A stretch of 64,000 nt of DNA from Rhodothermales bacterium (GTDB lineage: Bacteria; Bacteroidota; Rhodothermia; Rhodothermales; UBA10348). Shown here piece after piece: positions 1 to 64,000 of the stretch. The first letter of the stretch is position 1. Each line of letters starts with the position of its first letter. Below the pieces are notes generated by a model. It did not search any database and had not been told where the DNA came from. It saw nothing but the letters and a program-made list of their open reading frames with translations. The DNA is taken from assembly GCA_017643395.1 (NCBI GenBank), contig JAEPNP010000002.1, positions 350,290 through 414,289 on the forward strand, written 5' to 3'. The position numbers and the translations under genes were made by a program.

Positions 1-3000
1 TTGCTGACGGCCGTGGTCGTGCTTCACGGCCCCGCCCTTGTCCGTGCAGCGAGCACCAACGGCGTTGACGACCCCACCTGGAGTTGGAGTGCCCTTGCCG
101 ACCCGGACGGCTCGCTCGTGCTGCGCAGCATTGTCTACACCACAGACGACGGGCTGCCGACGAATATGGTCAAGGACGTGGTCCACGACCAGGACGGCTT
201 TCTGTGGATTGCCACGGACCAGGGTCTGGTCCACTATGACGGCAAGCGGTTCGACACGTATACCGTAGCGGACGGACTGCCGTCGAACTACGTGAAAAGC
301 ATCTACGTGTGCCGCTCAGGGTTCACGTTCGCGGTTACCGACGGCGGGGTCCTCAGGGTGAGCGAGGGGCGCGACGACTTCACCTTCGAACTGGTGGCCC
401 CAGGATCGGATACGCCGACCGACTCTACGCTCTTCTACCCTAAACATCTGTACGAAGACGCACAGAACCGTATTTGGGGGTCTGACGCGCGAGGAATCTT
501 CCGCATCTCCGAGCCCGGCCGGCCCATCCGGTACGACCTCCCCTCCTACAGCTGGCCGGACAGCTTCACGCGCACCTACCGCCTACTCCAACTTCAGGAA
601 GGACCGCTCGTTGCATCGGCGGAAACCGGGCATTTCTTCGCCTACAACGAGGCTGCCGATGCATGGGAGGAGCTTGCCACAGCGCGTCCATGGGACCGGG
701 TCAATGATATCGAGCGGCTCGGGAACGGCAACCTGCTCGTCGGAGCCGACAGTGGATTGTTCGAGCTGAGCCTCGAACCAGGAGCGCTCCCCCGACACAT
801 TGAAGGCTCGCCACTGGATGTGCACGAGCTGGAGCCTACGACCGACGGCGCTTTCCTGATAGGCACCTCGCTCACGGGCCTGTACGTCATGGACGGCTCG
901 TTTGCGATCCGTCGCCTGGAGGCCCACCTGGGTGAGACTGTCAACGGCCTTGTTGCAGACGGTCAGGAGCATCTGTTCGTAGCCGGAGACGACGGATTGA
1001 GCATTCTCTACCTACCCTATTTCAAGCCCGTATACAAGGGGCCCCGGCGCGGATTGCATCCTTTGGTTTTGACTGACCGCGGAGACCTGCTCAGTATTCA
1101 GGAAGACACGCTGGTGCTGCACCTGGTACGGGAGGAACGCACACGAGTGGTCGCAACAGGCGCAACACTCACGACGGCCGCGACCTATCGGGACGACGTG
1201 CTCTGGTTTGGAAGTTCCTCCGGGACACTGGAACGCCGCGGAGGCGGACTTCCGCCATTGCACCTGCAACTGCCGTCGCCTCAGGCCGTCGTTAGCCTTG
1301 CAGTAGATGATGCCGGCGCGCTCTGGGTGGTGCAGATGGGTGTCCGGGGCGTCTATCGAGTCCTGGACGATGGGCAGATCGACCTCCTTGACGGAGGCGT
1401 TCGCACGCCGGGCCAGTTCTACACAGTCAAGCTGATTGACGGCGAGATCTACATGTCGTCTTCGGGTCAAAGCGCATACCTCTTCCGCTATGACGACGAA
1501 ACGCAGTCTTTTGAGAATCTCTCAGACCCGCTCAATCGGACCATCCTCCACGTGGTCGATTTCGCGCGGGATGCCAACGGTCGGTTCTGGCTCGGCACAG
1601 ATCAGGGCCTGCAGTATCACGAGTCCGGTCGGCTGATCAGAGCCCCCGGAACCGAGCACCTTGCGGGAATGGGCCTATCCAGCGTGGCCGTCGATCAGTA
1701 CAGCACAGTGTGGTTCGGATCGGCTCGCGGGTTCTTCCGCTACGCCGACGGCAATATTTCAGCCTATGATCGAAGTGATGGTATTCCGTCGATGACGGCA
1801 GCTGCCGCAGCGATTCATCTCGACGCGCTGGGGCGGGTGTGGCTCGGTTCCACGGCAGGCTATGCGGTGTGGCAGCATCCCACATCGACCATGCGACAGA
1901 CGCCTCGGCCCACGGCACGCGGAGCGGAAGGCTTCGACTTGCCGGTGGAAGGACCGATCCGACTCTCAGCGGGCGAAAGGATACACCTGCGTCTGGCCAC
2001 ACCGTCCTTCCCGAGTGAGGGCCTTGAGTATCGGTACCGGGTCGGCCCAGGTGCGGACTGGCGGCAACCCAGCGAGGCCGGGTTGCATGTCGGTGATCTT
2101 GACACCGGAACCCATCGCCTGGAGATTCAGTCGCGGCAACGTGGCCTCGGCTGGAGTCGGTCGCTGATCTACGTTGTGGTCGTGCGGCCACATTGGTACT
2201 GGTCCAAATGGGCGGTCGGTCTGAACCTGGCCCTCATTGCTGCTATTCTTTTGTTTGGAAGCCACGTGGTGCAGGCGACGCGCAAGCGCCGCCAGGCGGA
2301 GCGTGCTCTGGTGGATCGTGCGGTCGAGTTGACCGCCGCCAAGCTGGACCTGGAACGCACGGTGGCCGAGTTGGAAGAAGCCAAGGAGGCCGCCGAGGCT
2401 GCCGGTCGCGCGAAAAGTGCGTTCCTGGCCAACATGAGTCACGAAATCCGCACGCCAATGAACGGAGTCATTGGCATGACAAGTCTGCTCGCGGAGACAT
2501 CCCTGACCCCCGAACAGGAGGAGTATGTGCAGATTGTGCGTACCTCGGGGAGGTCTCTGCTTGGCATCATCAACGACATCCTGGACTTCAGCAAGATCGA
2601 GGCGGGTCGGGTCGAACTTGACGTCGAGGACTTCAGCCTGAGGGATGCGGTGGAGCAGGCCGTACAGAGCGTGGCGCAGCCCGCAGCAACCCGGGGCCTG
2701 GAGGTGGTGCACTTTGTCGACCAGCGAGTTCCCTTGCTGGCCGGTGACGTCGGTCGCATCCGGCAGATCCTGGTCAATCTGTTGTCGAACGCGGTGAAGT
2801 TCACCGAAAATGGCCGGGTGACGGTCACAGCTTCCGGTGAACAGGAGTTGGATGGATATCGCCTGCGCTTCACGGTGACCGACACCGGTATCGGCATCCC
2901 GGAGGAGCGCCTCGAGGCCGTTTTTGATGCGTTTGCACAGGTGGACGCGTCCACAACCCGCAAGTACGGCGGGACCGGGCTCGGTCTGCCGATCTGCCGG

Positions 3001-3849
3001 GAACTGACCCGTCGACTCGGCGGAGACTTGACCGTGCGCAGTGAAATAGGGGTCGGCTCCGAGTTCTCGTTCGATGTGCTGGTTTCAACGGCGGAAAACT
3101 CGGATTCGGCATTGCCTCGACTTGACGGAGACCGCGTGATCCTGCTCGAACGCGATCCCGCCGTAAGACGCATGGTGCGGGACATGCTGACTACAGCCGG
3201 TGCCGTGGTGCGCGTAGCTCACGAACCAGAACAGGTCCGCCCCGATGCAGCAGTCGTGATCGTCGGAACGCCCGGCGATGAGATGGATGCTGCCGCCGTT
3301 AGCGCTTTCCGGTCCGGAATGTCCGGTGTTCGCCTGATTCGCCTCGGCAGGCTTGGAGAATCAAACCGCAGTGCCTGGAGTGTCTGGCACCACCGGCCGG
3401 TTCGACGCAAGGCGTTGCTGGAAGCAGTGCGGGGTGAGTCCGTGCAGGTAGCGACATCCCGGGGCAAACTCGGGCCTGCAAGCCGATATCGAATCCTGCT
3501 CGCAGAGGACAACCCGGTCAATCAGAAGGTGGCCATCCGCATGCTGGAGCGACTCGGCATGTCCGCCGATGTCGTGGCGGACGGCGCCAAGGCGGTGGAA
3601 GCCGCCAGAGAACAGGACTACGACATCATTCTGATGGATGTGCAGATGCCGGTCGTGGACGGACTCGAAGCAACCCGACGGATTCGAAAAGACAGAGCGG
3701 CCAGACGGGGTCCGCGAATCGTGGCCATGACCGCGAACGCAACCGCGCAGGACCGGGCAGCGTGTCTGGACGCCGGCATGGACGCATATCTGGCCAAACC
3801 CGTTCGGGTAGAAGACCTGCGCCGCGTATTGTCGGAAGGGTACAGCTGA
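1..3849 (+). CDS. Hybrid sensor histidine kinase with two-component propeller (start possibly outside window)
   Basis: This is a membrane sensor kinase that detects an unknown periplasmic signal and relays phosphate internally. Residues ~40-640 are Reg_prop propeller repeats ([12 protein letters not shown] and similar), followed by a Y_Y_Y-like domain ~650-735, a membrane helix ~738-758 and a short coiled coil. The HisKA dimerisation box ([15 protein letters not shown]) places the phospho-acceptor at about H814. The ATPase domain shows its N box (SNAVKF), DTGIGIP and GGTGLGL. A receiver-like segment ~1040-1145 lacks the acceptor aspartate. The terminal receiver has LMDVQMP with D1213 and the LAKP lysine. 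The reading frame opens at base 1 with TTG and the signal peptide looks shortened, so the true start may lie upstream. No DNA-binding domain is visible, so the output partner is unknown. Confidence 0.9.
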
Positions 3850-3897
3850 GCACATGCCCGAGCCCGAACCGGTCGATGAGGGGCTCCGTTCTCGATA

Positions 3898-3934
3898 TGT
3901 GACATGCCTGTGCCACTTGGCTGTCACATGCCTG
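3898..3934. repeat. Imperfect direct repeat upstream of the exonuclease
   Basis: TGTGACATGCCTG (3898-3910) recurs as TGTCACATGCCTG (3922-3934) with one mismatch and a 24-bp period, just ahead of the ATG at 3949. It may be an operator, but it also lies in frame with an upstream ATG at 3904, so it could be N-terminal coding sequence if that start is used. Confidence 0.4.
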
Positions 3935-3948
3935 GGGTACTTTTGGGC

Positions 3949-4788
3949 ATGAACGACTCCGTAATCATCGCCGCGTTCGATGTCGAAACCACGGGGCGCA
4001 ACCCCGCGGCCGACCAGATCATCGAACTGTCCATCCTGCGAACCCTTTCGACGGACGGTATCGAGGACCTCGACGCAGCGGATCGCTACGTGCAGCGATT
4101 TCGGCCGATGGTTCCGGTTTCTCCCGGCGCACAGGCCGTTCACGGCATATCGGACCTCGACCTCGCCGGCGAACCCTCCTTCGCCGAGCACGCCGATCAG
4201 ATCGAGTCCATGCTCGAAGAAGCCGATATTCTGATGGGGTACAACGTCAGCTTCGACATCCGATTTCTGGAGTGTGAGTTTGAGCGCCTTAATCGCAAGC
4301 TCGACCTGTCCGGGAAAATGGTCGTCGACCCCCTGCGGATCTGGCACTCCATGGAGCCGCGTCGGCTCGAGAATGCCTACGAGCGCTTCGTGGGCGGATC
4401 ACTGGAAGCGGCTCACTCCGCGGATGCGGATACGGAGGCCGTCCTGCATGTCTTCCGGGGCATGAAAGAATCCTTCGGTCTCAAGGATTCCGACTGGACC
4501 GACCTTGCCGAGATGACGGCACCGCACCGCGCCGCCTGGATCGGCGGGTCTCACCACTTCCGCTGGGAGGCCGGATACATCGTATTCGGATTCGGCAAGT
4601 ACGAGGGCCGGCCTCTGTTCGATGTGGCGGCGCTGGATGAAGACTACCTGGTTTGGATTCAGGAGAAGGCCGATTTCCCGAGACACGTAAAGAACCTTTG
4701 CAAAGGCGCGTGCTCGGGCATCCCCCGCGAGGAGTTCCGAAAGAAGGTCGCGGCACATTTTGGTGAACCGGAAGCCTCGGGCGCCTGA
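3949..4788 (+). CDS. DEDDh 3'-5' exonuclease with ExoX-like C-terminal domain
   Basis: This is a DnaQ/ExoX-type exonuclease expected to degrade DNA or RNA from 3' ends in the cytoplasm. The three exonuclease motifs are visible: FDVETTGRNP (first D and E) near the N-terminus, GYNVSFDIRFLECEF (second D), and HSADADTEAV (catalytic H and final D). The C-terminal ~70 residues contain FGKYEGRPLFDV and DEDYLVWI, the pattern of the small domain that follows exonuclease X and related proteins. The ATG at 3949 is chosen because MNDSVIIAAFDVETTG begins exactly at the fold; an ATG at 3904 would add 15 unconserved residues. It is 99 bp downstream of the hybrid kinase and probably transcribed separately. 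The substrate cannot be told from the sequence. Confidence 0.88.
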   Translation: MNDSVIIAAFDVETTGRNPAADQIIELSILRTLSTDGIEDLDAADRYVQRFRPMVPVSPGAQAVHGISDLDLAGEPSFAEHADQIESMLEEADILMGYNVSFDIRFLECEFERLNRKLDLSGKMVVDPLRIWHSMEPRRLENAYERFVGGSLEAAHSADADTEAVLHVFRGMKESFGLKDSDWTDLAEMTAPHRAAWIGGSHHFRWEAGYIVFGFGKYEGRPLFDVAALDEDYLVWIQEKADFPRHVKNLCKGACSGIPREEFRKKVAAHFGEPEASGA

Positions 4789-4841
4789 GGTTTGCGCCTG
4801 AAGGCCGGACCCGGTCGTCGCAAGCGGAAGTATCTTGGGCG

Positions 4842-7800
4842 ATGGGCATTCCTGCGACTCGACTGGCGGCACTGGTTCTGTGCGGATGCGTGCTCTCCGC
4901 GCCTCAGGTCCGTGGCCAGGCCCGGTCCGTTGAGGACGCAGCCCGCTCCCTGGCCCTGGCGACGGAGCTTCGAGCGGCAGAGTTGCACGACGCAGACGCG
5001 AACGCCGCGTTTCTCCTCCGATTCCCCGAGCTGAGTGCCGGTCAGCTGCCTGGAGGACGCTTCGAATTGCTTCGGCTCGTCGACGGACATCCTGTGCTGC
5101 GGGGCACGCACAACTATGCGGCCGGTATCTCGATCCGGGTGGCCGACGTGCGAGCCGGCGGATGGGTCGGCACGGATCTGCGCGGCCGCAATCGGGTGGT
5201 GGCCATCTGGGACGCCGAGACTGCCCTGACCTCCCATGTAGAGCTCGCCGGTCGCATCACCGTACGAGATGGCTCCGAGTCGGCCTCCCACGCCACCCAC
5301 GTGACGGGCACCCTGGTTGCTGCGGGAGTTCGCCCGGAGGCGGAGGGCATCGTCCCGGAGGCCCTGGTGGATGCCTGGGACTGGCAGAATGACAGTTCGG
5401 AAATGGCCACGGCGGGAGCGAACGGAACGCTGGTTTCCAACCACTCCTACGGCACGTTCGGAGGATGGGTCAACGACCTCCGTGGCACCGGCCGATGGGC
5501 CTGGATGGGCGATCCATCGATATCGCAGATGGAAGACTACCGGTACGGCTACTACGGAGACGAGGCGGCCGCCTGGGACGCCATCGCTCATGCTTCCCCG
5601 CACTATGTCATCGTAAAGTCTGCGGGTAACGAGCGGGCTGACAGGGGACCTCCGGCCGGGGCGCCCCACGACGTGTTCTCGGATGGCTGGATCATCAGCA
5701 ACGTTTCTCGCGAGCCTGATGGAGGGCAAACTGGCTTCGACTCGATTCTGGACGCCGGCATTGGCAAGAACGTGCTGACCATCGGCGCGGTAGAGGATCT
5801 CCCGGGGGGCTATGCGGGCCCGGAAGACGTGGCCATGAGCACCTTTTCGGGGTTCGGTCCTACCGATGACGGCCGCATCAAACCCGATCTCGTTGCCAAC
5901 GGGACCTCCGTACTCTCATCAGTTGCGGGAGACGAGATGGCGTATGCCCACTCCTCCGGCACGTCCATGTCGACACCTGTTGCTGCAGGCGCGGTGGTCC
6001 TGGTTCAGGAAGCGTTTGAGCAGGTGCTGGGAGCCGTTCCACTCTCCTCGATGGTGCGAGCAATCCTGATTCATGCTGCCGACGAGGCGGGCACCTCACC
6101 CGGACCAGACTATCGATTCGGGTGGGGGCTCATCAACGTTGCACGGGCCGTTGCGCACATTCAGGCGGCAGGCAGCAAACCTGAGCGCATCATCACCGGC
6201 GTCGTGTCTCCGGGTGAAACGGTGCGTGTCCCCATACAGGTCGGGCAGGACGGGCTGCTTGAAGCCACGCTTGCCTGGACGGACCCCGCGGCCGAACCGG
6301 AGACGCCACGACTGAACAGCACGACATCAAGGCTGGTGAACGACCTCGACCTGGTCGCCTCGGGTTCCGGGGGCGACGTGTATCCATGGACGCTCAGCCC
6401 TGCCCAGCCAAATGCTCCTGCGATCCGCGCTCCCAACCGAGTGGACACCGTGGAGCGCATCTCCGCTGGGGTAGCACCCGGCAGCTACGTGCTCACCGTC
6501 ACTTCGCGAGGATCCGACGCGCAGGAGTTCTCCCTCGTCACCGGTGCGGCGCCAGACGGGAGCGCAAGTCGCGGCTGGGTATCCGGCCGGGTGGTCGTGG
6601 GGTCGATCGGCGTCGGCGGGGTCACCATTTCCGCAGGCGCCGCACAGACTGCTTCTGCCGCGGACGGCTCCTTTGTTTTTCCCGACCTGCCTGCCGGTCG
6701 CACCGCGGTAGTTCCACAGCCGGGTCTTCGATTCCAGCCCGACACCCTCTGGCTGGACGTGGGGACGGAGAGTTTTGCGCAGTTCTCAGCCCCGGCCGGG
6801 GCCCACGTCGAGAGCACCGAGTTCTTCTTCTCACCCGATCTGCTGACAAGCACGGAGAGCGGGTCGCGGCTGCCCGTGTCGACTCCGGTTCCGGGAGGTG
6901 TTTACGGTGCCGAAGTGTCCGTGCGCGCGATGGCCGGGATCGACCTGCAGGGAGGTCGGGTGTCACTGAAGCTCGAGAATGTCCCTGGACTCGCGCCGTG
7001 GCTCGGAGATCAGGCCAACCGATTGGCAGCAACGGGTGCCTGGTATGCGCTGTCCTCGAGCGAGCCGGGGTTATACAGGCAACGCGTACCCATTGTGTGG
7101 CTGTCCCCTGATGCTTCCTCGGGGCCCGTTCGCATCCCCTATTCCATTTCGGACCGGTCTTATCGCCTCGTTGCGGCGGATACAATGTCCTGGCAGATTG
7201 CCGGCAGCGACACGTTGGCCCCCCTGATCTATGCCAGTATTCCCGTCGAAGGCCGAGCGTACGCTGCTCCCGGCTCGGAAATCATCCTTAGGGCGGACGT
7301 TCTCGACCCGAGCGGACCGACCACCGTCACTGCTCTCATTTCGGAGCGGGACGGCGGAGGCTTTGTGCGCGCTCTGCCGCTGAAAGACGAAGGTGACTGG
7401 GTCGGCACGGGTGATGCGGTCCCTTCTGATCGGCTGTTCAGTGGCCTGTTCTCGCCCACGAGACCTTCCGAGTATCGAGTCGACTACCGGGCCGTGGACG
7501 CCCTGGGGAACGCATGGACTCGCTTCGGTGCCTGGCATGTCTCTTCCCGCCCCTTCCTGAAAGAAGCACCGGTGATCCTGCTGACGTGGTCCGAGCGGGA
7601 AACCCGGACAGACGCGCACCGGAGTGCGCTGGCTCAGGCCGGGGTGGCTCACGACTTCTGGGAGTTCGATGTACGGAGCCAGATTCCTGATTCAACAGCC
7701 TCCGCCTATGAAGTCGTCATATGGAGCTGGGCAAACCGGACGCTCAACCGGCCGGAGGACACGGCGCTGCTCGGCGCGCTCCTTGTCCAGGGTCATCCCC

Positions 7801-8417
7801 TCGTCCTTATCGGCACGGCGACGACCACCGACGACCTTGTCCAGCGGGGAATGACACACGGCGAGACTCGCCAGGTGACGATGGTGAACGGCGCCCCCGC
7901 AAGTCCGGTGTGGAACGGTTTCAGGGCCACCCTGCCACACGCGCCGGCCGTGCCCCGTTGGATCGGCGGCGAGGCGCTGGTCTCCGACGGCGACGGGGTG
8001 CTCGTCGCCCGCATCGACGGTGCGGTACTTTCCACGGTATCGCCGGAGCACCTGGAGGAGTGGCAGCGGCCGGACTTTATGCGCCGTCTGGTGCTTGAGG
8101 CTGGGGGGAATCCGTCGCTGGTGGGCGTAGAGCGCGCGCCTGCCGAGTTGGCCTCACGAGTTAAGATGGCCGGGCCCTTCCCGAATCCCGCCCGGTCGGC
8201 AGCCTCGGTCCGTATCGACGTCGACAGACCTGCCGACATCGAGATTACGCTGTTCGATCTTCTCGGTCGTCAAGCGGCCACCGTGCATCGCAGCATCCTG
8301 GGCGCCGGCACTCACGATGTTCGACTCCAACTGGATGGCCTGACGGCAGGCGTGTACCAGGTGGTTGCACGCACGGGAGATGTCGCGACGTCTGCGCCCC
8401 TTGTATTGGTGCGATGA
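4842..8417 (+). CDS. Secreted subtilisin-like (S8) peptidase with T9SS sorting domain
   Basis: This 1191-residue exported protease carries a signal peptide (LAALVLCGCVLSAPQVRGQ). The S8 catalytic domain spans residues ~100-450 with D124 (VAIWDAE), H150 (SHATHVTGT) and S375 (SSGTSMSTPVAAG). It is followed by a jelly-roll-like domain, a carboxypeptidase-regulatory-like segment (~575-640), further beta-rich domains including a choice-of-anchor-like stretch, and a C-terminal T9SS tail beginning GPFPNPARSA and ending GLTAGVYQVV. The tail is known to direct proteins through the type IX machinery to the cell surface or medium. The stop codon overlaps the start of the next gene by four bases (ATGA), so the two are probably co-transcribed. 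The likely role is extracellular protein degradation; substrate unknown. Confidence 0.92.
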   Translation: MGIPATRLAALVLCGCVLSAPQVRGQARSVEDAARSLALATELRAAELHDADANAAFLLRFPELSAGQLPGGRFELLRLVDGHPVLRGTHNYAAGISIRVADVRAGGWVGTDLRGRNRVVAIWDAETALTSHVELAGRITVRDGSESASHATHVTGTLVAAGVRPEAEGIVPEALVDAWDWQNDSSEMATAGANGTLVSNHSYGTFGGWVNDLRGTGRWAWMGDPSISQMEDYRYGYYGDEAAAWDAIAHASPHYVIVKSAGNERADRGPPAGAPHDVFSDGWIISNVSREPDGGQTGFDSILDAGIGKNVLTIGAVEDLPGGYAGPEDVAMSTFSGFGPTDDGRIKPDLVANGTSVLSSVAGDEMAYAHSSGTSMSTPVAAGAVVLVQEAFEQVLGAVPLSSMVRAILIHAADEAGTSPGPDYRFGWGLINVARAVAHIQAAGSKPERIITGVVSPGETVRVPIQVGQDGLLEATLAWTDPAAEPETPRLNSTTSRLVNDLDLVASGSGGDVYPWTLSPAQPNAPAIRAPNRVDTVERISAGVAPGSYVLTVTSRGSDAQEFSLVTGAAPDGSASRGWVSGRVVVGSIGVGGVTISAGAAQTASAADGSFVFPDLPAGRTAVVPQPGLRFQPDTLWLDVGTESFAQFSAPAGAHVESTEFFFSPDLLTSTESGSRLPVSTPVPGGVYGAEVSVRAMAGIDLQGGRVSLKLENVPGLAPWLGDQANRLAATGAWYALSSSEPGLYRQRVPIVWLSPDASSGPVRIPYSISDRSYRLVAADTMSWQIAGSDTLAPLIYASIPVEGRAYAAPGSEIILRADVLDPSGPTTVTALISERDGGGFVRALPLKDEGDWVGTGDAVPSDRLFSGLFSPTRPSEYRVDYRAVDALGNAWTRFGAWHVSSRPFLKEAPVILLTWSERETRTDAHRSALAQAGVAHDFWEFDVRSQIPDSTASAYEVVIWSWANRTLNRPEDTALLGALLVQGHPLVLIGTATTTDDLVQRGMTHGETRQVTMVNGAPASPVWNGFRATLPHAPAVPRWIGGEALVSDGDGVLVARIDGAVLSTVSPEHLEEWQRPDFMRRLVLEAGGNPSLVGVERAPAELASRVKMAGPFPNPARSAASVRIDVDRPADIEITLFDLLGRQAATVHRSILGAGTHDVRLQLDGLTAGVYQVVARTGDVATSAPLVLVR

Positions 8418-8950
8418 TCCTGTTTACCACTGCACGCACGGTTGTCCGCGAGATGGATGCCTCCTACCTGGACCATCTGGTGAATCTCGACTCGGACCCG
8501 GAGGTCATGCGGTACATCAACGGCGGCAAGCCCACGTCTCGCAATCGAATGGCCGAGAAGCTGGCAGACTGGACGGCTCACTACCGCGCCGCACGGCCCG
8601 GCGGATTCTGGGCGATACACCTTGCGTACTCAGATCGCTTCGTGGGCTGGGTGCACCTGAAGCCGGACTGGGCGGACAGAGAGCTTGACGAGTTGGGCTA
8701 TCGGCTGATCCGGGAAGTATGGGGATCGGGAATTGCTACCGAGGTGGCCTGCGGCATGATCGATCATGCCCTGCATGAGTGGGGCCGAGAATCAGTCGTC
8801 GCGAGGACCCTGGCGGCAAACCGGGCTTCGCGCCGGGTCATGGAGAAGGCGGGCATGCGGTTCGAGTTCAGTTTTACCTATCCACCGGAGGTGCTGCCGG
8901 GATGGCCGGTCGAGCGTCGCGCCGCCGTTCGCTACAGAATTGACACATAA
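8414..8950 (+). CDS. GNAT family N-acetyltransferase (RimJ/RimL-like)
   Basis: This 178-residue cytoplasmic acyltransferase transfers acetyl groups from acetyl-CoA to an amine. The N-terminus (LFTTARTVVREMDASYLDHL) matches the first beta strand and helix of RimJ/RimL-like GNAT proteins. The acetyl-CoA-binding segment is recognisable in GYRLIREVWGSGIATEV, and the final motif in LAANRASRRVMEKAGMRFE is the usual N-x-x-S-x-x-V-x-E-K-x-G signature. It starts inside the stop codon of the preceding T9SS protease (4-bp overlap). The substrate could be a ribosomal protein N-terminus, an amino acid or an antibiotic; nothing in the sequence decides this. Confidence 0.9.
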   Translation: MILFTTARTVVREMDASYLDHLVNLDSDPEVMRYINGGKPTSRNRMAEKLADWTAHYRAARPGGFWAIHLAYSDRFVGWVHLKPDWADRELDELGYRLIREVWGSGIATEVACGMIDHALHEWGRESVVARTLAANRASRRVMEKAGMRFEFSFTYPPEVLPGWPVERRAAVRYRIDT

Positions 8951-9018
8951 TGTTGTCGGGTTTGACAGAACCAGCCCGCATACACCCTGTAGATCCGGAA
9001 ACTCACAACGGAAACACC

Positions 9019-9441
9019 ATGTCTGCACGAGCACTTCCCCAACTGCTTGTCCTCGGCCTGTTCCTGGCTGGCACCGCGGCGGCCCAGGGCCGACTGGATC
9101 CGGACGCGATGCGCGAACGCATGAAGGCCCAGATTGAGGAGACGGTTGCAGCCCTGGAGCTGACCGGAGACAAGGCCGAAAGCGTGCGCGCCATTCTCAC
9201 CAGCCAGGCCGAAAAACGCACGACGATGATGCAGGAATTGCGAGAGCGGCGAGGCCAGGGTCAGGGTCAACGACAGGGACAGGGACGGAGAGGTGGTATG
9301 CGCGAACAGCTTGCGGCTCTCGATGAGGAAACCACCACCATGCTCTCCGAGGTGCTGACCAAGGAAGAGGTCGAGAAATACGCCGAACTACAGGCTACGA
9401 GACGGGCCGCTCGCGGCCGAGGAAGGGTTCCGGTAGGCTGA
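9019..9441 (+). CDS. Small secreted protein, Spy/CpxP-like in character
   Basis: I do not recognise a named family with certainty. The protein is 140 residues, with a signal peptide ending near GTAAAQG, then a highly charged helical mature part. It has the look of periplasmic Spy/CpxP-type helical proteins (ELTGDKAESVRAILTSQ and LDEETTTMLSEVLTKEEVEKY resemble the LTxxQ-type helices). A glutamine/glycine/arginine low-complexity insert (~residues 78-92) interrupts the helices. The ATG at 9019 is preferred over one at 8950 because it directly precedes the signal peptide. The gene is 68 bp after the acetyltransferase. A periplasmic chaperone or metal-stress role is possible but is only inference. 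Confidence 0.75.
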   Translation: MSARALPQLLVLGLFLAGTAAAQGRLDPDAMRERMKAQIEETVAALELTGDKAESVRAILTSQAEKRTTMMQELRERRGQGQGQRQGQGRRGGMREQLAALDEETTTMLSEVLTKEEVEKYAELQATRRAARGRGRVPVG

Positions 9442-9496
9442 CGGCGCCGGGATCACTCTTTATTCGGGACTGCCGGGAAGGGCAGCCTCCAGCGAC

Positions 9497-11356
9497 TTAG
9501 CGCGCGACACTGATCAGCGTGGACGTCCCCCGCTGGTCCACCAGTAGATAGATGCCCGCCGGCACCGGCCGATCCGAGCCATCCCGCAGTGACCACGTCA
9601 TGCCGGATAGCGTCGCGACGTGCCGACCCAGCACGTCGAAAGCCCGGACGGCCCCCTGGCCCCCGGTCACCGAGACGGTAGAGTGCGCCGGATTCGGGAA
9701 TGCGCTCAGGGTGGCGCGGGAAGTCGGCACGGTCTGCTCTACCGAGACGGAGGCGCCGACCTCCAGGGAGGCCTCCGCAATCGTCTCCGGTGTCATGTCG
9801 CGACCTTCATACATGCGTGCGAAACGCCTTGTGTCAGCCGTATCCCAGGTCAGCATTTCGTCAATGAAGGACGGCGCCAGACTCTGGTAGCGCAACCAGG
9901 CCGAGACGTGATAGCTGCCATCCGGCAACGCGGCACGGTACTCAAGGCGATCCAGGCCATCGCCCGCTGCGAAATCATCGTCAGAAGCGGCGCGACCGTG
10001 CACAGCCGTGTCCTCGGACCACGGCCCCGTTGGCAACCAGCCTGTCGGAGGAATACGGTTGTCCTTGAGGTAGCCGGATGCACGGAGAAGTCCGTAGGTG
10101 GGGGACCCGTCCGGGTCGCCCATCACGGACTCATAAACCTGAGTCTCCGACTCCGAGCGGATGTGCTCGAGGTGGGGCGCGGGGTATCCGGCCTCATGCT
10201 GCAGCCTTCCTGAATCCGCATCCCACCCGCCGGAATGGAAGACCTCATCCCCATCCGCACTGGTGATTTGCAGTTCCAGCCAGGCGCGTCGACTGGGATA
10301 CCCCGTGGGCAGCTTGTGACCGCTCAGGTTGGTGACCGTGACCGTGATCGCGAGCGTATCTCCCTGCCACGCTGGTGAGAGATCCAGCGACGCGGCACTC
10401 TGCAGCATGCGTCGCGTGCGGGCAATGGTTGAGTCGAAATGCACAGGCTCTGCCGTCACACCGAGCGAATCTCCGTGGTCCCGCAGCATGCCGAGCATGA
10501 ATGCGTTGCCTCCTACAAATTCATGGCGATAGAAGGGCTCTCTGCCATCCAGGCCTTTGGGCGTGTTTGAGATGGGGATCTGACCTGGCTGCACGGGCAT
10601 GTGACAGGTCTGACACTGGGTGTTCGAACCGGGGTACGACGAGTTGAGCCACTCCAGGTAGGGTGTCTGCTCCGCAATACGCCCAACTACCTGACCCGAG
10701 GCGTCGACCGCATCGGTGTACAGCGTGTGACAGGTAGCGCACAACGCCGAACGGTTCATGTGCTCGCCGTATTTGGGCTCGTAGCCGGACATGGCCAGCA
10801 TTGGCCAGGCGAACGGCTCGGTGTAGGGGCCGTAGATGGTCTGGTCGTGGCTGATCTCGAACCCGCCGGAAAAGCTCTCCGGGGTGCCGAGGTTGTCGGA
10901 CAGGATCTGGTGGCAGACGGTACAGCTGACGCCGTCCAATGCCAGCTCATCGTCATCCAGTTGCTCCATGCGGAAGCTGCTCTCACCGGATGCCAGCGCC
11001 TCGGCGCGACCCATCGGTGCATGGCACTTGGCGCATTTGTCTTCGATGGCCGCCTGGAGCCCTGGATTTGCGGCCACCTCGGCCGACACTTTGGCGCGCC
11101 AGAACGGATCCTTGGACGCGTTGGCCATCATCGTGCTGCGCCAATACGTAGGAGGAGACACGTCATTGCCGTTTTCATCCCGTAGATCGGGACGGCCGTC
11201 TGAGGACGGGGTGTGGCAGGTAGCACAGTTGCCCGATCCCGAAAAGATACTTCCCTGCCCCCTTGCCAGGTCCCTGGAGCCATGCGAAACCGCCAGCCAG
11301 GCTCCCAGCAGGAGCGGCAACGAGACGGCTATTGGGAGTATGGTTCGCACGGCCAT
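9497..11356 (-). CDS. Multihaem c-type cytochrome with T9SS sorting domain
   Basis: This 619-residue exported electron-transfer protein has a signal peptide (VSLPLLLGAWLAVSHG) and five CxxCH haem-binding motifs: CATCH at C44, CAKCH near 107, CTVCH near 144, CATCH near 204 and CQTCH near 248. The layout resembles the cytochrome c-554/NrfA-like fold superfamily. Residues ~310-540 form a beta-rich domain, and the last ~75 residues are a T9SS sorting tail (FPNPAHSTVSV, FDVLGRHVATL, PAGIYLL). The tail implies export across the outer membrane, which would put haems at the cell surface. No reductase or oxidase partner is adjacent. The gene ends 55 bp from the convergent small secreted protein. Substrate and partner are unknown. 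Confidence 0.88.
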   Translation of the reverse strand: MAVRTILPIAVSLPLLLGAWLAVSHGSRDLARGQGSIFSGSGNCATCHTPSSDGRPDLRDENGNDVSPPTYWRSTMMANASKDPFWRAKVSAEVAANPGLQAAIEDKCAKCHAPMGRAEALASGESSFRMEQLDDDELALDGVSCTVCHQILSDNLGTPESFSGGFEISHDQTIYGPYTEPFAWPMLAMSGYEPKYGEHMNRSALCATCHTLYTDAVDASGQVVGRIAEQTPYLEWLNSSYPGSNTQCQTCHMPVQPGQIPISNTPKGLDGREPFYRHEFVGGNAFMLGMLRDHGDSLGVTAEPVHFDSTIARTRRMLQSAASLDLSPAWQGDTLAITVTVTNLSGHKLPTGYPSRRAWLELQITSADGDEVFHSGGWDADSGRLQHEAGYPAPHLEHIRSESETQVYESVMGDPDGSPTYGLLRASGYLKDNRIPPTGWLPTGPWSEDTAVHGRAASDDDFAAGDGLDRLEYRAALPDGSYHVSAWLRYQSLAPSFIDEMLTWDTADTRRFARMYEGRDMTPETIAEASLEVGASVSVEQTVPTSRATLSAFPNPAHSTVSVTGGQGAVRAFDVLGRHVATLSGMTWSLRDGSDRPVPAGIYLLVDQRGTSTLISVAR

Positions 11357-11445
11357 GGGTGGGATCTACCTTTCGGAGCAAGTATCGACCCGATCCGGCC
11401 ACTCCAAAGGCGCCATGGACAGCCTGAACCGCCGGGTAATCCGGG

Positions 11446-12849
11446 CTAGTCGCCCGAGGGTTCTTTTGCGAGGCCGCCATCTCCGTCACCCCCGAAGAGT
11501 TGCGGTACCGGGCGCAGCTCCACCGCGTTGATTCTTCGCGGTGCTGCGTCGACGGGCTCCACGGCATCCATCTGCTTCGAGGAGCCACTCCCGAGATCCC
11601 TGAAGCGACGAGCTGAGACCAGCACGCGCGACTCCAGGGTGCCCACAGCGCGGTTGTAGTTGCTGATAGCGGTGCCCAGCCCATTTCCCACCTTGGCAAA
11701 GTGCTCGGCCATGACACAAATGCGATCGTAGAGCTCCTGGCCCAGCGAACTGATCTGTCGCGCATTCTCGGCCACCTGTTCCTGTCGCCAGCCGTAGGCC
11801 ACTGCCCGAAGCAACGCGATGAGGGTCATGGGAGTCGCGACAATGACGTTGTTGTCTATGCCGTACTCGAAAAGCCCGGGGTCCGTCTGGAGGGCAGAAT
11901 AGTAAAACGACTCACCCGGCAGGAAGAGGACCACCATATCCGGCGTCGTATCGAATTGGTCGAAGTACGCCTTGGCGCCCAACTTCCTGATGTGCTCGCG
12001 CAGCTGCGAAACGTGACGCCGCGACTCTGCCTTGCGCGTTTTCTCATCCTCCGCCTCAATGGCCTCCAGATAGGCCTCTAGCGGCACCTTGGCGTCTACG
12101 ACGATGATGCGGTCTCCCGGGAGCCGTACGATCAGGTCGGGCCGGAGTCGGCCGTCGGCGGTCGACACGGTAGGCTGTTCATCGAAGTCGCAGTAGCTGA
12201 CCATGCCAGCCAGTTCCACGACGCGCCGGAGTTGAACCTCCCCCCATCTGCCCCGCACGGCCGGCTTGCGAAGCGCGTTGACCAGATTGGATGCCTCCTT
12301 CTGCAATTTGACCTGCGACTCCCCCAGGAGTCGCACCTGCTCGGAAAGCGAAGCATACGTCTCGGTTCGCTCCTTTTCGACCGACGACAGGTGCTGCTGC
12401 ACGGCCTCCAGGGACTTGCCCAGGGGCTGAACCAGTTGTTGCATCTTCAGGCGGCGCTGCTCTCCCTTCTCCTCGGCCCGCAAAAGCATGCCGTCGAACT
12501 GCGACCTGGCCAGTTCCATGAACGACTTGGCGTTTTCGTCCAGAGCCTTGCGAGACAGGGCGTCAATCTGGTGCATCCAGGCCTGCTGCGCCTCCGCGAG
12601 CGCCTCGATCTTCTCCTGGTCGGCCCGTCTCTCCACGTTTCGCGCCGTGCGCTCTGCCGTGAAGGCCTTGTCCAGATCCACGTACTCCTGCTCTCGAATC
12701 TGGAGTCGATCTCTGAGATACGCCTCCGCTTTTCGCACGTGCTCGAGATCCGCTCTCATGCGGGCGGCCTTTGGGCGCTGCAGCATCCAGACGAGGAGAG
12801 CTCCGGCCGCGGCAGCTACTCCGAGCATCGACAAGGTGGTGAGATCCAT
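11446..12849 (-). CDS. rmuC: DNA recombination protein RmuC homologue
   Basis: RmuC-family proteins limit inversions between repeats and contain a PD-(D/E)XK-like nuclease fold. This 467-residue protein has an N-terminal membrane helix (LSMLGVAAAAGALLVWML), a long coiled coil over roughly the first 150 residues, and the conserved RmuC core: GRWGEVQLRRVVELAGM, RPDLIVRLPGDRIIVVDAKVPLEAY, and FLPGESFYYSAL. The D and K of VVDAKVP fit the nuclease-like active site. The ATG at 12849 is chosen because it sits just before the membrane helix; an in-frame ATG at 12891 would add a non-conserved leader. A perfect palindrome at 12906-12923 lies just upstream and may be its operator. Confidence 0.92.
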   Translation of the reverse strand: MDLTTLSMLGVAAAAGALLVWMLQRPKAARMRADLEHVRKAEAYLRDRLQIREQEYVDLDKAFTAERTARNVERRADQEKIEALAEAQQAWMHQIDALSRKALDENAKSFMELARSQFDGMLLRAEEKGEQRRLKMQQLVQPLGKSLEAVQQHLSSVEKERTETYASLSEQVRLLGESQVKLQKEASNLVNALRKPAVRGRWGEVQLRRVVELAGMVSYCDFDEQPTVSTADGRLRPDLIVRLPGDRIIVVDAKVPLEAYLEAIEAEDEKTRKAESRRHVSQLREHIRKLGAKAYFDQFDTTPDMVVLFLPGESFYYSALQTDPGLFEYGIDNNVIVATPMTLIALLRAVAYGWRQEQVAENARQISSLGQELYDRICVMAEHFAKVGNGLGTAISNYNRAVGTLESRVLVSARRFRDLGSGSSKQMDAVEPVDAAPRRINAVELRPVPQLFGGDGDGGLAKEPSGD

Positions 12850-12905
12850 TTCGGTCCAGGCTGACGGCACGGGAAAAGTCCCTGTCTGCAACCTAAAGCC
12901 GAGGG

Positions 12906-12923
12906 GTGACAGTTATCTGTCAC
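12906..12923. promoter_or_regulatory. Perfect inverted repeat upstream of rmuC
   Basis: GTGACAG (12906-12912), a TTAT spacer, then CTGTCAC (12917-12923) form a perfect 7-4-7 palindrome between the end of the esterase gene (12930) and the rmuC start (12849). No T-run follows on the minus strand, so an operator is more likely than a terminator. Confidence 0.5.
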
Positions 12924-12929
12924 ATCCTC

Positions 12930-14324
12930 CTAGCGACGGTACAGAAAGCGCAGCATGTCCGGAAAACGCGCCGCCCAGGCCAACTCATTGTGCGAGGCGC
13001 CAAGCGCCTCCACGAAGTAGGCATCGCTCGGGTCATCCACCCTCTCCGACACCACCAGGTGCAGTTCACGCGCGTCCGAAACCATGCCCGCAGCCTCGTC
13101 AGAGCCGACGTCGATCCAGATCCGCATCCCCGACAAATCCGCGTTGGCCGCATCGTCCAGAATGAACCGCTCGTCCCACCAGACGGACGGGGATGCCACG
13201 AGCAGGCCGTCAAACTGCCCAGGATAGCGAGTGGCCAGATAGATGGTGAGTAGCCCGCCCAGTGAAGCACCGCCAAGAGAAGTCCGCTCAGGATCCGTCC
13301 GGTAGGTCGCGTCGATGAAGGGTTTGAGATCCTCGAGAAGGAATCGGCCGAAATCGTCCGCAAGCCCACCCCCCTGGGTCATGAGCGCACTGAACTGCGA
13401 GACCCGACCCGCCTGCACAATCGTCGGGCTGAAGTAGATCCCCTCCCGGGGTACGAACAACTCGTCTCCTTCCGGCTCGAGCTCTGTCCAGACATCCTCA
13501 TAGGGCAACTGGACCTTCAGATCGCCCTCGATTTCGCGGAAGGACAGGCTGAGGTCCGGCTCCATGACGGTCGTGTAGTCACCGACCCATCCCCTTCCTC
13601 CTTCCACGCGCCGGAACTCCCACTGCCTGCCGCCGGGCGTATACTCGCGCGTGCGGTTCGCGGGGCTGGCGAAAATCCCGACAATGATGACCGGCTCGAT
13701 AATGCCCCGTGCGATGAGCCGCTCCGCCGTCTCGTCGGCGGACCACTCATACCCGGAGAGACGCTGGTCAAACAGATGTTGACCGTCCATCATATACAGG
13801 ACCGGGTACCTCCTGTCTCCGTCATCGTATCCGGGAGGCAGATATACCATGAACTGCTTCTCCTCCGGCAGAAAGCTGGTCGAAAAGCCCTCATGGGTGC
13901 GCACATCGCCCACGATTGTCGGTTCAAGCTGCTCCGGCGGATCGTTGAATACACGCCGGACCTCCACATCGCCGCTCTCCCGACTGATCAGTCGATCCCG
14001 GCCTTCCTCCCAGCCTTCGTTGGAGTTGCCGGGCCGGTCGATCTTGAACTTGTAGCGCAAGGGCTCTCCGGCGCGGGCGACTTCTATGCGGACCTCGTAG
14101 ACGCCGTCGTTGTCCAGGTCGGTGGCGAGCACGCTTTCACTCCACTCCAGCGGCTCCACGCTGCCGCGCACACCGACCGCGTCAGTTCGAGGGTCGAACA
14201 CACCCTCGGCCGTGGCGGGATTCATGTCGACCCGGAAGTGAACCTGAATGGTCGCCTCCGGCGCCTCGCACGCCGCAAGGAGCAAGACGGCCGAAACGAA
14301 TAGAAGACACTGGCGGAACCGCAT
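12930..14324 (-). CDS. Lipoprotein esterase (alpha/beta hydrolase, putative esterase D/Fes-like) with N-terminal carbohydrate-binding-like module
   Basis: This 464-residue lipoprotein (lipobox LLLAAC) has an N-terminal immunoglobulin/starch-binding-like module (~25-110; FRVDMNPATAEGVFDPRTD and YEVRIEVARAGEPLRYKFKID) followed by an alpha/beta hydrolase of the 'putative esterase' family. The nucleophile elbow is GGASLGG, an acidic residue is available in WIDVGSDE, and the catalytic histidine is likely in EALGASHNELAW. Family members hydrolyse ester bonds in siderophores, feruloylated sugars or trehalose esters. Substrate is unknown; the binding module hints at a carbohydrate ester. A terminator-like hairpin lies only 12 bp before its ATG, so expression may depend on an event in the leader. 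Confidence 0.85.
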   Translation of the reverse strand: MRFRQCLLFVSAVLLLAACEAPEATIQVHFRVDMNPATAEGVFDPRTDAVGVRGSVEPLEWSESVLATDLDNDGVYEVRIEVARAGEPLRYKFKIDRPGNSNEGWEEGRDRLISRESGDVEVRRVFNDPPEQLEPTIVGDVRTHEGFSTSFLPEEKQFMVYLPPGYDDGDRRYPVLYMMDGQHLFDQRLSGYEWSADETAERLIARGIIEPVIIVGIFASPANRTREYTPGGRQWEFRRVEGGRGWVGDYTTVMEPDLSLSFREIEGDLKVQLPYEDVWTELEPEGDELFVPREGIYFSPTIVQAGRVSQFSALMTQGGGLADDFGRFLLEDLKPFIDATYRTDPERTSLGGASLGGLLTIYLATRYPGQFDGLLVASPSVWWDERFILDDAANADLSGMRIWIDVGSDEAAGMVSDARELHLVVSERVDDPSDAYFVEALGASHNELAWAARFPDMLRFLYRR

Positions 14325-14335
14325 AAGGCAAAATA

Positions 14336-14371
14336 GAAAATGCCGCCCCGCATATACGGGCCGGCATTTTC
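14336..14371 (-). terminator. Terminator or attenuator hairpin directly before the esterase gene
   Basis: GAAAATGCCG (14336-14345) pairs perfectly with CGGCATTTTC (14362-14371), and after one mismatch the inner CCCG/CGGG pairs close a six-base loop. On the minus strand the stem runs into a T-rich stretch (ATTTTCTATTTTG). It can end transcripts of the subtilase gene, but it stops only 12 bp from the esterase ATG at 14324, which leaves little room for a promoter downstream of it. Confidence 0.7.
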
Positions 14372-14439
14372 AAGGTTAGACGATCATTTCTGAGTCGGAC
14401 CCCTCTTCCGACCAAGAGCCGAGTCGCCGAACCTGAGGT

Positions 14440-14495
14440 TGAGACAGTTCCGGTGTCTCAGAGGTGTCTCACGTGTGTCTCACGTGAGACACCTC
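14440..14495. promoter_or_regulatory. Cluster of TGTCTCA/TGAGACA heptamers including a perfect 15-bp inverted repeat
   Basis: Five copies of TGTCTCA or its complement start at 14440, 14454, 14465, 14476 and 14485. The last part forms a perfect inverted repeat: GAGGTGTCTCACGTG (14461-14475), spacer TGTCT, CACGTGAGACACCTC (14481-14495). A second repeat, TGAGACA-7 bp-TGTCTCA, spans 14440-14460. No T-run follows the 15-bp stem, so a protein-binding array is the better reading. It lies 116-171 bp upstream of the esterase start and 8 bp past the subtilase stop. Confidence 0.55.
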
Positions 14496-14502
14496 GGGGC
14501 AG

Positions 14503-15837
14503 CTACCTGAGGTGTACACAGGCAGTAGTGGTGTTACCGGGGACGCCGCTGACGCAGCCTTCTGGCGATGAGATGGCCTGTAGCGCCTGTTCTGCGCTCA
14601 TGTCTCCATCTCGAGCCATGACTGCCGCGATGGCCCCGGCTACATGCGGGACTGCAAAGGACGTACCCGATCCCAGCAGCAGGACGATTTTTTTCTTGCT
14701 GATCTTGCCGAGCGACAGGATGTCTTCTCCCGGAGCGTAAATGTCGACTTTCTTCCCGTAGTTGGAGAAGGAGGAGTGTTCATTGTTCGGTCCGTGGGAG
14801 CCCACCGTAATCACGCCGCGCGCATGAGCCGGCGTAACCTTGTTGGCGTTCAGACCGTCGTTTCCGGCCGATACGACGACAATTATCCCTGCCTTGTGGG
14901 CAGCCGTGAACGCCTTGTCGAGGGCCGTCTTCCACGTCACGCCGATGTAAGCACCAAAGCTGGCCGAGATGATCATCGGCGTGGACGGATTGGCCTCTTT
15001 CTCCTCAATGATCTGGTTGATGGCATCGATCACAATGGACATCGACGTCATCCCGAACTTGTTGAGCACCACCATGTTATGCACGGAGACACCCGGCGCG
15101 ACACCAATCACGCCGGTGTTGTTGTCCAGTGCACCGGCCGTACCGGCGATGTGGTAGCCGTGCGTGAAGACGTCCTTGCCGGCACGCTTTACGAACTCCC
15201 GCTCCTCCACCAGATTGACGTCGTCCTCATTGACGCGGGTGTCGAGGACGTACAGATGCACGCCCTGCATATCCGCCTCGGTAACGCCTGCCAGGGGCGC
15301 GTTGATGTGCGGCACGCCCCAGGGCGTAGTCTGGTTGTTGCTTGCCGGCGACATCGTGACGCTTTCGGCCTGAACACGCAAATCCGGCTCGATTTCGGCC
15401 ACCTCCGGAGAGGCCAGCAGCGCGTTCAAAGCGGGCATGACGATGTCGTCTCCCGCCTGGAGGTTGAAGGCCTTCTTGATAGCCTTCTTGTCGAACTGAA
15501 CAGCACTGGACAACTCCAGGATCTGCCCCCCCGTGCTGTGACGCTTCAGGAAGTTGTGGCGCTTCAGGAAGTTGTGACGCTTCAGGAAGTTGTCGGCGAG
15601 AGACTCATTCGAGTCGAAATACCGAATAATGATGCGAATTTCGTCAGGATCGTCCTTGCCCGCCTCTGTCTCGAGGGCGGTCTGTGCAAGCAGATGTCCG
15701 TTGACCAGCTTGGGGTCGCCGAGCACCTGTTCCTCGAGCTCAAGGGGGGTGAATTCGGGGGACGCGATCGGTTCAACACATCCGGACGCGACGAAAACGG
15801 CCGCAACCAGTGCGGCGGTGGAAGCACGGCGAATCAT
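14503..15837 (-). CDS. Subtilisin-like (S8) peptidase lipoprotein with I9-type propeptide and triplicated NFLKRH motif
   Basis: This 444-residue protease has a lipoprotein signal (VAAVFVASGC, C20), a propeptide of the I9 inhibitor type (~65-157, IRIIIRYFD to AEIEPDLRVQAE), and a proteinase K-like catalytic domain. The triad is D199 (LYVLDTRV), H226 (THGYHIAGT) and S393 (GSGTSFAVPHVAG), with oxyanion N326 (SAGNDG). Within the propeptide the hexapeptide NFLKRH is repeated three times (residues 83-100), encoded by three near-identical 18-bp units. It is divergent from the propeller kinase at 16072. Its leader contains CCCCACCACCCCCA rather than a Shine-Dalgarno sequence. Likely a cell-envelope protease activated by self-cleavage of the propeptide. 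Confidence 0.9.
   Translation of the reverse strand: MIRRASTAALVAAVFVASGCVEPIASPEFTPLELEEQVLGDPKLVNGHLLAQTALETEAGKDDPDEIRIIIRYFDSNESLADNFLKRHNFLKRHNFLKRHSTGGQILELSSAVQFDKKAIKKAFNLQAGDDIVMPALNALLASPEVAEIEPDLRVQAESVTMSPASNNQTTPWGVPHINAPLAGVTEADMQGVHLYVLDTRVNEDDVNLVEEREFVKRAGKDVFTHGYHIAGTAGALDNNTGVIGVAPGVSVHNMVVLNKFGMTSMSIVIDAINQIIEEKEANPSTPMIISASFGAYIGVTWKTALDKAFTAAHKAGIIVVVSAGNDGLNANKVTPAHARGVITVGSHGPNNEHSSFSNYGKKVDIYAPGEDILSLGKISKKKIVLLLGSGTSFAVPHVAGAIAAVMARDGDMSAEQALQAISSPEGCVSGVPGNTTTACVHLR
15538..15591. repeat. Three tandem 18-bp units inside the subtilase propeptide
   Basis: Units at 15538-15555, 15556-15573 and 15574-15591 read GTGACGCTTCAGGAAGTT; the first and third are identical and the second differs by one transition. 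Each encodes NFLKRH on the minus strand. The period is a multiple of three, so copy-number change would keep the frame. Confidence 0.9.
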
Positions 15838-16071
15838 GGCCGGGTGGGGGTATGTGGGGGTGGTGGGGTCCGAACCCTAGTACAAAGCAGGTGCCAATTC
15901 AAATCGACCATATCGACCAGGTCGGCAATGGCCAGCGATCCAAGTATCTATTAATCCGTAATTTAAGCACCAGAAACCCAAGCAAATGCCAACTTTTTCT
16001 TTCGACGAACCGAAATCGGTCGCTGTCCGGTAAGGTTTTTGAGTAGCGAGGTTCACCCACCAACCTCCCCC
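15838..16071. other. Divergent intergenic region, partly AT-rich
   Basis: This 234-bp gap separates the minus-strand subtilase from the plus-strand propeller kinase and must hold promoters for both. Bases ~15930-16040 are clearly AT-richer than the surroundings. Both genes are preceded by C-rich leaders (CCCCACCACCCCCA on the minus strand, CCACCAACCTCCCCC before 16072). I could not assign -35/-10 or Bacteroidota-type TTTG/TAnnTTTG elements with confidence. Confidence 0.5.
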
Positions 16072-19000
16072 ATGCTGATTTCACTTCTCTGTCTGCTGTT
16101 GCCCCTGGCAGCAGCAGAGCCGGCCAAGTCCCTCGATCCGGACAAGTCCATCAGGCAGTTCGTCATGGACACCTGGACCATGGAAGAGGGCCTTCCCAAC
16201 AACGCGGTCGGAGCCTTGCTCCAGACCAGCGACGGTTATCTGTGGGTCGGCACGGACGCCGGCCTGGCTCGCTACAACGGCATCACCTTTACCAGCTTTG
16301 ATCGCAATCCAGCCTTCTCCTCACACGAGGTTAGAAGTCTGGCAGAGTCCGGAGAGGGCGCCTTGTGGGCAGGCACGCTCACGGGTGTCGTGGTGGTCGA
16401 TCGCTCGGGAGCGCGGCCGTTGGAGGCACTGCCACGAAGCGTGCGCGTCGAAGCCCTCGTCCCGGCGGACGATGGCGAGGTGTGGGTCGGGACGTGGAGC
16501 AACGGATTGTACCGATGCCGGGAGGACGCGTGCAGCCACCAGGGAGGCGCGGACATAGGCCGCATTCAGGGGCTGCGTCTGGGCAGCGGCACGCTTTGGA
16601 TCGGGACCGAGTCAGGCCTCTTCCGTCTGCGTCCGGACGACGATGGGCCCCAGCCGGTCGCCAACGGCCTTGTGGTCTCGGCGATGGATGTGCTACCCGG
16701 GGGCGACCTCCTGGTTACCGAGCGGGAAGGTGGGGTCCTGAGATTCGACAGTAACGGTCGCCGTGTTTCCCGCCCGGAGGATGCCAACTGGCCCACCGAG
16801 AGGGTGTGGGCCGTGCTTGCGGATCGCGAGGGTTCTTTGTGGTTCGGCGTAGAAGGCCGCAGTCTCCTGCGCATGTCCGGCACCACCGTCAATGCGTTCG
16901 GTCAGAAAGAAGGCCTGCCGGGAACGCGGGTGCTGTCCATCACGGAAGATCGAGAAGGCAGCGTCTGGGTAGGCACCGAGGGCGGCGGCCTTCTCCGCTT
17001 CCGCAATGGGGCCTTTACGACCATCGACAGCCAGTCCGGCCTTGCCGAAGAATACGTGACCACCGTCTCACAGGGACCGGATGGCGCCATGCTGGCCGGC
17101 ACCTTCGGCGGGGGCCTGCACGTCCTGGACCCCGAGAAGTTGATGGTCCGCGAACGGATACGGGGGTTGCCTTCAGCCAATGTGACCGGAGTTCTGCCGG
17201 CGGCGGATGGGTCGATTCTTGTCGCGTCCATAGATGCCGGCGTCTCTCGGGTTGTGGGGTCTCGCGTGCGATCCATCCCCGGACTGCCCTCACAATCCGT
17301 CTATGCGCTACATCGCGCCCGTAATGGTGAGGTCTGGATCGGCACCGACGCCGGCCTGGTTCGCCTCTCGGACTCGGGGACGTCGGTATACACGGAAGAC
17401 GATGGACTCGGCAGCAATTCCATCGTCGATATCGAAGACGACGGCGCAGGGCGCGTCTGGGTCGGCACCTATGGCGGCGGACTGACCGTGTTCAACCCGG
17501 ACGGCACCACGCGCACCTACAACACGGAGGATGGACTCGACTCCGACATTGTCAGCGCGCTCCATCTGGACCGCGAAGGCGTGCTCTGGATAGGCACGCT
17601 CGAAGGGGGCCTCAGCATGCTGGACAACGGCCACATCGAGAATTTCTCTATTCGCGACGGCCTGTTCGACCGCTCCGTCTTCCAGATCCTCGAAGACGAC
17701 TTCGGATTCCTGTGGATGGGCTCCAACCGCGGCATCTCCCGCGTTCGCAAGGCGGACATTCTCGCGTATCGAAACGGAGGTCTTCCGGCCATTCCCCACG
17801 AGGCGTTCGGTACGGACGATGGACTCAAATCGCCTGAAATCAACGGCGGCGCGCAACCTGCAGGCTGGAAGAGCACGGACGGTCGGCTCTGGTTTCCCTC
17901 CATCGCCGGCGTGGCCGTGGTGGACCCGTCGGACCTGAGCCGCAACACGGTGCCCCCTCCCGTCGTCATTGAACGCGTCGAGGCAGACGGAGTCGCTATC
18001 GCGGTCGGCTCCGAGGTCGAATTGGCGCCCGGCACGCGTCGGCTCGAGTTCAAGTTTGCGGCGCTCAGCCTCGTCGACGCCTCCGCCATCAAGTACCGCT
18101 TCCGCCTGCGCGGCGAAGAAACGGAATGGAATACGACGATGGCCGGAAACACAGCCACCTACACGTTCCTCGATCCAGGCACGTACACCTTCCAGGTGGC
18201 CGCAGCCAACAACGACGGCGTCTGGAACGAGGACGGTGCCTCGCTATCGTTCACGCTCAAACCCTATCTGTTCCAGACCTCCTGGTTCTGGATGCTCATC
18301 GCCTCTGCCGGATTCATGGCGGGGGCATGGTTCTTCCGCAGCCGCACCGAACAGTTGAAGCGGCAGCGCACTGAGCTTGAGCAAATGGTGGAGGAGCGTA
18401 CGCGCGACGTCCTGGCTGCCCGTGACCAGATTCTGGCTCAGTCGGACGCGCTGCGTGCCTCCCTGCGCGACAAGGAGGTGCTGCTTCGCGAGGTGCATCA
18501 CAGGGTGAAGAACAATCTGCAGATGATCTCGAGTCTGCTGCAGCTCCAGTCGCGGCAGGTCACCGACCACGAAACGAAGCTTCTTTTCGAGGAGTGCCGC
18601 AACCGCATCTATTCCTTCTCCATGGTGCACGAGCGCCTGTACCGGTCCAAGGACATGGCGCACTTTGACTTTGTGGAATACCTCAGCGGCGTTGCGCACG
18701 CCCTCGTTCGGTCCCATCACCGCCGAGACCGCGAAATCGAACTGGAGGTTCGAGTCGATCCGGGTGACATGGATGTGGACAAGGTCATTCCCTGTGGACT
18801 GATAGTGACCGAATTCGTGACCAACGCACTGCGCCATGCCTTCAACTCGCAGGCGCATGGCACCATCTGGGTCAACTTCTCGCGTATGAATGAGACCGGT
18901 CTGCTTACTGTTGAGGATGATGGCCTGGGACTCTCGCCCGACATCAGTCAGGAGCGCCGGGATGGGCTCGGGCTGAATCTGGTCGATGCCCTGGTCACTC

Positions 19001-19128
19001 GTCTGAAAGGACATCTCCGTGTCGAAGCACGGCCGGAGGGAGGCACCCGTTGTGTGGTGCACTTTCCGCTGAGTGATGCCACCCCTGCTTTCCCTGCCGT
19101 AGAACGAACCACCGCCGCCGCTCTATGA
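16072..19128 (+). CDS. Propeller sensor histidine kinase, HisKA_2 (HWE-like) type
   Basis: This 1018-residue membrane kinase has a short signal peptide ([16 protein letters not shown]), about a dozen Reg_prop propeller repeats ([32 protein letters not shown] and similar) over residues ~30-620, a Y_Y_Y domain ~650-730 and a membrane helix ~738-755 ([18 protein letters not shown]). The cytoplasmic part has a coiled coil and the HisKA_2 box [19 protein letters not shown] with the phospho-acceptor at H809/H810, then an ATPase domain ([21 protein letters not shown]). The ATG at 16072 is preferred to a TTG at 16039 because it directly starts the signal peptide. Its stop overlaps the next gene by four bases, so the sigma-54 regulator is almost certainly its partner. 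Confidence 0.9.
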
Positions 19129-20816
19129 CCATGCGCAATCGCGTGATGATTGCTGAAGACGAGGTCTTCACGGCCCTGGAGCTCCAGTTTCACCTGGAGC
19201 AGCTGGGGTATGAGGTCGTCGATCTGGTGTCATCCGGCGAGCAGGCTGTTGAGCGTGCCGTCGACCTCAAGCCGGACCTCCTGATGATGGACGTGCGGCT
19301 CGAGGGCGACGTGGACGGCATTGATGCGTTCCAGCAGATCCGGGAGGAGCACGATGTGCCCGTCATCTTTCTGACTGCGTTCGGGGACGAGGAGACCATT
19401 TCTCGCGCCAAGGAATGCGGCGCCTTCGGATACATCCTGAAGCCCTTCAAGGAGCGCGAGCTTCGCGCCATGATTGAGGTCGCGCTCAACCGTCACGAGC
19501 GCCTGCACGACCTCCAGAAGAGCCATGACGACCTACAGGAGATCCTTGATGGATTGAGGGTCGGCACAGCGATGACGGACGAAGCCGGCCGCATCACATT
19601 CATCAGCAGGATCGCCATGCGCCTGCTGGGCATTGCCGAGGAGAAGGCACGCGGCAAGCTGTGGCACGAAGCGTTTCCGTTTAGCGTCGAAACCACCAAC
19701 AGCCTGCGTGAAATCGCCTCCGCGCCGGACCCGACTGGACTCCAGAAGGTGTCCACGACGGTCAAGCATCGTAGCGGGCGCTCGTTCTACGTCGAGGTTG
19801 ACGTGCAGCCGGATCCTCGCAACAGCCTGCGACGCATTTTCGTGTTCTACGACGTCACAGAAGTCCACGACCTGCGGCGTCAACTCAACGAGGACTCGCG
19901 TTTCCACGATCTCATTGGTGAGAGCGTCTCCATGCAGGCTGTCTTCTCACAGATTGAAACCGTCGGGGCGCTTGACACGACCGTTCTTATCGAGGGCGAG
20001 ACCGGAACCGGCAAGGAGCTGGTAGCTCGAGCCATCCATCGGTCAAGCCGCCGAGCAGGCGAGCCTTTCGTCGCAGTCAACTGTGCGGCCCTGACCGAAT
20101 CCCTTGCGGCCAGCCAGTTGTTCGGTCACAAGAAGGGCTCGTTCACGGGCGCAGTAAGCGACGAGCGCGGGTTGTTCGGCGCAGCCAACGGAGGCACCTT
20201 GTTTCTCGACGAGATCGGCGACATCCCCATGGACGTGCAGGTCAACCTGCTTCGTGTACTGGAAGAGCGTGCCGTGACCCGAGTAGGAGAAACGCACCAG
20301 CGCAAGGTGGACGTACGCATCGTCGCCGCCAGCCACCGCAATTTGCCGGCGGAAGTGGAAGCCGGGCGTTTCCGCGCCGACCTGCTCTATCGGATTCGCG
20401 TGGCCCGGATCGACCTTCCGGCCCTCCGCGAGCGTACCGGTGACATTCCCATCCTTGTGCAGAGCTTCCTTTCCAAATTCTCCAGCCGGATCGGCAAGGA
20501 GGTCACCGGGATCAGCTCCTCGGCAATGCGGGCACTGATCGACTACGCCTGGCCGGGAAACGTTCGGGAGCTTCGTAATGCTGTCGAATATGCTGTGATC
20601 CGGTGCCCGGGCTCGGTCATCCAACCCTCGGAACTGCCGCCCGAGATCCGGAGTCGCCCCGAGGTCATTGCCCTACCGGTTACCGGCGGCAGCCCCAGGG
20701 AACGCCTGGTTGCCGCGCTGAACCATACCAACGGCAACAGGAAGGCCGCGGCGGAACTGCTGGGAATAAGCAGGGCCACGCTCTATCGCCGCCTGGCCGA
20801 AAACGGAATCGACTGA
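19125..20816 (+). CDS. Sigma-54-dependent response regulator (REC-PAS-AAA+-Fis HTH)
   Basis: This 563-residue transcription activator drives RNA polymerase carrying sigma-54. The receiver (1-120) has the acidic pair E11/D12 and acceptor D56 in [12 protein letters not shown], with the usual T/K pair in FLTAF and LKPF. A PAS domain follows (~130-245). The AAA+ domain carries Walker A GETGTGKE, the sigma-54 contact loop as GSFTGA (usually GAFTGA), Walker [12 protein letters not shown] and the R-finger region. The C-terminal Fis-type helix-turn-helix is [21 protein letters not shown]. It overlaps the upstream kinase by four bases. The MDVRLxGxxDGI receiver loop is, from memory, typical of regulators paired with HisKA_2 kinases. 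The target promoters are not visible nearby. Confidence 0.93.
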
Positions 20817-20993
20817 GGAGGCAGCAGGAGTCCGGGCATTCCCGGTCTCTACGCTGGGCCCCCGATCGACTCCTTCCGCCAACCGCTCGGGTAGTCGCTA
20901 CGATCATTCCGGGGGGAATCCCGTGGACCTGCCGCCGAGGCCGTGATGCCCGGCACCTCGGAGTCTGGATGCGCATCCCCCGTCGGCCGCTGG

Positions 20994-21014
20994 GATCCAC
21001 GTCCTACGTGGATC
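20994..21014. promoter_or_regulatory. Perfect 9-3-9 inverted repeat downstream of the sigma-54 regulator gene
   Basis: GATCCACGT (20994-21002), CCT spacer, ACGTGGATC (21006-21014). It is not followed by a T-run, so it may be an operator or a factor-dependent transcript end rather than an intrinsic terminator. Confidence 0.45.
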
Positions 21015-21176
21015 TCCTTAGGTGTTGTTTCTGCATGCTTTACGTAAAAACACCCGGTTGTACGTAGATACCCGCATAGTCGATGGTGGAACGACTGTGT
21101 CGCATGGACAGACACGTGAGACAGGTTTGACACACTCCGTTTTTTGCCCGTCCCCACGGATTTCCCGGGCACCCTC

Positions 21177-21194
21177 CATTTTGTCCACAAAATG
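21177..21194. promoter_or_regulatory. Perfect 7-4-7 palindrome upstream of the P-loop-like gene
   Basis: CATTTTG (21177-21183), TCCA, CAAAATG (21188-21194) lies 50 bp before the ATG at 21244. It is AT-richer than its surroundings and looks like a repressor site. On the mRNA it would also form a hairpin in the leader. Confidence 0.5.
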
Positions 21195-21243
21195 CCGGTT
21201 TACACTGTTACTTCAAAAAACTGGCACGGTGTTCGTAGTAGCG

Positions 21244-22143
21244 ATGGCTCGAACCGACGTGTTTCACCCCCCCACCACCCCCATGTTTTTTGCGGACCCC
21301 CACCCCGCGGAAGACGGATTTGTCGCCGTACATGAGACGTACTCTCGTACGATCGTGTGTAGCGCGAACGGTTTTTCGCAGGAGTCCCCGTTTCGTCAGA
21401 TAAAGAGTGCCGTCCTTGGATATGGCAAGGATCGAGGACCGGAGCCTAACCGAGCCACCTCCGTCCTGCCTCCGAATCTTCCGGCGCCGAGAAAGCCAGA
21501 CGGATCCGCCATCCCGATCGTCGCCGTTCTCAGCGCGAACGAATCCGGGCGAATCAATATGCTGGCCGGCCGCATTGCCGACTGCCTGGCGAACCGTGGC
21601 CTGAGGGTCGCCGTTTCTCGATTGACGGGCACCAGACGCACCGCGCTCGCAGAATCGTGCAACTGGGTCGTCACGCGAGACCTCCTGGACTACGGTTACC
21701 TCAGCACCCAGCACCTGGATGGCCGGGAGCTTGAGCGGCTGTTCGCTGTCCAGCTCTCCGACCTTGCTGCCGCCTCCCCGGATGTCATCGTGATGGAGCT
21801 CGAAGGCACACTGTGGCGGCAGGACGTGCGCATCATGCTCTCCATCATTGGTGCCACGCGTGCCGCGAGCACCGCCGTGATCTCCGCGGTCGAACCCGGA
21901 GCGGCACTGCTCGGTCGTCAAATGGCGGAACAGGCCGGACTCGACGTCGCCGCGTTCTGGTCTCCGCGAGCCGATGCCGGCAGCCTCAAGAGAGACAGCC
22001 GCATTCGAAAGTCGGGCATTCGAGTCTGCAGCCGTGGCGCCGCCACATGCGCAGCACGAGCCATCACTGCCACGCTTCGACGCCGCTGGGTCCCGCTGGG
22101 CAACGGTCTGCTCAATCGCCCGACACTAGCGGCGGCCGCCTGA
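21244..22143 (+). CDS. Degenerate MobB/DUF1611-like P-loop protein
   Basis: I do not recognise this gene with confidence. The middle part (~90-240 of 299 residues) has the order of features of P-loop proteins of the MobB/DUF1611 kind: strand PIVAVLSANESGR where the Walker A loop should be, LANRGLRVAVSRLTGT, a D-Y-G-Y-L-S-T segment, DVIVMELEGTLWRQDV and AVISAVEPGA. The glycine-rich GxxxxGK(T/S) signature is missing, since NESGRINM has no lysine, so nucleotide binding is doubtful. The first ~80 residues and the arginine-rich tail look unique. Start choice is uncertain: GTG 21229, ATG 21244 and ATG 21283 (preceded by CCCCACCACCCCCA) are all in frame. It is followed by a clear terminator and stands alone as a transcription unit. 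Confidence 0.55.
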   Translation: MARTDVFHPPTTPMFFADPHPAEDGFVAVHETYSRTIVCSANGFSQESPFRQIKSAVLGYGKDRGPEPNRATSVLPPNLPAPRKPDGSAIPIVAVLSANESGRINMLAGRIADCLANRGLRVAVSRLTGTRRTALAESCNWVVTRDLLDYGYLSTQHLDGRELERLFAVQLSDLAAASPDVIVMELEGTLWRQDVRIMLSIIGATRAASTAVISAVEPGAALLGRQMAEQAGLDVAAFWSPRADAGSLKRDSRIRKSGIRVCSRGAATCAARAITATLRRRWVPLGNGLLNRPTLAAAA

Positions 22144-22163
22144 GGAATCGCTACTGACATTCG

Positions 22164-22226
22164 CCTCGCCCTACACCTCTTCCCGGCGAGGTGCCCCCGA
22201 AACGCTAGTGGGTGGCTGTTTCGGGG
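22164..22226. other. Two perfect hairpins ahead of the terminator
   Basis: CCTCGCC (22164-22170) pairs with GGCGAGG (22185-22191), and CCCCGAAAC (22195-22203) pairs with GTTTCGGGG (22218-22226). Together with the terminator stem at 22234-22260 they make three consecutive perfect stems in under 100 bp, which is more structure than a simple terminator needs. Confidence 0.6.
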
Positions 22227-22233
22227 CCATATG

Positions 22234-22271
22234 GGGCCCGATCCATTGCGGATCGGGCCCTTGATCTTTTT
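22234..22271 (+). terminator. Intrinsic terminator
   Basis: GGGCCCGATCC (22234-22244) and GGATCGGGCCC (22250-22260) form a perfect 11-bp stem with loop ATTGC, followed by TTGATCTTTTT. It ends transcripts from the gene stopping at 22143. Confidence 0.88.
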
Positions 22272-22453
22272 GCGGTGCGCCTCGGGCCCGGGACCGTGAG
22301 CCCGTGCGGGGGCCCGCGGTTGCCGCCGTATTTCCTCCCGCTATGGGCTACCGTCCCGTCTCCGGGAGAGTCGTCTCTTGCAATAACGGCTATACCCTTT
22401 GCCAGCCGTCGGGGCTCCCAGGCTCCCAGGCTCCCTGCGGAACCGGCGCCTCG

Positions 22454-23299
22454 TTAGGCGTGCTCCTCGGACCTGGACCGGGACGGCGGCTCGACGGAGA
22501 CCGGACTATTCGGTCTACGGGTGCTGGCGCCCTGTGCAGCCTCATCGAAATAGGGCTGTGGCGTGAAAATGGTCTCCTGTGCGAATGCGGGTGCTGCCGG
22601 AGGATCGACGGCGTAGGGCGAGGCGGGACGTGCTGGCGGCGGGACTCCCCCGCCGGGCGGGCTGCCGAACGTGCCGGTGGCGGCGGCGGGCCGTGCGGGC
22701 GCCTCCGGCTGGAAAATGGTGGCTTCCTGGGGTGCCTGCATCTGGAAAACGGCAGGGCTGCGCACGTACGTGGGCCGCAAGGGGGTATTGGGTCGATTCT
22801 CCGGCTCCTCGTCCAGGCTCGGCTGGATGGCATAGGTGGATGCCGCGACCGCGCCACCGAAAGCTCCGAACAGCACGGTGCTGGCGATCAGAATCGTGTA
22901 GCGTGCGATGCGACCGGGCCACTCGAGACCGTCGCGGCCCTCATCCCGAGCGACCATGTCTAGCAGACCGTCCCAGATGCCGTAGATGGTCGCATAGATA
23001 TAACGAGGAATCGGGTCCAGGTAGTCCACGCCGGCCTGGTCCCCCCCCAGTGCGGTGTACTCGACCAGCAGGTCCACAAGGATGACAATCAGGGCCGCGA
23101 CGAACCCTACCTTGGCACCGAGCTTGAGCCCCCTGACGGACTCCAACCGGTTGTCGTTGGCCTTTGCAGCCTTGGTGCCTGCCACAAAACCGCCCAGAAC
23201 GACCCCAAAGCACAGGAAGCCGTTGACCCCCCGGATGGGCAGGGGCCAGGCGATCGAAAACACAAGCACGACGGCAACGCCCGTGATCAGCGGTCCCAC
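22454..23299 (-). CDS. Membrane protein with proline/alanine-rich tail, function unknown
   Basis: I do not recognise the family. The 281-residue protein has four likely membrane helices: residues ~4-22 (ITGVAVVLVFSIAWPLPI), ~27-45 (GFLCFGVVLGGFVAGTKAA), ~65-83 (VGFVAALIVILVDLLVEY) and ~137-157 (ARYTILIASTVLFGAFGGAV). The remaining ~115 residues are a soluble, proline- and alanine-rich, probably disordered tail (PARPAAATGTFGSPPGGGVP and similar) ending in a charged RSRSEEHA. It converges with the P-loop-like gene and is divergent from the GIY-YIG-like gene. Loop 2-3 carries a 'GGDQAGVDYLDPIPRY' stretch of unknown meaning. Scaffold or regulatory functions are possible; no enzyme motif is visible. 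Confidence 0.7.
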   Translation of the reverse strand: MGPLITGVAVVLVFSIAWPLPIRGVNGFLCFGVVLGGFVAGTKAAKANDNRLESVRGLKLGAKVGFVAALIVILVDLLVEYTALGGDQAGVDYLDPIPRYIYATIYGIWDGLLDMVARDEGRDGLEWPGRIARYTILIASTVLFGAFGGAVAASTYAIQPSLDEEPENRPNTPLRPTYVRSPAVFQMQAPQEATIFQPEAPARPAAATGTFGSPPGGGVPPPARPASPYAVDPPAAPAFAQETIFTPQPYFDEAAQGASTRRPNSPVSVEPPSRSRSEEHA

Positions 23300-23491
23300 G
23301 GCGAAGCTGGTCTACGCAGCGACGCCCGTTTCTGGCTGGCGGCGCTGCAGGTGTACATCGGCACGACCGGGTTTTGGCGAAACCCCGCCGTCACAAGACT
23401 TTAAATAAAAGCGGACGCTTCGCGCAAAACAAATCCTTACCGTGCTATTCGCGCGAATCCGAGCGCCGAGAGGCCATTATCTGCACGTGAA

Positions 23492-23815
23492 TTGAAGCGA
23501 CCGTACTACGTCTACGTGATCCGGTTGAACCCTGCCGTCCTGGATCGGTCCGGCTTCAGGAAGCGCAACCCGAGGTACCGCGCCGGACGCCCCTGCGCCT
23601 ACGTAGGCAGTTCGGTGCGCCCCCCAGACGAGCGCTTTGACCAGCACAAACAGGGGTACAAGGCCAATCGCTATGCGCGGGAGTTCGGCGAGTGCCTCTT
23701 GCCCGACGTGTTCAGTCGCTACAACCCCGTTCCGTCGCGGAAGGATGCCCTGGAATTGGAAGAATACCTGGCCCAGCGCCTTCGCGAGGAAGGCTGGGGG
23801 GTCTGGCAGGGTTGA
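23492..23815 (+). CDS. GIY-YIG nuclease-like small protein
   Basis: This 107-residue protein resembles a stand-alone GIY-YIG domain: YYVYVIRL is the first strand (YVY in place of GIY), CAYVGSS matches the YIG strand, and RPPDERFDQHKQGYKANRYAREFG has the conserved arginine and the H-K-x-G-x-x-x-N pattern. LELEEYLAQRLREEG supplies the acidic metal ligand (one of the E residues). A longer-than-usual linker joins the two strands. GIY-YIG proteins cleave DNA, though many small ones have no known substrate. The only reasonable start is TTG at 23492, with no strong Shine-Dalgarno sequence. It converges on preA with 21 bp between stops, where CCCCGCGGGG (23816-23825) is palindromic. Confidence 0.75.
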   Translation: MKRPYYVYVIRLNPAVLDRSGFRKRNPRYRAGRPCAYVGSSVRPPDERFDQHKQGYKANRYAREFGECLLPDVFSRYNPVPSRKDALELEEYLAQRLREEGWGVWQG

Positions 23816-23836
23816 CCCCGCGGGGCCGCAGCCGCC

Positions 23837-25222
23837 TCAGACGTGCCCGGGCGGCTCGATCCGGTCCACTTCCCCACGAGCCAGCTTCTCCTGGTATTCG
23901 CTCCAGTTCATGCTGGGCAAACCGGAGTCCATCTCGACCATGCTGATGCAGCCGCTCACCGGGCAGACCAGAGAGCACAGGTTGCACCCCACGCAGGTGT
24001 CCTTTTTGATCTCGTATCGGTTTACGTAGCCGTGGCCTGCACCGGCCACGACCGTCTGCTTGCCGGACTCCATGACTGCCGTCGTACCCAGCCCGTTGGC
24101 CAGGAAATCAGCCAGCGGCACCTCTGTGCGCGAGATCGACTGATGCGCACCGTCCTCGCAGGCGATGTAACAGAGCCCGCAATGAATGCATGTATCCTGG
24201 TCGATGTCTGCAACGACCTTGTACCCAAGGTCCAGCTGATTCCAGGCACCGACTCGGGCCACGCTGGCCCCGACAAAGTCGTTCAGGGTTTCGAAACCCT
24301 TCTCGCGCATCCAGTTCTTCAGGCCGGACTCCAGTTGCTCCACGATGCGGAAGCCGTAGTGCATTGCGGCCGTGCAGACCTGCACATTTCCCGCACCCAG
24401 CAGCAGGAATTCCACCGCGTCCTGCCAGGTCTGCACGCCCCCGATTCCGGACACCGGCAGCCCGATATCCGGATCGGAAGCAATCTGCTGCACCATGTTG
24501 AGGGCGATAGGCTTTACGGCAGGACCGCAATAGCCGCCATGGGACCCGCGACCCGCCACCTGGGGCCTCGGTGCCAGCGTGTCCAGATCAACTCCCACGA
24601 TCGAGTTGATGGTGTTGATCAGAGAGATCCCGTCGGCACCGGCCTTCGCCGCCGCCCGTCCGGGTCCACGGATGTCCGTGACGTTGGGAGTCAGTTTGAC
24701 CAGAACAGGCGTCGAGGCCACTTCCTTGGCCCACTCCGTGACCATGCAGGTGTATTCCGGCACCTGACCCACAGCCGAGCCCATGCCACGCTCAGACATG
24801 CCATGCGGGCACCCGAAGTTGAGCTCCAGCCCGTCACAGCCCGTGTCCTCCACGCGACGAACCACGTCATGCCAGGCATCCTGGGTAGACTCCACCATCA
24901 GACTCACCACCACGGCGTGGTTGGGAAACTCGCGTTTGATGGCGCGGATCTCCTCCAGGTTGTCCTCCAGACTTCGGTCCGTGATCAACTCGATGTTGTT
25001 CAGGCCGACCATCCTGCGACCGTCGTAGTCGATGGAGCCGTATCGGGAGCTGACGTTTACAGCAGGCTCATGACCAACGGTCTTCCAGACCACGCCTCCC
25101 CAACCAGCCTCGAATGCCCTCCGGACCTGGTAGGCGGAGTTCGTCGGCGGACCAGAGGCCAGCCAGAACGGATTCGGGCTCCTGATTCCGGCCACGTCGG
25201 CCGTCAAGTCCGGCTGCTTCAT
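23837..25222 (-). CDS. preA: NAD-dependent dihydropyrimidine dehydrogenase subunit PreA
   Basis: PreA with PreT reduces uracil and thymine to their dihydro forms, the first step of reductive pyrimidine breakdown. The 461-residue protein has a dihydroorotate-dehydrogenase-like TIM barrel binding FMN (NPFWLASGPPTNS near the N-terminus, LELNFGCPHGMSERGMG, VLVKLTPNVTDI, SGIGGVQTWQDAVEFLLLGA), then two 4Fe-4S clusters in the C-terminal ferredoxin domain: CIHCGLCYIAC and CVGCNLCSLVCPVSGC. The CPHGMSERGMG loop contains the active-site cysteine region of pyrimidine dehydrogenases. Its start overlaps the end of preT by four bases. It is the last gene of the pyrimidine operon that begins at 32217. Confidence 0.95.
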   Translation of the reverse strand: MKQPDLTADVAGIRSPNPFWLASGPPTNSAYQVRRAFEAGWGGVVWKTVGHEPAVNVSSRYGSIDYDGRRMVGLNNIELITDRSLEDNLEEIRAIKREFPNHAVVVSLMVESTQDAWHDVVRRVEDTGCDGLELNFGCPHGMSERGMGSAVGQVPEYTCMVTEWAKEVASTPVLVKLTPNVTDIRGPGRAAAKAGADGISLINTINSIVGVDLDTLAPRPQVAGRGSHGGYCGPAVKPIALNMVQQIASDPDIGLPVSGIGGVQTWQDAVEFLLLGAGNVQVCTAAMHYGFRIVEQLESGLKNWMREKGFETLNDFVGASVARVGAWNQLDLGYKVVADIDQDTCIHCGLCYIACEDGAHQSISRTEVPLADFLANGLGTTAVMESGKQTVVAGAGHGYVNRYEIKKDTCVGCNLCSLVCPVSGCISMVEMDSGLPSMNWSEYQEKLARGEVDRIEPPGHV

Positions 25223-26499
25223 GCCTTCAGGTATGCGTCTATGGCCTGGGCAGCATTCTTGCCGTCCTGGACCGCGTCAACGATTTCTGCGCCTCCACTC
25301 TCGCAATCACCCCCTACGAATACGCCTTGGCCGAGTCGCCCGAGCTGGTCCAGGATGGCCTCCTGTCCAAGGGCCATGATGACCATGTCGCAGGGAAGCA
25401 CGCGGGTTGAACCAGCGTCCGAGAACGATTCGGGGTCCACCGGCTGTAGCCGAATGCCCTCGACATGCGCATTGCCTTCGAAGGCAGCAGGTCGCACAAA
25501 CCAGTCAAAGACTACTCCGTCCTGCTTGGCCAGTTCGTACTCGTAGGCGAAGGCCGACATCTGCCCGGGACCACGCCGGTAGGCAATGGTAACCGTCTCG
25601 GCGCCCAGCCTCACAGCCTGGGTCGCGACATCGATGGCCGTATTGCCGGCTCCAACCACGACTACGTGGCGGCCGACCCGACACTCTGTCAGCGGACCAA
25701 GATGAGCCGGAAAAATGAAGTCCAGCGCTTCCACGATCCCCGGAAGGCCGGCACCCGGCAGATCCAGCGTACGCGTCTGGCCGAGGCCGACGGCCACAAA
25801 CACCGCGTCGTACTCGGAGCGCAAAGTGGCCAGCCGCTCCGCATCAACATGCTCGCCGAGCCGGATGTCCACCCCCATTTCTTCGATGGGCTCAATCTCA
25901 CTCAGGGCAAACTCGGTGGTCACCTTGTAGGGCGACAGCCCGAGGGTATTGAGCCCCCCCGCCACCTCGCGGGCCTCGAAGACCGCAGCTGCGTGGCCCA
26001 TCTTGCGAAGCTCAAAGCCGCAGGTCAGGCCCGCTGGACCACCTCCGACGATGGCAACCCGTTTTCCAGTGTCCGGACCCGGTTCAAAGAACCGCACGGC
26101 ACGAGCTGCGGCCGCATCGGTCGCAAAGCGCTGCAGACGGCCGATTTCAACCGGCTCCTTCAGCAGGGTCCGGTCTACGCACGCTCCTTCGCAAAGCACC
26201 TCCGTAGGACAGGCGCGCGCGCAGGAGCCGCCGAAGATGTTCTCTTCGAAGATAGTCTCGGCGGCACCCAGCGGATTGTCGTGCAGAATGTCCCGGATGA
26301 AAGACGGCACATCGATGCCGGTTGGACAGGCCCGCGTGCAGGGCGCGTCATAGCAGTAGAGGCACCGCGCGGCTGCCGCGACGGCCTCGTCCCTGGTAAG
26401 GGCCGGGTGCAGGTCTGAGAAATTCTGCGCCAGCTCCTCGGCGCCAAGTCGGGTTTTTTCGATCAACTCATCCAGTTGGCTTTGCCGGAAGCTTCCCAC
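25219..26499 (-). CDS. preT: NAD-dependent dihydropyrimidine dehydrogenase subunit PreT
   Basis: This is the electron-input subunit: it takes electrons from NADH and passes them to PreA. The 426-residue protein starts with a Fe-S domain (CLYCYDAPCTRACPTGIDVP, and CARACPTEVLCEGAC), then FAD-binding (VAIVGGGPAGLTCGFELRKMG) and NAD-binding (VVVVGAGNTAIDVATQAVRLGA) Rossmann folds and a closing GDCESGGAEIVDAVQDGKNAA FAD segment typical of glutamate-synthase small-subunit relatives. The ATG lies 37 bases inside the 3' end of mmsA, so translation is probably coupled. It overlaps preA by four bases at the other end. Confidence 0.94.
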   Translation of the reverse strand: MGSFRQSQLDELIEKTRLGAEELAQNFSDLHPALTRDEAVAAAARCLYCYDAPCTRACPTGIDVPSFIRDILHDNPLGAAETIFEENIFGGSCARACPTEVLCEGACVDRTLLKEPVEIGRLQRFATDAAAARAVRFFEPGPDTGKRVAIVGGGPAGLTCGFELRKMGHAAAVFEAREVAGGLNTLGLSPYKVTTEFALSEIEPIEEMGVDIRLGEHVDAERLATLRSEYDAVFVAVGLGQTRTLDLPGAGLPGIVEALDFIFPAHLGPLTECRVGRHVVVVGAGNTAIDVATQAVRLGAETVTIAYRRGPGQMSAFAYEYELAKQDGVVFDWFVRPAAFEGNAHVEGIRLQPVDPESFSDAGSTRVLPCDMVIMALGQEAILDQLGRLGQGVFVGGDCESGGAEIVDAVQDGKNAAQAIDAYLKA

Positions 26500-27935
26500 T
26501 TGGTGGTGATCTTCCTGGCCTTGGTCCAGAAGTCGATGGCCGTATTTCCGGTGATGTCTCCCCCGCCAAACGCGGATTCATTCCATCCCCCGAACGCGAA
26601 GGGCTCCCGAGGCACCGGAACGCCGATATTGACACCGATCATTCCGGCACTGGCTCGATCTGCAAAGTACTGGGCCGTACCGCCACTTGAGGTGTAAATG
26701 GCCGCTGCATTGCCGTACGGATTGGCGTTCTCGATGGCGATGGCCTCCTCCAGCGTGTCACACCGAATCACTGTCAGCGTCGGGCCGAAGATCTCTTCGC
26801 AGGAAGCCTCGTGATCCGGCTTGGCATGGTCGATGATCGATGCGCCCAGATAGCGCCCTCCGGCCGGGGCGTCCGCTGCCACGGCTTTGCGGCCGTCCAG
26901 CGCCAGCACGGCACCACCGGCTTCCGCACGATCCAGGTAGCCCGTAATTCGGTCATAAGCCGCCTCGGAGATGATCGCGCCGATGTCACGGCCGCCCTCG
27001 AGGCGGGCCATGTGCTCGGTAATGCGGTCAAGAATGTGGTCGCATTCGCCCACGGCTACCAGCACAGACGCGGCCATGCATCGCTGGCCCGCGCAACCGG
27101 TAACGGAAGACGTCACGTTGGATGCCGTCATTTCCGGGTCCGCGTCCGGCACGACGACCAGGTGATTTTTCGCACCCCCCATCGCCCGTACCCGCTTTCC
27201 GGCGACCGATCCCCGATCGAACACGAGTTTCGCCACGCGGGACGACCCGATGAATCCCACGGCGGAGATCCCGGGGTTGTCGCAGATGGCCTCGACGATT
27301 TCGCGGTCCCCGTGCACCACGGAGAAGATGCCCGGCGGCAGTCCCGCCTCGTCCAGCAAACGCGCGATCTCCATGGCCGACAGAGGCGTCTGCTCGCTGG
27401 GCTTCAGGATGAACGCATTGCCGAGCGCAATCGCCATCGGGATCATCCACAGGGGCACCATGAACGGGAAGTTGAAGGGCGTGATGCCGGCCACGACGCC
27501 CATCGGCACGCGCTCCAGCCGGCACTGCACGCCCGCGCTGACTTCCATCACGTTGCCAGTCGCCGTCTGCGGCAGACTCGCCGCGAACTCAACGCACTCG
27601 ACCGCGCGCAGCACTTCCCCTCGCGACTCGGCGATGGTCTTGCCGTTCTCGAGGGTGATGACCTCGCAGATGCGGTCTTCGTCCCGAGCCATCAACGCCT
27701 TCAGTCGGTACATCACCTGCACGCGGTCCTTGAGCGGCATCCCAGCCCAGGCCTTTTGCGCCTCGGCGGCCGCCGCGACGGCAGCCGAGAGTTCCGACGC
27801 CGTGGACAGCGGCACTTCGGTGATCACCTCGCCGGTCCGCGGTGCGGTCACCGGAAGATGCCGGGCTGTTTGGCTGATCGTGCGCTCGCCGCCGATCACG
27901 TTCGGCAGCACCGATTGCTCCACCATCACACTCAT
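26463..27935 (-). CDS. mmsA: CoA-acylating (methyl)malonate-semialdehyde dehydrogenase
   Basis: This enzyme oxidises malonate semialdehyde or methylmalonate semialdehyde with NAD+ and CoA to acetyl-CoA or propionyl-CoA plus CO2. In this operon it would finish catabolism of beta-alanine (from uracil) and 3-aminoisobutyrate (from thymine). The 490-residue protein has the aldehyde dehydrogenase core: ITPFNFPFMVPLWM (NAD binding), GFIGSSRVAKLVF, the catalytic cysteine in GCAGQRCMA, and EIFGPTLTVI. The MmsA-type segment MGGAKNHLVVVPDA is present. The ATG at 27935 is selected because it has the strong ribosome-binding site at 27941-27949; it overlaps the dihydropyrimidinase stop by four bases. Confidence 0.93.
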   Translation of the reverse strand: MSVMVEQSVLPNVIGGERTISQTARHLPVTAPRTGEVITEVPLSTASELSAAVAAAAEAQKAWAGMPLKDRVQVMYRLKALMARDEDRICEVITLENGKTIAESRGEVLRAVECVEFAASLPQTATGNVMEVSAGVQCRLERVPMGVVAGITPFNFPFMVPLWMIPMAIALGNAFILKPSEQTPLSAMEIARLLDEAGLPPGIFSVVHGDREIVEAICDNPGISAVGFIGSSRVAKLVFDRGSVAGKRVRAMGGAKNHLVVVPDADPEMTASNVTSSVTGCAGQRCMAASVLVAVGECDHILDRITEHMARLEGGRDIGAIISEAAYDRITGYLDRAEAGGAVLALDGRKAVAADAPAGGRYLGASIIDHAKPDHEASCEEIFGPTLTVIRCDTLEEAIAIENANPYGNAAAIYTSSGGTAQYFADRASAGMIGVNIGVPVPREPFAFGGWNESAFGGGDITGNTAIDFWTKARKITTKWEASGKANWMS

Positions 27936-29338
27936 GCTTCCACCTCCTCGTGTTTGCTTGCCCTGAGCCCGGCGTACGTGCGCGGCAACCACTGACCACG
28001 TCCTGCCTGACCCACGACCTTGTAGTCGTCAACGATCACGTCGCCACGGGATATCGTGGTCCGCGCAAAACCGGCCAGGTCCCATCCCTCAAAGGGGCTC
28101 CAGTCTGCATTCGTCTCCATCGTGTCCGGATCAACCTTCAGTTTCAGGTCCGGATGGATGATGGCCACGTCCGCATCAGAACCAACCTGCAATGCACCCT
28201 TGCGGGGGAACAGGCCCATGATTCGCGCCGGATCCGTTGACAGCTTCCGCACCATGGTTTCGATGTCGATGCGGTCCGCGAGCACGCCATGCGTGTAGAC
28301 CAACGGCATCAGGGTCTCGAGTCCCGGCATGCCCATCGGAATCTTTGTCCAGTCCCCTTCCCACATCGCCTTCTGCTCACGCGTGAAGGTGCAGGTGTCG
28401 GTCGAAACCACGCTAACCTCGCCGTCCTGCAGGCCCTTCCAGAGCCGCTCCACATCGGCCGGCTTCTTGAGCTGCGGGCAGCAGGCGAACAGGTGCCCGT
28501 CCTCCCTGTCAAAGACCGAGTCATCCAGCACCAGATACTGCGCGCAGGTCTCCGCGATCACCGGAACGCCGCGCGCCTGGGCGGCCTTGATGATGTCGGC
28601 CCCCTCGCCGGTGGACATGTGCACGATGTACAGCTGCCCGCCGGTGACCTCGCACCACGTGACGGCGCGCTGAATGGCCTCCCATTCAATGAAATTGGGC
28701 CGTGTCATGCGATGCAGGCGCGCCCCGTATTCGGCCATCAGCTCGGGCGTATGATGACGGGCGATGAGCTCATCGAGTGCCCTCGACGACTCGGCATGCA
28801 CCAGCAGCATCGCGCCCAGATCACGCATCTTCTCGAGGGTGCCGAACATGGCCCGGTCGTCGGACTGCCAGCCCTCGGACTCGTAGATCATGAACTCCTT
28901 GAAGGTGGTGAATCCGCGATCCACCATGCCCTCGATCTGATCATGATGCTCGTCCCAGCGTGTGATGCAGATGTGGAAGGTGTAGTCGATGAGCGCCTTG
29001 CCCTCGGCCTTCTGCATCCAATTGTCGGCGGCATCGCTGAGCGAGTCTCCTTCGTAGGGAATCGCGAAGTCGATGAGTGTCGTCACGCCCCCACGCGCTC
29101 CGGCGCGCGTGCCGGTGAAATAGTCGTCCGATGAGGTGGTGCCGCAGAAGGGAAGCGCCAGGTGCACATGCACATCCAGCACGCCGGGAATCACGAAATG
29201 ACCGGCTGCATCGATCTGCCGATTCCCCTGCAGGTCCTCGCCGATCGCAGCAATCTTCTCGCCGCGGATGGCCAGATCGGCTTCAATCACGCCACCGGGC
29301 GTGACGAGCCGACCGCCCTTGATCACGGTGTCATACAT
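27932..29338 (-). CDS. hydA: Dihydropyrimidinase
   Basis: Dihydropyrimidinase hydrolyses dihydrouracil to N-carbamoyl-beta-alanine (and dihydrothymine to the isobutyrate analogue). The 468-residue amidohydrolase has the metal site expected of the family: HxH in VLDVHVHLALPF, the lysine to be carboxylated in TTFKEFMIYES, histidines in LLVHAES and LYIVHMSTGEGADII, and the aspartate in VVSTDTCTF. The DYFTGTRAGARGGVTTLIDFA segment is characteristic of hydantoinase/dihydropyrimidinase proteins. It starts 3 bp after the transaminase stop and overlaps mmsA by four bases, in the order transporter, transaminase, hydrolase, dehydrogenases. The operon context favours dihydropyrimidines over hydantoins as substrate. 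Confidence 0.94.
   Translation of the reverse strand: MYDTVIKGGRLVTPGGVIEADLAIRGEKIAAIGEDLQGNRQIDAAGHFVIPGVLDVHVHLALPFCGTTSSDDYFTGTRAGARGGVTTLIDFAIPYEGDSLSDAADNWMQKAEGKALIDYTFHICITRWDEHHDQIEGMVDRGFTTFKEFMIYESEGWQSDDRAMFGTLEKMRDLGAMLLVHAESSRALDELIARHHTPELMAEYGARLHRMTRPNFIEWEAIQRAVTWCEVTGGQLYIVHMSTGEGADIIKAAQARGVPVIAETCAQYLVLDDSVFDREDGHLFACCPQLKKPADVERLWKGLQDGEVSVVSTDTCTFTREQKAMWEGDWTKIPMGMPGLETLMPLVYTHGVLADRIDIETMVRKLSTDPARIMGLFPRKGALQVGSDADVAIIHPDLKLKVDPDTMETNADWSPFEGWDLAGFARTTISRGDVIVDDYKVVGQAGRGQWLPRTYAGLRASKHEEVEA
27941..27949 (-). promoter_or_regulatory. Strong Shine-Dalgarno sequence for mmsA
   Basis: On the minus strand GAGGAGGTG lies 5 bases before the ATG at 27935. It decides the start over an in-frame ATG at 27992 and sits inside the last codons of the dihydropyrimidinase gene. 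Confidence 0.75.
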
Positions 29339-29341
29339 GGC

Positions 29342-30697
29342 CTACCCTCTCGCAGCGCTCAGGGCCGCGTCCAGGACATCGACCGCATAGTCGGCGTCCT
29401 CTTTGGTGATACACATGGGAGGCTTGATCCGGAGCACGTTGCCGTACAGGCCGCCTTTGCCCATGAGTACGCGGTGTTCGCGACAGACTTCGAGCACGGC
29501 CGCAGTTTCAGCCTTGGCAGGCTCCTTGGTTTCGCGGTCCAGGACGAGCTCCATGCCCAGCATGAGGCCCATGCCACGCACGTCGCCGACCAGTTCGTGG
29601 CGGTCCATGAGGCTTTCGAGGCCCGCCTTCAGGTGTACGCCGACCACCCGGGAGTTTTCCTGAAGTCCGTCTTCTTCAATGACGTCCATGACCGCGAGAC
29701 CCGCCGCCATGCTGACGGGATTGCCGCCGTAGGTGTTGAAATGCAGGCGCCCGGTGAAGGACTCCGCAATCTCCCGGGTCGTGGTGACGGCCGCCAGCGG
29801 CACGCCGTTGCCGATGCCTTTGGCCATGACCACCATGTCCGGTGTGACGCCGGAGTGCTGGAAGCCCCAGTAGTGATCGCCCGTGCGGCCGAAACCGGTC
29901 TGGACCTCATCGCTGATACACAGGCCCCCATGATTGCGGATGATCTGGTAGGCCTCGGTCAAGTAGGCCGCCGAGCCATGCGACGCCCCACCCACACCCT
30001 GGATGGGCTCGGCAATGAACGCCGCGACCTGTCCCGGCGTGGAGTAGCGCAAAAGGTCGCGGAGCTGCTCGGCGCTCTTGGCGGCGATCTCCTCAGGCGT
30101 GCCGTCAAAGGGATTGCGATAAGGGTCCGGATTCATGGTGTGATGAATCCGGTAGCCCTGGGGGATAACCGGCTTCCAGGTATGGTGGCTGGTCAGCCCC
30201 ATCGACGTGGACGACATGCCGTGATAGGCGTTGCGAAGCGCGATCACGTCAATGTTGCGCGTGTGCGCCCGGGCCATGTTGATGGCCAGTTCGTTCGCCT
30301 CGGAGCCGGAATTGACGAAGTACGTGACGTCCAGGCCGTCTGGCATCTTCGCCGCCACCTTCTCCGCCAGCAGCGGCAGATTCGGATGCAGGTAGATGGT
30401 CGTCGCGTGCTGCAGGTGGCGGAGCTGCTCGTTGATGGCCTCGGTCACCTTCGGGTGCCGGTGCCCGCAGCTCACCGTCACAATGCCTGCGATCATGTCC
30501 AGATACCGGCCGCCCTGCTCATCGAACAGCCATTGCATGTACCCGTCCACGATCATGATCGGCTCCCTGTAGAGCGCGAAAATGGACGGGTGGACAAACT
30601 GTCGGCGCAGGGCCAGGACCTCGTCCCGGCTCGGTCCGTCATAGGCCGGCGGCGCGTAGTCACAGGGCGGCATGGCCGGCGCGGTAGAGATAGTCAT
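29342..30697 (-). CDS. Class III aminotransferase, likely beta-alanine (3-aminoisobutyrate):pyruvate/glyoxylate transaminase
   Basis: This 451-residue PLP enzyme belongs to the AGXT2/beta-alanine transaminase branch of class III aminotransferases. Visible features are NSGSEANELAINMAR (PLP phosphate contacts), LCISDEVQTGFGRTGDHYWG (the PLP-ring aspartate), and the Schiff-base lysine in MVVMAKGIGNGVPLAAV. Between dihydropyrimidinase and the permease, its most likely role is converting beta-alanine to malonate semialdehyde for MmsA. It overlaps the permease gene by four bases (30694-30697). The amino acceptor (pyruvate, glyoxylate or 2-oxoglutarate) cannot be read from the sequence. Confidence 0.9.
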   Translation of the reverse strand: MTISTAPAMPPCDYAPPAYDGPSRDEVLALRRQFVHPSIFALYREPIMIVDGYMQWLFDEQGGRYLDMIAGIVTVSCGHRHPKVTEAINEQLRHLQHATTIYLHPNLPLLAEKVAAKMPDGLDVTYFVNSGSEANELAINMARAHTRNIDVIALRNAYHGMSSTSMGLTSHHTWKPVIPQGYRIHHTMNPDPYRNPFDGTPEEIAAKSAEQLRDLLRYSTPGQVAAFIAEPIQGVGGASHGSAAYLTEAYQIIRNHGGLCISDEVQTGFGRTGDHYWGFQHSGVTPDMVVMAKGIGNGVPLAAVTTTREIAESFTGRLHFNTYGGNPVSMAAGLAVMDVIEEDGLQENSRVVGVHLKAGLESLMDRHELVGDVRGMGLMLGMELVLDRETKEPAKAETAAVLEVCREHRVLMGKGGLYGNVLRIKPPMCITKEDADYAVDVLDAALSAARG

Positions 30698-32217
30698 GAG
30701 CGTTCGGGCGGGTAGGCCCGCATGAGGATCAGATACGCGATGCCCGAGAGCATGAGGCTCACAAACCAGGCGTACGTGTACAGTGAAACGAAGAAGTCAG
30801 GCACGGCAATCGAACCGCCGGACGCGCTGGCCAGGAATCCGGGCACGTTGGGCAGGATGCCGATGGCCAGGGCGGCAAGCGCCCGCCAGTTGAAACCGCG
30901 GCCGCCGTAGGAGTAGGTCCCTGAGCGGCTGTACAGATGGTCGATGGACAGGTGCATGCCGCGGACCAGGAAATAGTCGACGAGCATGACGCCACCGATG
31001 GCGCCCAGCAGCGAGGAATAGCCGATCAGCCACATAAAGATGTAGTTGGCCAAATCGGTGTAGAGCTTCCAGGGGAAGATCAGGATGCCAATGACGCCTG
31101 TGATCAGCCCGCCGGTGCGGAACGAGATCTTTGATGGCGCGAGATTCGCGAAGTCGTTCGCAGGCGATACCACGTTTGCCGCGATGTTGGTAGACAGCGT
31201 GGCGATGGTCAGCGCAAAGAGCGCAAAGCCAATCAGGACAGGGCTCTCGAAACGGCCAAGGAGAATCACCGGGTCCCAAACGGCTTCGCCAAAGACAATC
31301 ACGGTCGCCGCCGTCACCGCAATGCCGATGAACGAGAACAGCGTCATGGTCAGCGGCAGGCCGATGACCTGTCCCGTGATCTGGTCCTTCTGCGAGTACG
31401 CGTAACGGGTGAAGTCAGGGATGTTGAGGGACAGCGTGGCCCAGAACCCGACCATTGCCGTCAGATTCGGCCAGAATGCCGCCCAGAAGTTGAAATCTCC
31501 GGCCCCCGAGCCGCGCACCTGCGCCACCGTCTCGGCGGACAGGATCGCGCCGAGGCCGCCGCCCGCGGAGATTCCCCAGTACAAGAGACCCAGTCCGATC
31601 AGAATCAAGAACGGCGCCGCGAGGGTCTCCAGCCACTTGATCGTATCGATCCCGGCCAGAATGACCGCGATGTTGATAGCCCAGAAGAGGAGGAAGCAGC
31701 CCAACTGCCCCCAGGACAGGCCGATGACGGGCAGCATGTCCGCCGGGCCGGCCGGTTCGAATCCGAAAATGACGGCGTGGAGGGTATAGATGGCGGATCC
31801 GCCAATCCATGTCTGAATGCCAAACCAGCCGCAGGCAACCAGCGCGCGCATGAGCGCCGGCACGTTGGCTCCGACCGTGCCGAAGGAAGCGCGCAGCAGC
31901 ACGGGGAACGGAATCCCGTAGCGTGTCCCGGCATGTGCATTCAGCACCATCGGGATCAGCACGATCAGATTGCCCAAAAGGATCGTGAAGAGCGCCTGCG
32001 TCCACGTCATGCCCTGGGAAATGAGTCCGGCCGCGAGCGTGTAGGTGGGAATGCAAACGGCCATCCCCACCCAGAGCGCGGCGATATTCCACCTGCCCCA
32101 GGAGCGCTTGTGAGCCAGGACCGGCGCCAGATCGGGGTTGTAGAGGCTCGGAGAAGGATCTTTCGGATCCCTGGCTACGATGTCCTGCTTGTTGGGGATG
32201 TGGCTGGAGGCACTCAT
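30694..32217 (-). CDS. NCS1-family nucleobase:cation symporter
   Basis: This 507-residue inner-membrane permease imports a nucleobase or related heterocycle with a cation. It has about twelve hydrophobic helices and NCS1 signatures: NPDLAPVLAHKRSWGRWNIAALWVGM truncated here to its core W-G-x-W-N-x-x-A-L-W-V-G-M, GIPFPVLLRASFGTVGANVP, and NIAANVVSPANDFANLAP. The ATG at 32217 gives the usual NCS1 length; the open frame continues upstream to 32493 but those residues are arginine/proline-rich without conservation and overlap a divergent gene. It heads the pyrimidine operon, so uracil, thymine or a dihydropyrimidine is the likely substrate (allantoin and hydantoin permeases belong to the same family). 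Confidence 0.92.
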   Translation of the reverse strand: MSASSHIPNKQDIVARDPKDPSPSLYNPDLAPVLAHKRSWGRWNIAALWVGMAVCIPTYTLAAGLISQGMTWTQALFTILLGNLIVLIPMVLNAHAGTRYGIPFPVLLRASFGTVGANVPALMRALVACGWFGIQTWIGGSAIYTLHAVIFGFEPAGPADMLPVIGLSWGQLGCFLLFWAINIAVILAGIDTIKWLETLAAPFLILIGLGLLYWGISAGGGLGAILSAETVAQVRGSGAGDFNFWAAFWPNLTAMVGFWATLSLNIPDFTRYAYSQKDQITGQVIGLPLTMTLFSFIGIAVTAATVIVFGEAVWDPVILLGRFESPVLIGFALFALTIATLSTNIAANVVSPANDFANLAPSKISFRTGGLITGVIGILIFPWKLYTDLANYIFMWLIGYSSLLGAIGGVMLVDYFLVRGMHLSIDHLYSRSGTYSYGGRGFNWRALAALAIGILPNVPGFLASASGGSIAVPDFFVSLYTYAWFVSLMLSGIAYLILMRAYPPERS

Positions 32218-32239
32218 CGGGTTCGCTGAATAACGCACA

Positions 32240-32251
32240 AAAAGCGCTTTT
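32240..32251. promoter_or_regulatory. AAAAGCGCTTTT palindrome in the divergent promoter of the pyrimidine operon
   Basis: A perfect 12-bp palindrome sits 23 bp upstream of the permease ATG within the 98-bp divergent gap. It is a candidate operator for the pyrimidine operon, the divergent membrane protein gene, or both. Confidence 0.4.
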
Positions 32252-32315
32252 CTGCCATCTTTTCCGGCAGCGAGAGTGGGCGCAACCGCAGCCCTGCACC
32301 TACGTTTGCCGCTCC

Positions 32316-33104
32316 ATGGCCAAAAAGATCTATTCGGAGAAGGAGGTTGCCGCCCTCGTGGGAGCGGCAGCGCGACTGCAGGCACGGGCCGAGGAGTCTC
32401 ACACGGCCGGTCTGACGCTTGAAGAAGTGCGCGAGGCTGCCCGGGCGGCCGGTATCGATCCGCAGTGGGTGGATCATGCCGCAGCTTCTGCAATGCGAGC
32501 TCAGGCGCCCTCGACGTGGCTTGGTGTGCCGGTGTCGGTACACCGCACGCGGCTCTTCAAGGGCGAAGTCTCGGACGAGGCCTGGGGGCGCATGGTGTCC
32601 GAGATGCGTCGTTCCCTCGGGGGACTCGGGCAGGCTGAGAGTTTCGGCTCTTCCCGCATGTGGCATCGCCGGCCGCTTCAGATTTCGGTTGACGAAACCG
32701 AGGACGGCACGCTCTTCAGGGCGGATGCGGATTGGTCGTATGAGGTCCGCAGTCTGGCCGGCCTTCCGGGCATGCTGGCCTTCTTTGCTACTCTCGCGGG
32801 ATTTGTCGGAATGGTGGACGGGGCCTGGCGCCTCCTGATTCTCGGCGCGTTGCTCACCGCAGCGACCCTGGTGACCGCCCTGGCCTTTTATGGGCGATAC
32901 CGCGCAAAGGAGCGACGTGTCGGGGAGAAATTTGACCATATGCTGGATCGCATGGAAGCGATCGCGGAGGCGGAAGGCGCGCGCCGTGAGCGGGCCTTCG
33001 GAGACGAAGACGTGGTGGCAACCGGCGAGGGCCCATCGCTCGAAATCACGGACGAACCGGCCTCTGAATCCGAACGAGCCTCCCGCCGCAGCCGGATCCG
33101 CTGA
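32316..33104 (+). CDS. Two-helix membrane protein with N-terminal helical domain, unknown function
   Basis: I recognise only the architecture. Residues 1-65 (YSEKEVAALVGAAARLQAR, GLTLEEVREAARAAGIDPQWV) form a small helical domain like those found at the N-terminus of several 2TM-type envelope proteins; a variable polar domain follows (~70-145). A helical pair spans ~150-195 (LPGMLAFFATLAGFVGM and WRLLILGALLTAATLVTALAFY), then an acidic/basic cytoplasmic tail. It is divergent from the permease gene and ends 2 bp from the convergent beta-ureidopropionase, so it splits the pyrimidine genes into two blocks. Whether it takes part in pyrimidine use or is only inserted there is unknown. Confidence 0.75.
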   Translation: MAKKIYSEKEVAALVGAAARLQARAEESHTAGLTLEEVREAARAAGIDPQWVDHAAASAMRAQAPSTWLGVPVSVHRTRLFKGEVSDEAWGRMVSEMRRSLGGLGQAESFGSSRMWHRRPLQISVDETEDGTLFRADADWSYEVRSLAGLPGMLAFFATLAGFVGMVDGAWRLLILGALLTAATLVTALAFYGRYRAKERRVGEKFDHMLDRMEAIAEAEGARRERAFGDEDVVATGEGPSLEITDEPASESERASRRSRIR

Positions 33105-33106
33105 GT

Positions 33107-33976
33107 TCAGCGGCGCGCGGTGGCCTCGTAGGTGTCCGGCCGGCGGTCCCGGTAGAACTGCCAGACGTTGCGCACCTCACGGATCAGGTCCAGATCCAGG
33201 TCGGCGACAATCACGGCGTCCTCTGAGCGTGGACCCTCAGCGATGATCTGTCCGCGCGGGTCACAGAAGTAGGACTGCCCGTAAAACTCGCCGAAGTTCC
33301 AGGGAGCTTCGGTACCCGGCCGGTTGATCGCGCCGACGTAGTAGATGTTGGCGCAGGCCGCTGCGGGCTGCTCCAGCTTCCAGAGATACTCGGACAGTCC
33401 GGCCACAGTAGCTGAGGGATTGAATACGATCTCGGCACCGTTCAGGCCGAGCTCCCGCCAGCCTTCCGGGAAGTGCCGGTCATAGCAGATGTAGACGCCC
33501 ACCTTGCCGACGGCGGTATCGAACACCGGATAGCCGAGGTTGCCAGGCCGGAAGTAGAACTTCTCCCAGAAGCCCGGGTGGCAGTGCGGGATGTGCACCT
33601 TGCGGAATTTGCCGAGGTAGCTGCCGTCGGCATCTATGACCGCGCAGGTATTGTAGTAGACCCCGGTCAACTCCTCCTCGTACATCGGGACCACGATGAC
33701 CATGCTGTGCTTTTTGGCCAACTCCTGCATCAGGCGGGTGGTCGGCCCGTCCGGGATGCGCTCGGTCATGTCGTACCACTTGATCTCCTGCTCGGCGCAG
33801 AAGTACGGACCGTAGAACAGCTCCTGCATGCAGAGCACCTGCACGCCCTTGGCAGCGGCTTCCTCAATGAGGGCCACATGCTTGTCCATCATCGACTGCT
33901 TGATGGCCTCCACGGAGTGGGTGCCATCCAGCGTCAGGGTGGCCTGGATCAGGCCGGCGCGTACGGGTCGTGCCAC
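33107..33976 (-). CDS. Beta-ureidopropionase / N-carbamoyl amidohydrolase (nitrilase superfamily)
   Basis: This 289-residue enzyme hydrolyses N-carbamoyl-beta-alanine to beta-alanine, CO2 and ammonia, the third step of reductive pyrimidine breakdown. The nitrilase triad is visible: E in CMQELFYGPYF, K in GKFRKVHIPHCHPGFWEKFY and C in VGVYICYDRHFPEGWR. GAINRPGTEAPWNFGEFYGQS is strongly reminiscent of bacterial beta-ureidopropionases. I chose the GTG at 33976 (MARPVRAGLIQATL), which has GAGGT about 9 bases upstream and starts at the first beta strand; an ATG at 34027 would add 17 unrelated residues. It is transcribed separately from the main operon, divergently from the phosphoesterase at 34138. 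Confidence 0.92.
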   Translation of the reverse strand: MARPVRAGLIQATLTLDGTHSVEAIKQSMMDKHVALIEEAAAKGVQVLCMQELFYGPYFCAEQEIKWYDMTERIPDGPTTRLMQELAKKHSMVIVVPMYEEELTGVYYNTCAVIDADGSYLGKFRKVHIPHCHPGFWEKFYFRPGNLGYPVFDTAVGKVGVYICYDRHFPEGWRELGLNGAEIVFNPSATVAGLSEYLWKLEQPAAACANIYYVGAINRPGTEAPWNFGEFYGQSYFCDPRGQIIAEGPRSEDAVIVADLDLDLIREVRNVWQFYRDRRPDTYEATARR

Positions 33977-34137
33977 GGACGGGTACCTCGTAGTTTTGTG
34001 GCACCGAAGGTAGGGGCCGCGGGGCAATCGCGCCGACTGTCGATGGCAGTATGGGCGTCATTGCGCCTGCGGCGCGTCTACCGTAGTGTGATTCAGGAGG
34101 GACTGCGGTCTGCGGTCCCCAAGAGACTTGAGAAGCC

Positions 34138-35616
34138 ATGCCCAGTCGCCGCACCTTTTTGAGATCTGCCCTCGTCGCCGCTCCCGGGCTCTGGCTGGCT
34201 CCGGAGCTTGTGCTCGCCGATCCGTATCGACCGGCGCTGCACCGACGGCTCGGAGGCGCTCCTGTTCGCATCCGGGGCACCGTTTCAGCGGGCGGGTCCG
34301 GACTCGCTGGCGTAGCGGTCTCGGATGGGTTCGATGTCACCGTCACCACGGCGGACGGCTCCTACGAGCTGATTTCTTCGGACAGGCAGCGGTTCGTGTT
34401 CGTAAGCACACCGGCAGGCTTTCGCATCCCTACGACAGGCATGGGCACGGCCGCCCACTACCTCCCCATCCGGCCGGATGATTCAGGCGACATGACCGCC
34501 AACTTCAGCCTTGAGCCCGGACACGACGACACCGAGCACAGCTTCCTTGCCCTGGGGGACACCCAAACCCAGACCGCGTTCGAGATGCAGCGGCTGCATG
34601 CCGAGTCCGTGCCCGACATGCAGCGCGTGACGGCGCGGCTGTCCAATGCTGCATTCGGAATCGCAGTCGGCGACATCATGTTCGACGATCTGTCGCTGTT
34701 CCCTGAGTACGAACGCGCGGTCAGCCGCATCGGTATCCCCTTCTTCCAGGCCGTGGGCAATCACGACCTGGATATGGACGCGGGGGTCGACCCGGAGTCC
34801 GTCAAGACCTTCGAACGTCACTTCGGCCCCGCCTACTATTCGTTCGACCGTGGCGCGGTGCACTACGTGGTGCTGGATGATGTCCTGTGGCACGGCTCCG
34901 GATACATCGGACACCTCTCGGCCGATCAGTTGACCTGGCTCGCCCGGGACCTGCGACTGGTTGAGGACGGCCGGACCGTGGTGGTCTTTCTGCATATTCC
35001 CGCCCTTTCCAGCCAGTATCGCCGGCGAGGACAGGATCGGCCTTCCACGAGCGTCTCCCTGACCAACCGCGAGCTACTGTACCGACTCCTCGAGCCCTTC
35101 AATGCTCACCTGATTTCGGGGCACACCCACGAAAACGAGCATGTGCTCGAAGGCGGTGTTCACGAGCACGTTCTGGGTACTACTTGCGGCGCCTGGTGGT
35201 CTGACGACATCTGTCATGACGGAACGCCGAACGGATATGCCGTCTACAGCGTGCGTGGTGACGCCTTGAGTTGGCGGTACAAGAGCACCGGACAGGTGTT
35301 CAGCAGCCAGATGCGGCTCTATGCCCCGCGGGACGGTCAACCTGAGCTGATCGCCAATGTCTGGGACTGGGATCCCGCCTGGCAGGTGGTTTGGCTGGAG
35401 GACGGCGTGCAGCGCGGTCGCCTGGAGCCGCGGGTAGGGCTCGATCCGCTTTCGGTGTCGCGATTCGACGGCGACGATGCGCCTGCCCATCGCACCTGGG
35501 TGCAACCCATGCCCACGGAGCATCTGCTGCACGCAGATATCTCCGATGCACGTGGATCCGTGGTCGTGGAGGCCGTGGATCGTTTCTCCCGGACCTATTC
35601 CTCCCGCCTGAGTTAG
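34138..35616 (+). CDS. Exported calcineurin-like metallophosphoesterase with N- and C-terminal accessory domains
   Basis: This 492-residue protein begins with a Tat-like signal (RRTFLRSALVAAPGLWL) and a carboxypeptidase-regulatory-like N-terminal domain (~45-130). The metallophosphoesterase core has metal-ligand motifs FLALGDTQTQ (the usual GDxH aspartate), GDIMFDDL, AVGNHDLDMD, HIPALSSQ and ISGHTHENEH. A C-terminal domain (~380-492, the MetallophosC type) follows. It hydrolyses phosphomono- or diesters in the periplasm or envelope; substrate unknown. It ends within the GTG start of the TonB-dependent receptor (one-base overlap), so the three genes to 38782 form an operon, suggesting that it may process a substrate taken up by that receptor. 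Confidence 0.9.
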   Translation: MPSRRTFLRSALVAAPGLWLAPELVLADPYRPALHRRLGGAPVRIRGTVSAGGSGLAGVAVSDGFDVTVTTADGSYELISSDRQRFVFVSTPAGFRIPTTGMGTAAHYLPIRPDDSGDMTANFSLEPGHDDTEHSFLALGDTQTQTAFEMQRLHAESVPDMQRVTARLSNAAFGIAVGDIMFDDLSLFPEYERAVSRIGIPFFQAVGNHDLDMDAGVDPESVKTFERHFGPAYYSFDRGAVHYVVLDDVLWHGSGYIGHLSADQLTWLARDLRLVEDGRTVVVFLHIPALSSQYRRRGQDRPSTSVSLTNRELLYRLLEPFNAHLISGHTHENEHVLEGGVHEHVLGTTCGAWWSDDICHDGTPNGYAVYSVRGDALSWRYKSTGQVFSSQMRLYAPRDGQPELIANVWDWDPAWQVVWLEDGVQRGRLEPRVGLDPLSVSRFDGDDAPAHRTWVQPMPTEHLLHADISDARGSVVVEAVDRFSRTYSSRLS

Positions 35617-37898
35617 TGCGCCGGTCGGGGGGGCTCCTAGCCGCCGCGCTGCTAATCGGCGCATTCTCGACGGCCCAGGCCAGGCAGGTTTCCTTGCTCG
35701 GGTTTGTGAGCGATGGGTCCAGTGGCAGGCCGATCGAACTCGCCAATGTCCTGGTGGCGCAGGGAGACCGGCTGATCGGGGGCACCACTGACGAGGAGGG
35801 CCGCTACCGCATTACCGACCTGTCGGAGGGCACCTGGGTGCTGCGGGTTTCCTTCGTAGGGTTTCAGACATTTGCCGATACCCTAGCCCTGGTCGACGGT
35901 GAAAGCCGGACCGTCAACGTGCGCCTTCAGCCCGGCGAGCAAGCACTTGGTGAGGTTGTGGTCGCCTCTGAGCGTACCTCCGGCGCCGCCCGGGTGACGG
36001 CCGGTCGGCAAACCCTGACACCCCAGGACGTGGAGTTGATTCCGTCTCCGGATCTGTCGGCAGACCTCGTCACCGCGCTGACCAGCCAACCGGGTGTGGT
36101 TTCGTTGGGCGATCGCGGGGGCCAGCTGTTCCTACGGGGTGGAGAGCCGACTCAGAATCTGGTTCAGCTGGATGGGGTGCTGTTGTACCAGCCGTTCCAC
36201 ATTCTGGGGTTCTTCTCCGCGTTCCCCTCTGACATTGTGCGGCGCGCAGATGTTTATGCCGGCGGGTTTGGAGCCCGGTATGGCGAGCGGGTCTCATCAG
36301 TGCTGGATATCTCTACCCGAAACGCCAACCTGTTCCGACGCGAGGGGGCGGCGACCCTCTCTCCATTCTCCATAGGCCTGGTGCTGGAGCAACCCCTCGC
36401 CGAGGGGAAGGCCTCTGCCCTGCTGTCGGCGCGACGCAGCCTGGTTCGCACCGGCGCCTCGGGCCTGGTAGACCAGGATCTGCCCTTCACGTTTGGGGAT
36501 GTGTTCGCCAAAGTGCACGCCGTGCTCAATCCCAACGCACGCGGCGAGCTGTTTGCGCTGCATACGTTCGACCGCGGCGGCCTGAACCCGACCGGCAGCG
36601 CGGCGGCGCGGGAGGTCGCCTGGCGCAACACGGCGCTGAGTTCAAGACTGCTCGTCATACCCCGGCAGCTTCCCGTAACCGCCGATGCTCGCGTCTCCTG
36701 GTCGCGCCTGCAAAGCGAACAACGCGCGGATGCCGCCGAAGTCCGTCGAGCCGACGTCGAGAACCTGCATTTCGCCATCGACGGGGTGTTCTACGGCCGA
36801 AGCGACGTGGCGTGGGGAGCCTCTGTGCGAACCGTGCGCCTTTCATCGGAGCTCGGAGGGCAGTTCCAGAACATCGAAGTCCGCAATCGCACCCTGGAGC
36901 ACGCCGGGGTGTATCTCGAGCCGAGGATCCGACCCTCACGTGGCCTGCGCATCGAACCAGGGATCCGAGCCCAGTTCTTCGACATTCGTTTCAGTCCCTT
37001 CCTGGAACCGCGGCTACGCGCTGCCTGGCAGGTCGGACCGGTGGAGTTCAGCGCAGCGGGCGGCATCTACTACCAGGCAGTACTCGGACTGAGCGACCGA
37101 CGGGACGCTGCCAGTGTGTTTACGGTCTGGACGCACACGCCTGGACCGTCAGACCTGACTGGGGACGTGCGGGCAGGTCGGGCACAGCGGGCAAAACATG
37201 CGATCGCGGGGGTGCGACTTGACGCCGGAAGCGGTATTGAAGTCGCCATCGAAGGCTATGTCAGGAAGCTCGACAACCTGTTCATTGCGGAGTGGACTGC
37301 TTTTCCCCGGTTCACCACCCGCCTGCAACCGGCGACAGGCAGAACGTCGGGGTTCGACATTCGTGGCGAGGTGCGACGAGGCGCATTCCAGCTCTACGGG
37401 ACGTATGGGTACGCGGCGACGCGCTATGAAGCCGAACAAAGTTCTCTGCTGCTTTGGTACGGCACTGAGCGACTGGCCTTCCACCCCCCGCATGACCGGC
37501 GTCACCAGGCGAACCTGTTGGCGGCCCTGCGCAAGCCGCGGTGGCAGCTCAGCGCGCGCTGGCAGTTCGGATCCGGGTTGCCGTTCAGCCGGGCCGTGGG
37601 CTTCGACGGATTCGCCCTCGTGGACGACGTTCGAAACGCCGGGGACTTCGAGGGGTCGCGCCGCGTGATCTATGCCGATCCGTTTGGCGCGAGGCTGCCG
37701 ACCTATCACCGACTTGATCTCTCGGCAGAGCGGACCTTCCGTCTCGAAGGCTGGGACTTGATCGTGCAGGCGAGCCTCATCAATGCCTACGATCGGCGAA
37801 ATCTCTTTTTCCTGGATGTGTTCACCCTGGACCGCGTGGATCAGCTCCCACGCGTGCCCTCGCTCGGCATCCGGGCCGAATTCGGAGGGGAGCGATGA
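35616..37898 (+). CDS. TonB-dependent outer-membrane receptor with carboxypeptidase-regulatory-like domain
   Basis: This 760-residue outer-membrane transporter has a signal peptide (GLLAAALLIGAFSTAQA), an N-terminal CarboxypepD_reg-like domain (VSLLGFVSDGSSGRPIELAN to VNVRLQPGEQ), a plug domain (SQPGVVSLGDRGGQLFLRGG, LVQLDGVLLYQPFHILGFFS, YAGGFGARYGERVSSVLDIS) and a beta barrel to the C-terminus. The start is taken as GTG 35616, which overlaps the preceding TAG by one base and lies directly before the signal peptide; longer in-frame starts would overlap the phosphoesterase. No SusD-like partner follows; instead it overlaps a DUF4249 lipoprotein by four bases, a common pairing in Bacteroidota. 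The ligand is unknown. Confidence 0.92.
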   Translation: MRRSGGLLAAALLIGAFSTAQARQVSLLGFVSDGSSGRPIELANVLVAQGDRLIGGTTDEEGRYRITDLSEGTWVLRVSFVGFQTFADTLALVDGESRTVNVRLQPGEQALGEVVVASERTSGAARVTAGRQTLTPQDVELIPSPDLSADLVTALTSQPGVVSLGDRGGQLFLRGGEPTQNLVQLDGVLLYQPFHILGFFSAFPSDIVRRADVYAGGFGARYGERVSSVLDISTRNANLFRREGAATLSPFSIGLVLEQPLAEGKASALLSARRSLVRTGASGLVDQDLPFTFGDVFAKVHAVLNPNARGELFALHTFDRGGLNPTGSAAAREVAWRNTALSSRLLVIPRQLPVTADARVSWSRLQSEQRADAAEVRRADVENLHFAIDGVFYGRSDVAWGASVRTVRLSSELGGQFQNIEVRNRTLEHAGVYLEPRIRPSRGLRIEPGIRAQFFDIRFSPFLEPRLRAAWQVGPVEFSAAGGIYYQAVLGLSDRRDAASVFTVWTHTPGPSDLTGDVRAGRAQRAKHAIAGVRLDAGSGIEVAIEGYVRKLDNLFIAEWTAFPRFTTRLQPATGRTSGFDIRGEVRRGAFQLYGTYGYAATRYEAEQSSLLLWYGTERLAFHPPHDRRHQANLLAALRKPRWQLSARWQFGSGLPFSRAVGFDGFALVDDVRNAGDFEGSRRVIYADPFGARLPTYHRLDLSAERTFRLEGWDLIVQASLINAYDRRNLFFLDVFTLDRVDQLPRVPSLGIRAEFGGER

Positions 37899-38782
37899 AG
37901 CGTGTCTATGCCACGACCTCCGTCTGGCTACTGGTCCTCGCTGCCCTGGTCTTCTTCACCGGCTGCGACGAGGAGGTCGTCGCGGTGACCGGGACGGACC
38001 GGGCGTATAGCCTGTATGGTGTGTTCAGCCCCCAACTGGATACGCAGTGGGTCAGGGTGTTCCCCATTGAAGGATCGCTCCGGCTGGCCGGTGATTCGCC
38101 GCTGGCCGCGACGGTTACATCGGATGTCGGGGGGCGCCCTGATGGCCGAGTCTGGACCGACAGCGTGATGATCGAGACCAGCGGCCAGTTTGCCCACGTC
38201 TTCTGGGCTCCCTTCAGCGCGGAGTACGAGCGGACGTACACCCTCAGGGTTTCCGGCGACGACGGGCGCATGTCGAGGGCCACCGCCACTGTGCCCCCTG
38301 AAACGGAGATGATCCTGCCGGCGCGCACGAACCAACCGGCGTCCGTTTTCAGCGTGCGCGTTCAGGGCGCTGCGCCAAACCTGATTCGCATTGAGATCAC
38401 CTATTCCGTGCGCTATCTCGGCTTTGGCGGCATCGAGATAGAGCGGTTCACCGTCGGGTATGACGATGAGGCCGTGCAAACATCCGGAGGTTGGGACATT
38501 CCGGTTAGCGCCGGACTGGATGTGGGAGGCCGGATGCGAGCCCTGGCCGCGGAAGGACTCAGGCGGGATGTGGCCGAGTTCAAGGTCTCGCGCATCGACG
38601 TGCGGCTCATCGTAGCCAACGCCGAATGGAAGCCGCCCGGCGGCTCGTTCGATGCCGACGTGCTCGTGCAACCCGGACTCATGTCCAACGTGACCAACGG
38701 GTTCGGCTTCCTGGGCGCGGGATATCGGCACCAGGCTTCGTGGATTCCGCTCGACACGCTGATCGTGTCCGGCGGCGGCTAG
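37895..38782 (+). CDS. DUF4249-like lipoprotein
   Basis: This 295-residue lipoprotein (lipobox VFFTGC, then DEEVVAVTG) matches the general pattern of DUF4249 proteins, which sit beside TonB-dependent receptors in Bacteroidota: a short N-terminus, then beta-rich domains with YSLYGVFSPQLDTQWVRV and SAEYERTYTLRVSG. It overlaps the receptor gene by four bases and is the last gene of the operon. It may act as a surface accessory to the receptor, analogous in position to SusD but not homologous to it. No catalytic motif is visible. Confidence 0.8.
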   Translation: MKRVYATTSVWLLVLAALVFFTGCDEEVVAVTGTDRAYSLYGVFSPQLDTQWVRVFPIEGSLRLAGDSPLAATVTSDVGGRPDGRVWTDSVMIETSGQFAHVFWAPFSAEYERTYTLRVSGDDGRMSRATATVPPETEMILPARTNQPASVFSVRVQGAAPNLIRIEITYSVRYLGFGGIEIERFTVGYDDEAVQTSGGWDIPVSAGLDVGGRMRALAAEGLRRDVAEFKVSRIDVRLIVANAEWKPPGGSFDADVLVQPGLMSNVTNGFGFLGAGYRHQASWIPLDTLIVSGGG

Positions 38783-39144
38783 AGGTTCTTGGGACCGGAG
38801 CGCGAGTTCCGGGCGGATACGACGTGGGATTTGCGCCCCGTTTTCCACTCGGCGACACCCGATCCGGCGGCCCGAGGTGGAATACCCCCCCGGATTACAC
38901 CTAACCACGCCAAAAGACGGGCTGCTTGTGGAATAGGGGCGCGGGTTTCCATGTCAGGTCCGGCGGGGGGGCGAAATTGCCATGTCTGCCGCGGCCGGCG
39001 CCCGGGAGCCGTCTCAGGCGCGGCGGGGGCCTCCACGCCTGGCGCGGTCGGCGGGCAAACCGATCCCGCATTCGGGTTCGCGGCTCCGGAACGCGCGCCA
39101 AAACGCCTGCGAGCACCCGCCGGGGCACCACCGACCCAGGAGCC
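38783..39144. other. 362-bp convergent intergenic region, no gene seen
   Basis: This very GC-rich gap separates the DUF4249 gene from the convergent addA-like gene. A 121-codon open frame (38789-39154) crosses it, but its translation is proline/arginine/glycine-rich without protein-like features and it runs into addA. I see no T-run hairpin here for either gene. Confidence 0.6.
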
Positions 39145-42100
39145 TCAGTCCTGAATTGGAATCAGGCTCGCATGGTGCGTCGACCAGAGGTAGGTCTGGA
39201 CCTCCCCGGCTGCGGCCAGCAGCCGGAGGGCATGCGCGTACCACCGGACCTGCATGCCGTGCTTGGTCGCGAGATCCTCGACAGCAATTGCGTCTGTCTT
39301 GTAGTCCACAACCATCCAGAGGTCACCCTTTCGCCACGCAAGGTCGATCACCCCGGTATGCAGCGTTTCCGGCTCGTCACCGTCTGCCGAGGCGACAAAG
39401 GTGTACGGCAGTTCTGCGTGCACCTCATCGGCATCCTGCAGCGCCAGCCACACGGGAGAGTTCAGGAGATCCTCGGCCGCCTTCAGCGCATCTGCCGTGC
39501 GCTGCGCGCGGTCTGAGGCCTCTATGCAGTCCGCTGCATGTCGAGCGGCCACGCGCTGAATCCAGCTCCCGTCAAGCGAACGGTGGCGGTTCAGGACCAG
39601 CGTCTCGAAGAGGTGGTGCACCAGCGTGCCGTACGTGCGGCCGCGCGACTCACCGGTCGCATCGAAGAAGTGCGTCTGCTCCCCGTCCTCGCTGGCGCTG
39701 GCCTCGGCGTACGTCGGGTGTCGTAGAGACTCCAGGATGGATTGCTCCTCCTCAAGCGCGGCTTCGATCTCTTCGATGGTCCGCTCCTCCGGCTGGGTAG
39801 CCTTCGGCGCGGGCCCTCCCTCGAAGGCGGGTAGTTCGAAAACTCCCCGGGCCAACGGACTCCACGGTCCGTCCACTTTGGACTGGTACGAGATCAGCAG
39901 CAACTGCTCGGCGCGAGTGGCCGCAACGTAGGTGAGTCGCAATTCCTCGGCCTGCTGCAGTTCCAGGTCCCGAACCCGGAGACCGGTCCAGTTGGGTGTC
40001 CAGGCCAGAATGTCCTTACGCCGGTTCGTGATCTGTCCGGACAGGACGGGCGTGCGACCGGAGCGATCCACGAACAGGTCATTTCCGGGGGGATTGGGCC
40101 AATGAGGGTCTGCCAGAATCACCACCTTTGCCTCAAGACCCTTCGCCTGGTGCACCGTCATCAGATTGACGGCATTGCCCTCCAGGGCATCAAGCGTCAA
40201 CTGCTCCGCCTCGATGTCGTCGCTTTCCAGTCGGTGCAGCTCGTCCACGATCTCCGGCCACGACAGTCCCTGCGCATCCCAGGATTGCACCAAAGCCATC
40301 AGTCGCACCAGCGACCCGGCGAGGCCGGCCCCACCTTCCCGGACGGCGAGGCCAGCCAGGACCCCGTGGTCCTCCAGCCAGCCTTCCAGCGCGGCCGCCG
40401 GAGGCCGGGCGGCAAGGCGTCGCGAGAGATCATCGAGCATGGCCAGCCCATCGGCCAAAGCCGGCCGCGGCTCCACGAGCCCACCGGCTCGGCGGGGCAT
40501 GCGCAGCGAACCGCCGCGCTCGATGAACTCGACAAGGTCCAGATCCGAAACGCCGCACATGGGGCCCCGCAGGAAGGCCAACTGGGCAATAGCGTCCTGT
40601 GCGAGCACGGCGTCCAGCGGATCGAGCAGCAGTCGCAGACTCTCGGACTTGCCGAGAGTCTTGCCGCCGGAGATGGCGTATGGGATATCCAGCCGATCCA
40701 GCGCTTCCACAAACCGGGGGATATAGGTCGCCGTACGGAAGAGAACCATCACATCTGACCAGCAGATCTCGTCCGGCGTGCTCAGCGCACGCCCCCCTTC
40801 CAGCTGCAACGAGCCGGATCGCACCAGTTGGGCGATGGCCTGCGCCACCAGCGGGGCCTCGGCTGAAACCAGATCCCCCCGCTTCTTGTGGGTCTTTTCT
40901 GGGATGGCGATGCGCAGCACGGCTTCCTCCTGTGGCTGCCCGTTCCCTGCGTAGGCCACAAGGTCCTCCCAGCGAGCCTGGCCGGGTGGCTGAAGCGGAT
41001 CCCTGAATGCCGGCGACAGGGCGCTGTTCACAAAGCCGCAGATGCGCGGATCGGAGCGGAAGTTTGTCGTCAGGGCAACGTCTACCCCATCGTGGTCCAG
41101 CAAGACCTGTTCGAACCGGTGAAATACATCGACGTCCGCCCGACGGAACCGGTAGATGGACTGTTTGTCGTCCCCGACGATGAACAGGGCACCGGGCGCG
41201 GGAGCGCACTTCCAGGCATCCTTCTCCTTTCTGTTCTCGGAGGTCAGGTAGAGCAGGATCTCAGCCTGCACCGGGTCGGTGTCCTGAAACTCGTCGACCA
41301 GAACGTGGGAGAACTTGCGCGCAAAGTGGGCGCGGTTCTCGGGGGAAGCCTGCAGCATGCGGCGCGCTCCCCAGAGTAGATCGTCGAAGGTCTGCTCGCC
41401 GCGGCGTCGCCGGGCCGCGCTGTACTCGGTAACCGCTTCATTGATGAACTGGCCGGCGTCAAAGAAGACGTAGTCCCGCCACTGAGCCAATGCCGGCTCC
41501 ACGTAGGTATCGACAAAGTCCCCGATGGAGTCCCGGATTTCCTTGGCGTACGCATTCAACTCCGAGCCTCGAACGCCCCACCGGCTTAGCACACAGCTTC
41601 TCCCCGACAGCCTGCGCGCACCGTGCAGAAAGCGCGCGCGCGCCGTGACCGAGTCAAGCGGCTGCCGCTCGAGAGACCTGACCAACGCCCTTACTTCCTT
41701 CAGCAGCTCATCCTCGCCGACGGTGATCTGCGTACGCGCGGTGATCTCGTCCAGCTTGGCCACCACCCTCTCACACGCGGGCTGAAGGTCGGGGCACGGC
41801 GGCTGCAGCGTCAGTCCGGTAAGTGGCACGTCCTCATTGTTGGCGCAGTCTGAAAAGAACTCGAACAGGTCCTCTGGGTCGAGGTCCACCGCCTCCAGCC
41901 GCTTGAGCCACTTTGCAGCGGAGCGCGCGACGAAACCGCTCCAGAATCGACGCCGATGCGCCATGACGGCGCCGGGATCGATGTGTCGGAAGTCCGGGGT
42001 GATTCCCGCCTCGAACGGACGCTCCCTAAGCAGTCGCCCGCAGAATGCATGCACCGTCCCGATGAAGACGTGCTCCAGTCGTCGCAGCGCGGCCTGAACG

Positions 42101-42477
42101 TGTTCGAGTTCGCGCTGCCAGGCCTCCTGATTATCGTCTGTGGTCTCCTGAGCCCGGTCCCTCAGCACCCCCTCAGTGTCGCGCAGGGAATCACCAAATC
42201 GCGTGCGCAACTCACCCGCTGCCTTGATGGTGAACGTGATCGCGGCCAGGCGACGGGCATCCACGCCAGAGCGCACCAGCGCCACCATGCGATCTACCAG
42301 GGAGCGGGTCTTTCCACTCCCGGCCCCCGCCCGCACGACAATGTTGCGGTCCAACACAATGGACCTGTCCTGCAGCACCGGCACGCGCAGGTCTTGTTCA
42401 CCGCGAATGACGCGCCGCGCCGGTTCATCCGGGGGAAGTTGCATGCTGGCTACGAAACTGAGTTCAGACTGACTCAC
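39145..42477 (-). CDS. addA: AddA-like UvrD-family helicase/nuclease
   Basis: With the adjacent AddB-like protein this forms a helicase-nuclease that processes double-strand breaks for RecA (the RecBCD-equivalent). The 1110-residue protein has the SF1A helicase motifs: Walker A VVRAGAGSGKTRSLVDRM, motif Ia ITFTIKAAGELRTRF, Walker B VLVDEFQDTDPVQAEIL, motif III FIVGDDKQSIYRFR, motif IV NFRSDPRI, and MTVHQAKGLEAKVVIL and YVAATRAEQLLL near the end. The C-terminal ~180 residues carry the PD-(D/E)XK nuclease motifs (GTLVHHLFETL, GVIDLAWRKGDLWMVVDYKTD). It overlaps addB by four bases. Chi-like recognition sequences cannot be inferred. Confidence 0.88.
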   Translation of the reverse strand: MSQSELSFVASMQLPPDEPARRVIRGEQDLRVPVLQDRSIVLDRNIVVRAGAGSGKTRSLVDRMVALVRSGVDARRLAAITFTIKAAGELRTRFGDSLRDTEGVLRDRAQETTDDNQEAWQRELEHVQAALRRLEHVFIGTVHAFCGRLLRERPFEAGITPDFRHIDPGAVMAHRRRFWSGFVARSAAKWLKRLEAVDLDPEDLFEFFSDCANNEDVPLTGLTLQPPCPDLQPACERVVAKLDEITARTQITVGEDELLKEVRALVRSLERQPLDSVTARARFLHGARRLSGRSCVLSRWGVRGSELNAYAKEIRDSIGDFVDTYVEPALAQWRDYVFFDAGQFINEAVTEYSAARRRRGEQTFDDLLWGARRMLQASPENRAHFARKFSHVLVDEFQDTDPVQAEILLYLTSENRKEKDAWKCAPAPGALFIVGDDKQSIYRFRRADVDVFHRFEQVLLDHDGVDVALTTNFRSDPRICGFVNSALSPAFRDPLQPPGQARWEDLVAYAGNGQPQEEAVLRIAIPEKTHKKRGDLVSAEAPLVAQAIAQLVRSGSLQLEGGRALSTPDEICWSDVMVLFRTATYIPRFVEALDRLDIPYAISGGKTLGKSESLRLLLDPLDAVLAQDAIAQLAFLRGPMCGVSDLDLVEFIERGGSLRMPRRAGGLVEPRPALADGLAMLDDLSRRLAARPPAAALEGWLEDHGVLAGLAVREGGAGLAGSLVRLMALVQSWDAQGLSWPEIVDELHRLESDDIEAEQLTLDALEGNAVNLMTVHQAKGLEAKVVILADPHWPNPPGNDLFVDRSGRTPVLSGQITNRRKDILAWTPNWTGLRVRDLELQQAEELRLTYVAATRAEQLLLISYQSKVDGPWSPLARGVFELPAFEGGPAPKATQPEERTIEEIEAALEEEQSILESLRHPTYAEASASEDGEQTHFFDATGESRGRTYGTLVHHLFETLVLNRHRSLDGSWIQRVAARHAADCIEASDRAQRTADALKAAEDLLNSPVWLALQDADEVHAELPYTFVASADGDEPETLHTGVIDLAWRKGDLWMVVDYKTDAIAVEDLATKHGMQVRWYAHALRLLAAAGEVQTYLWSTHHASLIPIQD

Positions 42478-45395
42478 CGGCGCCTCCGACTGACATACTT
42501 CTCCGCCCAGGTCCAGCCGCGCAGTTCTTCTCCAGGCGCGGCTGCCGGCACGCCGTCGCCGCCAGGATCGTCTACCAGCCCCGCATCAAGTTTCGCCTGC
42601 ATCTCGGAACGCCGTTGATACAGGTCGCCGCAGACCCGCCGGTAGTCGCACCACTTGCAATGTCGCGAGGGCTCCACCGAGGCCCCGTACGTGCCATGTC
42701 GGGCCAGGTCCAGTTGACTACCCAGCAGCTGTGCGATGGTCTCCCGGTCCGGAGGCGAGGCGTAGGCGGTCTGGCCGGCAGCATCTCCCGACACGAACAG
42801 ATAGCCGGACTCGTCGACGCGCTCACCGCGAAGCTGCTCATAGGCATACGCATACAGGACCCACTGGAGTCTTCTGCCATCGTCAAGCAGGTCCTGCTCG
42901 TTGAAGTCGTCGGATCGACCCGTCTTGTAGTCCGTGATGACCACGCCGCGCGCGGTGCGCTCCACCACATCGATGCGTCCGCGCAGCAGCAGGCCCGTGC
43001 CGTCCAGATCGAGGCGGAACTCTCCCACCTGATCGGCCTCGCTCTCCTGTCGCCAGGGCTGCACGCCGAATCCGAGCTCGGCGGCTACCACCTCCCGTTC
43101 AACGGACGTGACTACCTGCGCAATTCGCCGCAGCTCGCGCAGTTTTCTGTTCCACAGGTACTCGTTCGGCGGCTCGTTGCCCTTGCGGAACGTCTTGAAC
43201 CCGGCCAGAAGCAGGGCCTCTAGCGCAGAGGTGTCGTCGGCGCGAACCTCCCCGGCCATGATCCGGCTGTTGAACGTGCTCAGCGCATCGTGTACCAGAC
43301 TGCCATTCTCGAGCGGCGTCATCCACTCCCCGCGCTTGCGCTCTCGCAGTTCTGGTACACCCAGAATCTGGCCCTGAAAAAACTGGAAGGGACAGGTTGC
43401 CAGCTTCTGCAATCGGGACGGGGACAGCGGTGACTCAAGCAATCGACTCGCAGTCCCCGTGGGCCCGACGAAGCCATCCCATTCCGTAAAGGCCGACGAT
43501 GCCCGTGCCTCCCGTGCCTCGATACCGCGCGCGGCGGCCGGCAGATGCAACTCCATGAGCCTGCGCCCCACCTCCTGCCGGCGCACACCCAGTACGGCCG
43601 CCGTCAACCCGCGAGCAGGGGTCAGGCGGACCCTGCGCGCCGTGCCGTACTCCCGCTCCAACTCCAGGAAGGAGGATGCAGGACCGGCGTCGGAATCATC
43701 CGCGATGCGCCCCTCTGAGACGACCACCGCCACAGACTGCCGGGCTCGGGCCAGGGCCCGACGCAGCGCCAGTCGGCGACGTTCCACCCGATCCTCTGAC
43801 GTCAGGGGCGCCGAGAGGCGCTCGAACGCGCGACAAAAGTCATCCGGGAGAAACACATCCTCGACGGGAGACGGCAAAAAACTGCCCGCATCCATTCCGA
43901 CCACAAACAGATGCGCTCTACCCGCAAGCGCCGCCGAATCCAGCGGCGTGAAATGAATCGTGCCGGGTTTGTCAAGACGAGCGTGAACGATCAGCGTGTC
44001 CAGCCACTCGGCGAAGCGGGCCACCAGATGCGGGCCGCTATGGCTGGAGTCCGGGCCATCTGCCATCTGCGCGAGGCGGGAGATCAGCTCCGCGCGCCCG
44101 CGCGCTGCGGCGGACTCCGGGTTTTCGTCCGCCGGCACGAGCGCCTCCACAAATCGACGCAGCCGATCTGCAAACCCGTGCAGCGTGTCGTCCGGGGCCG
44201 GCACATAGTCGAACAGGCGGTCCACGGCCCGTTCCGCATCCCGCACCCGCTTGAACCGGATCCGGGCGCTCTTCTCGCGCTCGGTGCCGGCCGCCTGATC
44301 TTTTTCCTCCTGCACGCCCTTGCGCAGCCCCTGGAACGCCTTGCGATATGCGGCTCGCGTGCCGGCCACATGCACCTCAATCAACCAGGAGACCGCCTGA
44401 TGCGGTGCCACGTTGTCCGGCAAGGTGACAAACCCGCTTCTCAGCAGGCGCACCAGCTCCAACGAATCCTGACCGGACGCCAACCAGGCCAGAAGCAGTC
44501 GCACCGCCTGACCAACCGGCAGATCTGACAGCGGAACGCCTGCGGCGCTCGTTGCCTGGAATCCGCGCCGTCCAGCTTCCTTGATAAGTAGGGGCAGATA
44601 GGGCGTGTGGCGTGGATAGGCGACCTCCACGGAGTCGATCGGCAGGCCTCGGCGGACCACCTCATTGAAAACGAACCTGGCCTCATCCTCCACGGCCCCT
44701 ACGCGCACCAGATCGGGCGTGGGTCCGCAATCACCGACTGCAAAGCCAACTCGCTCCCAGTCGGAAAAGACCGCACCAGCCGAGCCCGCCTCGTGCTCCG
44801 TGGAATCGCCGACCACAAAGCAGGCTTCCGCCCTGTCGGCAGCCTTTTCAATGAAGCTGCGCGCCGCATCGGAAACCGGTGTGTCCTCCAGGATCAATAC
44901 CGTACCGGGAGGCGCAGTCTTCGAGAGCGCGAACTCGGCCTGCACCAGCCGCTCGGTCTCGTCGACGGCCCCCTCGGCATACAGCCATTTGGTGAAGGCG
45001 TGGTACACCTCCGACACTTCCTTCCCAAGGCGGCCGGGCACGCCTGACTTGTATTCGTCGGGCGAGATGCCCGTAAGCCGCATCAGGCGCGCGCTTCTGG
45101 CCAGTTGCTGACCGGACCAGCCCAGGGACTCCAGCCGGCGAAAGTCGAATCCCCGCAGGACGGCGTCCATGCCCAACACCTGACTCAGGTCCGGCAGGCG
45201 GGAAACCGCACGGTCCGGAAATGCCTCAGCAAGGACGGCCTCTGCCAGGGTGCCCGGGGTGTACGGGCGCACGCCCAGCGTCGCAAGTCCGCTCCTTGCC
45301 CAGGCTGCTACAATCTTGCGCCCGGCCTGCGGAGACGGAACCAGCAGGGTCTTCTGACCGGGTCGAGCGAGTATTTCCTGAAGCGATTCGGGCAT
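42474..45395 (-). CDS. addB: AddB-like PD-(D/E)XK nuclease with Fe-S cysteines
   Basis: This 973-residue protein is the likely partner of the AddA-like helicase. The N-terminal helicase-like part is degenerate: VPSPQAGRKIVAAW stands where a Walker A would be and lacks GK(T/S), as in AddB/RexB proteins that do not unwind DNA. The C-terminal nuclease domain has LLLRGRIDVVERTARGVVI followed by TDYKTGRSDDF (D and D-x-K motifs). Four cysteines flank it, one in LATCPFQFFQGQ and three in HCKWCDYRRVCG, which matches the iron-sulfur staple of AddB-type nucleases. It is the upstream gene of a two-gene operon with addA (4-bp overlap). Confidence 0.87.
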   Translation of the reverse strand: MPESLQEILARPGQKTLLVPSPQAGRKIVAAWARSGLATLGVRPYTPGTLAEAVLAEAFPDRAVSRLPDLSQVLGMDAVLRGFDFRRLESLGWSGQQLARSARLMRLTGISPDEYKSGVPGRLGKEVSEVYHAFTKWLYAEGAVDETERLVQAEFALSKTAPPGTVLILEDTPVSDAARSFIEKAADRAEACFVVGDSTEHEAGSAGAVFSDWERVGFAVGDCGPTPDLVRVGAVEDEARFVFNEVVRRGLPIDSVEVAYPRHTPYLPLLIKEAGRRGFQATSAAGVPLSDLPVGQAVRLLLAWLASGQDSLELVRLLRSGFVTLPDNVAPHQAVSWLIEVHVAGTRAAYRKAFQGLRKGVQEEKDQAAGTEREKSARIRFKRVRDAERAVDRLFDYVPAPDDTLHGFADRLRRFVEALVPADENPESAAARGRAELISRLAQMADGPDSSHSGPHLVARFAEWLDTLIVHARLDKPGTIHFTPLDSAALAGRAHLFVVGMDAGSFLPSPVEDVFLPDDFCRAFERLSAPLTSEDRVERRRLALRRALARARQSVAVVVSEGRIADDSDAGPASSFLELEREYGTARRVRLTPARGLTAAVLGVRRQEVGRRLMELHLPAAARGIEAREARASSAFTEWDGFVGPTGTASRLLESPLSPSRLQKLATCPFQFFQGQILGVPELRERKRGEWMTPLENGSLVHDALSTFNSRIMAGEVRADDTSALEALLLAGFKTFRKGNEPPNEYLWNRKLRELRRIAQVVTSVEREVVAAELGFGVQPWRQESEADQVGEFRLDLDGTGLLLRGRIDVVERTARGVVITDYKTGRSDDFNEQDLLDDGRRLQWVLYAYAYEQLRGERVDESGYLFVSGDAAGQTAYASPPDRETIAQLLGSQLDLARHGTYGASVEPSRHCKWCDYRRVCGDLYQRRSEMQAKLDAGLVDDPGGDGVPAAAPGEELRGWTWAEKYVSRRRR

Positions 45396-45460
45396 GTTAC
45401 CCGAATACTAGCGCCCGGATATGTCAGTCAAGTGTCACACCCTGGTTGTCCACAGGAAAC

Positions 45461-46576
45461 TCAGCGAATGAAGGGATCGCTGAACCGTTCTTCGGTGGCC
45501 AGGGATGGATCCGTAAGCGTCTGCATGAAGGCGACCAGCGCATCGACCTCCGACTCAGACAGGTTCATGCGCCGCGGCCTACCCCCAACCTGTAGCCGGT
45601 TATCCAGATTCGGATGGTCCTGTATGCCGTCGTTGTAGAACCGCACCACGTCTTCGAGGGTGGCAAAGCGCCCATCGTGCATGTAGGGAGCGGTCAGTTC
45701 GATGTTGCGCAGGCTCGCCGTCTTGAAACGCCCGTTTCCTGCCCCCTGATCGGCCGATGTGTTCGCGTCCAGCCCGTTGTTGCGGGCCTGGTCCCCGACC
45801 AACAGGTCGCCTCGGTGGCATTGGGAGCACTGGGTTCGGTTCGAAAAGAACAGCCTCAGCCCCTGATTCTCCCGATCGGAAAACCCGGGCAAATCCTGTC
45901 CGGGCGGCCCGTTCATACCGCGTCGGGCCGTATCAAACGGCGAGCCGAACGTGATCATGGACCGTTCGAACTGGGCGATGGCGTCTGCGATGCGCGCGGA
46001 CGTCACCTCGGGCGTACCGAACGCAGCCTCGAACAGGTCAGGGTAATAGGCTGCAGCCGACACACGGGCCACCAGTTCCTCCAGCGTCAACCCCATCTCC
46101 ACCGCATCCTGAATGGGCATCAGTGCCTGCTCTTCGACACTCATGGCGCGCTCATCCCAGAACATGTTGCCGTTTCTGTAGAACCGCACATTGGCCACGC
46201 TCATCGCGTTGCGGCCTGTCAAGCCACCCTCGAACCCCACGCTAAGTGGCAACGGATCCGAGAATCCAGCGTCCTGCTGATGGCAACTGGCGCAGGACAC
46301 CGTTCGATTGGCGCTGAGCTCCGTGTCGTAGAACAGTACCCGGCCGAGTGTCGCCCCGGCATTCGTCACCGGATTTCGGTTGGGCGTATTGTCCTCGGCG
46401 TCCGCCTGCGGTCGGGCAAACTGCGGTACCATCAGACCGGCGTAATCGAACGGTGTGTCCGGCAGGTTCAGGCGCACCGCAGGTTCGTCTTCGATGACCG
46501 GGTCACCCGGATCGGAAACGGTGTCGACGCAGGCCGTCAGCAGCAGAATCAGGAGTAGCAGCGGGGAGGTTCGCAT
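45461..46576 (-). CDS. Di-haem cytochrome c peroxidase (MauG/CcpA family) lipoprotein
   Basis: This 371-residue lipoprotein (LLLLILLLTAC) carries two CxxCH motifs, VSCASCHQQD and QCSQCHRGD, and the family's conserved stretches: LGRVLFYDTELSANRTVSC, FWDERAMSVEEQALMPI, RIADAIAQFERSM, GLRLFFSNRTQC, FKTASLRNIELTAPYMHDGRFATLEDVVRFYN and LVAFMQTL. Such enzymes reduce hydrogen peroxide in the periplasm using cytochrome c electrons; MauG-type members oxidise protein side chains instead. No amine dehydrogenase is nearby, so a peroxidase role is preferred. Lipid attachment places it at a membrane facing the periplasm. It is 93 bp after the unknown secreted protein, possibly co-transcribed. Confidence 0.92.
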   Translation of the reverse strand: MRTSPLLLLILLLTACVDTVSDPGDPVIEDEPAVRLNLPDTPFDYAGLMVPQFARPQADAEDNTPNRNPVTNAGATLGRVLFYDTELSANRTVSCASCHQQDAGFSDPLPLSVGFEGGLTGRNAMSVANVRFYRNGNMFWDERAMSVEEQALMPIQDAVEMGLTLEELVARVSAAAYYPDLFEAAFGTPEVTSARIADAIAQFERSMITFGSPFDTARRGMNGPPGQDLPGFSDRENQGLRLFFSNRTQCSQCHRGDLLVGDQARNNGLDANTSADQGAGNGRFKTASLRNIELTAPYMHDGRFATLEDVVRFYNDGIQDHPNLDNRLQVGGRPRRMNLSESEVDALVAFMQTLTDPSLATEERFSDPFIR

Positions 46577-46669
46577 GGCAGGAGGGCTTGTTTACCGGAC
46601 TACACGGGCCAAAGCCGGCACCCCCAGTTGTCGCCCTGAACGGTAGCTCGTCGGCTCCGAACCGCGCGA

Positions 46670-47350
46670 TCAGTCCTGCACGCGGAAGGCCCCTTCTCCC
46701 CGACGCACTACCTGATCAGACAGAGCGTCGAACTCGGCGCCGATCTCTGGGCCAGACCCAAAATCAGCGAGGGTATGTCCGGACGCCGAGATGGGCTCCA
46801 TGTAGAACAGGATCAGTTCCTTTCGGGACTCCTGGCCGACCTCCGTCACGTAGCGGGACATAATCAACTCGTCCGGAAGCCCGTATCCGGCGTCCTCCAG
46901 CATCGCGAGGGTGCGGGCGGACTCCGCGTCCGGGTTTTCCGAGGCATTTCTCGCGTTGTCGAACGCCCACGTATTGTGGACCCATCGCAGTCCGCCCATT
47001 TCGATGCGCTCCGGGGAGAATCGATGGTCGGCTGACGAGAATCGATTCCCCTCCGGAATGCTGAATGCGTACCGACCCTCCACCCCATCGCGCAGGCCTT
47101 CAAACTGGAAGACCACCATCGCCTCTACCCGGCCCTTGGGCGCTTTGACCCAGACATAGCGCTCCACATCCGCCCTGTCAAACAGAATGAAGCTGATCGA
47201 GCCGACATACGTGAACTCGGGCGCGATGCGGATGCGAATGGCCGGATCCTCACTCGACGTGAAGTAGCCGTCCTGAAAGTGCCTGACGGGCTGCGCGAGC
47301 GCGGTCAGAGGGAGCGTGAGGGCGGCCAGCAGGGCCAGGAAGCGTTTCAT
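46670..47350 (-). CDS. Secreted protein of unknown function
   Basis: I do not recognise the family. The 226-residue precursor has a clear signal peptide (RFLALLAALTLPLTALAQP). The mature protein is mixed alpha/beta with no cysteines, e.g. RIRIAPEFTYVGSISFILFD, VFQFEGLRDGVEGRYAFSIPE, and KELILFYMEPISASGHTL. The pattern of an aromatic-rich beta domain with a late long helix segment (DAESARTLAMLEDAGYGLPDEL) suggests a small soluble periplasmic protein. It lies 31 bp after the CoA-transferase gene and 93 bp before the peroxidase, all on the minus strand, so it may be part of that transcription unit. Confidence 0.75.
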   Translation of the reverse strand: MKRFLALLAALTLPLTALAQPVRHFQDGYFTSSEDPAIRIRIAPEFTYVGSISFILFDRADVERYVWVKAPKGRVEAMVVFQFEGLRDGVEGRYAFSIPEGNRFSSADHRFSPERIEMGGLRWVHNTWAFDNARNASENPDAESARTLAMLEDAGYGLPDELIMSRYVTEVGQESRKELILFYMEPISASGHTLADFGSGPEIGAEFDALSDQVVRRGEGAFRVQD

Positions 47351-47381
47351 GTGCGGTGCTACGGAATTAGCACCATCCGTG

Positions 47382-48653
47382 TTACAGGCGCCGGAAGCGC
47401 TCAGCCGCGCTCCGCTCGAGGGCCTCCCGATGGTCCGGGTGCGCGACTTCGATCAGCGCCCGCGCCCGCTCGCGCAGGTTCTTCGCGTACAGGTCGGCAA
47501 CCCCGTGTTCGGTGACCACAAAATGCACGTGCGCCCGTGTGGTCACCACGCCGGCGCCTTCTTTCAGGAATGGCACAATACGGGACTCGCCGCGCCGCGT
47601 CGTGGACGGCAGCGCAATGATGGGCTTGCCTCCCGGGCTGAGCGCCGCGCCGCGGATGAAGTCCATCTGTCCGCCCACACCGGAGTACTGGCGGGTGCCG
47701 ATGGAGTCCGCGACGACCTGGCCGGTCAGGTCCACCTCGATGGCGCTGTTGATGGCCGCCACGTTGGGATTCCTGCGAATGACGGCCGTGTCGTTCGTGT
47801 AGGCGCAATCCAGCATTAGCACCTGCGGATTGTCGTCCACGAAGTCGTACAGCTCCTGGTTGCCGACCAGGAACGAGGCCACAATCTTGCCTGGGTGCGT
47901 GCGCTTCTCCGCGCCCGTGATCACACCGGATTCCACCAGCGGAATGATGCCGCTGGAGAACATTTCCGTGTGAATGCCCAGGTCCCGGTGTCCGGTAAGC
48001 GCAGCGAGTACCGCGTCCGGAATGGCACCGATACCCATTTGCATGCACGCGCCGTCGGGGATCAGGTCTGCCACCAGTTGCCCGATGCGCATTTCCACCT
48101 CGCCAAGCTCCGGTGCCGGATGGGTGGGCAGCGGTGCCTCCAGCTCAACAGCGAAGTCGATGTCGCGCACGTGAATGACCCCGTCCCCGTGCGTGCGCGG
48201 CATCCTGGGGTTGATTTGGGCGATGACCACCGAGGTACACTCGACCGCCGCGCTGGAGCAGTCCACCGACACACCCAGAGAGCAAAAGCCGTGGCGATCC
48301 GGCGGAGAAACCTGGACCAGCGCCACGTCCAGCGGCAGGACCCCATCGCGAAACAGTCCTGGTGTTTCGGAGAGGAAGACGGGCACATAGTCTGCCTGTC
48401 CTTCGGCCACAGCCCTGCGCACGTTGGCTCCCACGAAGAGCGCGCGGGTGTGGAAACTTGCGGCCATGTCCGGCTGCGCGTATGGAGCCGGACCTTCGGT
48501 GTGCAGATGCACCACCTCAACGTCGCGGAGCGTGTCTGAGCGAGCGGCCATCGCCTCCACCAGCGCCACCGGTGCGGCGGCCGCGGTGTGCACAAATACC
48601 CGGTTTCCGGACTGGATGGCCTGGACGGCTTCGGAGGCAGATACGGTCTTCAT
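47382..48653 (-). CDS. Acetyl-CoA hydrolase/transferase family protein (4-hydroxybutyrate CoA-transferase-like)
   Basis: This 423-residue enzyme moves CoA between short carboxylic acids. Family features are VFVHTAAAAPVALVEAMAAR at the N-terminus, the substrate segment QMGIGAIPDAVLAALTGHRDLGIH truncated here to its core G-I-G-A-I-P-D-A-V, and the catalytic glutamate in HTEMFSSGI. GQMDFIRGAALSPGGKPIIA and HVHFVVTEHGVADLYAKNLRERA (its core VTEHGVADL) complete the signature. Homologues use acetate, butyrate, 4-hydroxybutyrate or succinate as acceptors; the true acceptor is not visible. It is divergent from the sulfatase across a 99-bp gap and upstream of the unknown secreted protein. Confidence 0.9.
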   Translation of the reverse strand: MKTVSASEAVQAIQSGNRVFVHTAAAAPVALVEAMAARSDTLRDVEVVHLHTEGPAPYAQPDMAASFHTRALFVGANVRRAVAEGQADYVPVFLSETPGLFRDGVLPLDVALVQVSPPDRHGFCSLGVSVDCSSAAVECTSVVIAQINPRMPRTHGDGVIHVRDIDFAVELEAPLPTHPAPELGEVEMRIGQLVADLIPDGACMQMGIGAIPDAVLAALTGHRDLGIHTEMFSSGIIPLVESGVITGAEKRTHPGKIVASFLVGNQELYDFVDDNPQVLMLDCAYTNDTAVIRRNPNVAAINSAIEVDLTGQVVADSIGTRQYSGVGGQMDFIRGAALSPGGKPIIALPSTTRRGESRIVPFLKEGAGVVTTRAHVHFVVTEHGVADLYAKNLRERARALIEVAHPDHREALERSAAERFRRL

Positions 48654-48752
48654 TGCAAGCTGGTTTTCTCCCGGTGCAACCCCTTGGACCGACCCGATGT
48701 CCCGCGACTGGGCGGTTTCGCAGAGCCTTCTGACGAAGGCCTATACTCCGGC

Positions 48753-50150
48753 ATGCGCATCGTTCTCCCCCTCCTCTTCCTGATGGCCTGCGCGGGTCCG
48801 CCCCCACAGCCGAACGTGGTCCTGATTTTTGTGGACGACATGGGCTACGCCGACATCGGCGCATTTGGCGAGCCTGGTTATGAGACACCGCACCTGGATC
48901 GACTGGCGTCCGAAGGCGCGCGGTTCACTGATTTCTACGTGAGTCAGGCCGTCTGCTCGGCGTCGCGGGCGTCGCTGCTGACCGGGATGTATGCCAACCG
49001 CATCGGCATCCACGGAGCGCTCGGGCCCGGCAATACGCACGGCATCAGCGCAGGCGAGCGCACGCTGGGCGAACTCTTCCAGGAGCAAGGCTACCGCACT
49101 GCCGTGTTCGGAAAGTGGCATCTGGGGCACCACCCGCCCTTCCTCCCCACCCGTCACGGTTTCGACGAGTTCTACGGCATCCCCTACTCGAACGACATGT
49201 GGCCTTTCCATCCGGAGAACCCGGAGGCCTGGGGAGATCTGCCGACCATCGAGGGCGAAGAGACGGTGGGCCTGAACACGGATCAGAGGCGGTTCACTAC
49301 GGACTTTACCGAACGCGGCGTGGCGTTTATTGAGCAGGCAGCGGCAGAGGAACGACCGTTCTTGCTGTACCTGGCGCATCCCATGCCGCACGTGCCGCTG
49401 TTTGTGTCAGAGGAACGGGCGGGTCTGAGCGGAGCGGGTGTGTACGGCGACGTGATCCACGAAATCGACTGGTCAGTCGGGCGCATTCTGGAGACGCTGG
49501 AGGAGTTGGATCTGGATGAGGAGACCCTGGTCATCTTCACCTCCGATAACGGGCCCTGGCTCAGCTACGGCAATCATTCCGGCCGCGCAGAGCCGCTGCG
49601 CGAGGGCAAGGGCACGGCGTGGGAAGGCGGCGTGCGCGTGCCGTTTCTGGCGCGCTGGCCCGGGCAGATTCCGGCCGGTTTGGAAGTGAGCGCGCCGGCC
49701 ATGACCATCGACATCTTCCCCACGCTGGCCGAACTGACCGGCGCCGAGCCGGGGCTGTTTCCCACCGACGGCTCATCCATCTGGCCTCTTCTTTCGGGCG
49801 ATGAGCAGGACGCCGTTCAGGACGCGTACTTCTTTTACTACCGGACCAACGAGCTCCACGCGGTGCGGTCTGGGCCCTGGAAGCTGCACTTCCCGCATAC
49901 GTATCGCACGATGCAGGGCCGGGAGCCGGGTCTCGATGGACAGCCGGGGCGGTACGACTACTCAGCGGAGGTGGGCCTTGAGCTCTTCAACCTGCGGGAG
50001 GACATCGGTGAGACGCGCGACGTCGCGGAGGCGAATCCGGAGGTCTTAGCGCGGCTGTCGGCGCTGGCGGACTCGATGCGCGCGGAACTGGGGGACCGGC
50101 TGACGGGGGTTGTTGGCAGCGGGGTGCGCGAGCCGGGGCGTGTGGAGTGA
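48753..50150 (+). CDS. Sulfatase lipoprotein (formylglycine-dependent, Cys type)
   Basis: This 465-residue exported sulfatase hydrolyses sulfate esters. The maturation motif is CSASRASLLTG with C68 to be converted to formylglycine (the common form is C-x-P-S-R; alanine at the third position is also found). Metal and active-site segments are visible: NVVLIFVDDMGYADIG near the N-terminus, GKWHLGHHPPFLPTRHGFDE, YLAHPMPHVPL and IFTSDNGPWLSYGNHSG. A lipobox (LPLLFLMAC) follows the ATG at 48753, which is chosen because upstream in-frame codons overlap the divergent CoA-transferase. No formylglycine-generating enzyme is in the window. Marine sulfated polysaccharides or aryl sulfates are likely substrates. 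Confidence 0.92.
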   Translation: MRIVLPLLFLMACAGPPPQPNVVLIFVDDMGYADIGAFGEPGYETPHLDRLASEGARFTDFYVSQAVCSASRASLLTGMYANRIGIHGALGPGNTHGISAGERTLGELFQEQGYRTAVFGKWHLGHHPPFLPTRHGFDEFYGIPYSNDMWPFHPENPEAWGDLPTIEGEETVGLNTDQRRFTTDFTERGVAFIEQAAAEERPFLLYLAHPMPHVPLFVSEERAGLSGAGVYGDVIHEIDWSVGRILETLEELDLDEETLVIFTSDNGPWLSYGNHSGRAEPLREGKGTAWEGGVRVPFLARWPGQIPAGLEVSAPAMTIDIFPTLAELTGAEPGLFPTDGSSIWPLLSGDEQDAVQDAYFFYYRTNELHAVRSGPWKLHFPHTYRTMQGREPGLDGQPGRYDYSAEVGLELFNLREDIGETRDVAEANPEVLARLSALADSMRAELGDRLTGVVGSGVREPGRVE

Positions 50151-50182
50151 AAAAACCCGCCGCACCGAAGTGCGACGGGTTT
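50151..50182 (-). terminator. Terminator between sulfatase and tRNA-Leu
   Basis: AAACCCGCCGCAC (50153-50165) and GTGCGACGGGTTT (50170-50182) form a 13-bp stem with one mismatch and a CGAA loop. On the minus strand the stem is followed by TTTTT, so it ends the tRNA-Leu transcript. It begins directly after the sulfatase stop and may also serve that gene. Confidence 0.8.
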
Positions 50183-50206
50183 GCCAGAACACCGGGTCCT
50201 ACCCGA

Positions 50207-50294
50207 TGGTGCCCAGGAGAGGACTCGAACCTCCACGTCCTAAACGGACACTAGAACCTGAATCTAGCGCGTCTACCAATTCCGCCACCTGGGC
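50207..50294 (-). tRNA. tRNA-Leu (anticodon CAG)
   Basis: Read on the minus strand, the acceptor stem GCCCAGG pairs with CCTGGGC, followed by discriminator A and an encoded CCA. The D arm region GGCGGAATTGGTAGACGC, the anticodon stem CTAGA/TCTAG with loop TTCAGGT (anticodon CAG), a long class II variable arm (TGTCCGTTTAGGACG), and the T arm GGAGGTTCGAGTCCTCT (its core GTTCGAGTC) are all visible. The long variable arm confirms a leucine-type tRNA. Confidence 0.96.
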
Positions 50295-50407
50295 AGGTGT
50301 CGCAAGCTAGGCTCGCGAGCGGGCGCAGATGGTAACAAATCCTCCCGGGCCCGACAAGGTTCCGGAGTGAATCTTCACGCTCAGGACCCGCGGCGACGTG
50401 TCTTACT

Positions 50408-50725
50408 TCACCCCACCAAATCCGCGGCGGTAATCCGCGCGGGATCCGATCCGCCGCCACCAAGCGGCAAACTGAACAGCGTGCGGCCGCCCTGGCGGAA
50501 GTTTCCGGTCGCGCCCGGCACGCCTTCTGCCTCCAGGCGCCCGGCAATCACACCACCTAGGCCGTGTATGACCTCAACGGAACCGCGTCCCCGCTGGACA
50601 GCCAGAGCCACCGCACGTCGCACAATCCGCATCGCCGCGTCCACCGTGCAGCCGTGCACATCGACGGTCAACACCGAGCCGTCATCCCGCACCGCCTGCG
50701 GCGCGTCCGGCGCACGCCGGGTCAT
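50408..50725 (-). CDS. Smr-domain protein
   Basis: This 105-residue protein is essentially one Smr domain, the module at the C-terminus of MutS2 that binds or cuts branched DNA or RNA. The family core is visible in VLTVDVHGCTVDAAMRIV (the DxHG motif) and RGSVEVIHGLGG (the HGxG motif). The C-terminal part (NFRQGGRTLFSLPLGGGG) is close to usual. It starts four bases before the CotH gene ends, on the same strand, so it is the last gene of the operon 55415-50408. Whether it is functionally linked to CotH or simply co-transcribed cannot be told. Confidence 0.85.
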   Translation of the reverse strand: MTRRAPDAPQAVRDDGSVLTVDVHGCTVDAAMRIVRRAVALAVQRGRGSVEVIHGLGGVIAGRLEAEGVPGATGNFRQGGRTLFSLPLGGGGSDPARITAADLVG

Positions 50726-52956
50726 CGCACCTTGACCACGGGCCGGACCTCCGTACCCACAACCACGAAATACACGCCGGGCGCGGCACCTCCGGAGTCC
50801 CAGGCCGTCTCGCCGCGGAATACCCGGCGTCCCAGCACATCGAACACCTCAAACGATCCGCTCACGTGCAGCCGCTCAGAAAACGGATTGGGGTAAACGG
50901 CGACATCCAACGGTACCGGGCCATCTTCCGCCGAATCGACGACGGCATTGGGCGCCCCTGGGCTCGGCGCCGCCAACACCGAGAACACCAGCCCTGCGTC
51001 CTCAGTCCGCCCCCAGGCCTGATCAGCCTCCAGGGCACCAAAGCTCACCTGATCAATCACATCTCCCGCCGCATCGTACAGTGCCACCGACTCCCCGTCC
51101 GCGTCGAGCCGAAACGGCGCGTGCAGCTCACCCTGCTCGGGCTGGCCGTCCATCCAGAGAACCAGGTAACCATTCTCGGGCACAAAGATGTCCGGTAGCG
51201 CCCACCGGTCCGGCACCGCGGGGTCGTCCGAAATCGTCAATCCGTTCAGGTGAAGGGGCACATCGGAGCCGTTGAAGAGCTCCAGCCAATCATCGAACTC
51301 CCCGGCATCATCCGCGAGCGTCGTCTCGTTGTTGGCCATGAGCTCGTTGATGTAGAGCGCAGGCCGGTTGGCCGTGACCCCGATGCGAAACAGGTCAGAC
51401 TCCCGCGTCAAGCCACCAGCGGACGCTGAGATCTGCAGGTCCACCGTGCCCGTTGCACCCAGCGGCGGAATGTCGGCCACCCAACGACCGCCGTCCAGGC
51501 GCATTGCCTGCTGATTGCGCTCGGGCTGATCCGGCCACCAGGACAGCGTCACCTGGGGCTCCGTGTCCGACTCCACCTGAACCGAAACGCGCAGCGGATC
51601 GCTGGGCCTTGGGTCCGAAGGCTCGATGCGCACATCCAGGATGAACGGTGCGAACGTGCCCGAATCGAGCTGCCCGAACGCCGTCGAATAGCGGGTCGAG
51701 ATGTACGGCTTCAGCCCGGCCGTCACGTGTGCACCAAGCGCCTGCGTAAAGCTGTTCTGGTAGGCCTGCACGTTCCAGCCGTAGTCGCGGGTGCGGAAGC
51801 TGTCGACCGCGGCCGCAGCCTCGGTCATCGTCTTCAGCCGGTCAATGTCCGCCTCCAGCGCGGACGGCAGAAAGTGGTCCGAAAGCAGCTCTCGCAGGTA
51901 GTACGTGTACAGCTCCCTGAACTCGGGCACGCCCAGGATGCGCTCGGTCAGCGGTCTCGGCTCACTCGGATGTCCCCACTCGTAGAGATCACGCGTGCTC
52001 CAGTCGATGCCCGACTGGATGCCGCCCCACCAGATCCCGAACGAGTTGTCCATGTCGAACGGGATGTAGTGCCAGCGTCCGGTCTCGGGACTGTTGTACA
52101 GGTAGAAGTTGTTCTTGAGATACCAGTACGTATCCCAGGACCCGGTGATGGCGGTCACCGCAAGCGCCTTCAGAAAACCCGGTACATCGAAGAGCTCCGA
52201 AATCGCACTGCGAAAAGCTGAATCGGACGTCGTGTTCAGCACGCTGATGAAACGGGCGATGTCCTCGTAGCCCTCCTCGTCGCTTTGCCCCTGGGTCAGG
52301 TCATAGGGACGCCGCTCGGCGCCGGCGGCTGGTCTGTAGGCACTGCCGTCCGAACCGCGAACTATCAAATCCGCAGGCCACAAACTCTTGTAGAGGTTGC
52401 CACCGTCGCCCCCGAAGTATCGCTGCAAAAACTGCTCGTCCACGTGCTCCACATTCATGTAGAGTCCGTAGTAGGCGCCGTTGATGTAGAGCTCGACGTG
52501 GTTGGCCCGGGATGCCGGCACTCCGACGTCGGCGAACAAATCCCACGACAGCTTGGAGCGCATGATGGACGGGTCATTGTGCTCCCCGTTCAGGTTCAGC
52601 TTCTCCAGCCCCTCCCACTTGCCGCCCCGGCGAAAGGTGTTGAAGGACACCTTGAATGACTTCTTCTGTGCATACCGCGAGGTATTGCCCCGAAGCCGAA
52701 AGCCAACCGAGTCCACCTCCGCCGTCAGATTCGGCGACGTCCACCGAAACGTGGCCAGGTGCTCCGTATCACTCTCCTCATTCCCCCTCCGAAACATCAA
52801 CGCCAGATTCCCCGGGTCCACCGTGATATCCACCCGCGGCAAGACCGAGTCATCAAACACCTGAGCCCCGGCCCCCGGCACCCAAAAAATCGGGAGCACC
52901 CCGACCAAAAACAGCACCACCGTGGTGCCGGCCCCCTTACAGCTCCTCATCATCAT
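50722..52956 (-). CDS. CotH kinase-family protein with lamin-tail and T9SS sorting domains
   Basis: CotH proteins are atypical secreted protein kinases (Bacillus CotH phosphorylates spore-coat proteins). The 744-residue precursor has a signal peptide (VVLFLVGVLPIFWVPGAGAQ). The kinase domain covers ~35-430: FKVSFNTFRRGGKWEGLEKL, LNLNGEHNDPSIMRSKLSWD truncated to its core L-N-G-x-x-x-D-P-S-x-M-R, ELYINGAYYGLYMNVEHVD, and the metal-binding PFDMDNSFG near residue 300. A lamin-tail domain follows (~540-650, LYINELMANNETTLADDAGE, WLELFNG), then a T9SS tail (YPNPFSERLHVSG, APGVYFVVV). Three ATGs in tandem (52956, 52953, 52950) lie inside the end of the DUF4956 gene (20-bp overlap). The tail predicts surface or extracellular location, away from its cytoplasmic partners. 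Confidence 0.93.
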   Translation of the reverse strand: MMMRSCKGAGTTVVLFLVGVLPIFWVPGAGAQVFDDSVLPRVDITVDPGNLALMFRRGNEESDTEHLATFRWTSPNLTAEVDSVGFRLRGNTSRYAQKKSFKVSFNTFRRGGKWEGLEKLNLNGEHNDPSIMRSKLSWDLFADVGVPASRANHVELYINGAYYGLYMNVEHVDEQFLQRYFGGDGGNLYKSLWPADLIVRGSDGSAYRPAAGAERRPYDLTQGQSDEEGYEDIARFISVLNTTSDSAFRSAISELFDVPGFLKALAVTAITGSWDTYWYLKNNFYLYNSPETGRWHYIPFDMDNSFGIWWGGIQSGIDWSTRDLYEWGHPSEPRPLTERILGVPEFRELYTYYLRELLSDHFLPSALEADIDRLKTMTEAAAAVDSFRTRDYGWNVQAYQNSFTQALGAHVTAGLKPYISTRYSTAFGQLDSGTFAPFILDVRIEPSDPRPSDPLRVSVQVESDTEPQVTLSWWPDQPERNQQAMRLDGGRWVADIPPLGATGTVDLQISASAGGLTRESDLFRIGVTANRPALYINELMANNETTLADDAGEFDDWLELFNGSDVPLHLNGLTISDDPAVPDRWALPDIFVPENGYLVLWMDGQPEQGELHAPFRLDADGESVALYDAAGDVIDQVSFGALEADQAWGRTEDAGLVFSVLAAPSPGAPNAVVDSAEDGPVPLDVAVYPNPFSERLHVSGSFEVFDVLGRRVFRGETAWDSGGAAPGVYFVVVGTEVRPVVKVR

Positions 52957-53617
52957 AGTAGAGGCTGACCCGACTTACCCGGTCCGTCTTCCTGAGCTCC
53001 GACACCAACTCCCCTGCCTGCATCGATCGTTTTAGCCGCACGTGCAGCGTGATGGCCAAATCATCGCGTTCCAGGGGCTGCCGCACGCTCAGCACCGACG
53101 AATTGCGGCAGTAGCGATCGATGACCGCCTGGTACGTGGGCACGTCCGGCGCCCCATCGGCCTCGTATCCAAATTCCAGCAGCATCGCGTTGCGCTGAAC
53201 GGTCCCGAATCCGAAGCCGGTGGTGGCCAGCACGGTCAGGCCGATCACGGCCGTGCCGATCCATGAAATGAGGTACATGCCGACGCCCGCCGCCAGGCCA
53301 ACCGCCAGGGCAAAAAAGATGAAAACGATGTCGTGTGTGTCCTTTACCGCCGTTCGAAAACGGATGATGGACATGGCGCCCACCAGGCCGAATGCGCGTG
53401 CCAGGTTCGAGCCGATCACCAGCATCACGAGCGCCGTGATCATCGGCAGAACGATCATCGACCGCACAAACGAAGGCGCATAGCTGGTGCCGCGATACGT
53501 CCACCGATAGATGGAGGCAATGATCACTCCGCACAGCAAGGCCACAATCAGGCTGCCCAGCGCATCGCCCGCACTGGCCCCCGTGGGCGTGGTCAGTTGT
53601 TGCAGTTCCTGGAGCAT
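52937..53617 (-). CDS. DUF4956 membrane protein
   Basis: This 226-residue inner-membrane protein matches DUF4956. It has four likely helices in the first ~150 residues (SLIVALLCGVIIASIYRWTY, FVRSMIVLPMITALVMLVIG, IVFIFFALAVGLAAGVGMYL, AVIGLTVLATTGFGFG) with the family-typical conserved loop NLARAFGLVGAMSIIRFRTAVKDTHD (core GAMSIIRFRT). The C-terminal ~70 residues are a soluble domain (VRQPLERDDLAITLHVRLKR). It overlaps the VTC gene by one base and the CotH gene by 20 bases. DUF4956 is known to co-occur with VTC-domain proteins and CotH; its function is not established. A transport or membrane-platform role is inference. Confidence 0.92.
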   Translation of the reverse strand: MLQELQQLTTPTGASAGDALGSLIVALLCGVIIASIYRWTYRGTSYAPSFVRSMIVLPMITALVMLVIGSNLARAFGLVGAMSIIRFRTAVKDTHDIVFIFFALAVGLAAGVGMYLISWIGTAVIGLTVLATTGFGFGTVQRNAMLLEFGYEADGAPDVPTYQAVIDRYCRNSSVLSVRQPLERDDLAITLHVRLKRSMQAGELVSELRKTDRVSRVSLYYDDEEL

Positions 53618-54375
53618 CAGAATGAGGTCTGCAGCAGGCCGGGGCGCAGCTGTCGCCCACCGGCAAAAGAGGCTCGCCGGCCATGTGTGGCACGAGCACA
53701 GGCGTCAAGCGTCATCACATACTTGGAGAGCGCCCGACGCTGAGCCCCGAGCCGGGCCAGCTCCGGCCGCAGCCATCCGGGAAAATGATGATCGAACTTG
53801 ACCTCGAGAATGAAATGGCGACTCAGAACCGGCACCGGCGCTTCCGCGCCCAACCGGGAGAGTCGGGACGTGAACCGTCCCCGCAGACCGGTGTCGAAGG
53901 TCACACGAAGCGTCGGATCGTGCAGGCCGACAAACGGCTCGCGCTCGTAGGCCACGAGCACGGCCGGCTTGAGCGAACGCCGAAGCACGAAATACCGGAA
54001 CGTGTTGGCCGCATCGACATCGTCAGTCTCCGGAAGATCGCGCAGGCCGGTCAGCCAGTCTTCGGCTTCGCCCAGCGGCATGCGTGCCTTGCGCTTCCAG
54101 GCGGTCGAACTCTCCTTGCGCTTGAGTTCGAGAGTAACCGTGTCAGCCGGAAGGATGGTATTGTACCCCCGGACGCGCACCTTCATACGCCGCCGCTCTC
54201 CTTCCTTCTTGGCGCGATACATGGCGCCCCGAGAGGTATCGAAGTACACGCTGCGCACGGTGTAGCGCCCATCGTCACGAGCATTGAGATCCCGCCCTGT
54301 GTGCCAGGCCACGTACTGGCGCAGGCTGTCCAGTGCTTCGAGTGGAATCAGGTATTTCAGTTCGTGCCGCATCAC
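53617..54375 (-). CDS. VTC-domain protein (polyphosphate polymerase-like)
   Basis: VTC domains of yeast Vtc4 make polyphosphate from ATP inside a tunnel lined by basic residues. This 252-residue protein is a single VTC domain. Residues that match the tunnel pattern are K7 (HELKYLIP), R41 (TVRSVYFDT), R63/K65/R67/R69 (RRRMKVRVRGY), E83/K85 (TLELKRK), E191/K193 (LEVKFD) and K218 (SKYVMTLD). All are charged and in the expected order, so the enzyme may be active; the equivalences are from memory of the fungal enzyme. No membrane helix or SPX domain is present. It overlaps the HlyD-like gene by four bases and DUF4956 by one base. A triphosphatase-type activity of the same fold is an alternative. 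Confidence 0.92.
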   Translation of the reverse strand: MMRHELKYLIPLEALDSLRQYVAWHTGRDLNARDDGRYTVRSVYFDTSRGAMYRAKKEGERRRMKVRVRGYNTILPADTVTLELKRKESSTAWKRKARMPLGEAEDWLTGLRDLPETDDVDAANTFRYFVLRRSLKPAVLVAYEREPFVGLHDPTLRVTFDTGLRGRFTSRLSRLGAEAPVPVLSRHFILEVKFDHHFPGWLRPELARLGAQRRALSKYVMTLDACARATHGRRASFAGGRQLRPGLLQTSF

Positions 54376-55415
54376 GCTCTCCCCACGAGCAGCCCACGAA
54401 GGACGTCCAGAAACCAGTCCCGGAGCAGCACGGGTTCCGAGGCGATCTGCAGCTCCATGACAGCTCCGGCCGGGCCTGTTCCGGAGGTCAGACAGGTCGC
54501 CGCTCGCACACCCTCGGCCTCGAGGGTCGGCTCGACATGAACCACGCGACAGACTGCGCCGTCCGGCAGGAGCAGTTCCTGATCACGTGCCACGGTGGCG
54601 TCTGCGGGGAGTGCCATGAGAGCCACGTAGTGTTCCAGGTCGGCTACGGTCACCAATACCGAATCTCGGGCCGACCGCACGACCGTACCCCGGATGGGGC
54701 TCACCACGACCTGCGCCGCGCGCCGCGCCCCGAGTGCCAGCGCGTTGCGTCGGGCCTCGTCCACCCGGGCCAGCGCCAGACGACGCTCCGTCGGGCGGGC
54801 GCCCGATTGCAGCACTTCCAGCTCCGCTTCCTGAACCGCCACCTCACCTTCCAGCGCCACGACCTCGGCCCGCGCGCGCTCCAGCTCATCCAGCGAGACT
54901 ACTCCGGACCCCTGCAGCGTTTCCAGTCGGCTTACGATGCCGGTCTGCAATCCAAGCAGGGCCCGGGTCTGGGCGATGCGCCCTTCGGCAGCCCGCACGA
55001 GCTCCGCTTTGGCTCCCTCGGAAAAAGTGGCGGCCTCTGCCACCAGGACGTTGGTCAGGCCTTCCAGAGCCTCCGCCTGCCGGGAAAGTTCCGCCGAGCG
55101 CATGAGACCGAGCGTATCGCCCGCTTCCACGGCGCTGCCAAGCGCAAGCCCGTCCCGAAGCCGAAATCCCGCGGCGTCGCCGCGATCTACCGAGCGCACC
55201 TCATAGCTCCGCGTCACGCCCGCGGCCCGATCCCGATGGATCCCGATCAATTCACCCCGGCCACTGTGCTCCAGGGTCCACTCTGCGGCCGGCAAGAGCA
55301 CGGCCGGCGCGGTCCCTCCTGAGGTCACCGTTATCGGGACCAGAAGAAGCACCAGGGTGGCTATCAAGCCGACCGCGAGTGCGGCCAGCGAGGCATATCG
55401 AAGCTTGGGGTCCAA
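54372..55415 (-). CDS. HlyD-like membrane fusion protein
   Basis: This 347-residue protein has one N-terminal membrane helix (~8-30, AALAVGLIATLVLLLVPITV), a first half-lipoyl segment (DGLALGSAVEAGDTLGLMRS), a long alpha-helical coiled coil (~115-235, rich in A/E/L/R), and a second lipoyl half (VVSPIRGTVVRSARDSVLV) followed by a beta-barrel-like end. This is the layout of periplasmic adaptor proteins that bridge inner-membrane transporters to an outer-membrane channel. No ABC transporter, RND pump or TolC-like gene accompanies it; the only membrane partner in the operon is DUF4956. It is the first gene of the operon, 82 bp downstream of the MscS gene. Confidence 0.85.
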   Translation of the reverse strand: MDPKLRYASLAALAVGLIATLVLLLVPITVTSGGTAPAVLLPAAEWTLEHSGRGELIGIHRDRAAGVTRSYEVRSVDRGDAAGFRLRDGLALGSAVEAGDTLGLMRSAELSRQAEALEGLTNVLVAEAATFSEGAKAELVRAAEGRIAQTRALLGLQTGIVSRLETLQGSGVVSLDELERARAEVVALEGEVAVQEAELEVLQSGARPTERRLALARVDEARRNALALGARRAAQVVVSPIRGTVVRSARDSVLVTVADLEHYVALMALPADATVARDQELLLPDGAVCRVVHVEPTLEAEGVRAATCLTSGTGPAGAVMELQIASEPVLLRDWFLDVLRGLLVGRA

Positions 55416-55497
55416 TCGAAGCGAGGTCTGTCCCCTATGGTACGGTCCGAGGACCCAAATCCGCGTGAATCGACCTCAAAGGCCGGAGCCCGTCGAC

Positions 55498-56316
55498 TCA
55501 CACGTCAAGGCGGTCCAGGTGTACGTCCAGCTGCGGGAACGGAATGCCGATGTCGGCTTCATCCAGCGCGTACTTCACGTTTTCAGTCACCTCTTCCTTG
55601 ACACGCCAGAAGTCCGGAGTCTGTACCCAGACCCGCACTTTCCAGTCGATGGAGGAACCGCCGAGTCCGTCCAGGTACACCTGAGGCGCAGGATCCTCCA
55701 GCACACCCTCGACGGCGGACGCCGTGTCCAGCATTACCTGCCGCGCGGTGCGAATGTCGGCGTCGTAGGCAGTGCCCACCACGACGTCCACGCGGCGGGT
55801 CGGGTGGAAATTGTAGTTCGTGATCGTGTTGCCGAATACCGACCCGTTCGGCACGATGATGCGCTTGTTGTCGAACGTGTCGATCTCCGTATTGAACAGC
55901 GATACGCCTGCCACCTTGCCGACCGTCGATCCGACCTCGACCACATCGCCCACCTGGAACGGCCGAAACAGCACCAGCATGATGCCGGAGCTGAAATTGG
56001 AGAGCGTGCCCTGAAGGGCCAGACCCACAGCCAGACCTGCCGCGCCAATCAGCGCCGCGAGGCTTGTGGTTTCGATCCCGAATACTCTGAGGCAGGCCAG
56101 GATGCCTATGGTCAGCACCCCGTAGCGGGTGAGGCTGCCGAAGAACTTGGCGAGCGTCACGTCGAGGCGACCCTCGACCGACCTGAATATGGCCCGGCCC
56201 ATGCGCTTCGAGAGCCAGAAGGTGGCGATCAAGACCAGGATCGCTCCGACCGCTCGCGGGATGTAGCCGCCTACGGTGACGAGAATCTGTTCAATTAGTG
56301 CGCTGGCGTCCTGCAC
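55498..56316 (-). CDS. MscS-family mechanosensitive channel
   Basis: This 272-residue inner-membrane protein opens under membrane tension to release solutes during hypo-osmotic shock. Three helices occupy residues ~15-110 (VGAILVLIATFWLSKRMGRA, YGVLTIGILACLRVFGIETT, LAALIGAAGLAVGLALQGTL), the third being the pore helix with the usual Gly/Ala packing. The beta domain has FQVGDVVEVGSTVGKVAGVSLF truncated to its core F-x-V-G-D, FDNKRIIVPNGSVFGNTITNY, and the C-terminal alpha/beta part. Length and order match the small MscS type of E. coli (286 residues). It stands between the M20 hydrolase gene and the HlyD operon. Confidence 0.95.
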   Translation of the reverse strand: MQDASALIEQILVTVGGYIPRAVGAILVLIATFWLSKRMGRAIFRSVEGRLDVTLAKFFGSLTRYGVLTIGILACLRVFGIETTSLAALIGAAGLAVGLALQGTLSNFSSGIMLVLFRPFQVGDVVEVGSTVGKVAGVSLFNTEIDTFDNKRIIVPNGSVFGNTITNYNFHPTRRVDVVVGTAYDADIRTARQVMLDTASAVEGVLEDPAPQVYLDGLGGSSIDWKVRVWVQTPDFWRVKEEVTENVKYALDEADIGIPFPQLDVHLDRLDV

Positions 56317-56328
56317 AGAAATCTGATT

Positions 56329-56357
56329 GTTGGTTGCAAATATTCCCGCAAACCAAC
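56329..56357. other. Stem-loop between the M20 hydrolase and MscS genes
   Basis: GTTGGTTGC (56329-56337) pairs with GCAAACCAAC (56348-56357) with one bulged A. It lies between the M20 stop (56429) and the MscS start (56316); no T-run follows closely, so a terminator role is uncertain. Confidence 0.4.
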
Positions 56358-56428
56358 GGCCTCAGTCGAGGCTCGGTCCGCCCCCCGGCGTTCTTCCCCG
56401 GGATTTTGCCCGCGCGCCGACCTGGCGC

Positions 56429-57712
56429 CTACAGTCCGGCGTCCAGCCTCAGCACGGCACCAAGCAGCACGTTCGCTCCGTTGACGATGTCCTTGTTGTG
56501 CGTGAACTCTCTTGGCGAGTGGCTGATGCCACCCTGGCTGGGGACGAACACCATGCCGGTTGGTGCGATCTGCGCCATGTCCTGCGCGTCGTGGCCGGCA
56601 CCCGAGGGCATCGACAGGGTGCTGAGGCCGAGCTCGTCAGCAGCCGCGGAGATCGCGCCACGCACCCGCGGGTCCATGGGCGCCGGAATGGCCGACACAT
56701 CCAGGAGATGGAATTCGAAGGTCGTGCCCGAGTCCGCCTCGATATCGGCCACGCGGTCCCGAATGCGCTCATACATGCGCCAGATCTTGTCACGGTCCAG
56801 GTCTCGGATTTCCAGGGTCGTGTGCACGACACCCGGAATCACGTTGTGCGCCCCGGGCACGGCGCTGATGCGTCCCACAGTTCCAACCTGCGCCCCTGGC
56901 TCCAACGTGATGACCTCGTTGACGGCCTGCACGTATCGGGCGGCCGCCAGCAACGCATCGTTGCGCGCATTCATGGGCGTGGTGCCCGCATGATTGGCCA
57001 TCCCCGTGATGGTCACGTCCCACCATTCGATGCCTACGATGCCTTCGACGACGCCAATGTCGATGCCGCGATCGGCCAGGTTGGCGCCCTGCTCGATGTG
57101 CACCTCGATGAAGGCGGCAAGGTCACCCGGCTCCAGGGCCGCCTCTTCCAGCCGGTCAGGATCTCCTCCAAGGAGGCGGATGCCATCCCCACGCGTCACG
57201 CCGGCGTGGGTCATCTCGGTCAGCGCCCGCTCGCCCAGCTTGCCGATCATGGCGCGGCTTCCGGTCAACCCGCCCTCCTCATCGATGAAGATGACGACCT
57301 CCAGCGGATGCCGCGTCTGCAGACCATGCTCCTCCACGAGCGATGCGACCTCCAGCGCGGCCACCACACCGACCTGCCCGTCATAGTTGCCGCCGTTCGG
57401 CACCGAATCGACATGCGATCCGAACATGATGGGCTTCAGTCCCGGCTCCGTGCCGGCGCGGCGGCCGATGATGTTAGCCGAGGCGTCCACACGCACCTCC
57501 ATGCCGGCGGCGTGCAGCTGCTCGACAACCCACGCGCGGGCGGCCACGTCGTGCTCGGAAAAGGCGACGCGACTGACGCCCCCCTCCGGTTCGGTACCGA
57601 AGGTCGCCAGCGTCTCGATTCGTGCGGCGACGCGGTCGGCGTCGGCCTGCGGCTGAGCCGAGGCCGGCAGTGCCAAAAGCACCGCGCATGCGGCTATCAG
57701 ACTGGTCCTCAT
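56429..57712 (-). CDS. Secreted M20 family Zn hydrolase (N-carbamoyl amino acid hydrolase/allantoate amidohydrolase-like)
   Basis: This 427-residue enzyme belongs to the hydantoinase/carbamoylase group of the M20 metallopeptidases. Unusually for the group it has a signal peptide (MRTSLIAACAVLLALPASAQ). Metal ligands are visible in FGSHVDSVPNGGNYDGQVGV, VIFIDEEGG, FIEVHIEQG and PSGAGHDAQDM, with ISHSPREFTH near the end. The dimerisation domain (~210-330) includes TGMANHAGTTPM. Cytoplasmic relatives hydrolyse N-carbamoyl amino acids, allantoate or ureidoglycolate; the exported location suggests an environmental or periplasmic substrate. It overlaps the upstream amidohydrolase gene by four bases, so both are co-translated. 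Confidence 0.9.
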   Translation of the reverse strand: MRTSLIAACAVLLALPASAQPQADADRVAARIETLATFGTEPEGGVSRVAFSEHDVAARAWVVEQLHAAGMEVRVDASANIIGRRAGTEPGLKPIMFGSHVDSVPNGGNYDGQVGVVAALEVASLVEEHGLQTRHPLEVVIFIDEEGGLTGSRAMIGKLGERALTEMTHAGVTRGDGIRLLGGDPDRLEEAALEPGDLAAFIEVHIEQGANLADRGIDIGVVEGIVGIEWWDVTITGMANHAGTTPMNARNDALLAAARYVQAVNEVITLEPGAQVGTVGRISAVPGAHNVIPGVVHTTLEIRDLDRDKIWRMYERIRDRVADIEADSGTTFEFHLLDVSAIPAPMDPRVRGAISAAADELGLSTLSMPSGAGHDAQDMAQIAPTGMVFVPSQGGISHSPREFTHNKDIVNGANVLLGAVLRLDAGL

Positions 57713-60700
57713 TGACCCGTGCCGGGCAGATCCGAGGTCGGCTCGTCATCCCACCACCATAGCGGCGCGAGATCGCGTTGACGCGGATACACCTCGTTGA
57801 GCGTATCGCCCTCGAACAGCCGCCCGTTGATCATCACATGATCGATGTCCGCAGTGCTGCGCAGGTCGTCCAGCGGATTCGAGTTGAGGATGACGAGATC
57901 AGCCAATTTGCCCGCCTCGATCGACCCGAGGTCCTGGGCCAGTCCGATGGCAAACGCACCCTGGATGGTCGCCACTTTGAGGGCATCATGGTTGGACAGG
58001 CCTCCGGAGGCCATCGCCCACAATTCCCAGTGCCAGCCGATGCCCTGGAACTGACCGTGCGATCCTACGCCTGCGTAGCCGCCGGCCTCCACAAGGTCCT
58101 TGACAAACACAGCGTGGCGCTCAAACACATGCTCATCTTCGTGGAACCACTGCCCGCGGCGGCGTGTGCGTTGATCGACCCAGTTGTGCGGCACAAATCG
58201 CCGGGTCTTGGCGTCATCATGCGGGTTTTCGCGGCTGTAGAAGTAATTCTCCGCCCAGGGGCCGCCGTACGAAACGAGCAGCGTCGGTGTGTACACGCGA
58301 CTCGTCGCCACAAAGATGTCCAGGTAGTCCTCGTACACCGGGAAGATGGGCAGCGAATGCTCCAGGCCCGGATACCCGTCCAGCGTCTCGGTGATGTTCT
58401 GTTTCAGGTTGAGCGAGCCCTCCGTGGTAGGCATGAGCTCGAGCTCCCTGGCCGCCTTGATGATGTGCTGCCGACCCTTGCGCGCGGCCGCCACGTACAT
58501 CTTGATGGTCTTGGTGTCGAAGTAGTCGGAGTAGCGCTTGAGGATGTCATAGGCCTCCTCCTCCGTGTCGATGCCGTCCTGCCAGAAGACGCCGGGGCCG
58601 GTCGAGTAGACGCGGGGGCCGAGCACCTGGCCGGCCCGCACCATGTCCGAGTAGGACAGGACCTCCGTATTGCCCGTCTGCGGGTCGCGGGTCAGCGTGA
58701 CGCCGTAAGCCAGGTTGGCCAGAAACGGCCATACATCCGTGCGATGAATCCCGTCGCGGGCACGCAGATGGGCATGGGTATCCACGTATCCGGGCACAAT
58801 GGTTTTTCCGGTCACATCGATAACCGTCGCGTCCGCCGGGGCCGCCACGGAGCCCGTCACACCGACTGCCGTGATGCGATTGTTCTCGATCACCACGTCG
58901 CCTCGCCCGATCACCTCATTGCCGTTCATGGTGATCACGCGGCCACCGCGCAGCACCACGGCGCCCTGCGGAATGTCCCGCGTGGCCTGGATCTGAATGC
59001 GTACTTCGACGGGCTTGTAGCCCTCGTCCTCCTTCTCCTCCTCGTCGCTCTCCTCTTCCTCGGGGTCTTCTTCGGCATCCTCGTCCGGCTCTTCATCCGG
59101 TTCCTCCGGCGCCTCTTCCTCCGCCTTCTTCGCGGCCTTCACGCTGTCCGCGTAGGCATCCGCATCATCCAGGCTGTAGATGAAATGGGCGTTTCCGAGG
59201 CTGTAGTGCACCGTGCGGCCGTCCGCCCCCCATGCCGGGAATTCCCCGCCGATGTCGGTCAGCTTGCGGGCCGGAAACGATGCACTGGCGGGATTGCCCA
59301 CGTTGATGGTGATGGTTTTTCCGACCATCGGCACGGTGACCGTGTACATGTGCCGCTGGATCTCTGCCAGTGCCTGGTCTCCCTGCGGCGCCATTTTCAG
59401 GACTGACGGAAACAGCCCGCTGGTTGATCCGGCCGGTCGCGGGCCGCGCACGCGCACAATTTCTTTCTCATCCGTGCCGTCCCAGCGAATCGAGACCAGC
59501 GCATCACCGCGCTGCAGATAGATTCGATCCGAGCCCCGGACAAAGTGGGGTCCGCGACGACCACCGGTGCTCATGATTACCGTCGCCGCGCTCGGGCCGC
59601 CGTCAACAGGCACCCAGACCAGATCCTGCCCGGGAGGCCCCTCCGCTCCCTGGGACTCATACGTCTCGGCGAACCCGCGCTGAGCCACGACCCGGCCGTT
59701 TGCGGACCACGCCGGACTGAAGTACAGCCCGGCATCCATGGTGAGTTGCCGGGCCGAGCCGCGACCGTCCGTGCGGGCGGCCCAGAGGTGACCAGACTCT
59801 CCATCCCATGTGGCATAAGCCAGTTGGGTGCCGTCCGGGCTCCAGGCGGGATAGTGCTCGGAGCGGTCGTCGTCCGTCACGCGCCGAGGGTTGCTGCCGT
59901 CTGCTGCCGAGACCCACAAACGATCCATGGCCGTGAACGCGAGCATGGAGCCGTCCGGACTGGGTACCGCGTCCCGGATTTGCCGCACCGTGAATGTGGG
60001 CGTGTCGTCTATCGGATAGTCGAAGAACACTTTCGGCCCGAGGTCCAGGTCAAACGTGACCTGGAACGGGATCTCCTCGGCGTCCCCTCCTGCCACGGGC
60101 AGCTTCCAGATTTTCCCGCCGTACGAGGCAACCAGGTGCTGCGAGTCCGGCGTGAACGACATGCCCGGCAATACATCCAGCGTTGCCCGGCTTTCCTGGT
60201 CGTCATGCTGCACGGGGTACGCCAGCCAGCGATCCTCGCCGGAGTCCAGGTCCCGCACCATCAGGCCGGTGTGCTCGTCATGTCGGGTTCCGAACACCAG
60301 AAGCCGGCCGTCCGGGGACAGCGTGGGTCGGATCGCGGAGCCGTATCGACTCGTCTTCGTGTGGCGCTGCCCGGTCTCCCGGTCGTACGCCTCGATCTGG
60401 TACTGCGGAAACTGCGCGTTGTATTGCCAATCCCCGGTCCGGCGGGCATACCAGACGTGGTTTCCATCGGGCGATGGGGCCGCGCCGAGCATCTTGAGGT
60501 TCGCCGGTTCGCTGACCAGCTGCGCACCGCCCCCTCCATCCACGTGGAAGAGGTTCAGTTTGGGCTGCCCACCTCCGCGAAAACCGCCCATGCTTGCCAC
60601 GATGTATTCCCCGTCCGGCATCCACTCCGGACTCTCAGCGCGATTCGAGGCCCCTTTCGAGATCTGCTTGAACGTGGAGTCGGCCAGCGTCATGGTCCAG

Positions 60701-61020
60701 ATGTTCTGCCCGCCGTCCCGATCGGAAGTGAACACGAGCTGGGTACCGTCCGGCGAGAACCTTGGCTGTGCATCAAACGCCAGCCCCGACGTGATCTGCG
60801 TGGCCGCACCGCCTGCGATGGGCAGCGTAAAGAGATCTCCGAGGTAGTCGAAGGCGATGGTCTCTCCGTCCGGACTGACGTCGATCGATATCCAGCTGCC
60901 GGATGTCCGGTCTATGGTGATGGCACGATCAGCCTCGAGCGGCAGTCCTCCGTCCTTTTTCTGGGCGGTGGCAGGAAGTACCGCAAGGCACAGGACGATC
61001 AGGGGTAGCGTATGGCGCAT
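57709..61020 (-). CDS. Secreted PD40-propeller/amidohydrolase fusion protein
   Basis: This 1103-residue exported protein (signal RHTLPLIVLCLAVLPATAQ) joins a TolB-type beta propeller to an amidohydrolase. PD40/WD40-like repeats span ~35-640 (ISIDVSPDGETIAFD, PRFSPDGTQLVFTSDRDGG, PAWSPDGTQLAYATWDG). A very acidic linker (~640-690; runs of E and D) follows, then an amidohydrolase domain with HxH in VPGYVDTHAHLRARDG, MYVAAARKGRQHIIKAARE, GSHGQFQGIGWHWELWAMA and LVILNSNPLDDL. The ATG at 61020 is preferred to one at 61095 because it starts the signal peptide. Similar fusions exist in Bacteroidota and Gemmatimonadota; the substrate is unknown. It is co-transcribed with the M20 hydrolase that it overlaps. 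Confidence 0.92.
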   Translation of the reverse strand: MRHTLPLIVLCLAVLPATAQKKDGGLPLEADRAITIDRTSGSWISIDVSPDGETIAFDYLGDLFTLPIAGGAATQITSGLAFDAQPRFSPDGTQLVFTSDRDGGQNIWTMTLADSTFKQISKGASNRAESPEWMPDGEYIVASMGGFRGGGQPKLNLFHVDGGGGAQLVSEPANLKMLGAAPSPDGNHVWYARRTGDWQYNAQFPQYQIEAYDRETGQRHTKTSRYGSAIRPTLSPDGRLLVFGTRHDEHTGLMVRDLDSGEDRWLAYPVQHDDQESRATLDVLPGMSFTPDSQHLVASYGGKIWKLPVAGGDAEEIPFQVTFDLDLGPKVFFDYPIDDTPTFTVRQIRDAVPSPDGSMLAFTAMDRLWVSAADGSNPRRVTDDDRSEHYPAWSPDGTQLAYATWDGESGHLWAARTDGRGSARQLTMDAGLYFSPAWSANGRVVAQRGFAETYESQGAEGPPGQDLVWVPVDGGPSAATVIMSTGGRRGPHFVRGSDRIYLQRGDALVSIRWDGTDEKEIVRVRGPRPAGSTSGLFPSVLKMAPQGDQALAEIQRHMYTVTVPMVGKTITINVGNPASASFPARKLTDIGGEFPAWGADGRTVHYSLGNAHFIYSLDDADAYADSVKAAKKAEEEAPEEPDEEPDEDAEEDPEEEESDEEEKEDEGYKPVEVRIQIQATRDIPQGAVVLRGGRVITMNGNEVIGRGDVVIENNRITAVGVTGSVAAPADATVIDVTGKTIVPGYVDTHAHLRARDGIHRTDVWPFLANLAYGVTLTRDPQTGNTEVLSYSDMVRAGQVLGPRVYSTGPGVFWQDGIDTEEEAYDILKRYSDYFDTKTIKMYVAAARKGRQHIIKAARELELMPTTEGSLNLKQNITETLDGYPGLEHSLPIFPVYEDYLDIFVATSRVYTPTLLVSYGGPWAENYFYSRENPHDDAKTRRFVPHNWVDQRTRRRGQWFHEDEHVFERHAVFVKDLVEAGGYAGVGSHGQFQGIGWHWELWAMASGGLSNHDALKVATIQGAFAIGLAQDLGSIEAGKLADLVILNSNPLDDLRSTADIDHVMINGRLFEGDTLNEVYPRQRDLAPLWWWDDEPTSDLPGTGQ

Positions 61021-61473
61021 GGCGACAAGTGTGGGTGGGGCGCAGCGTGGACTATACAACCCTGAAAACCTCCTGGGCAACGCAATTCCAACCACAAGCC
61101 GTTCAGCGACCCTGGGGACGGTTCAGCCCCGGATTCCTCATCCAGGTCGGTTCTGGCCCGGCATTTGCACATCAACGTGATGTGAAACGCCAGATTGCAT
61201 ATCAGGAAGATCCGGCCGTCGCCAGACGCCGTGCCCTGGGGCGTGCGCTGTTCGAACTCCGCCGTGCCGAGCGCGACGAGGAGACGACACGCAAGACCCG
61301 CCGGCCGCGTGCGAAGGTGAAGCTGGAAGACCGCCGCTAGGCATCGGTCCGGCAGAACGGGCTCGCGCACTGCCCGCTCCGGCACGCTTCGGCGCGCTCC
61401 GAGCAACGCAAAGCCGGGTTGGGGCCGCCGCATGGACTTGCCTTTCCGCCGCGGGATTCGTCCCTTCGCGGCC
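61021..61473. other. 453-bp divergent region with a possible small gene
   Basis: Between the amidohydrolase and ApbE genes. It should hold the promoters of both. The only coding candidate is the 52-codon frame at 61182-61340. The left part contains a C-rich leader for the amidohydrolase (GCCCCACCCACA on the minus strand) and no clear hairpins. Confidence 0.5.
61182..61340 (+). CDS. Possible small basic protein
   Basis: A GTG-started frame of 52 residues rich in R, K and E (RQIAYQEDPAVARRRALGRA, FELRRAERDEETTRKT). Third codon positions are strongly G/C as in neighbouring genes and the sequence is helical in character, which argues for a real gene. Against it: no clear ribosome-binding site and the frame is open further upstream. 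I do not recognise the protein. Confidence 0.3.
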   Translation: MKRQIAYQEDPAVARRRALGRALFELRRAERDEETTRKTRRPRAKVKLEDRR

Positions 61474-62385
61474 ATGCGCACGCTCCTGATTTTCGTGATC
61501 GCCCTTCTGGGCGCGCAGACTGTCCTTGCCCAGCAGTTGGTCAGGGAGCGCAGGCCCGCAATGGGCACCACCGTATCCGTATTGCTGTATGCCCCTTCCT
61601 CTGAAGCGGCGGCTCCCCACCTCGAGGCAGCCTTTGCGGAAATCGAGCGCGTCGAACAACTCCTGAGTGACTATCGGGAAGACTCTGAATTGTCGCGGCT
61701 GAATCGGGCGACGGGACCTGTGACGGTCGATCCCGAAATGCTGCGCCTGCTCAACCGCGCCCTGGGTTGGGCCCGCCAGTCCGGAGGCGCATTCGATCCT
61801 ACCGTGGGCGCCCTGATGGATTCCACCGACAGTCCGGTCGTTGGCTGGCAGCATGTGTCGGTGGACCTGTTGACTCGCGAAGTGTCGCGGCTTCGAGACG
61901 GTCTGCGCCTGGACGCCGGTGCATTCGGAAAGGGTTATGCGCTGGAGTCGGCGGCCACGGTGCTCCGCGAGGCCGGTGTGACCTCCGCCCTGTTGAGCAT
62001 GGGCGGCAGCTCCTACCGCGCCCTCGGCCCGCCTCCTGGCGCGCGTGGCTGGCTCATCCACGTCGATGACCCGACAGAGGGCGGCACCCACGCCACCTCC
62101 GTCATGCTGAGCCAGGCGGGGCTCTCGACCTCGGGCAACCTGGAGCGTACACACATCATGGACCCGCGCACCGGGCAACCGGCGACGGGCTGCGAACAGA
62201 CCACCGTGATCGCGCCGGACGCCATGGATGCCGATATCCTGTCCACGGCGCTCTGTGTGTTGGGGCCGGACGCGGGCGAGCAGATGCTGGGTGGGCTGTC
62301 CACAATTCGGGCCTGGCTGATCTACGCGGGCACCGAGCACTCGGAGGTCCGTACCATTCGCTGGACTTCACCATCAGGATCATGA
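61474..62385 (+). CDS. apbE: FAD:protein FMN transferase (ApbE family)
   Basis: ApbE links FMN covalently to threonine in Rnf/Nqr-type flavoproteins, using FAD. The 303-residue exported protein has a signal peptide (RTLLIFVIALLGAQTVLAQQ), RRPAMGTTVSVLLY at the first strand, YREDSELSRLNRA, the substrate segment RLDAGAFGKGYALESAA, LLSMGGSSYRAL, THIMDPRTGQPA (usually H-I-I-D-P-x-T-G) and DADILSTALCVLG, which supplies the metal ligands. The ATG at 61474 is chosen because it begins the signal peptide (an in-frame ATG at 61432 would add 14 residues). It overlaps the oxidoreductase gene by four bases. No Nqr, Rnf or NosR target is within the window. Confidence 0.92.
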   Translation: MRTLLIFVIALLGAQTVLAQQLVRERRPAMGTTVSVLLYAPSSEAAAPHLEAAFAEIERVEQLLSDYREDSELSRLNRATGPVTVDPEMLRLLNRALGWARQSGGAFDPTVGALMDSTDSPVVGWQHVSVDLLTREVSRLRDGLRLDAGAFGKGYALESAATVLREAGVTSALLSMGGSSYRALGPPPGARGWLIHVDDPTEGGTHATSVMLSQAGLSTSGNLERTHIMDPRTGQPATGCEQTTVIAPDAMDADILSTALCVLGPDAGEQMLGGLSTIRAWLIYAGTEHSEVRTIRWTSPSGS

Positions 62386-63641
62386 ACAGACGCACCTTCA
62401 TAAAGACGGGCACGCTTGCGGCCGCCGCCGGCCCAGTGTCCTGGGCTGAGAGCGCTGCGAGTCCGGCCATCTGGACCCGGCGTGCCTCAGCACTTGCCCC
62501 ATCGGACACCGTGCGTCTGGGCATTTTGGGTGCCGGCTCACGCGGCAAGGACCTGATGCGACATTTCTTGCGCAGCCCCGGCGTCGAATTCGGGGGCATC
62601 TGTGACGTGTACGAGCCGCGCTTTGCAGAAGCGCGGCAGATCACCGAGCAGAACACTCCGGTCTTCGAAGATTTCCGGGGCCTGGTGGAGTCGGACGTGG
62701 ATGCGATTGTCGTGGCCACTCCACTGGGGCTGCACGCCGAGCATATGGTGGCAGCGGTTCGAGGCGGAAAGCACGTCTTCGGGGAGAAGTCTCTGGCCCT
62801 GACCCAGCCCGGCTGTGATCAGATTCGCAATGCCGTGCAGGACAGCGACCGCCTCTTTCAGGTCGGGCACCAGTACCGGTACGCGGGTTGGTATCAGGAA
62901 GCGGTGCGGCGCATTCGAGAAGGCGAAATCGGACGTGTCACACATATCCACGCGTTCTGGCATCGCAACTACAACTGGCGGCGTCACGTGCCGGAGCCGG
63001 GGCTGGAGCGCCTCATCAACTGGCGCCTGTACCGCGAGTGGTCAGGCGGGCTGCTCGCCGAACTCGGCTCCCACCACATCGAAACCGCCAACTGGATCTT
63101 TGACGCACTCCCGGTTCGGGCGATGGGCTCCGGCGCGATCACGTTCTATCAGGACGGGCGGGAGACCTACGACAATGTGCAGGTCATCTACGATTATCCC
63201 GAAGGCCGCAAGCTGTTCTTCAGCTCGGTGATCGGGAATCGACTCAACGGCTTCCAGATTCGGGTATTTGGCACGACCGGGACCATTCTTCTGACGCTAC
63301 AGGACGGCGAGATCTACCACGAGCAGGCCACGGAAAACTCGGCGATTCCCGAGGAGCTGTTGAACGATCCGCGCTACACCTCCCCCACTCTCGCGACCGA
63401 CGGCGACATGCCCTACCGGGGCACAGGGCACCCGATCGAGGTGCCTGAATCGATGCAGGGGGATCCGACCACGCTCGCGACAGCCGCGTTCGTGGAGGCC
63501 ATTCGCAGCGGGAAGCGTCCGGAGGCCGACATCCATGTGGGCTGGGGCTCCGGGAATGCGGTGGCAGCTGGCAATCGCGCCATGCAGACCGGGATGCCGG
63601 TCGTGATGGAATCCGCGGAGGTGATGGGCGGCGGCCGGTAA
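62382..63641 (+). CDS. Tat-exported Gfo/Idh/MocA family oxidoreductase
   Basis: This 419-residue dehydrogenase has a Tat signal (MNRRTFIKTGTLAAAAGPVS; the R-R-x-F-x-K pattern), then an NAD(P)-binding Rossmann fold (VRLGILGAGSRGKDLMRHFL, GICDVYEPRF, AIVVATPLGLHAEHM, GKHVFGEKSLAL with the family E-K), and a C-terminal substrate domain (WHRNYNWRRHVPE, ELGSHHIETANWIFDALP). Exported members of this family are common in Bacteroidota and Planctomycetota and act on sugars or inositols, for example in glycoside processing. It overlaps ApbE by four bases. The cofactor likely travels folded with the enzyme, as for other Tat substrates. Substrate unknown. Confidence 0.92.
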   Translation: MNRRTFIKTGTLAAAAGPVSWAESAASPAIWTRRASALAPSDTVRLGILGAGSRGKDLMRHFLRSPGVEFGGICDVYEPRFAEARQITEQNTPVFEDFRGLVESDVDAIVVATPLGLHAEHMVAAVRGGKHVFGEKSLALTQPGCDQIRNAVQDSDRLFQVGHQYRYAGWYQEAVRRIREGEIGRVTHIHAFWHRNYNWRRHVPEPGLERLINWRLYREWSGGLLAELGSHHIETANWIFDALPVRAMGSGAITFYQDGRETYDNVQVIYDYPEGRKLFFSSVIGNRLNGFQIRVFGTTGTILLTLQDGEIYHEQATENSAIPEELLNDPRYTSPTLATDGDMPYRGTGHPIEVPESMQGDPTTLATAAFVEAIRSGKRPEADIHVGWGSGNAVAAGNRAMQTGMPVVMESAEVMGGGR

Positions 63642-63664
63642 TTCCGGGGGCCTGTGGCCGCTCG

Positions 63665-64000
63665 CTACACCAGGACCCGCTCCACCAGCGCATAGGTCAG
63701 CGCCGTGATGAGCACGATGAACCCAAGGTTCAGCCAGATGCCCGCGCGGGCCATCTGAGGCACGCTCACCTTGCCGCTGCCGAACACGATCGCGTTCGGC
63801 GGCGTCGCAACAGGCAGCATGAATGCGCAGCTGGCGGCGAGCACGGCGGGCACGGCCAGCAGCAGCGGGCTTTGCCCGATGCCGATGGCCATGGCCGCCA
63901 GGACCGGCAGCATGGTGGCCGTCGTCGCGGCGTTGCTGGTCAATTCCGTCAGGAATATGACCAGCGCGACGAGCAGGGCAAGAATCAGGATCTGCGGCAA
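63665..64000 (-). CDS. SLC13/DASS-type sodium:anion symporter, C-terminal fragment (partial at window edge)
   Basis: The last 111 residues of an inner-membrane transporter whose start is beyond the right edge. The family signature is visible: FLTELTSNAATTATMLPVLA (the S-N-x-A-x-x motif of the second hairpin), ASCAFMLPVATPPNAIVFGSG (the conserved P-x-A-T-P-P-N-A-I-x-F-x-S-G), and three hydrophobic helices ending ALTYALVERVLV. DASS proteins take up dicarboxylates, citrate, sulfate or taurine with sodium. It converges on the Gfo/Idh/MocA gene with 23 bp between stops. Confidence 0.9.
   Translation of the reverse strand: MPQILILALLVALVIFLTELTSNAATTATMLPVLAAMAIGIGQSPLLLAVPAVLAASCAFMLPVATPPNAIVFGSGKVSVPQMARAGIWLNLGFIVLITALTYALVERVLV

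Follow-up and report, generated by a model that had tools for sequence, protein, structure and literature searches.

The window, a 64,000-nucleotide stretch of a Rhodothermales genome, carries on its minus strand five open reading frames arranged head to tail, which encode an HlyD-like protein of the HlyD/MacA periplasmic adaptor type (54372..55415, with an uncertain TTG start), a polyphosphate-polymerase-like VTC-domain protein (53617..54372, counted from its ATG), a predicted DUF4956 inner-membrane protein (52937..53617), a predicted exported protein of the CotH kinase family (50722..52956) and an Smr-domain protein (50408..50725). These reading frames confirm the original prediction of five minus-strand genes that overlap at their junctions: TGATG joins HlyD to VTC and again VTC to DUF4956, DUF4956 and CotH overlap by 20 nt, and CotH and Smr share a 4-nt ATGA. 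The locus given for VTC was right; the GTG at 54375 proposed as its start lies one codon upstream of the ATG. Pfam scores for VTC (PF09359, 114 bits vs. a cut-off of 23), DUF4956 (PF16316, 53.9 bits), CotH (PF08757, 231 bits, with an LTD domain at 44 bits) and Smr (PF01713, 30 bits) all exceed the curated cut-offs. A tRNA-Leu(CAG) gene found by ARAGORN immediately downstream (50207..50294, minus strand) marks the cluster boundary; the flanks hold, besides this tRNA, an MscS gene recognized by Pfam and a sulfatase-like reading frame recognized by eye. The operon contains no ABC, RND or MFS inner-membrane transporter, VTC and DUF4956 being there instead, and no TolC gene.

Proteins of the operon

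The HlyD-like protein has no Pfam match and its NCBIfam HlyD match is weak (1e-6); a family profile matches MacA, and its AF2 model (pLDDT 90.7) comprises an N-terminal transmembrane helix, the two halves of a barrel-sandwich (lipoyl) domain, a long alpha-hairpin and a beta-barrel, for which Foldseek returns MacA, MexA, AcrA and EmrA at about 1e-10 to 1e-9. Together, the family profile and the predicted structure identify the protein as a MacA-like adaptor. The tip of the modeled hairpin bears an RLS motif (RxxxLxxxxxxS; R163, L167, and S174), through which MacA, AcrA, and HlyD contact TolC and whose serine partly tolerates alanine (PMC3391258). Among 44 HlyD sequences, R163 is present in all 44 and L167 in 37, and position 174 is serine in 26 and alanine in 12 (one or the other in 38/44). 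Within its own genome the protein is the sole strong member of its subfamily (407.8 bits; the next-best HlyD scores 31.8), and across 296 genomes of the window's phylum strong matches (>110 bits) occur at 23 places, 22 of which abut VTC and one of which (genome G214) abuts DUF4956 without VTC. The subfamily is dedicated to the VTC/DUF4956 setting; the adaptor lacking a pump that had been proposed is a real and dedicated partner.

VTC is single-copy in the genome and its product is predicted to be cytosolic. The VTC profile aligns to the Vtc4 structure 3g3q (E 8e-21), and the residues that we take to form the catalytic tunnel of Vtc4 (K200, R264, R266, K281, K294, R361, R373, E426, and K458; a literature search for these catalytic residues found no paper) all align, via one constant offset (185) in 3g3q, with residues that do not vary among 30 bacterial VTC sequences (K6, R66, R68, K84, K93, R144, R156, E190, and K217), as expected from the claim that the tunnel is intact. 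Judged by these alignments, the VTC protein is likely to synthesize polyphosphate. All 47 VTC-positive genomes also carry DUF4956, and a scan of viral contigs with VTC gave no match.

The AF2 model of DUF4956 (pLDDT 86.6) consists of about four transmembrane helices, a conserved helix and a C-terminal ferredoxin/ACT-like domain. The conserved, arginine-containing helix, RAFGLVGAMSIIRFRTAVKD, is predicted to lie in the membrane region and holds the invariant residues R74, R86, and R88; an arginine-lined path would suit a polyanion. When the fold was searched against the PDB, only the C-terminal ACT-like domain found matches, resembling the corresponding domain of MgtC (2lqj), and the transmembrane domain had none; weak matches of the MgtC profile to DUF4956 agree with this likeness. 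No function for bacterial VTC-domain proteins or for DUF4956 was found in the literature searched, which was mostly open-access.

The WD and PFDMD motifs of the operon's CotH align with 5jd9, and the catalytic Asp residues of the family (D228 and D251) are kept. D228 of CotH is essential, as the D228Q variant is inactive, and the source of ATP for CotH has been described as an unanswered question (PMC7821199). The C-terminal tail has the look of a T9SS sorting signal (YPNPF...), and the translocon protein SprA is encoded in the genome, in keeping with the earlier suggestion of T9SS sorting; this CotH may plausibly be exported by T9SS, but its tail falls under both cut-offs (Pfam, 19.2 vs. 27; TIGR04183, 20.3 vs. 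23). A second CotH is encoded in the genome.

Conservation and partners of the HlyD-VTC-DUF4956 trio

In several families of the order, the VTC neighborhoods of related genomes hold HlyD, VTC, and DUF4956 contiguously. An alignment of DUF4956 seeded by HlyD-linked sequences was used to scan about 85,000 species genomes; the best 80 of 390 loci were kept, and the 76 that were not duplicates were scored with profiles built for this analysis. At 70 of these 76 best-scoring loci, HlyD and VTC share the strand of DUF4956 and lie no more than 2.5 kb from it, predominantly in the order HlyD-VTC-DUF4956, and the gap between HlyD and VTC is mostly 0–12 nt in 60 clean trios. Two of the six exceptions (L032 and L040) begin at a contig end; at L066, L067, and L079 upstream sequence is present and VTC-DUF4956 stands with no HlyD nearby. 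The trio is spread over about ten lineages of the FCB superphylum, with representatives in Rhodothermales, Bacteroidales, Saprospiraceae, Neomarinimicrobiota, Kryptonia, Calditrichia, Latescibacterota, Ignavibacteria, KSB1, Zixiibacteriota, Krumholzibacteriota, and Eisenbacteria. The conserved unit is HlyD-VTC-DUF4956, an arrangement far beyond chance, and the architecture of the trio is well supported. The linked system of five genes originally predicted therefore stands for these three, which stay adjacent in related genomes, and not for CotH, which is optional, or for Smr, which was not found next to them in the relatives searched.

CotH was present in 46 of 47 VTC-positive vs. 60 of 249 VTC-negative genomes among the 296 (Fisher 4e-23, a value that overstates significance because the genomes share ancestry and are not independent), and in 66 of 73 DUF4956-positive genomes. 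A count made by eye among the places listed puts CotH no more than about 5 kb from VTC for at least 13 of 54 VTC genes. CotH is a recurrent yet optional neighbor of the trio; it was rejected as an obligate part, since it lies within 8 kb at only 21 of 76 loci and is carried by 40 of 223 DUF4956-negative genomes. A search of related loci found no Smr homolog next to the trio; Smr was accordingly rejected as a part of the system and is incidental to the conserved module. Other exported neighbors of the trio include arylsulfotransferase-like T9SS proteins, GH16 and other glycoside hydrolases, a Cthe_2159 protein and multihaem cytochromes.

Candidate outer-membrane partners recur as well. The window's own genome encodes four TolC-family proteins (OEP), of which only the one at G000:C1:1123887-1125149 has no adjacent pump. 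A TolC/OEP gene lies downstream of DUF4956 in the trio locus L081 and in two loci without VTC, L116 (on a Hymenobacter plasmid) and L133, and it follows DUF4956-HlyD in the VTC-less locus L125, from a type of genome that we tentatively take to be Balneolaceae-like. A search of PDB sequences with the OEP of this Balneolaceae type gave no useful match. VTC-less DUF4956/HlyD/OEP loci comprise L116, L123, L125, L126, and L133, and their existence led us to discard the view that there is no system where there is no VTC. Three VTC-positive loci of the family to which the L125-type genomes belong (f18; L124, L127, and L128) have VTC-DUF4956 followed by a divergent HlyD, with CotH upstream in one of them. 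In a separate Bacteroidota clade of DUF4956, VTC-DUF4956 is paired with the outer-membrane barrel DUF2490, and a DUF4956-DUF2490 pair appears in an expression table for B. thetaiotaomicron. Gram-positive loci (L117–L121) have VTC-DUF4956, some with CotH, and HlyD is absent in five of five; L121, on a Planococcus plasmid, encodes VTC, DUF4956, CotH, and a HEAT protein. This pattern of partners fits the need of diderms for a way across an outer membrane; with five loci, the sample from Gram-positives is small. At L027, VTC, a CotH-like protein and DUF4956 adjoin a polysaccharide deacetylase.

Relation to known systems

The yeast VTC complex serves as a working analogy for a polymerase coupled to passage through a membrane: both have a tunnel domain, in which all mapped catalytic residues are kept, and a small transmembrane protein as partner. 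The two differ in that no relation of DUF4956 to Vtc1 could be detected and that the trio has no SPX domain and adds a periplasmic adaptor. The MacAB-TolC and HlyBD-TolC machines share with the trio a MacA-like adaptor with an RLS motif and, in several relatives, a TolC-family gene, whereas the trio has DUF4956 in the place of an ABC, RND, or MFS transporter; in the available text of one account, these three classes are the only inner-membrane components listed for tripartite systems (PMC8277102).

The set of VTC, DUF4956, and CotH was previously known from Gram-positive Pel loci: in streptococci, clostridia, and bifidobacteria, genes for a polyphosphate polymerase, CotH, DUF4956, and DUF4832 lie contiguous with those for Pel, and the set is given no function in the available text (PMC7112168). 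The same families stand side by side there and in the window, and the Gram-positive and window DUF4956 proteins belong to one large clade; HlyD, however, is absent from the accessory genes that this text names, and no Pel genes were recognized among the flanks of the window operon that were seen. In NELoc-2 of C. perfringens, VTC, a membrane protein of 222–226 aa labeled tubulin/FtsZ and CotH are adjacent (PMC2879425), an arrangement in the style of L121 if, as we infer, the labeled protein is DUF4956; this locus differs in being Gram-positive and in listing no adaptor. No report linking HlyD or TolC to VTC/DUF4956/CotH was found in the mostly open-access literature, and the HlyD and TolC links to VTC/DUF4956 appear undescribed.

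Proposed apparatus and alternatives

The best single reading (probability about 0.5), plausible from the sequences and models, is export via DUF4956, HlyD, and an outer-membrane factor, by a pump-less, tripartite-like apparatus that would both make and export a polyanion, either polyphosphate or one like it; CotH would be one client among the exported proteins. VTC at the cytosolic face would polymerize phosphate from ATP; DUF4956, in the position usual for an ABC, RND, or MFS pump, would move the polyanion through the inner membrane; and the HlyD/MacA-like adaptor, on the evidence of its modeled fold and its motif, would bridge the periplasm and dock a TolC-type outer-membrane factor, which would be one encoded elsewhere, the window operon lacking a TolC gene of its own. 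The product would presumably work at the surface, where the exported neighbors associated with the trio, most often CotH, would use it or act together with it. The substrate and the direction of transport are those presumed from this arrangement; since VTC-less DUF4956/HlyD/OEP loci exist, the conduit may carry something else. PPK1 is encoded in the genome too, and was counted against export of polyphosphate. A dedicated TolC-docking adaptor in the operon gives VTC/DUF4956 a concrete, testable role in polymer export through the envelope, and the trio suggests a job for the uncharacterized bacterial relatives of the yeast polyphosphate-making enzyme. A bolder form of this proposal, which we hold to be unlikely, is that HlyD-VTC-DUF4956(-TolC) constitutes a pump-less tripartite machine of a new class, which would synthesize polyphosphate and thread it through the whole envelope as phosphoryl donor for extracytoplasmic CotH kinases, for which there is no obvious ATP supply; the supply of CotH by exported polyphosphate is speculative.

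The genes might instead form a regulatory device without transport. VTC would then be a sensor or binder of polyphosphate or of a nucleotide, its signal would be relayed by an MgtC-like DUF4956, and HlyD would anchor or gate a process at the surface, for example the production of polysaccharide. The weak similarity of DUF4956 to MgtC and its ACT-like/MgtC-like C-terminal domain would suit such a device, as the ACT-like fold often serves ligand sensing, and so would the polysaccharide deacetylase beside VTC, the CotH-like protein and DUF4956 at L027. The occurrence of VTC/DUF4956/CotH in Pel loci, for which a regulatory role of CotH is suggested in the available text (PMC7112168), points the same way; however, the whole catalytic tunnel is invariant in the 30 VTC sequences, which mere binding need not require, and the recurring TolC, HlyD, or DUF2490 partners suggest passage through the envelope, which leaves a regulatory role doubtful. 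Similarly improbable is a type I-like exporter without a pump, which would carry a protein, a glycan or a small phosphorylated compound and to which VTC would be an accessory for energy or regulation: HlyD and DUF4956 do persist in the DUF4956/HlyD/OEP loci without VTC, and glycoside hydrolases and T9SS cargo are often nearby, but most trio loci retain VTC, as the gene between HlyD and DUF4956, and the neighbors bear signal peptides or T9SS tails and so do not need this route. That the five genes are compacted neighbors without joint function is very improbable, for although Smr, and CotH at many loci, vary between genomes, the trio stays together across about ten lineages and the HlyD subfamily is confined to this setting; such a reading is largely refuted for HlyD-VTC-DUF4956 and likely for Smr.

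Junction hairpin and a TolC-family gene in the window's genome

The DUF4956/CotH junction (window 52912-52930) bears, on the coding strand, a terminator-like hairpin followed by TTTTTGG; such hairpins total 8 in the region vs. 3.6 expected. The junction hairpin could possibly cause attenuation of cotH. The window's genome carries a TolC-family gene (G000:C1:1123887-1125149; L148:4861-6336 in locus coordinates) that has neither a pump nor an adaptor gene beside it and whose product is a candidate outer-membrane partner.

Exported neighbors

In unrelated lineages, VTC/DUF4956 genes are adjoined or neighbored by genes for arylsulfotransferase-like proteins with T9SS tails (L066:644-2179, L079:2529-4085, and L142:2727-4391). 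At L016:3517-8347, two same-strand genes for multihaem cytochromes with MtrC-like domains lie upstream of HlyD-VTC-DUF4956; at L015:5576-7375, this trio is directly preceded by a gene for a Cthe_2159-family (carbohydrate-binding) protein.

Other settings of DUF4956

A relative of the window's order encodes a row of VTC, CotH-like protein, DUF4956, and polysaccharide deacetylase (L027:10257-16650), similar to the accessory arrangement beside Gram-positive Pel genes. Six genomes hold a VTC-less DUF4956 gene (~185 aa) tail to tail with a gene for a ~625-aa protein (L131:6207-8667, L132:4555-6990, L143, L144, L145, and L146), and CotH is absent from five of them. The start of the larger protein resembles a signal peptide, and the protein also contains an ATP-binding PPDK_N domain; it is perhaps another exported phosphotransferase tied to DUF4956. 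The DUF4956-DUF2490 pair of B. thetaiotaomicron, BT3498-BT3499, is included in a table of iron-dependent expression (PMC10434189).
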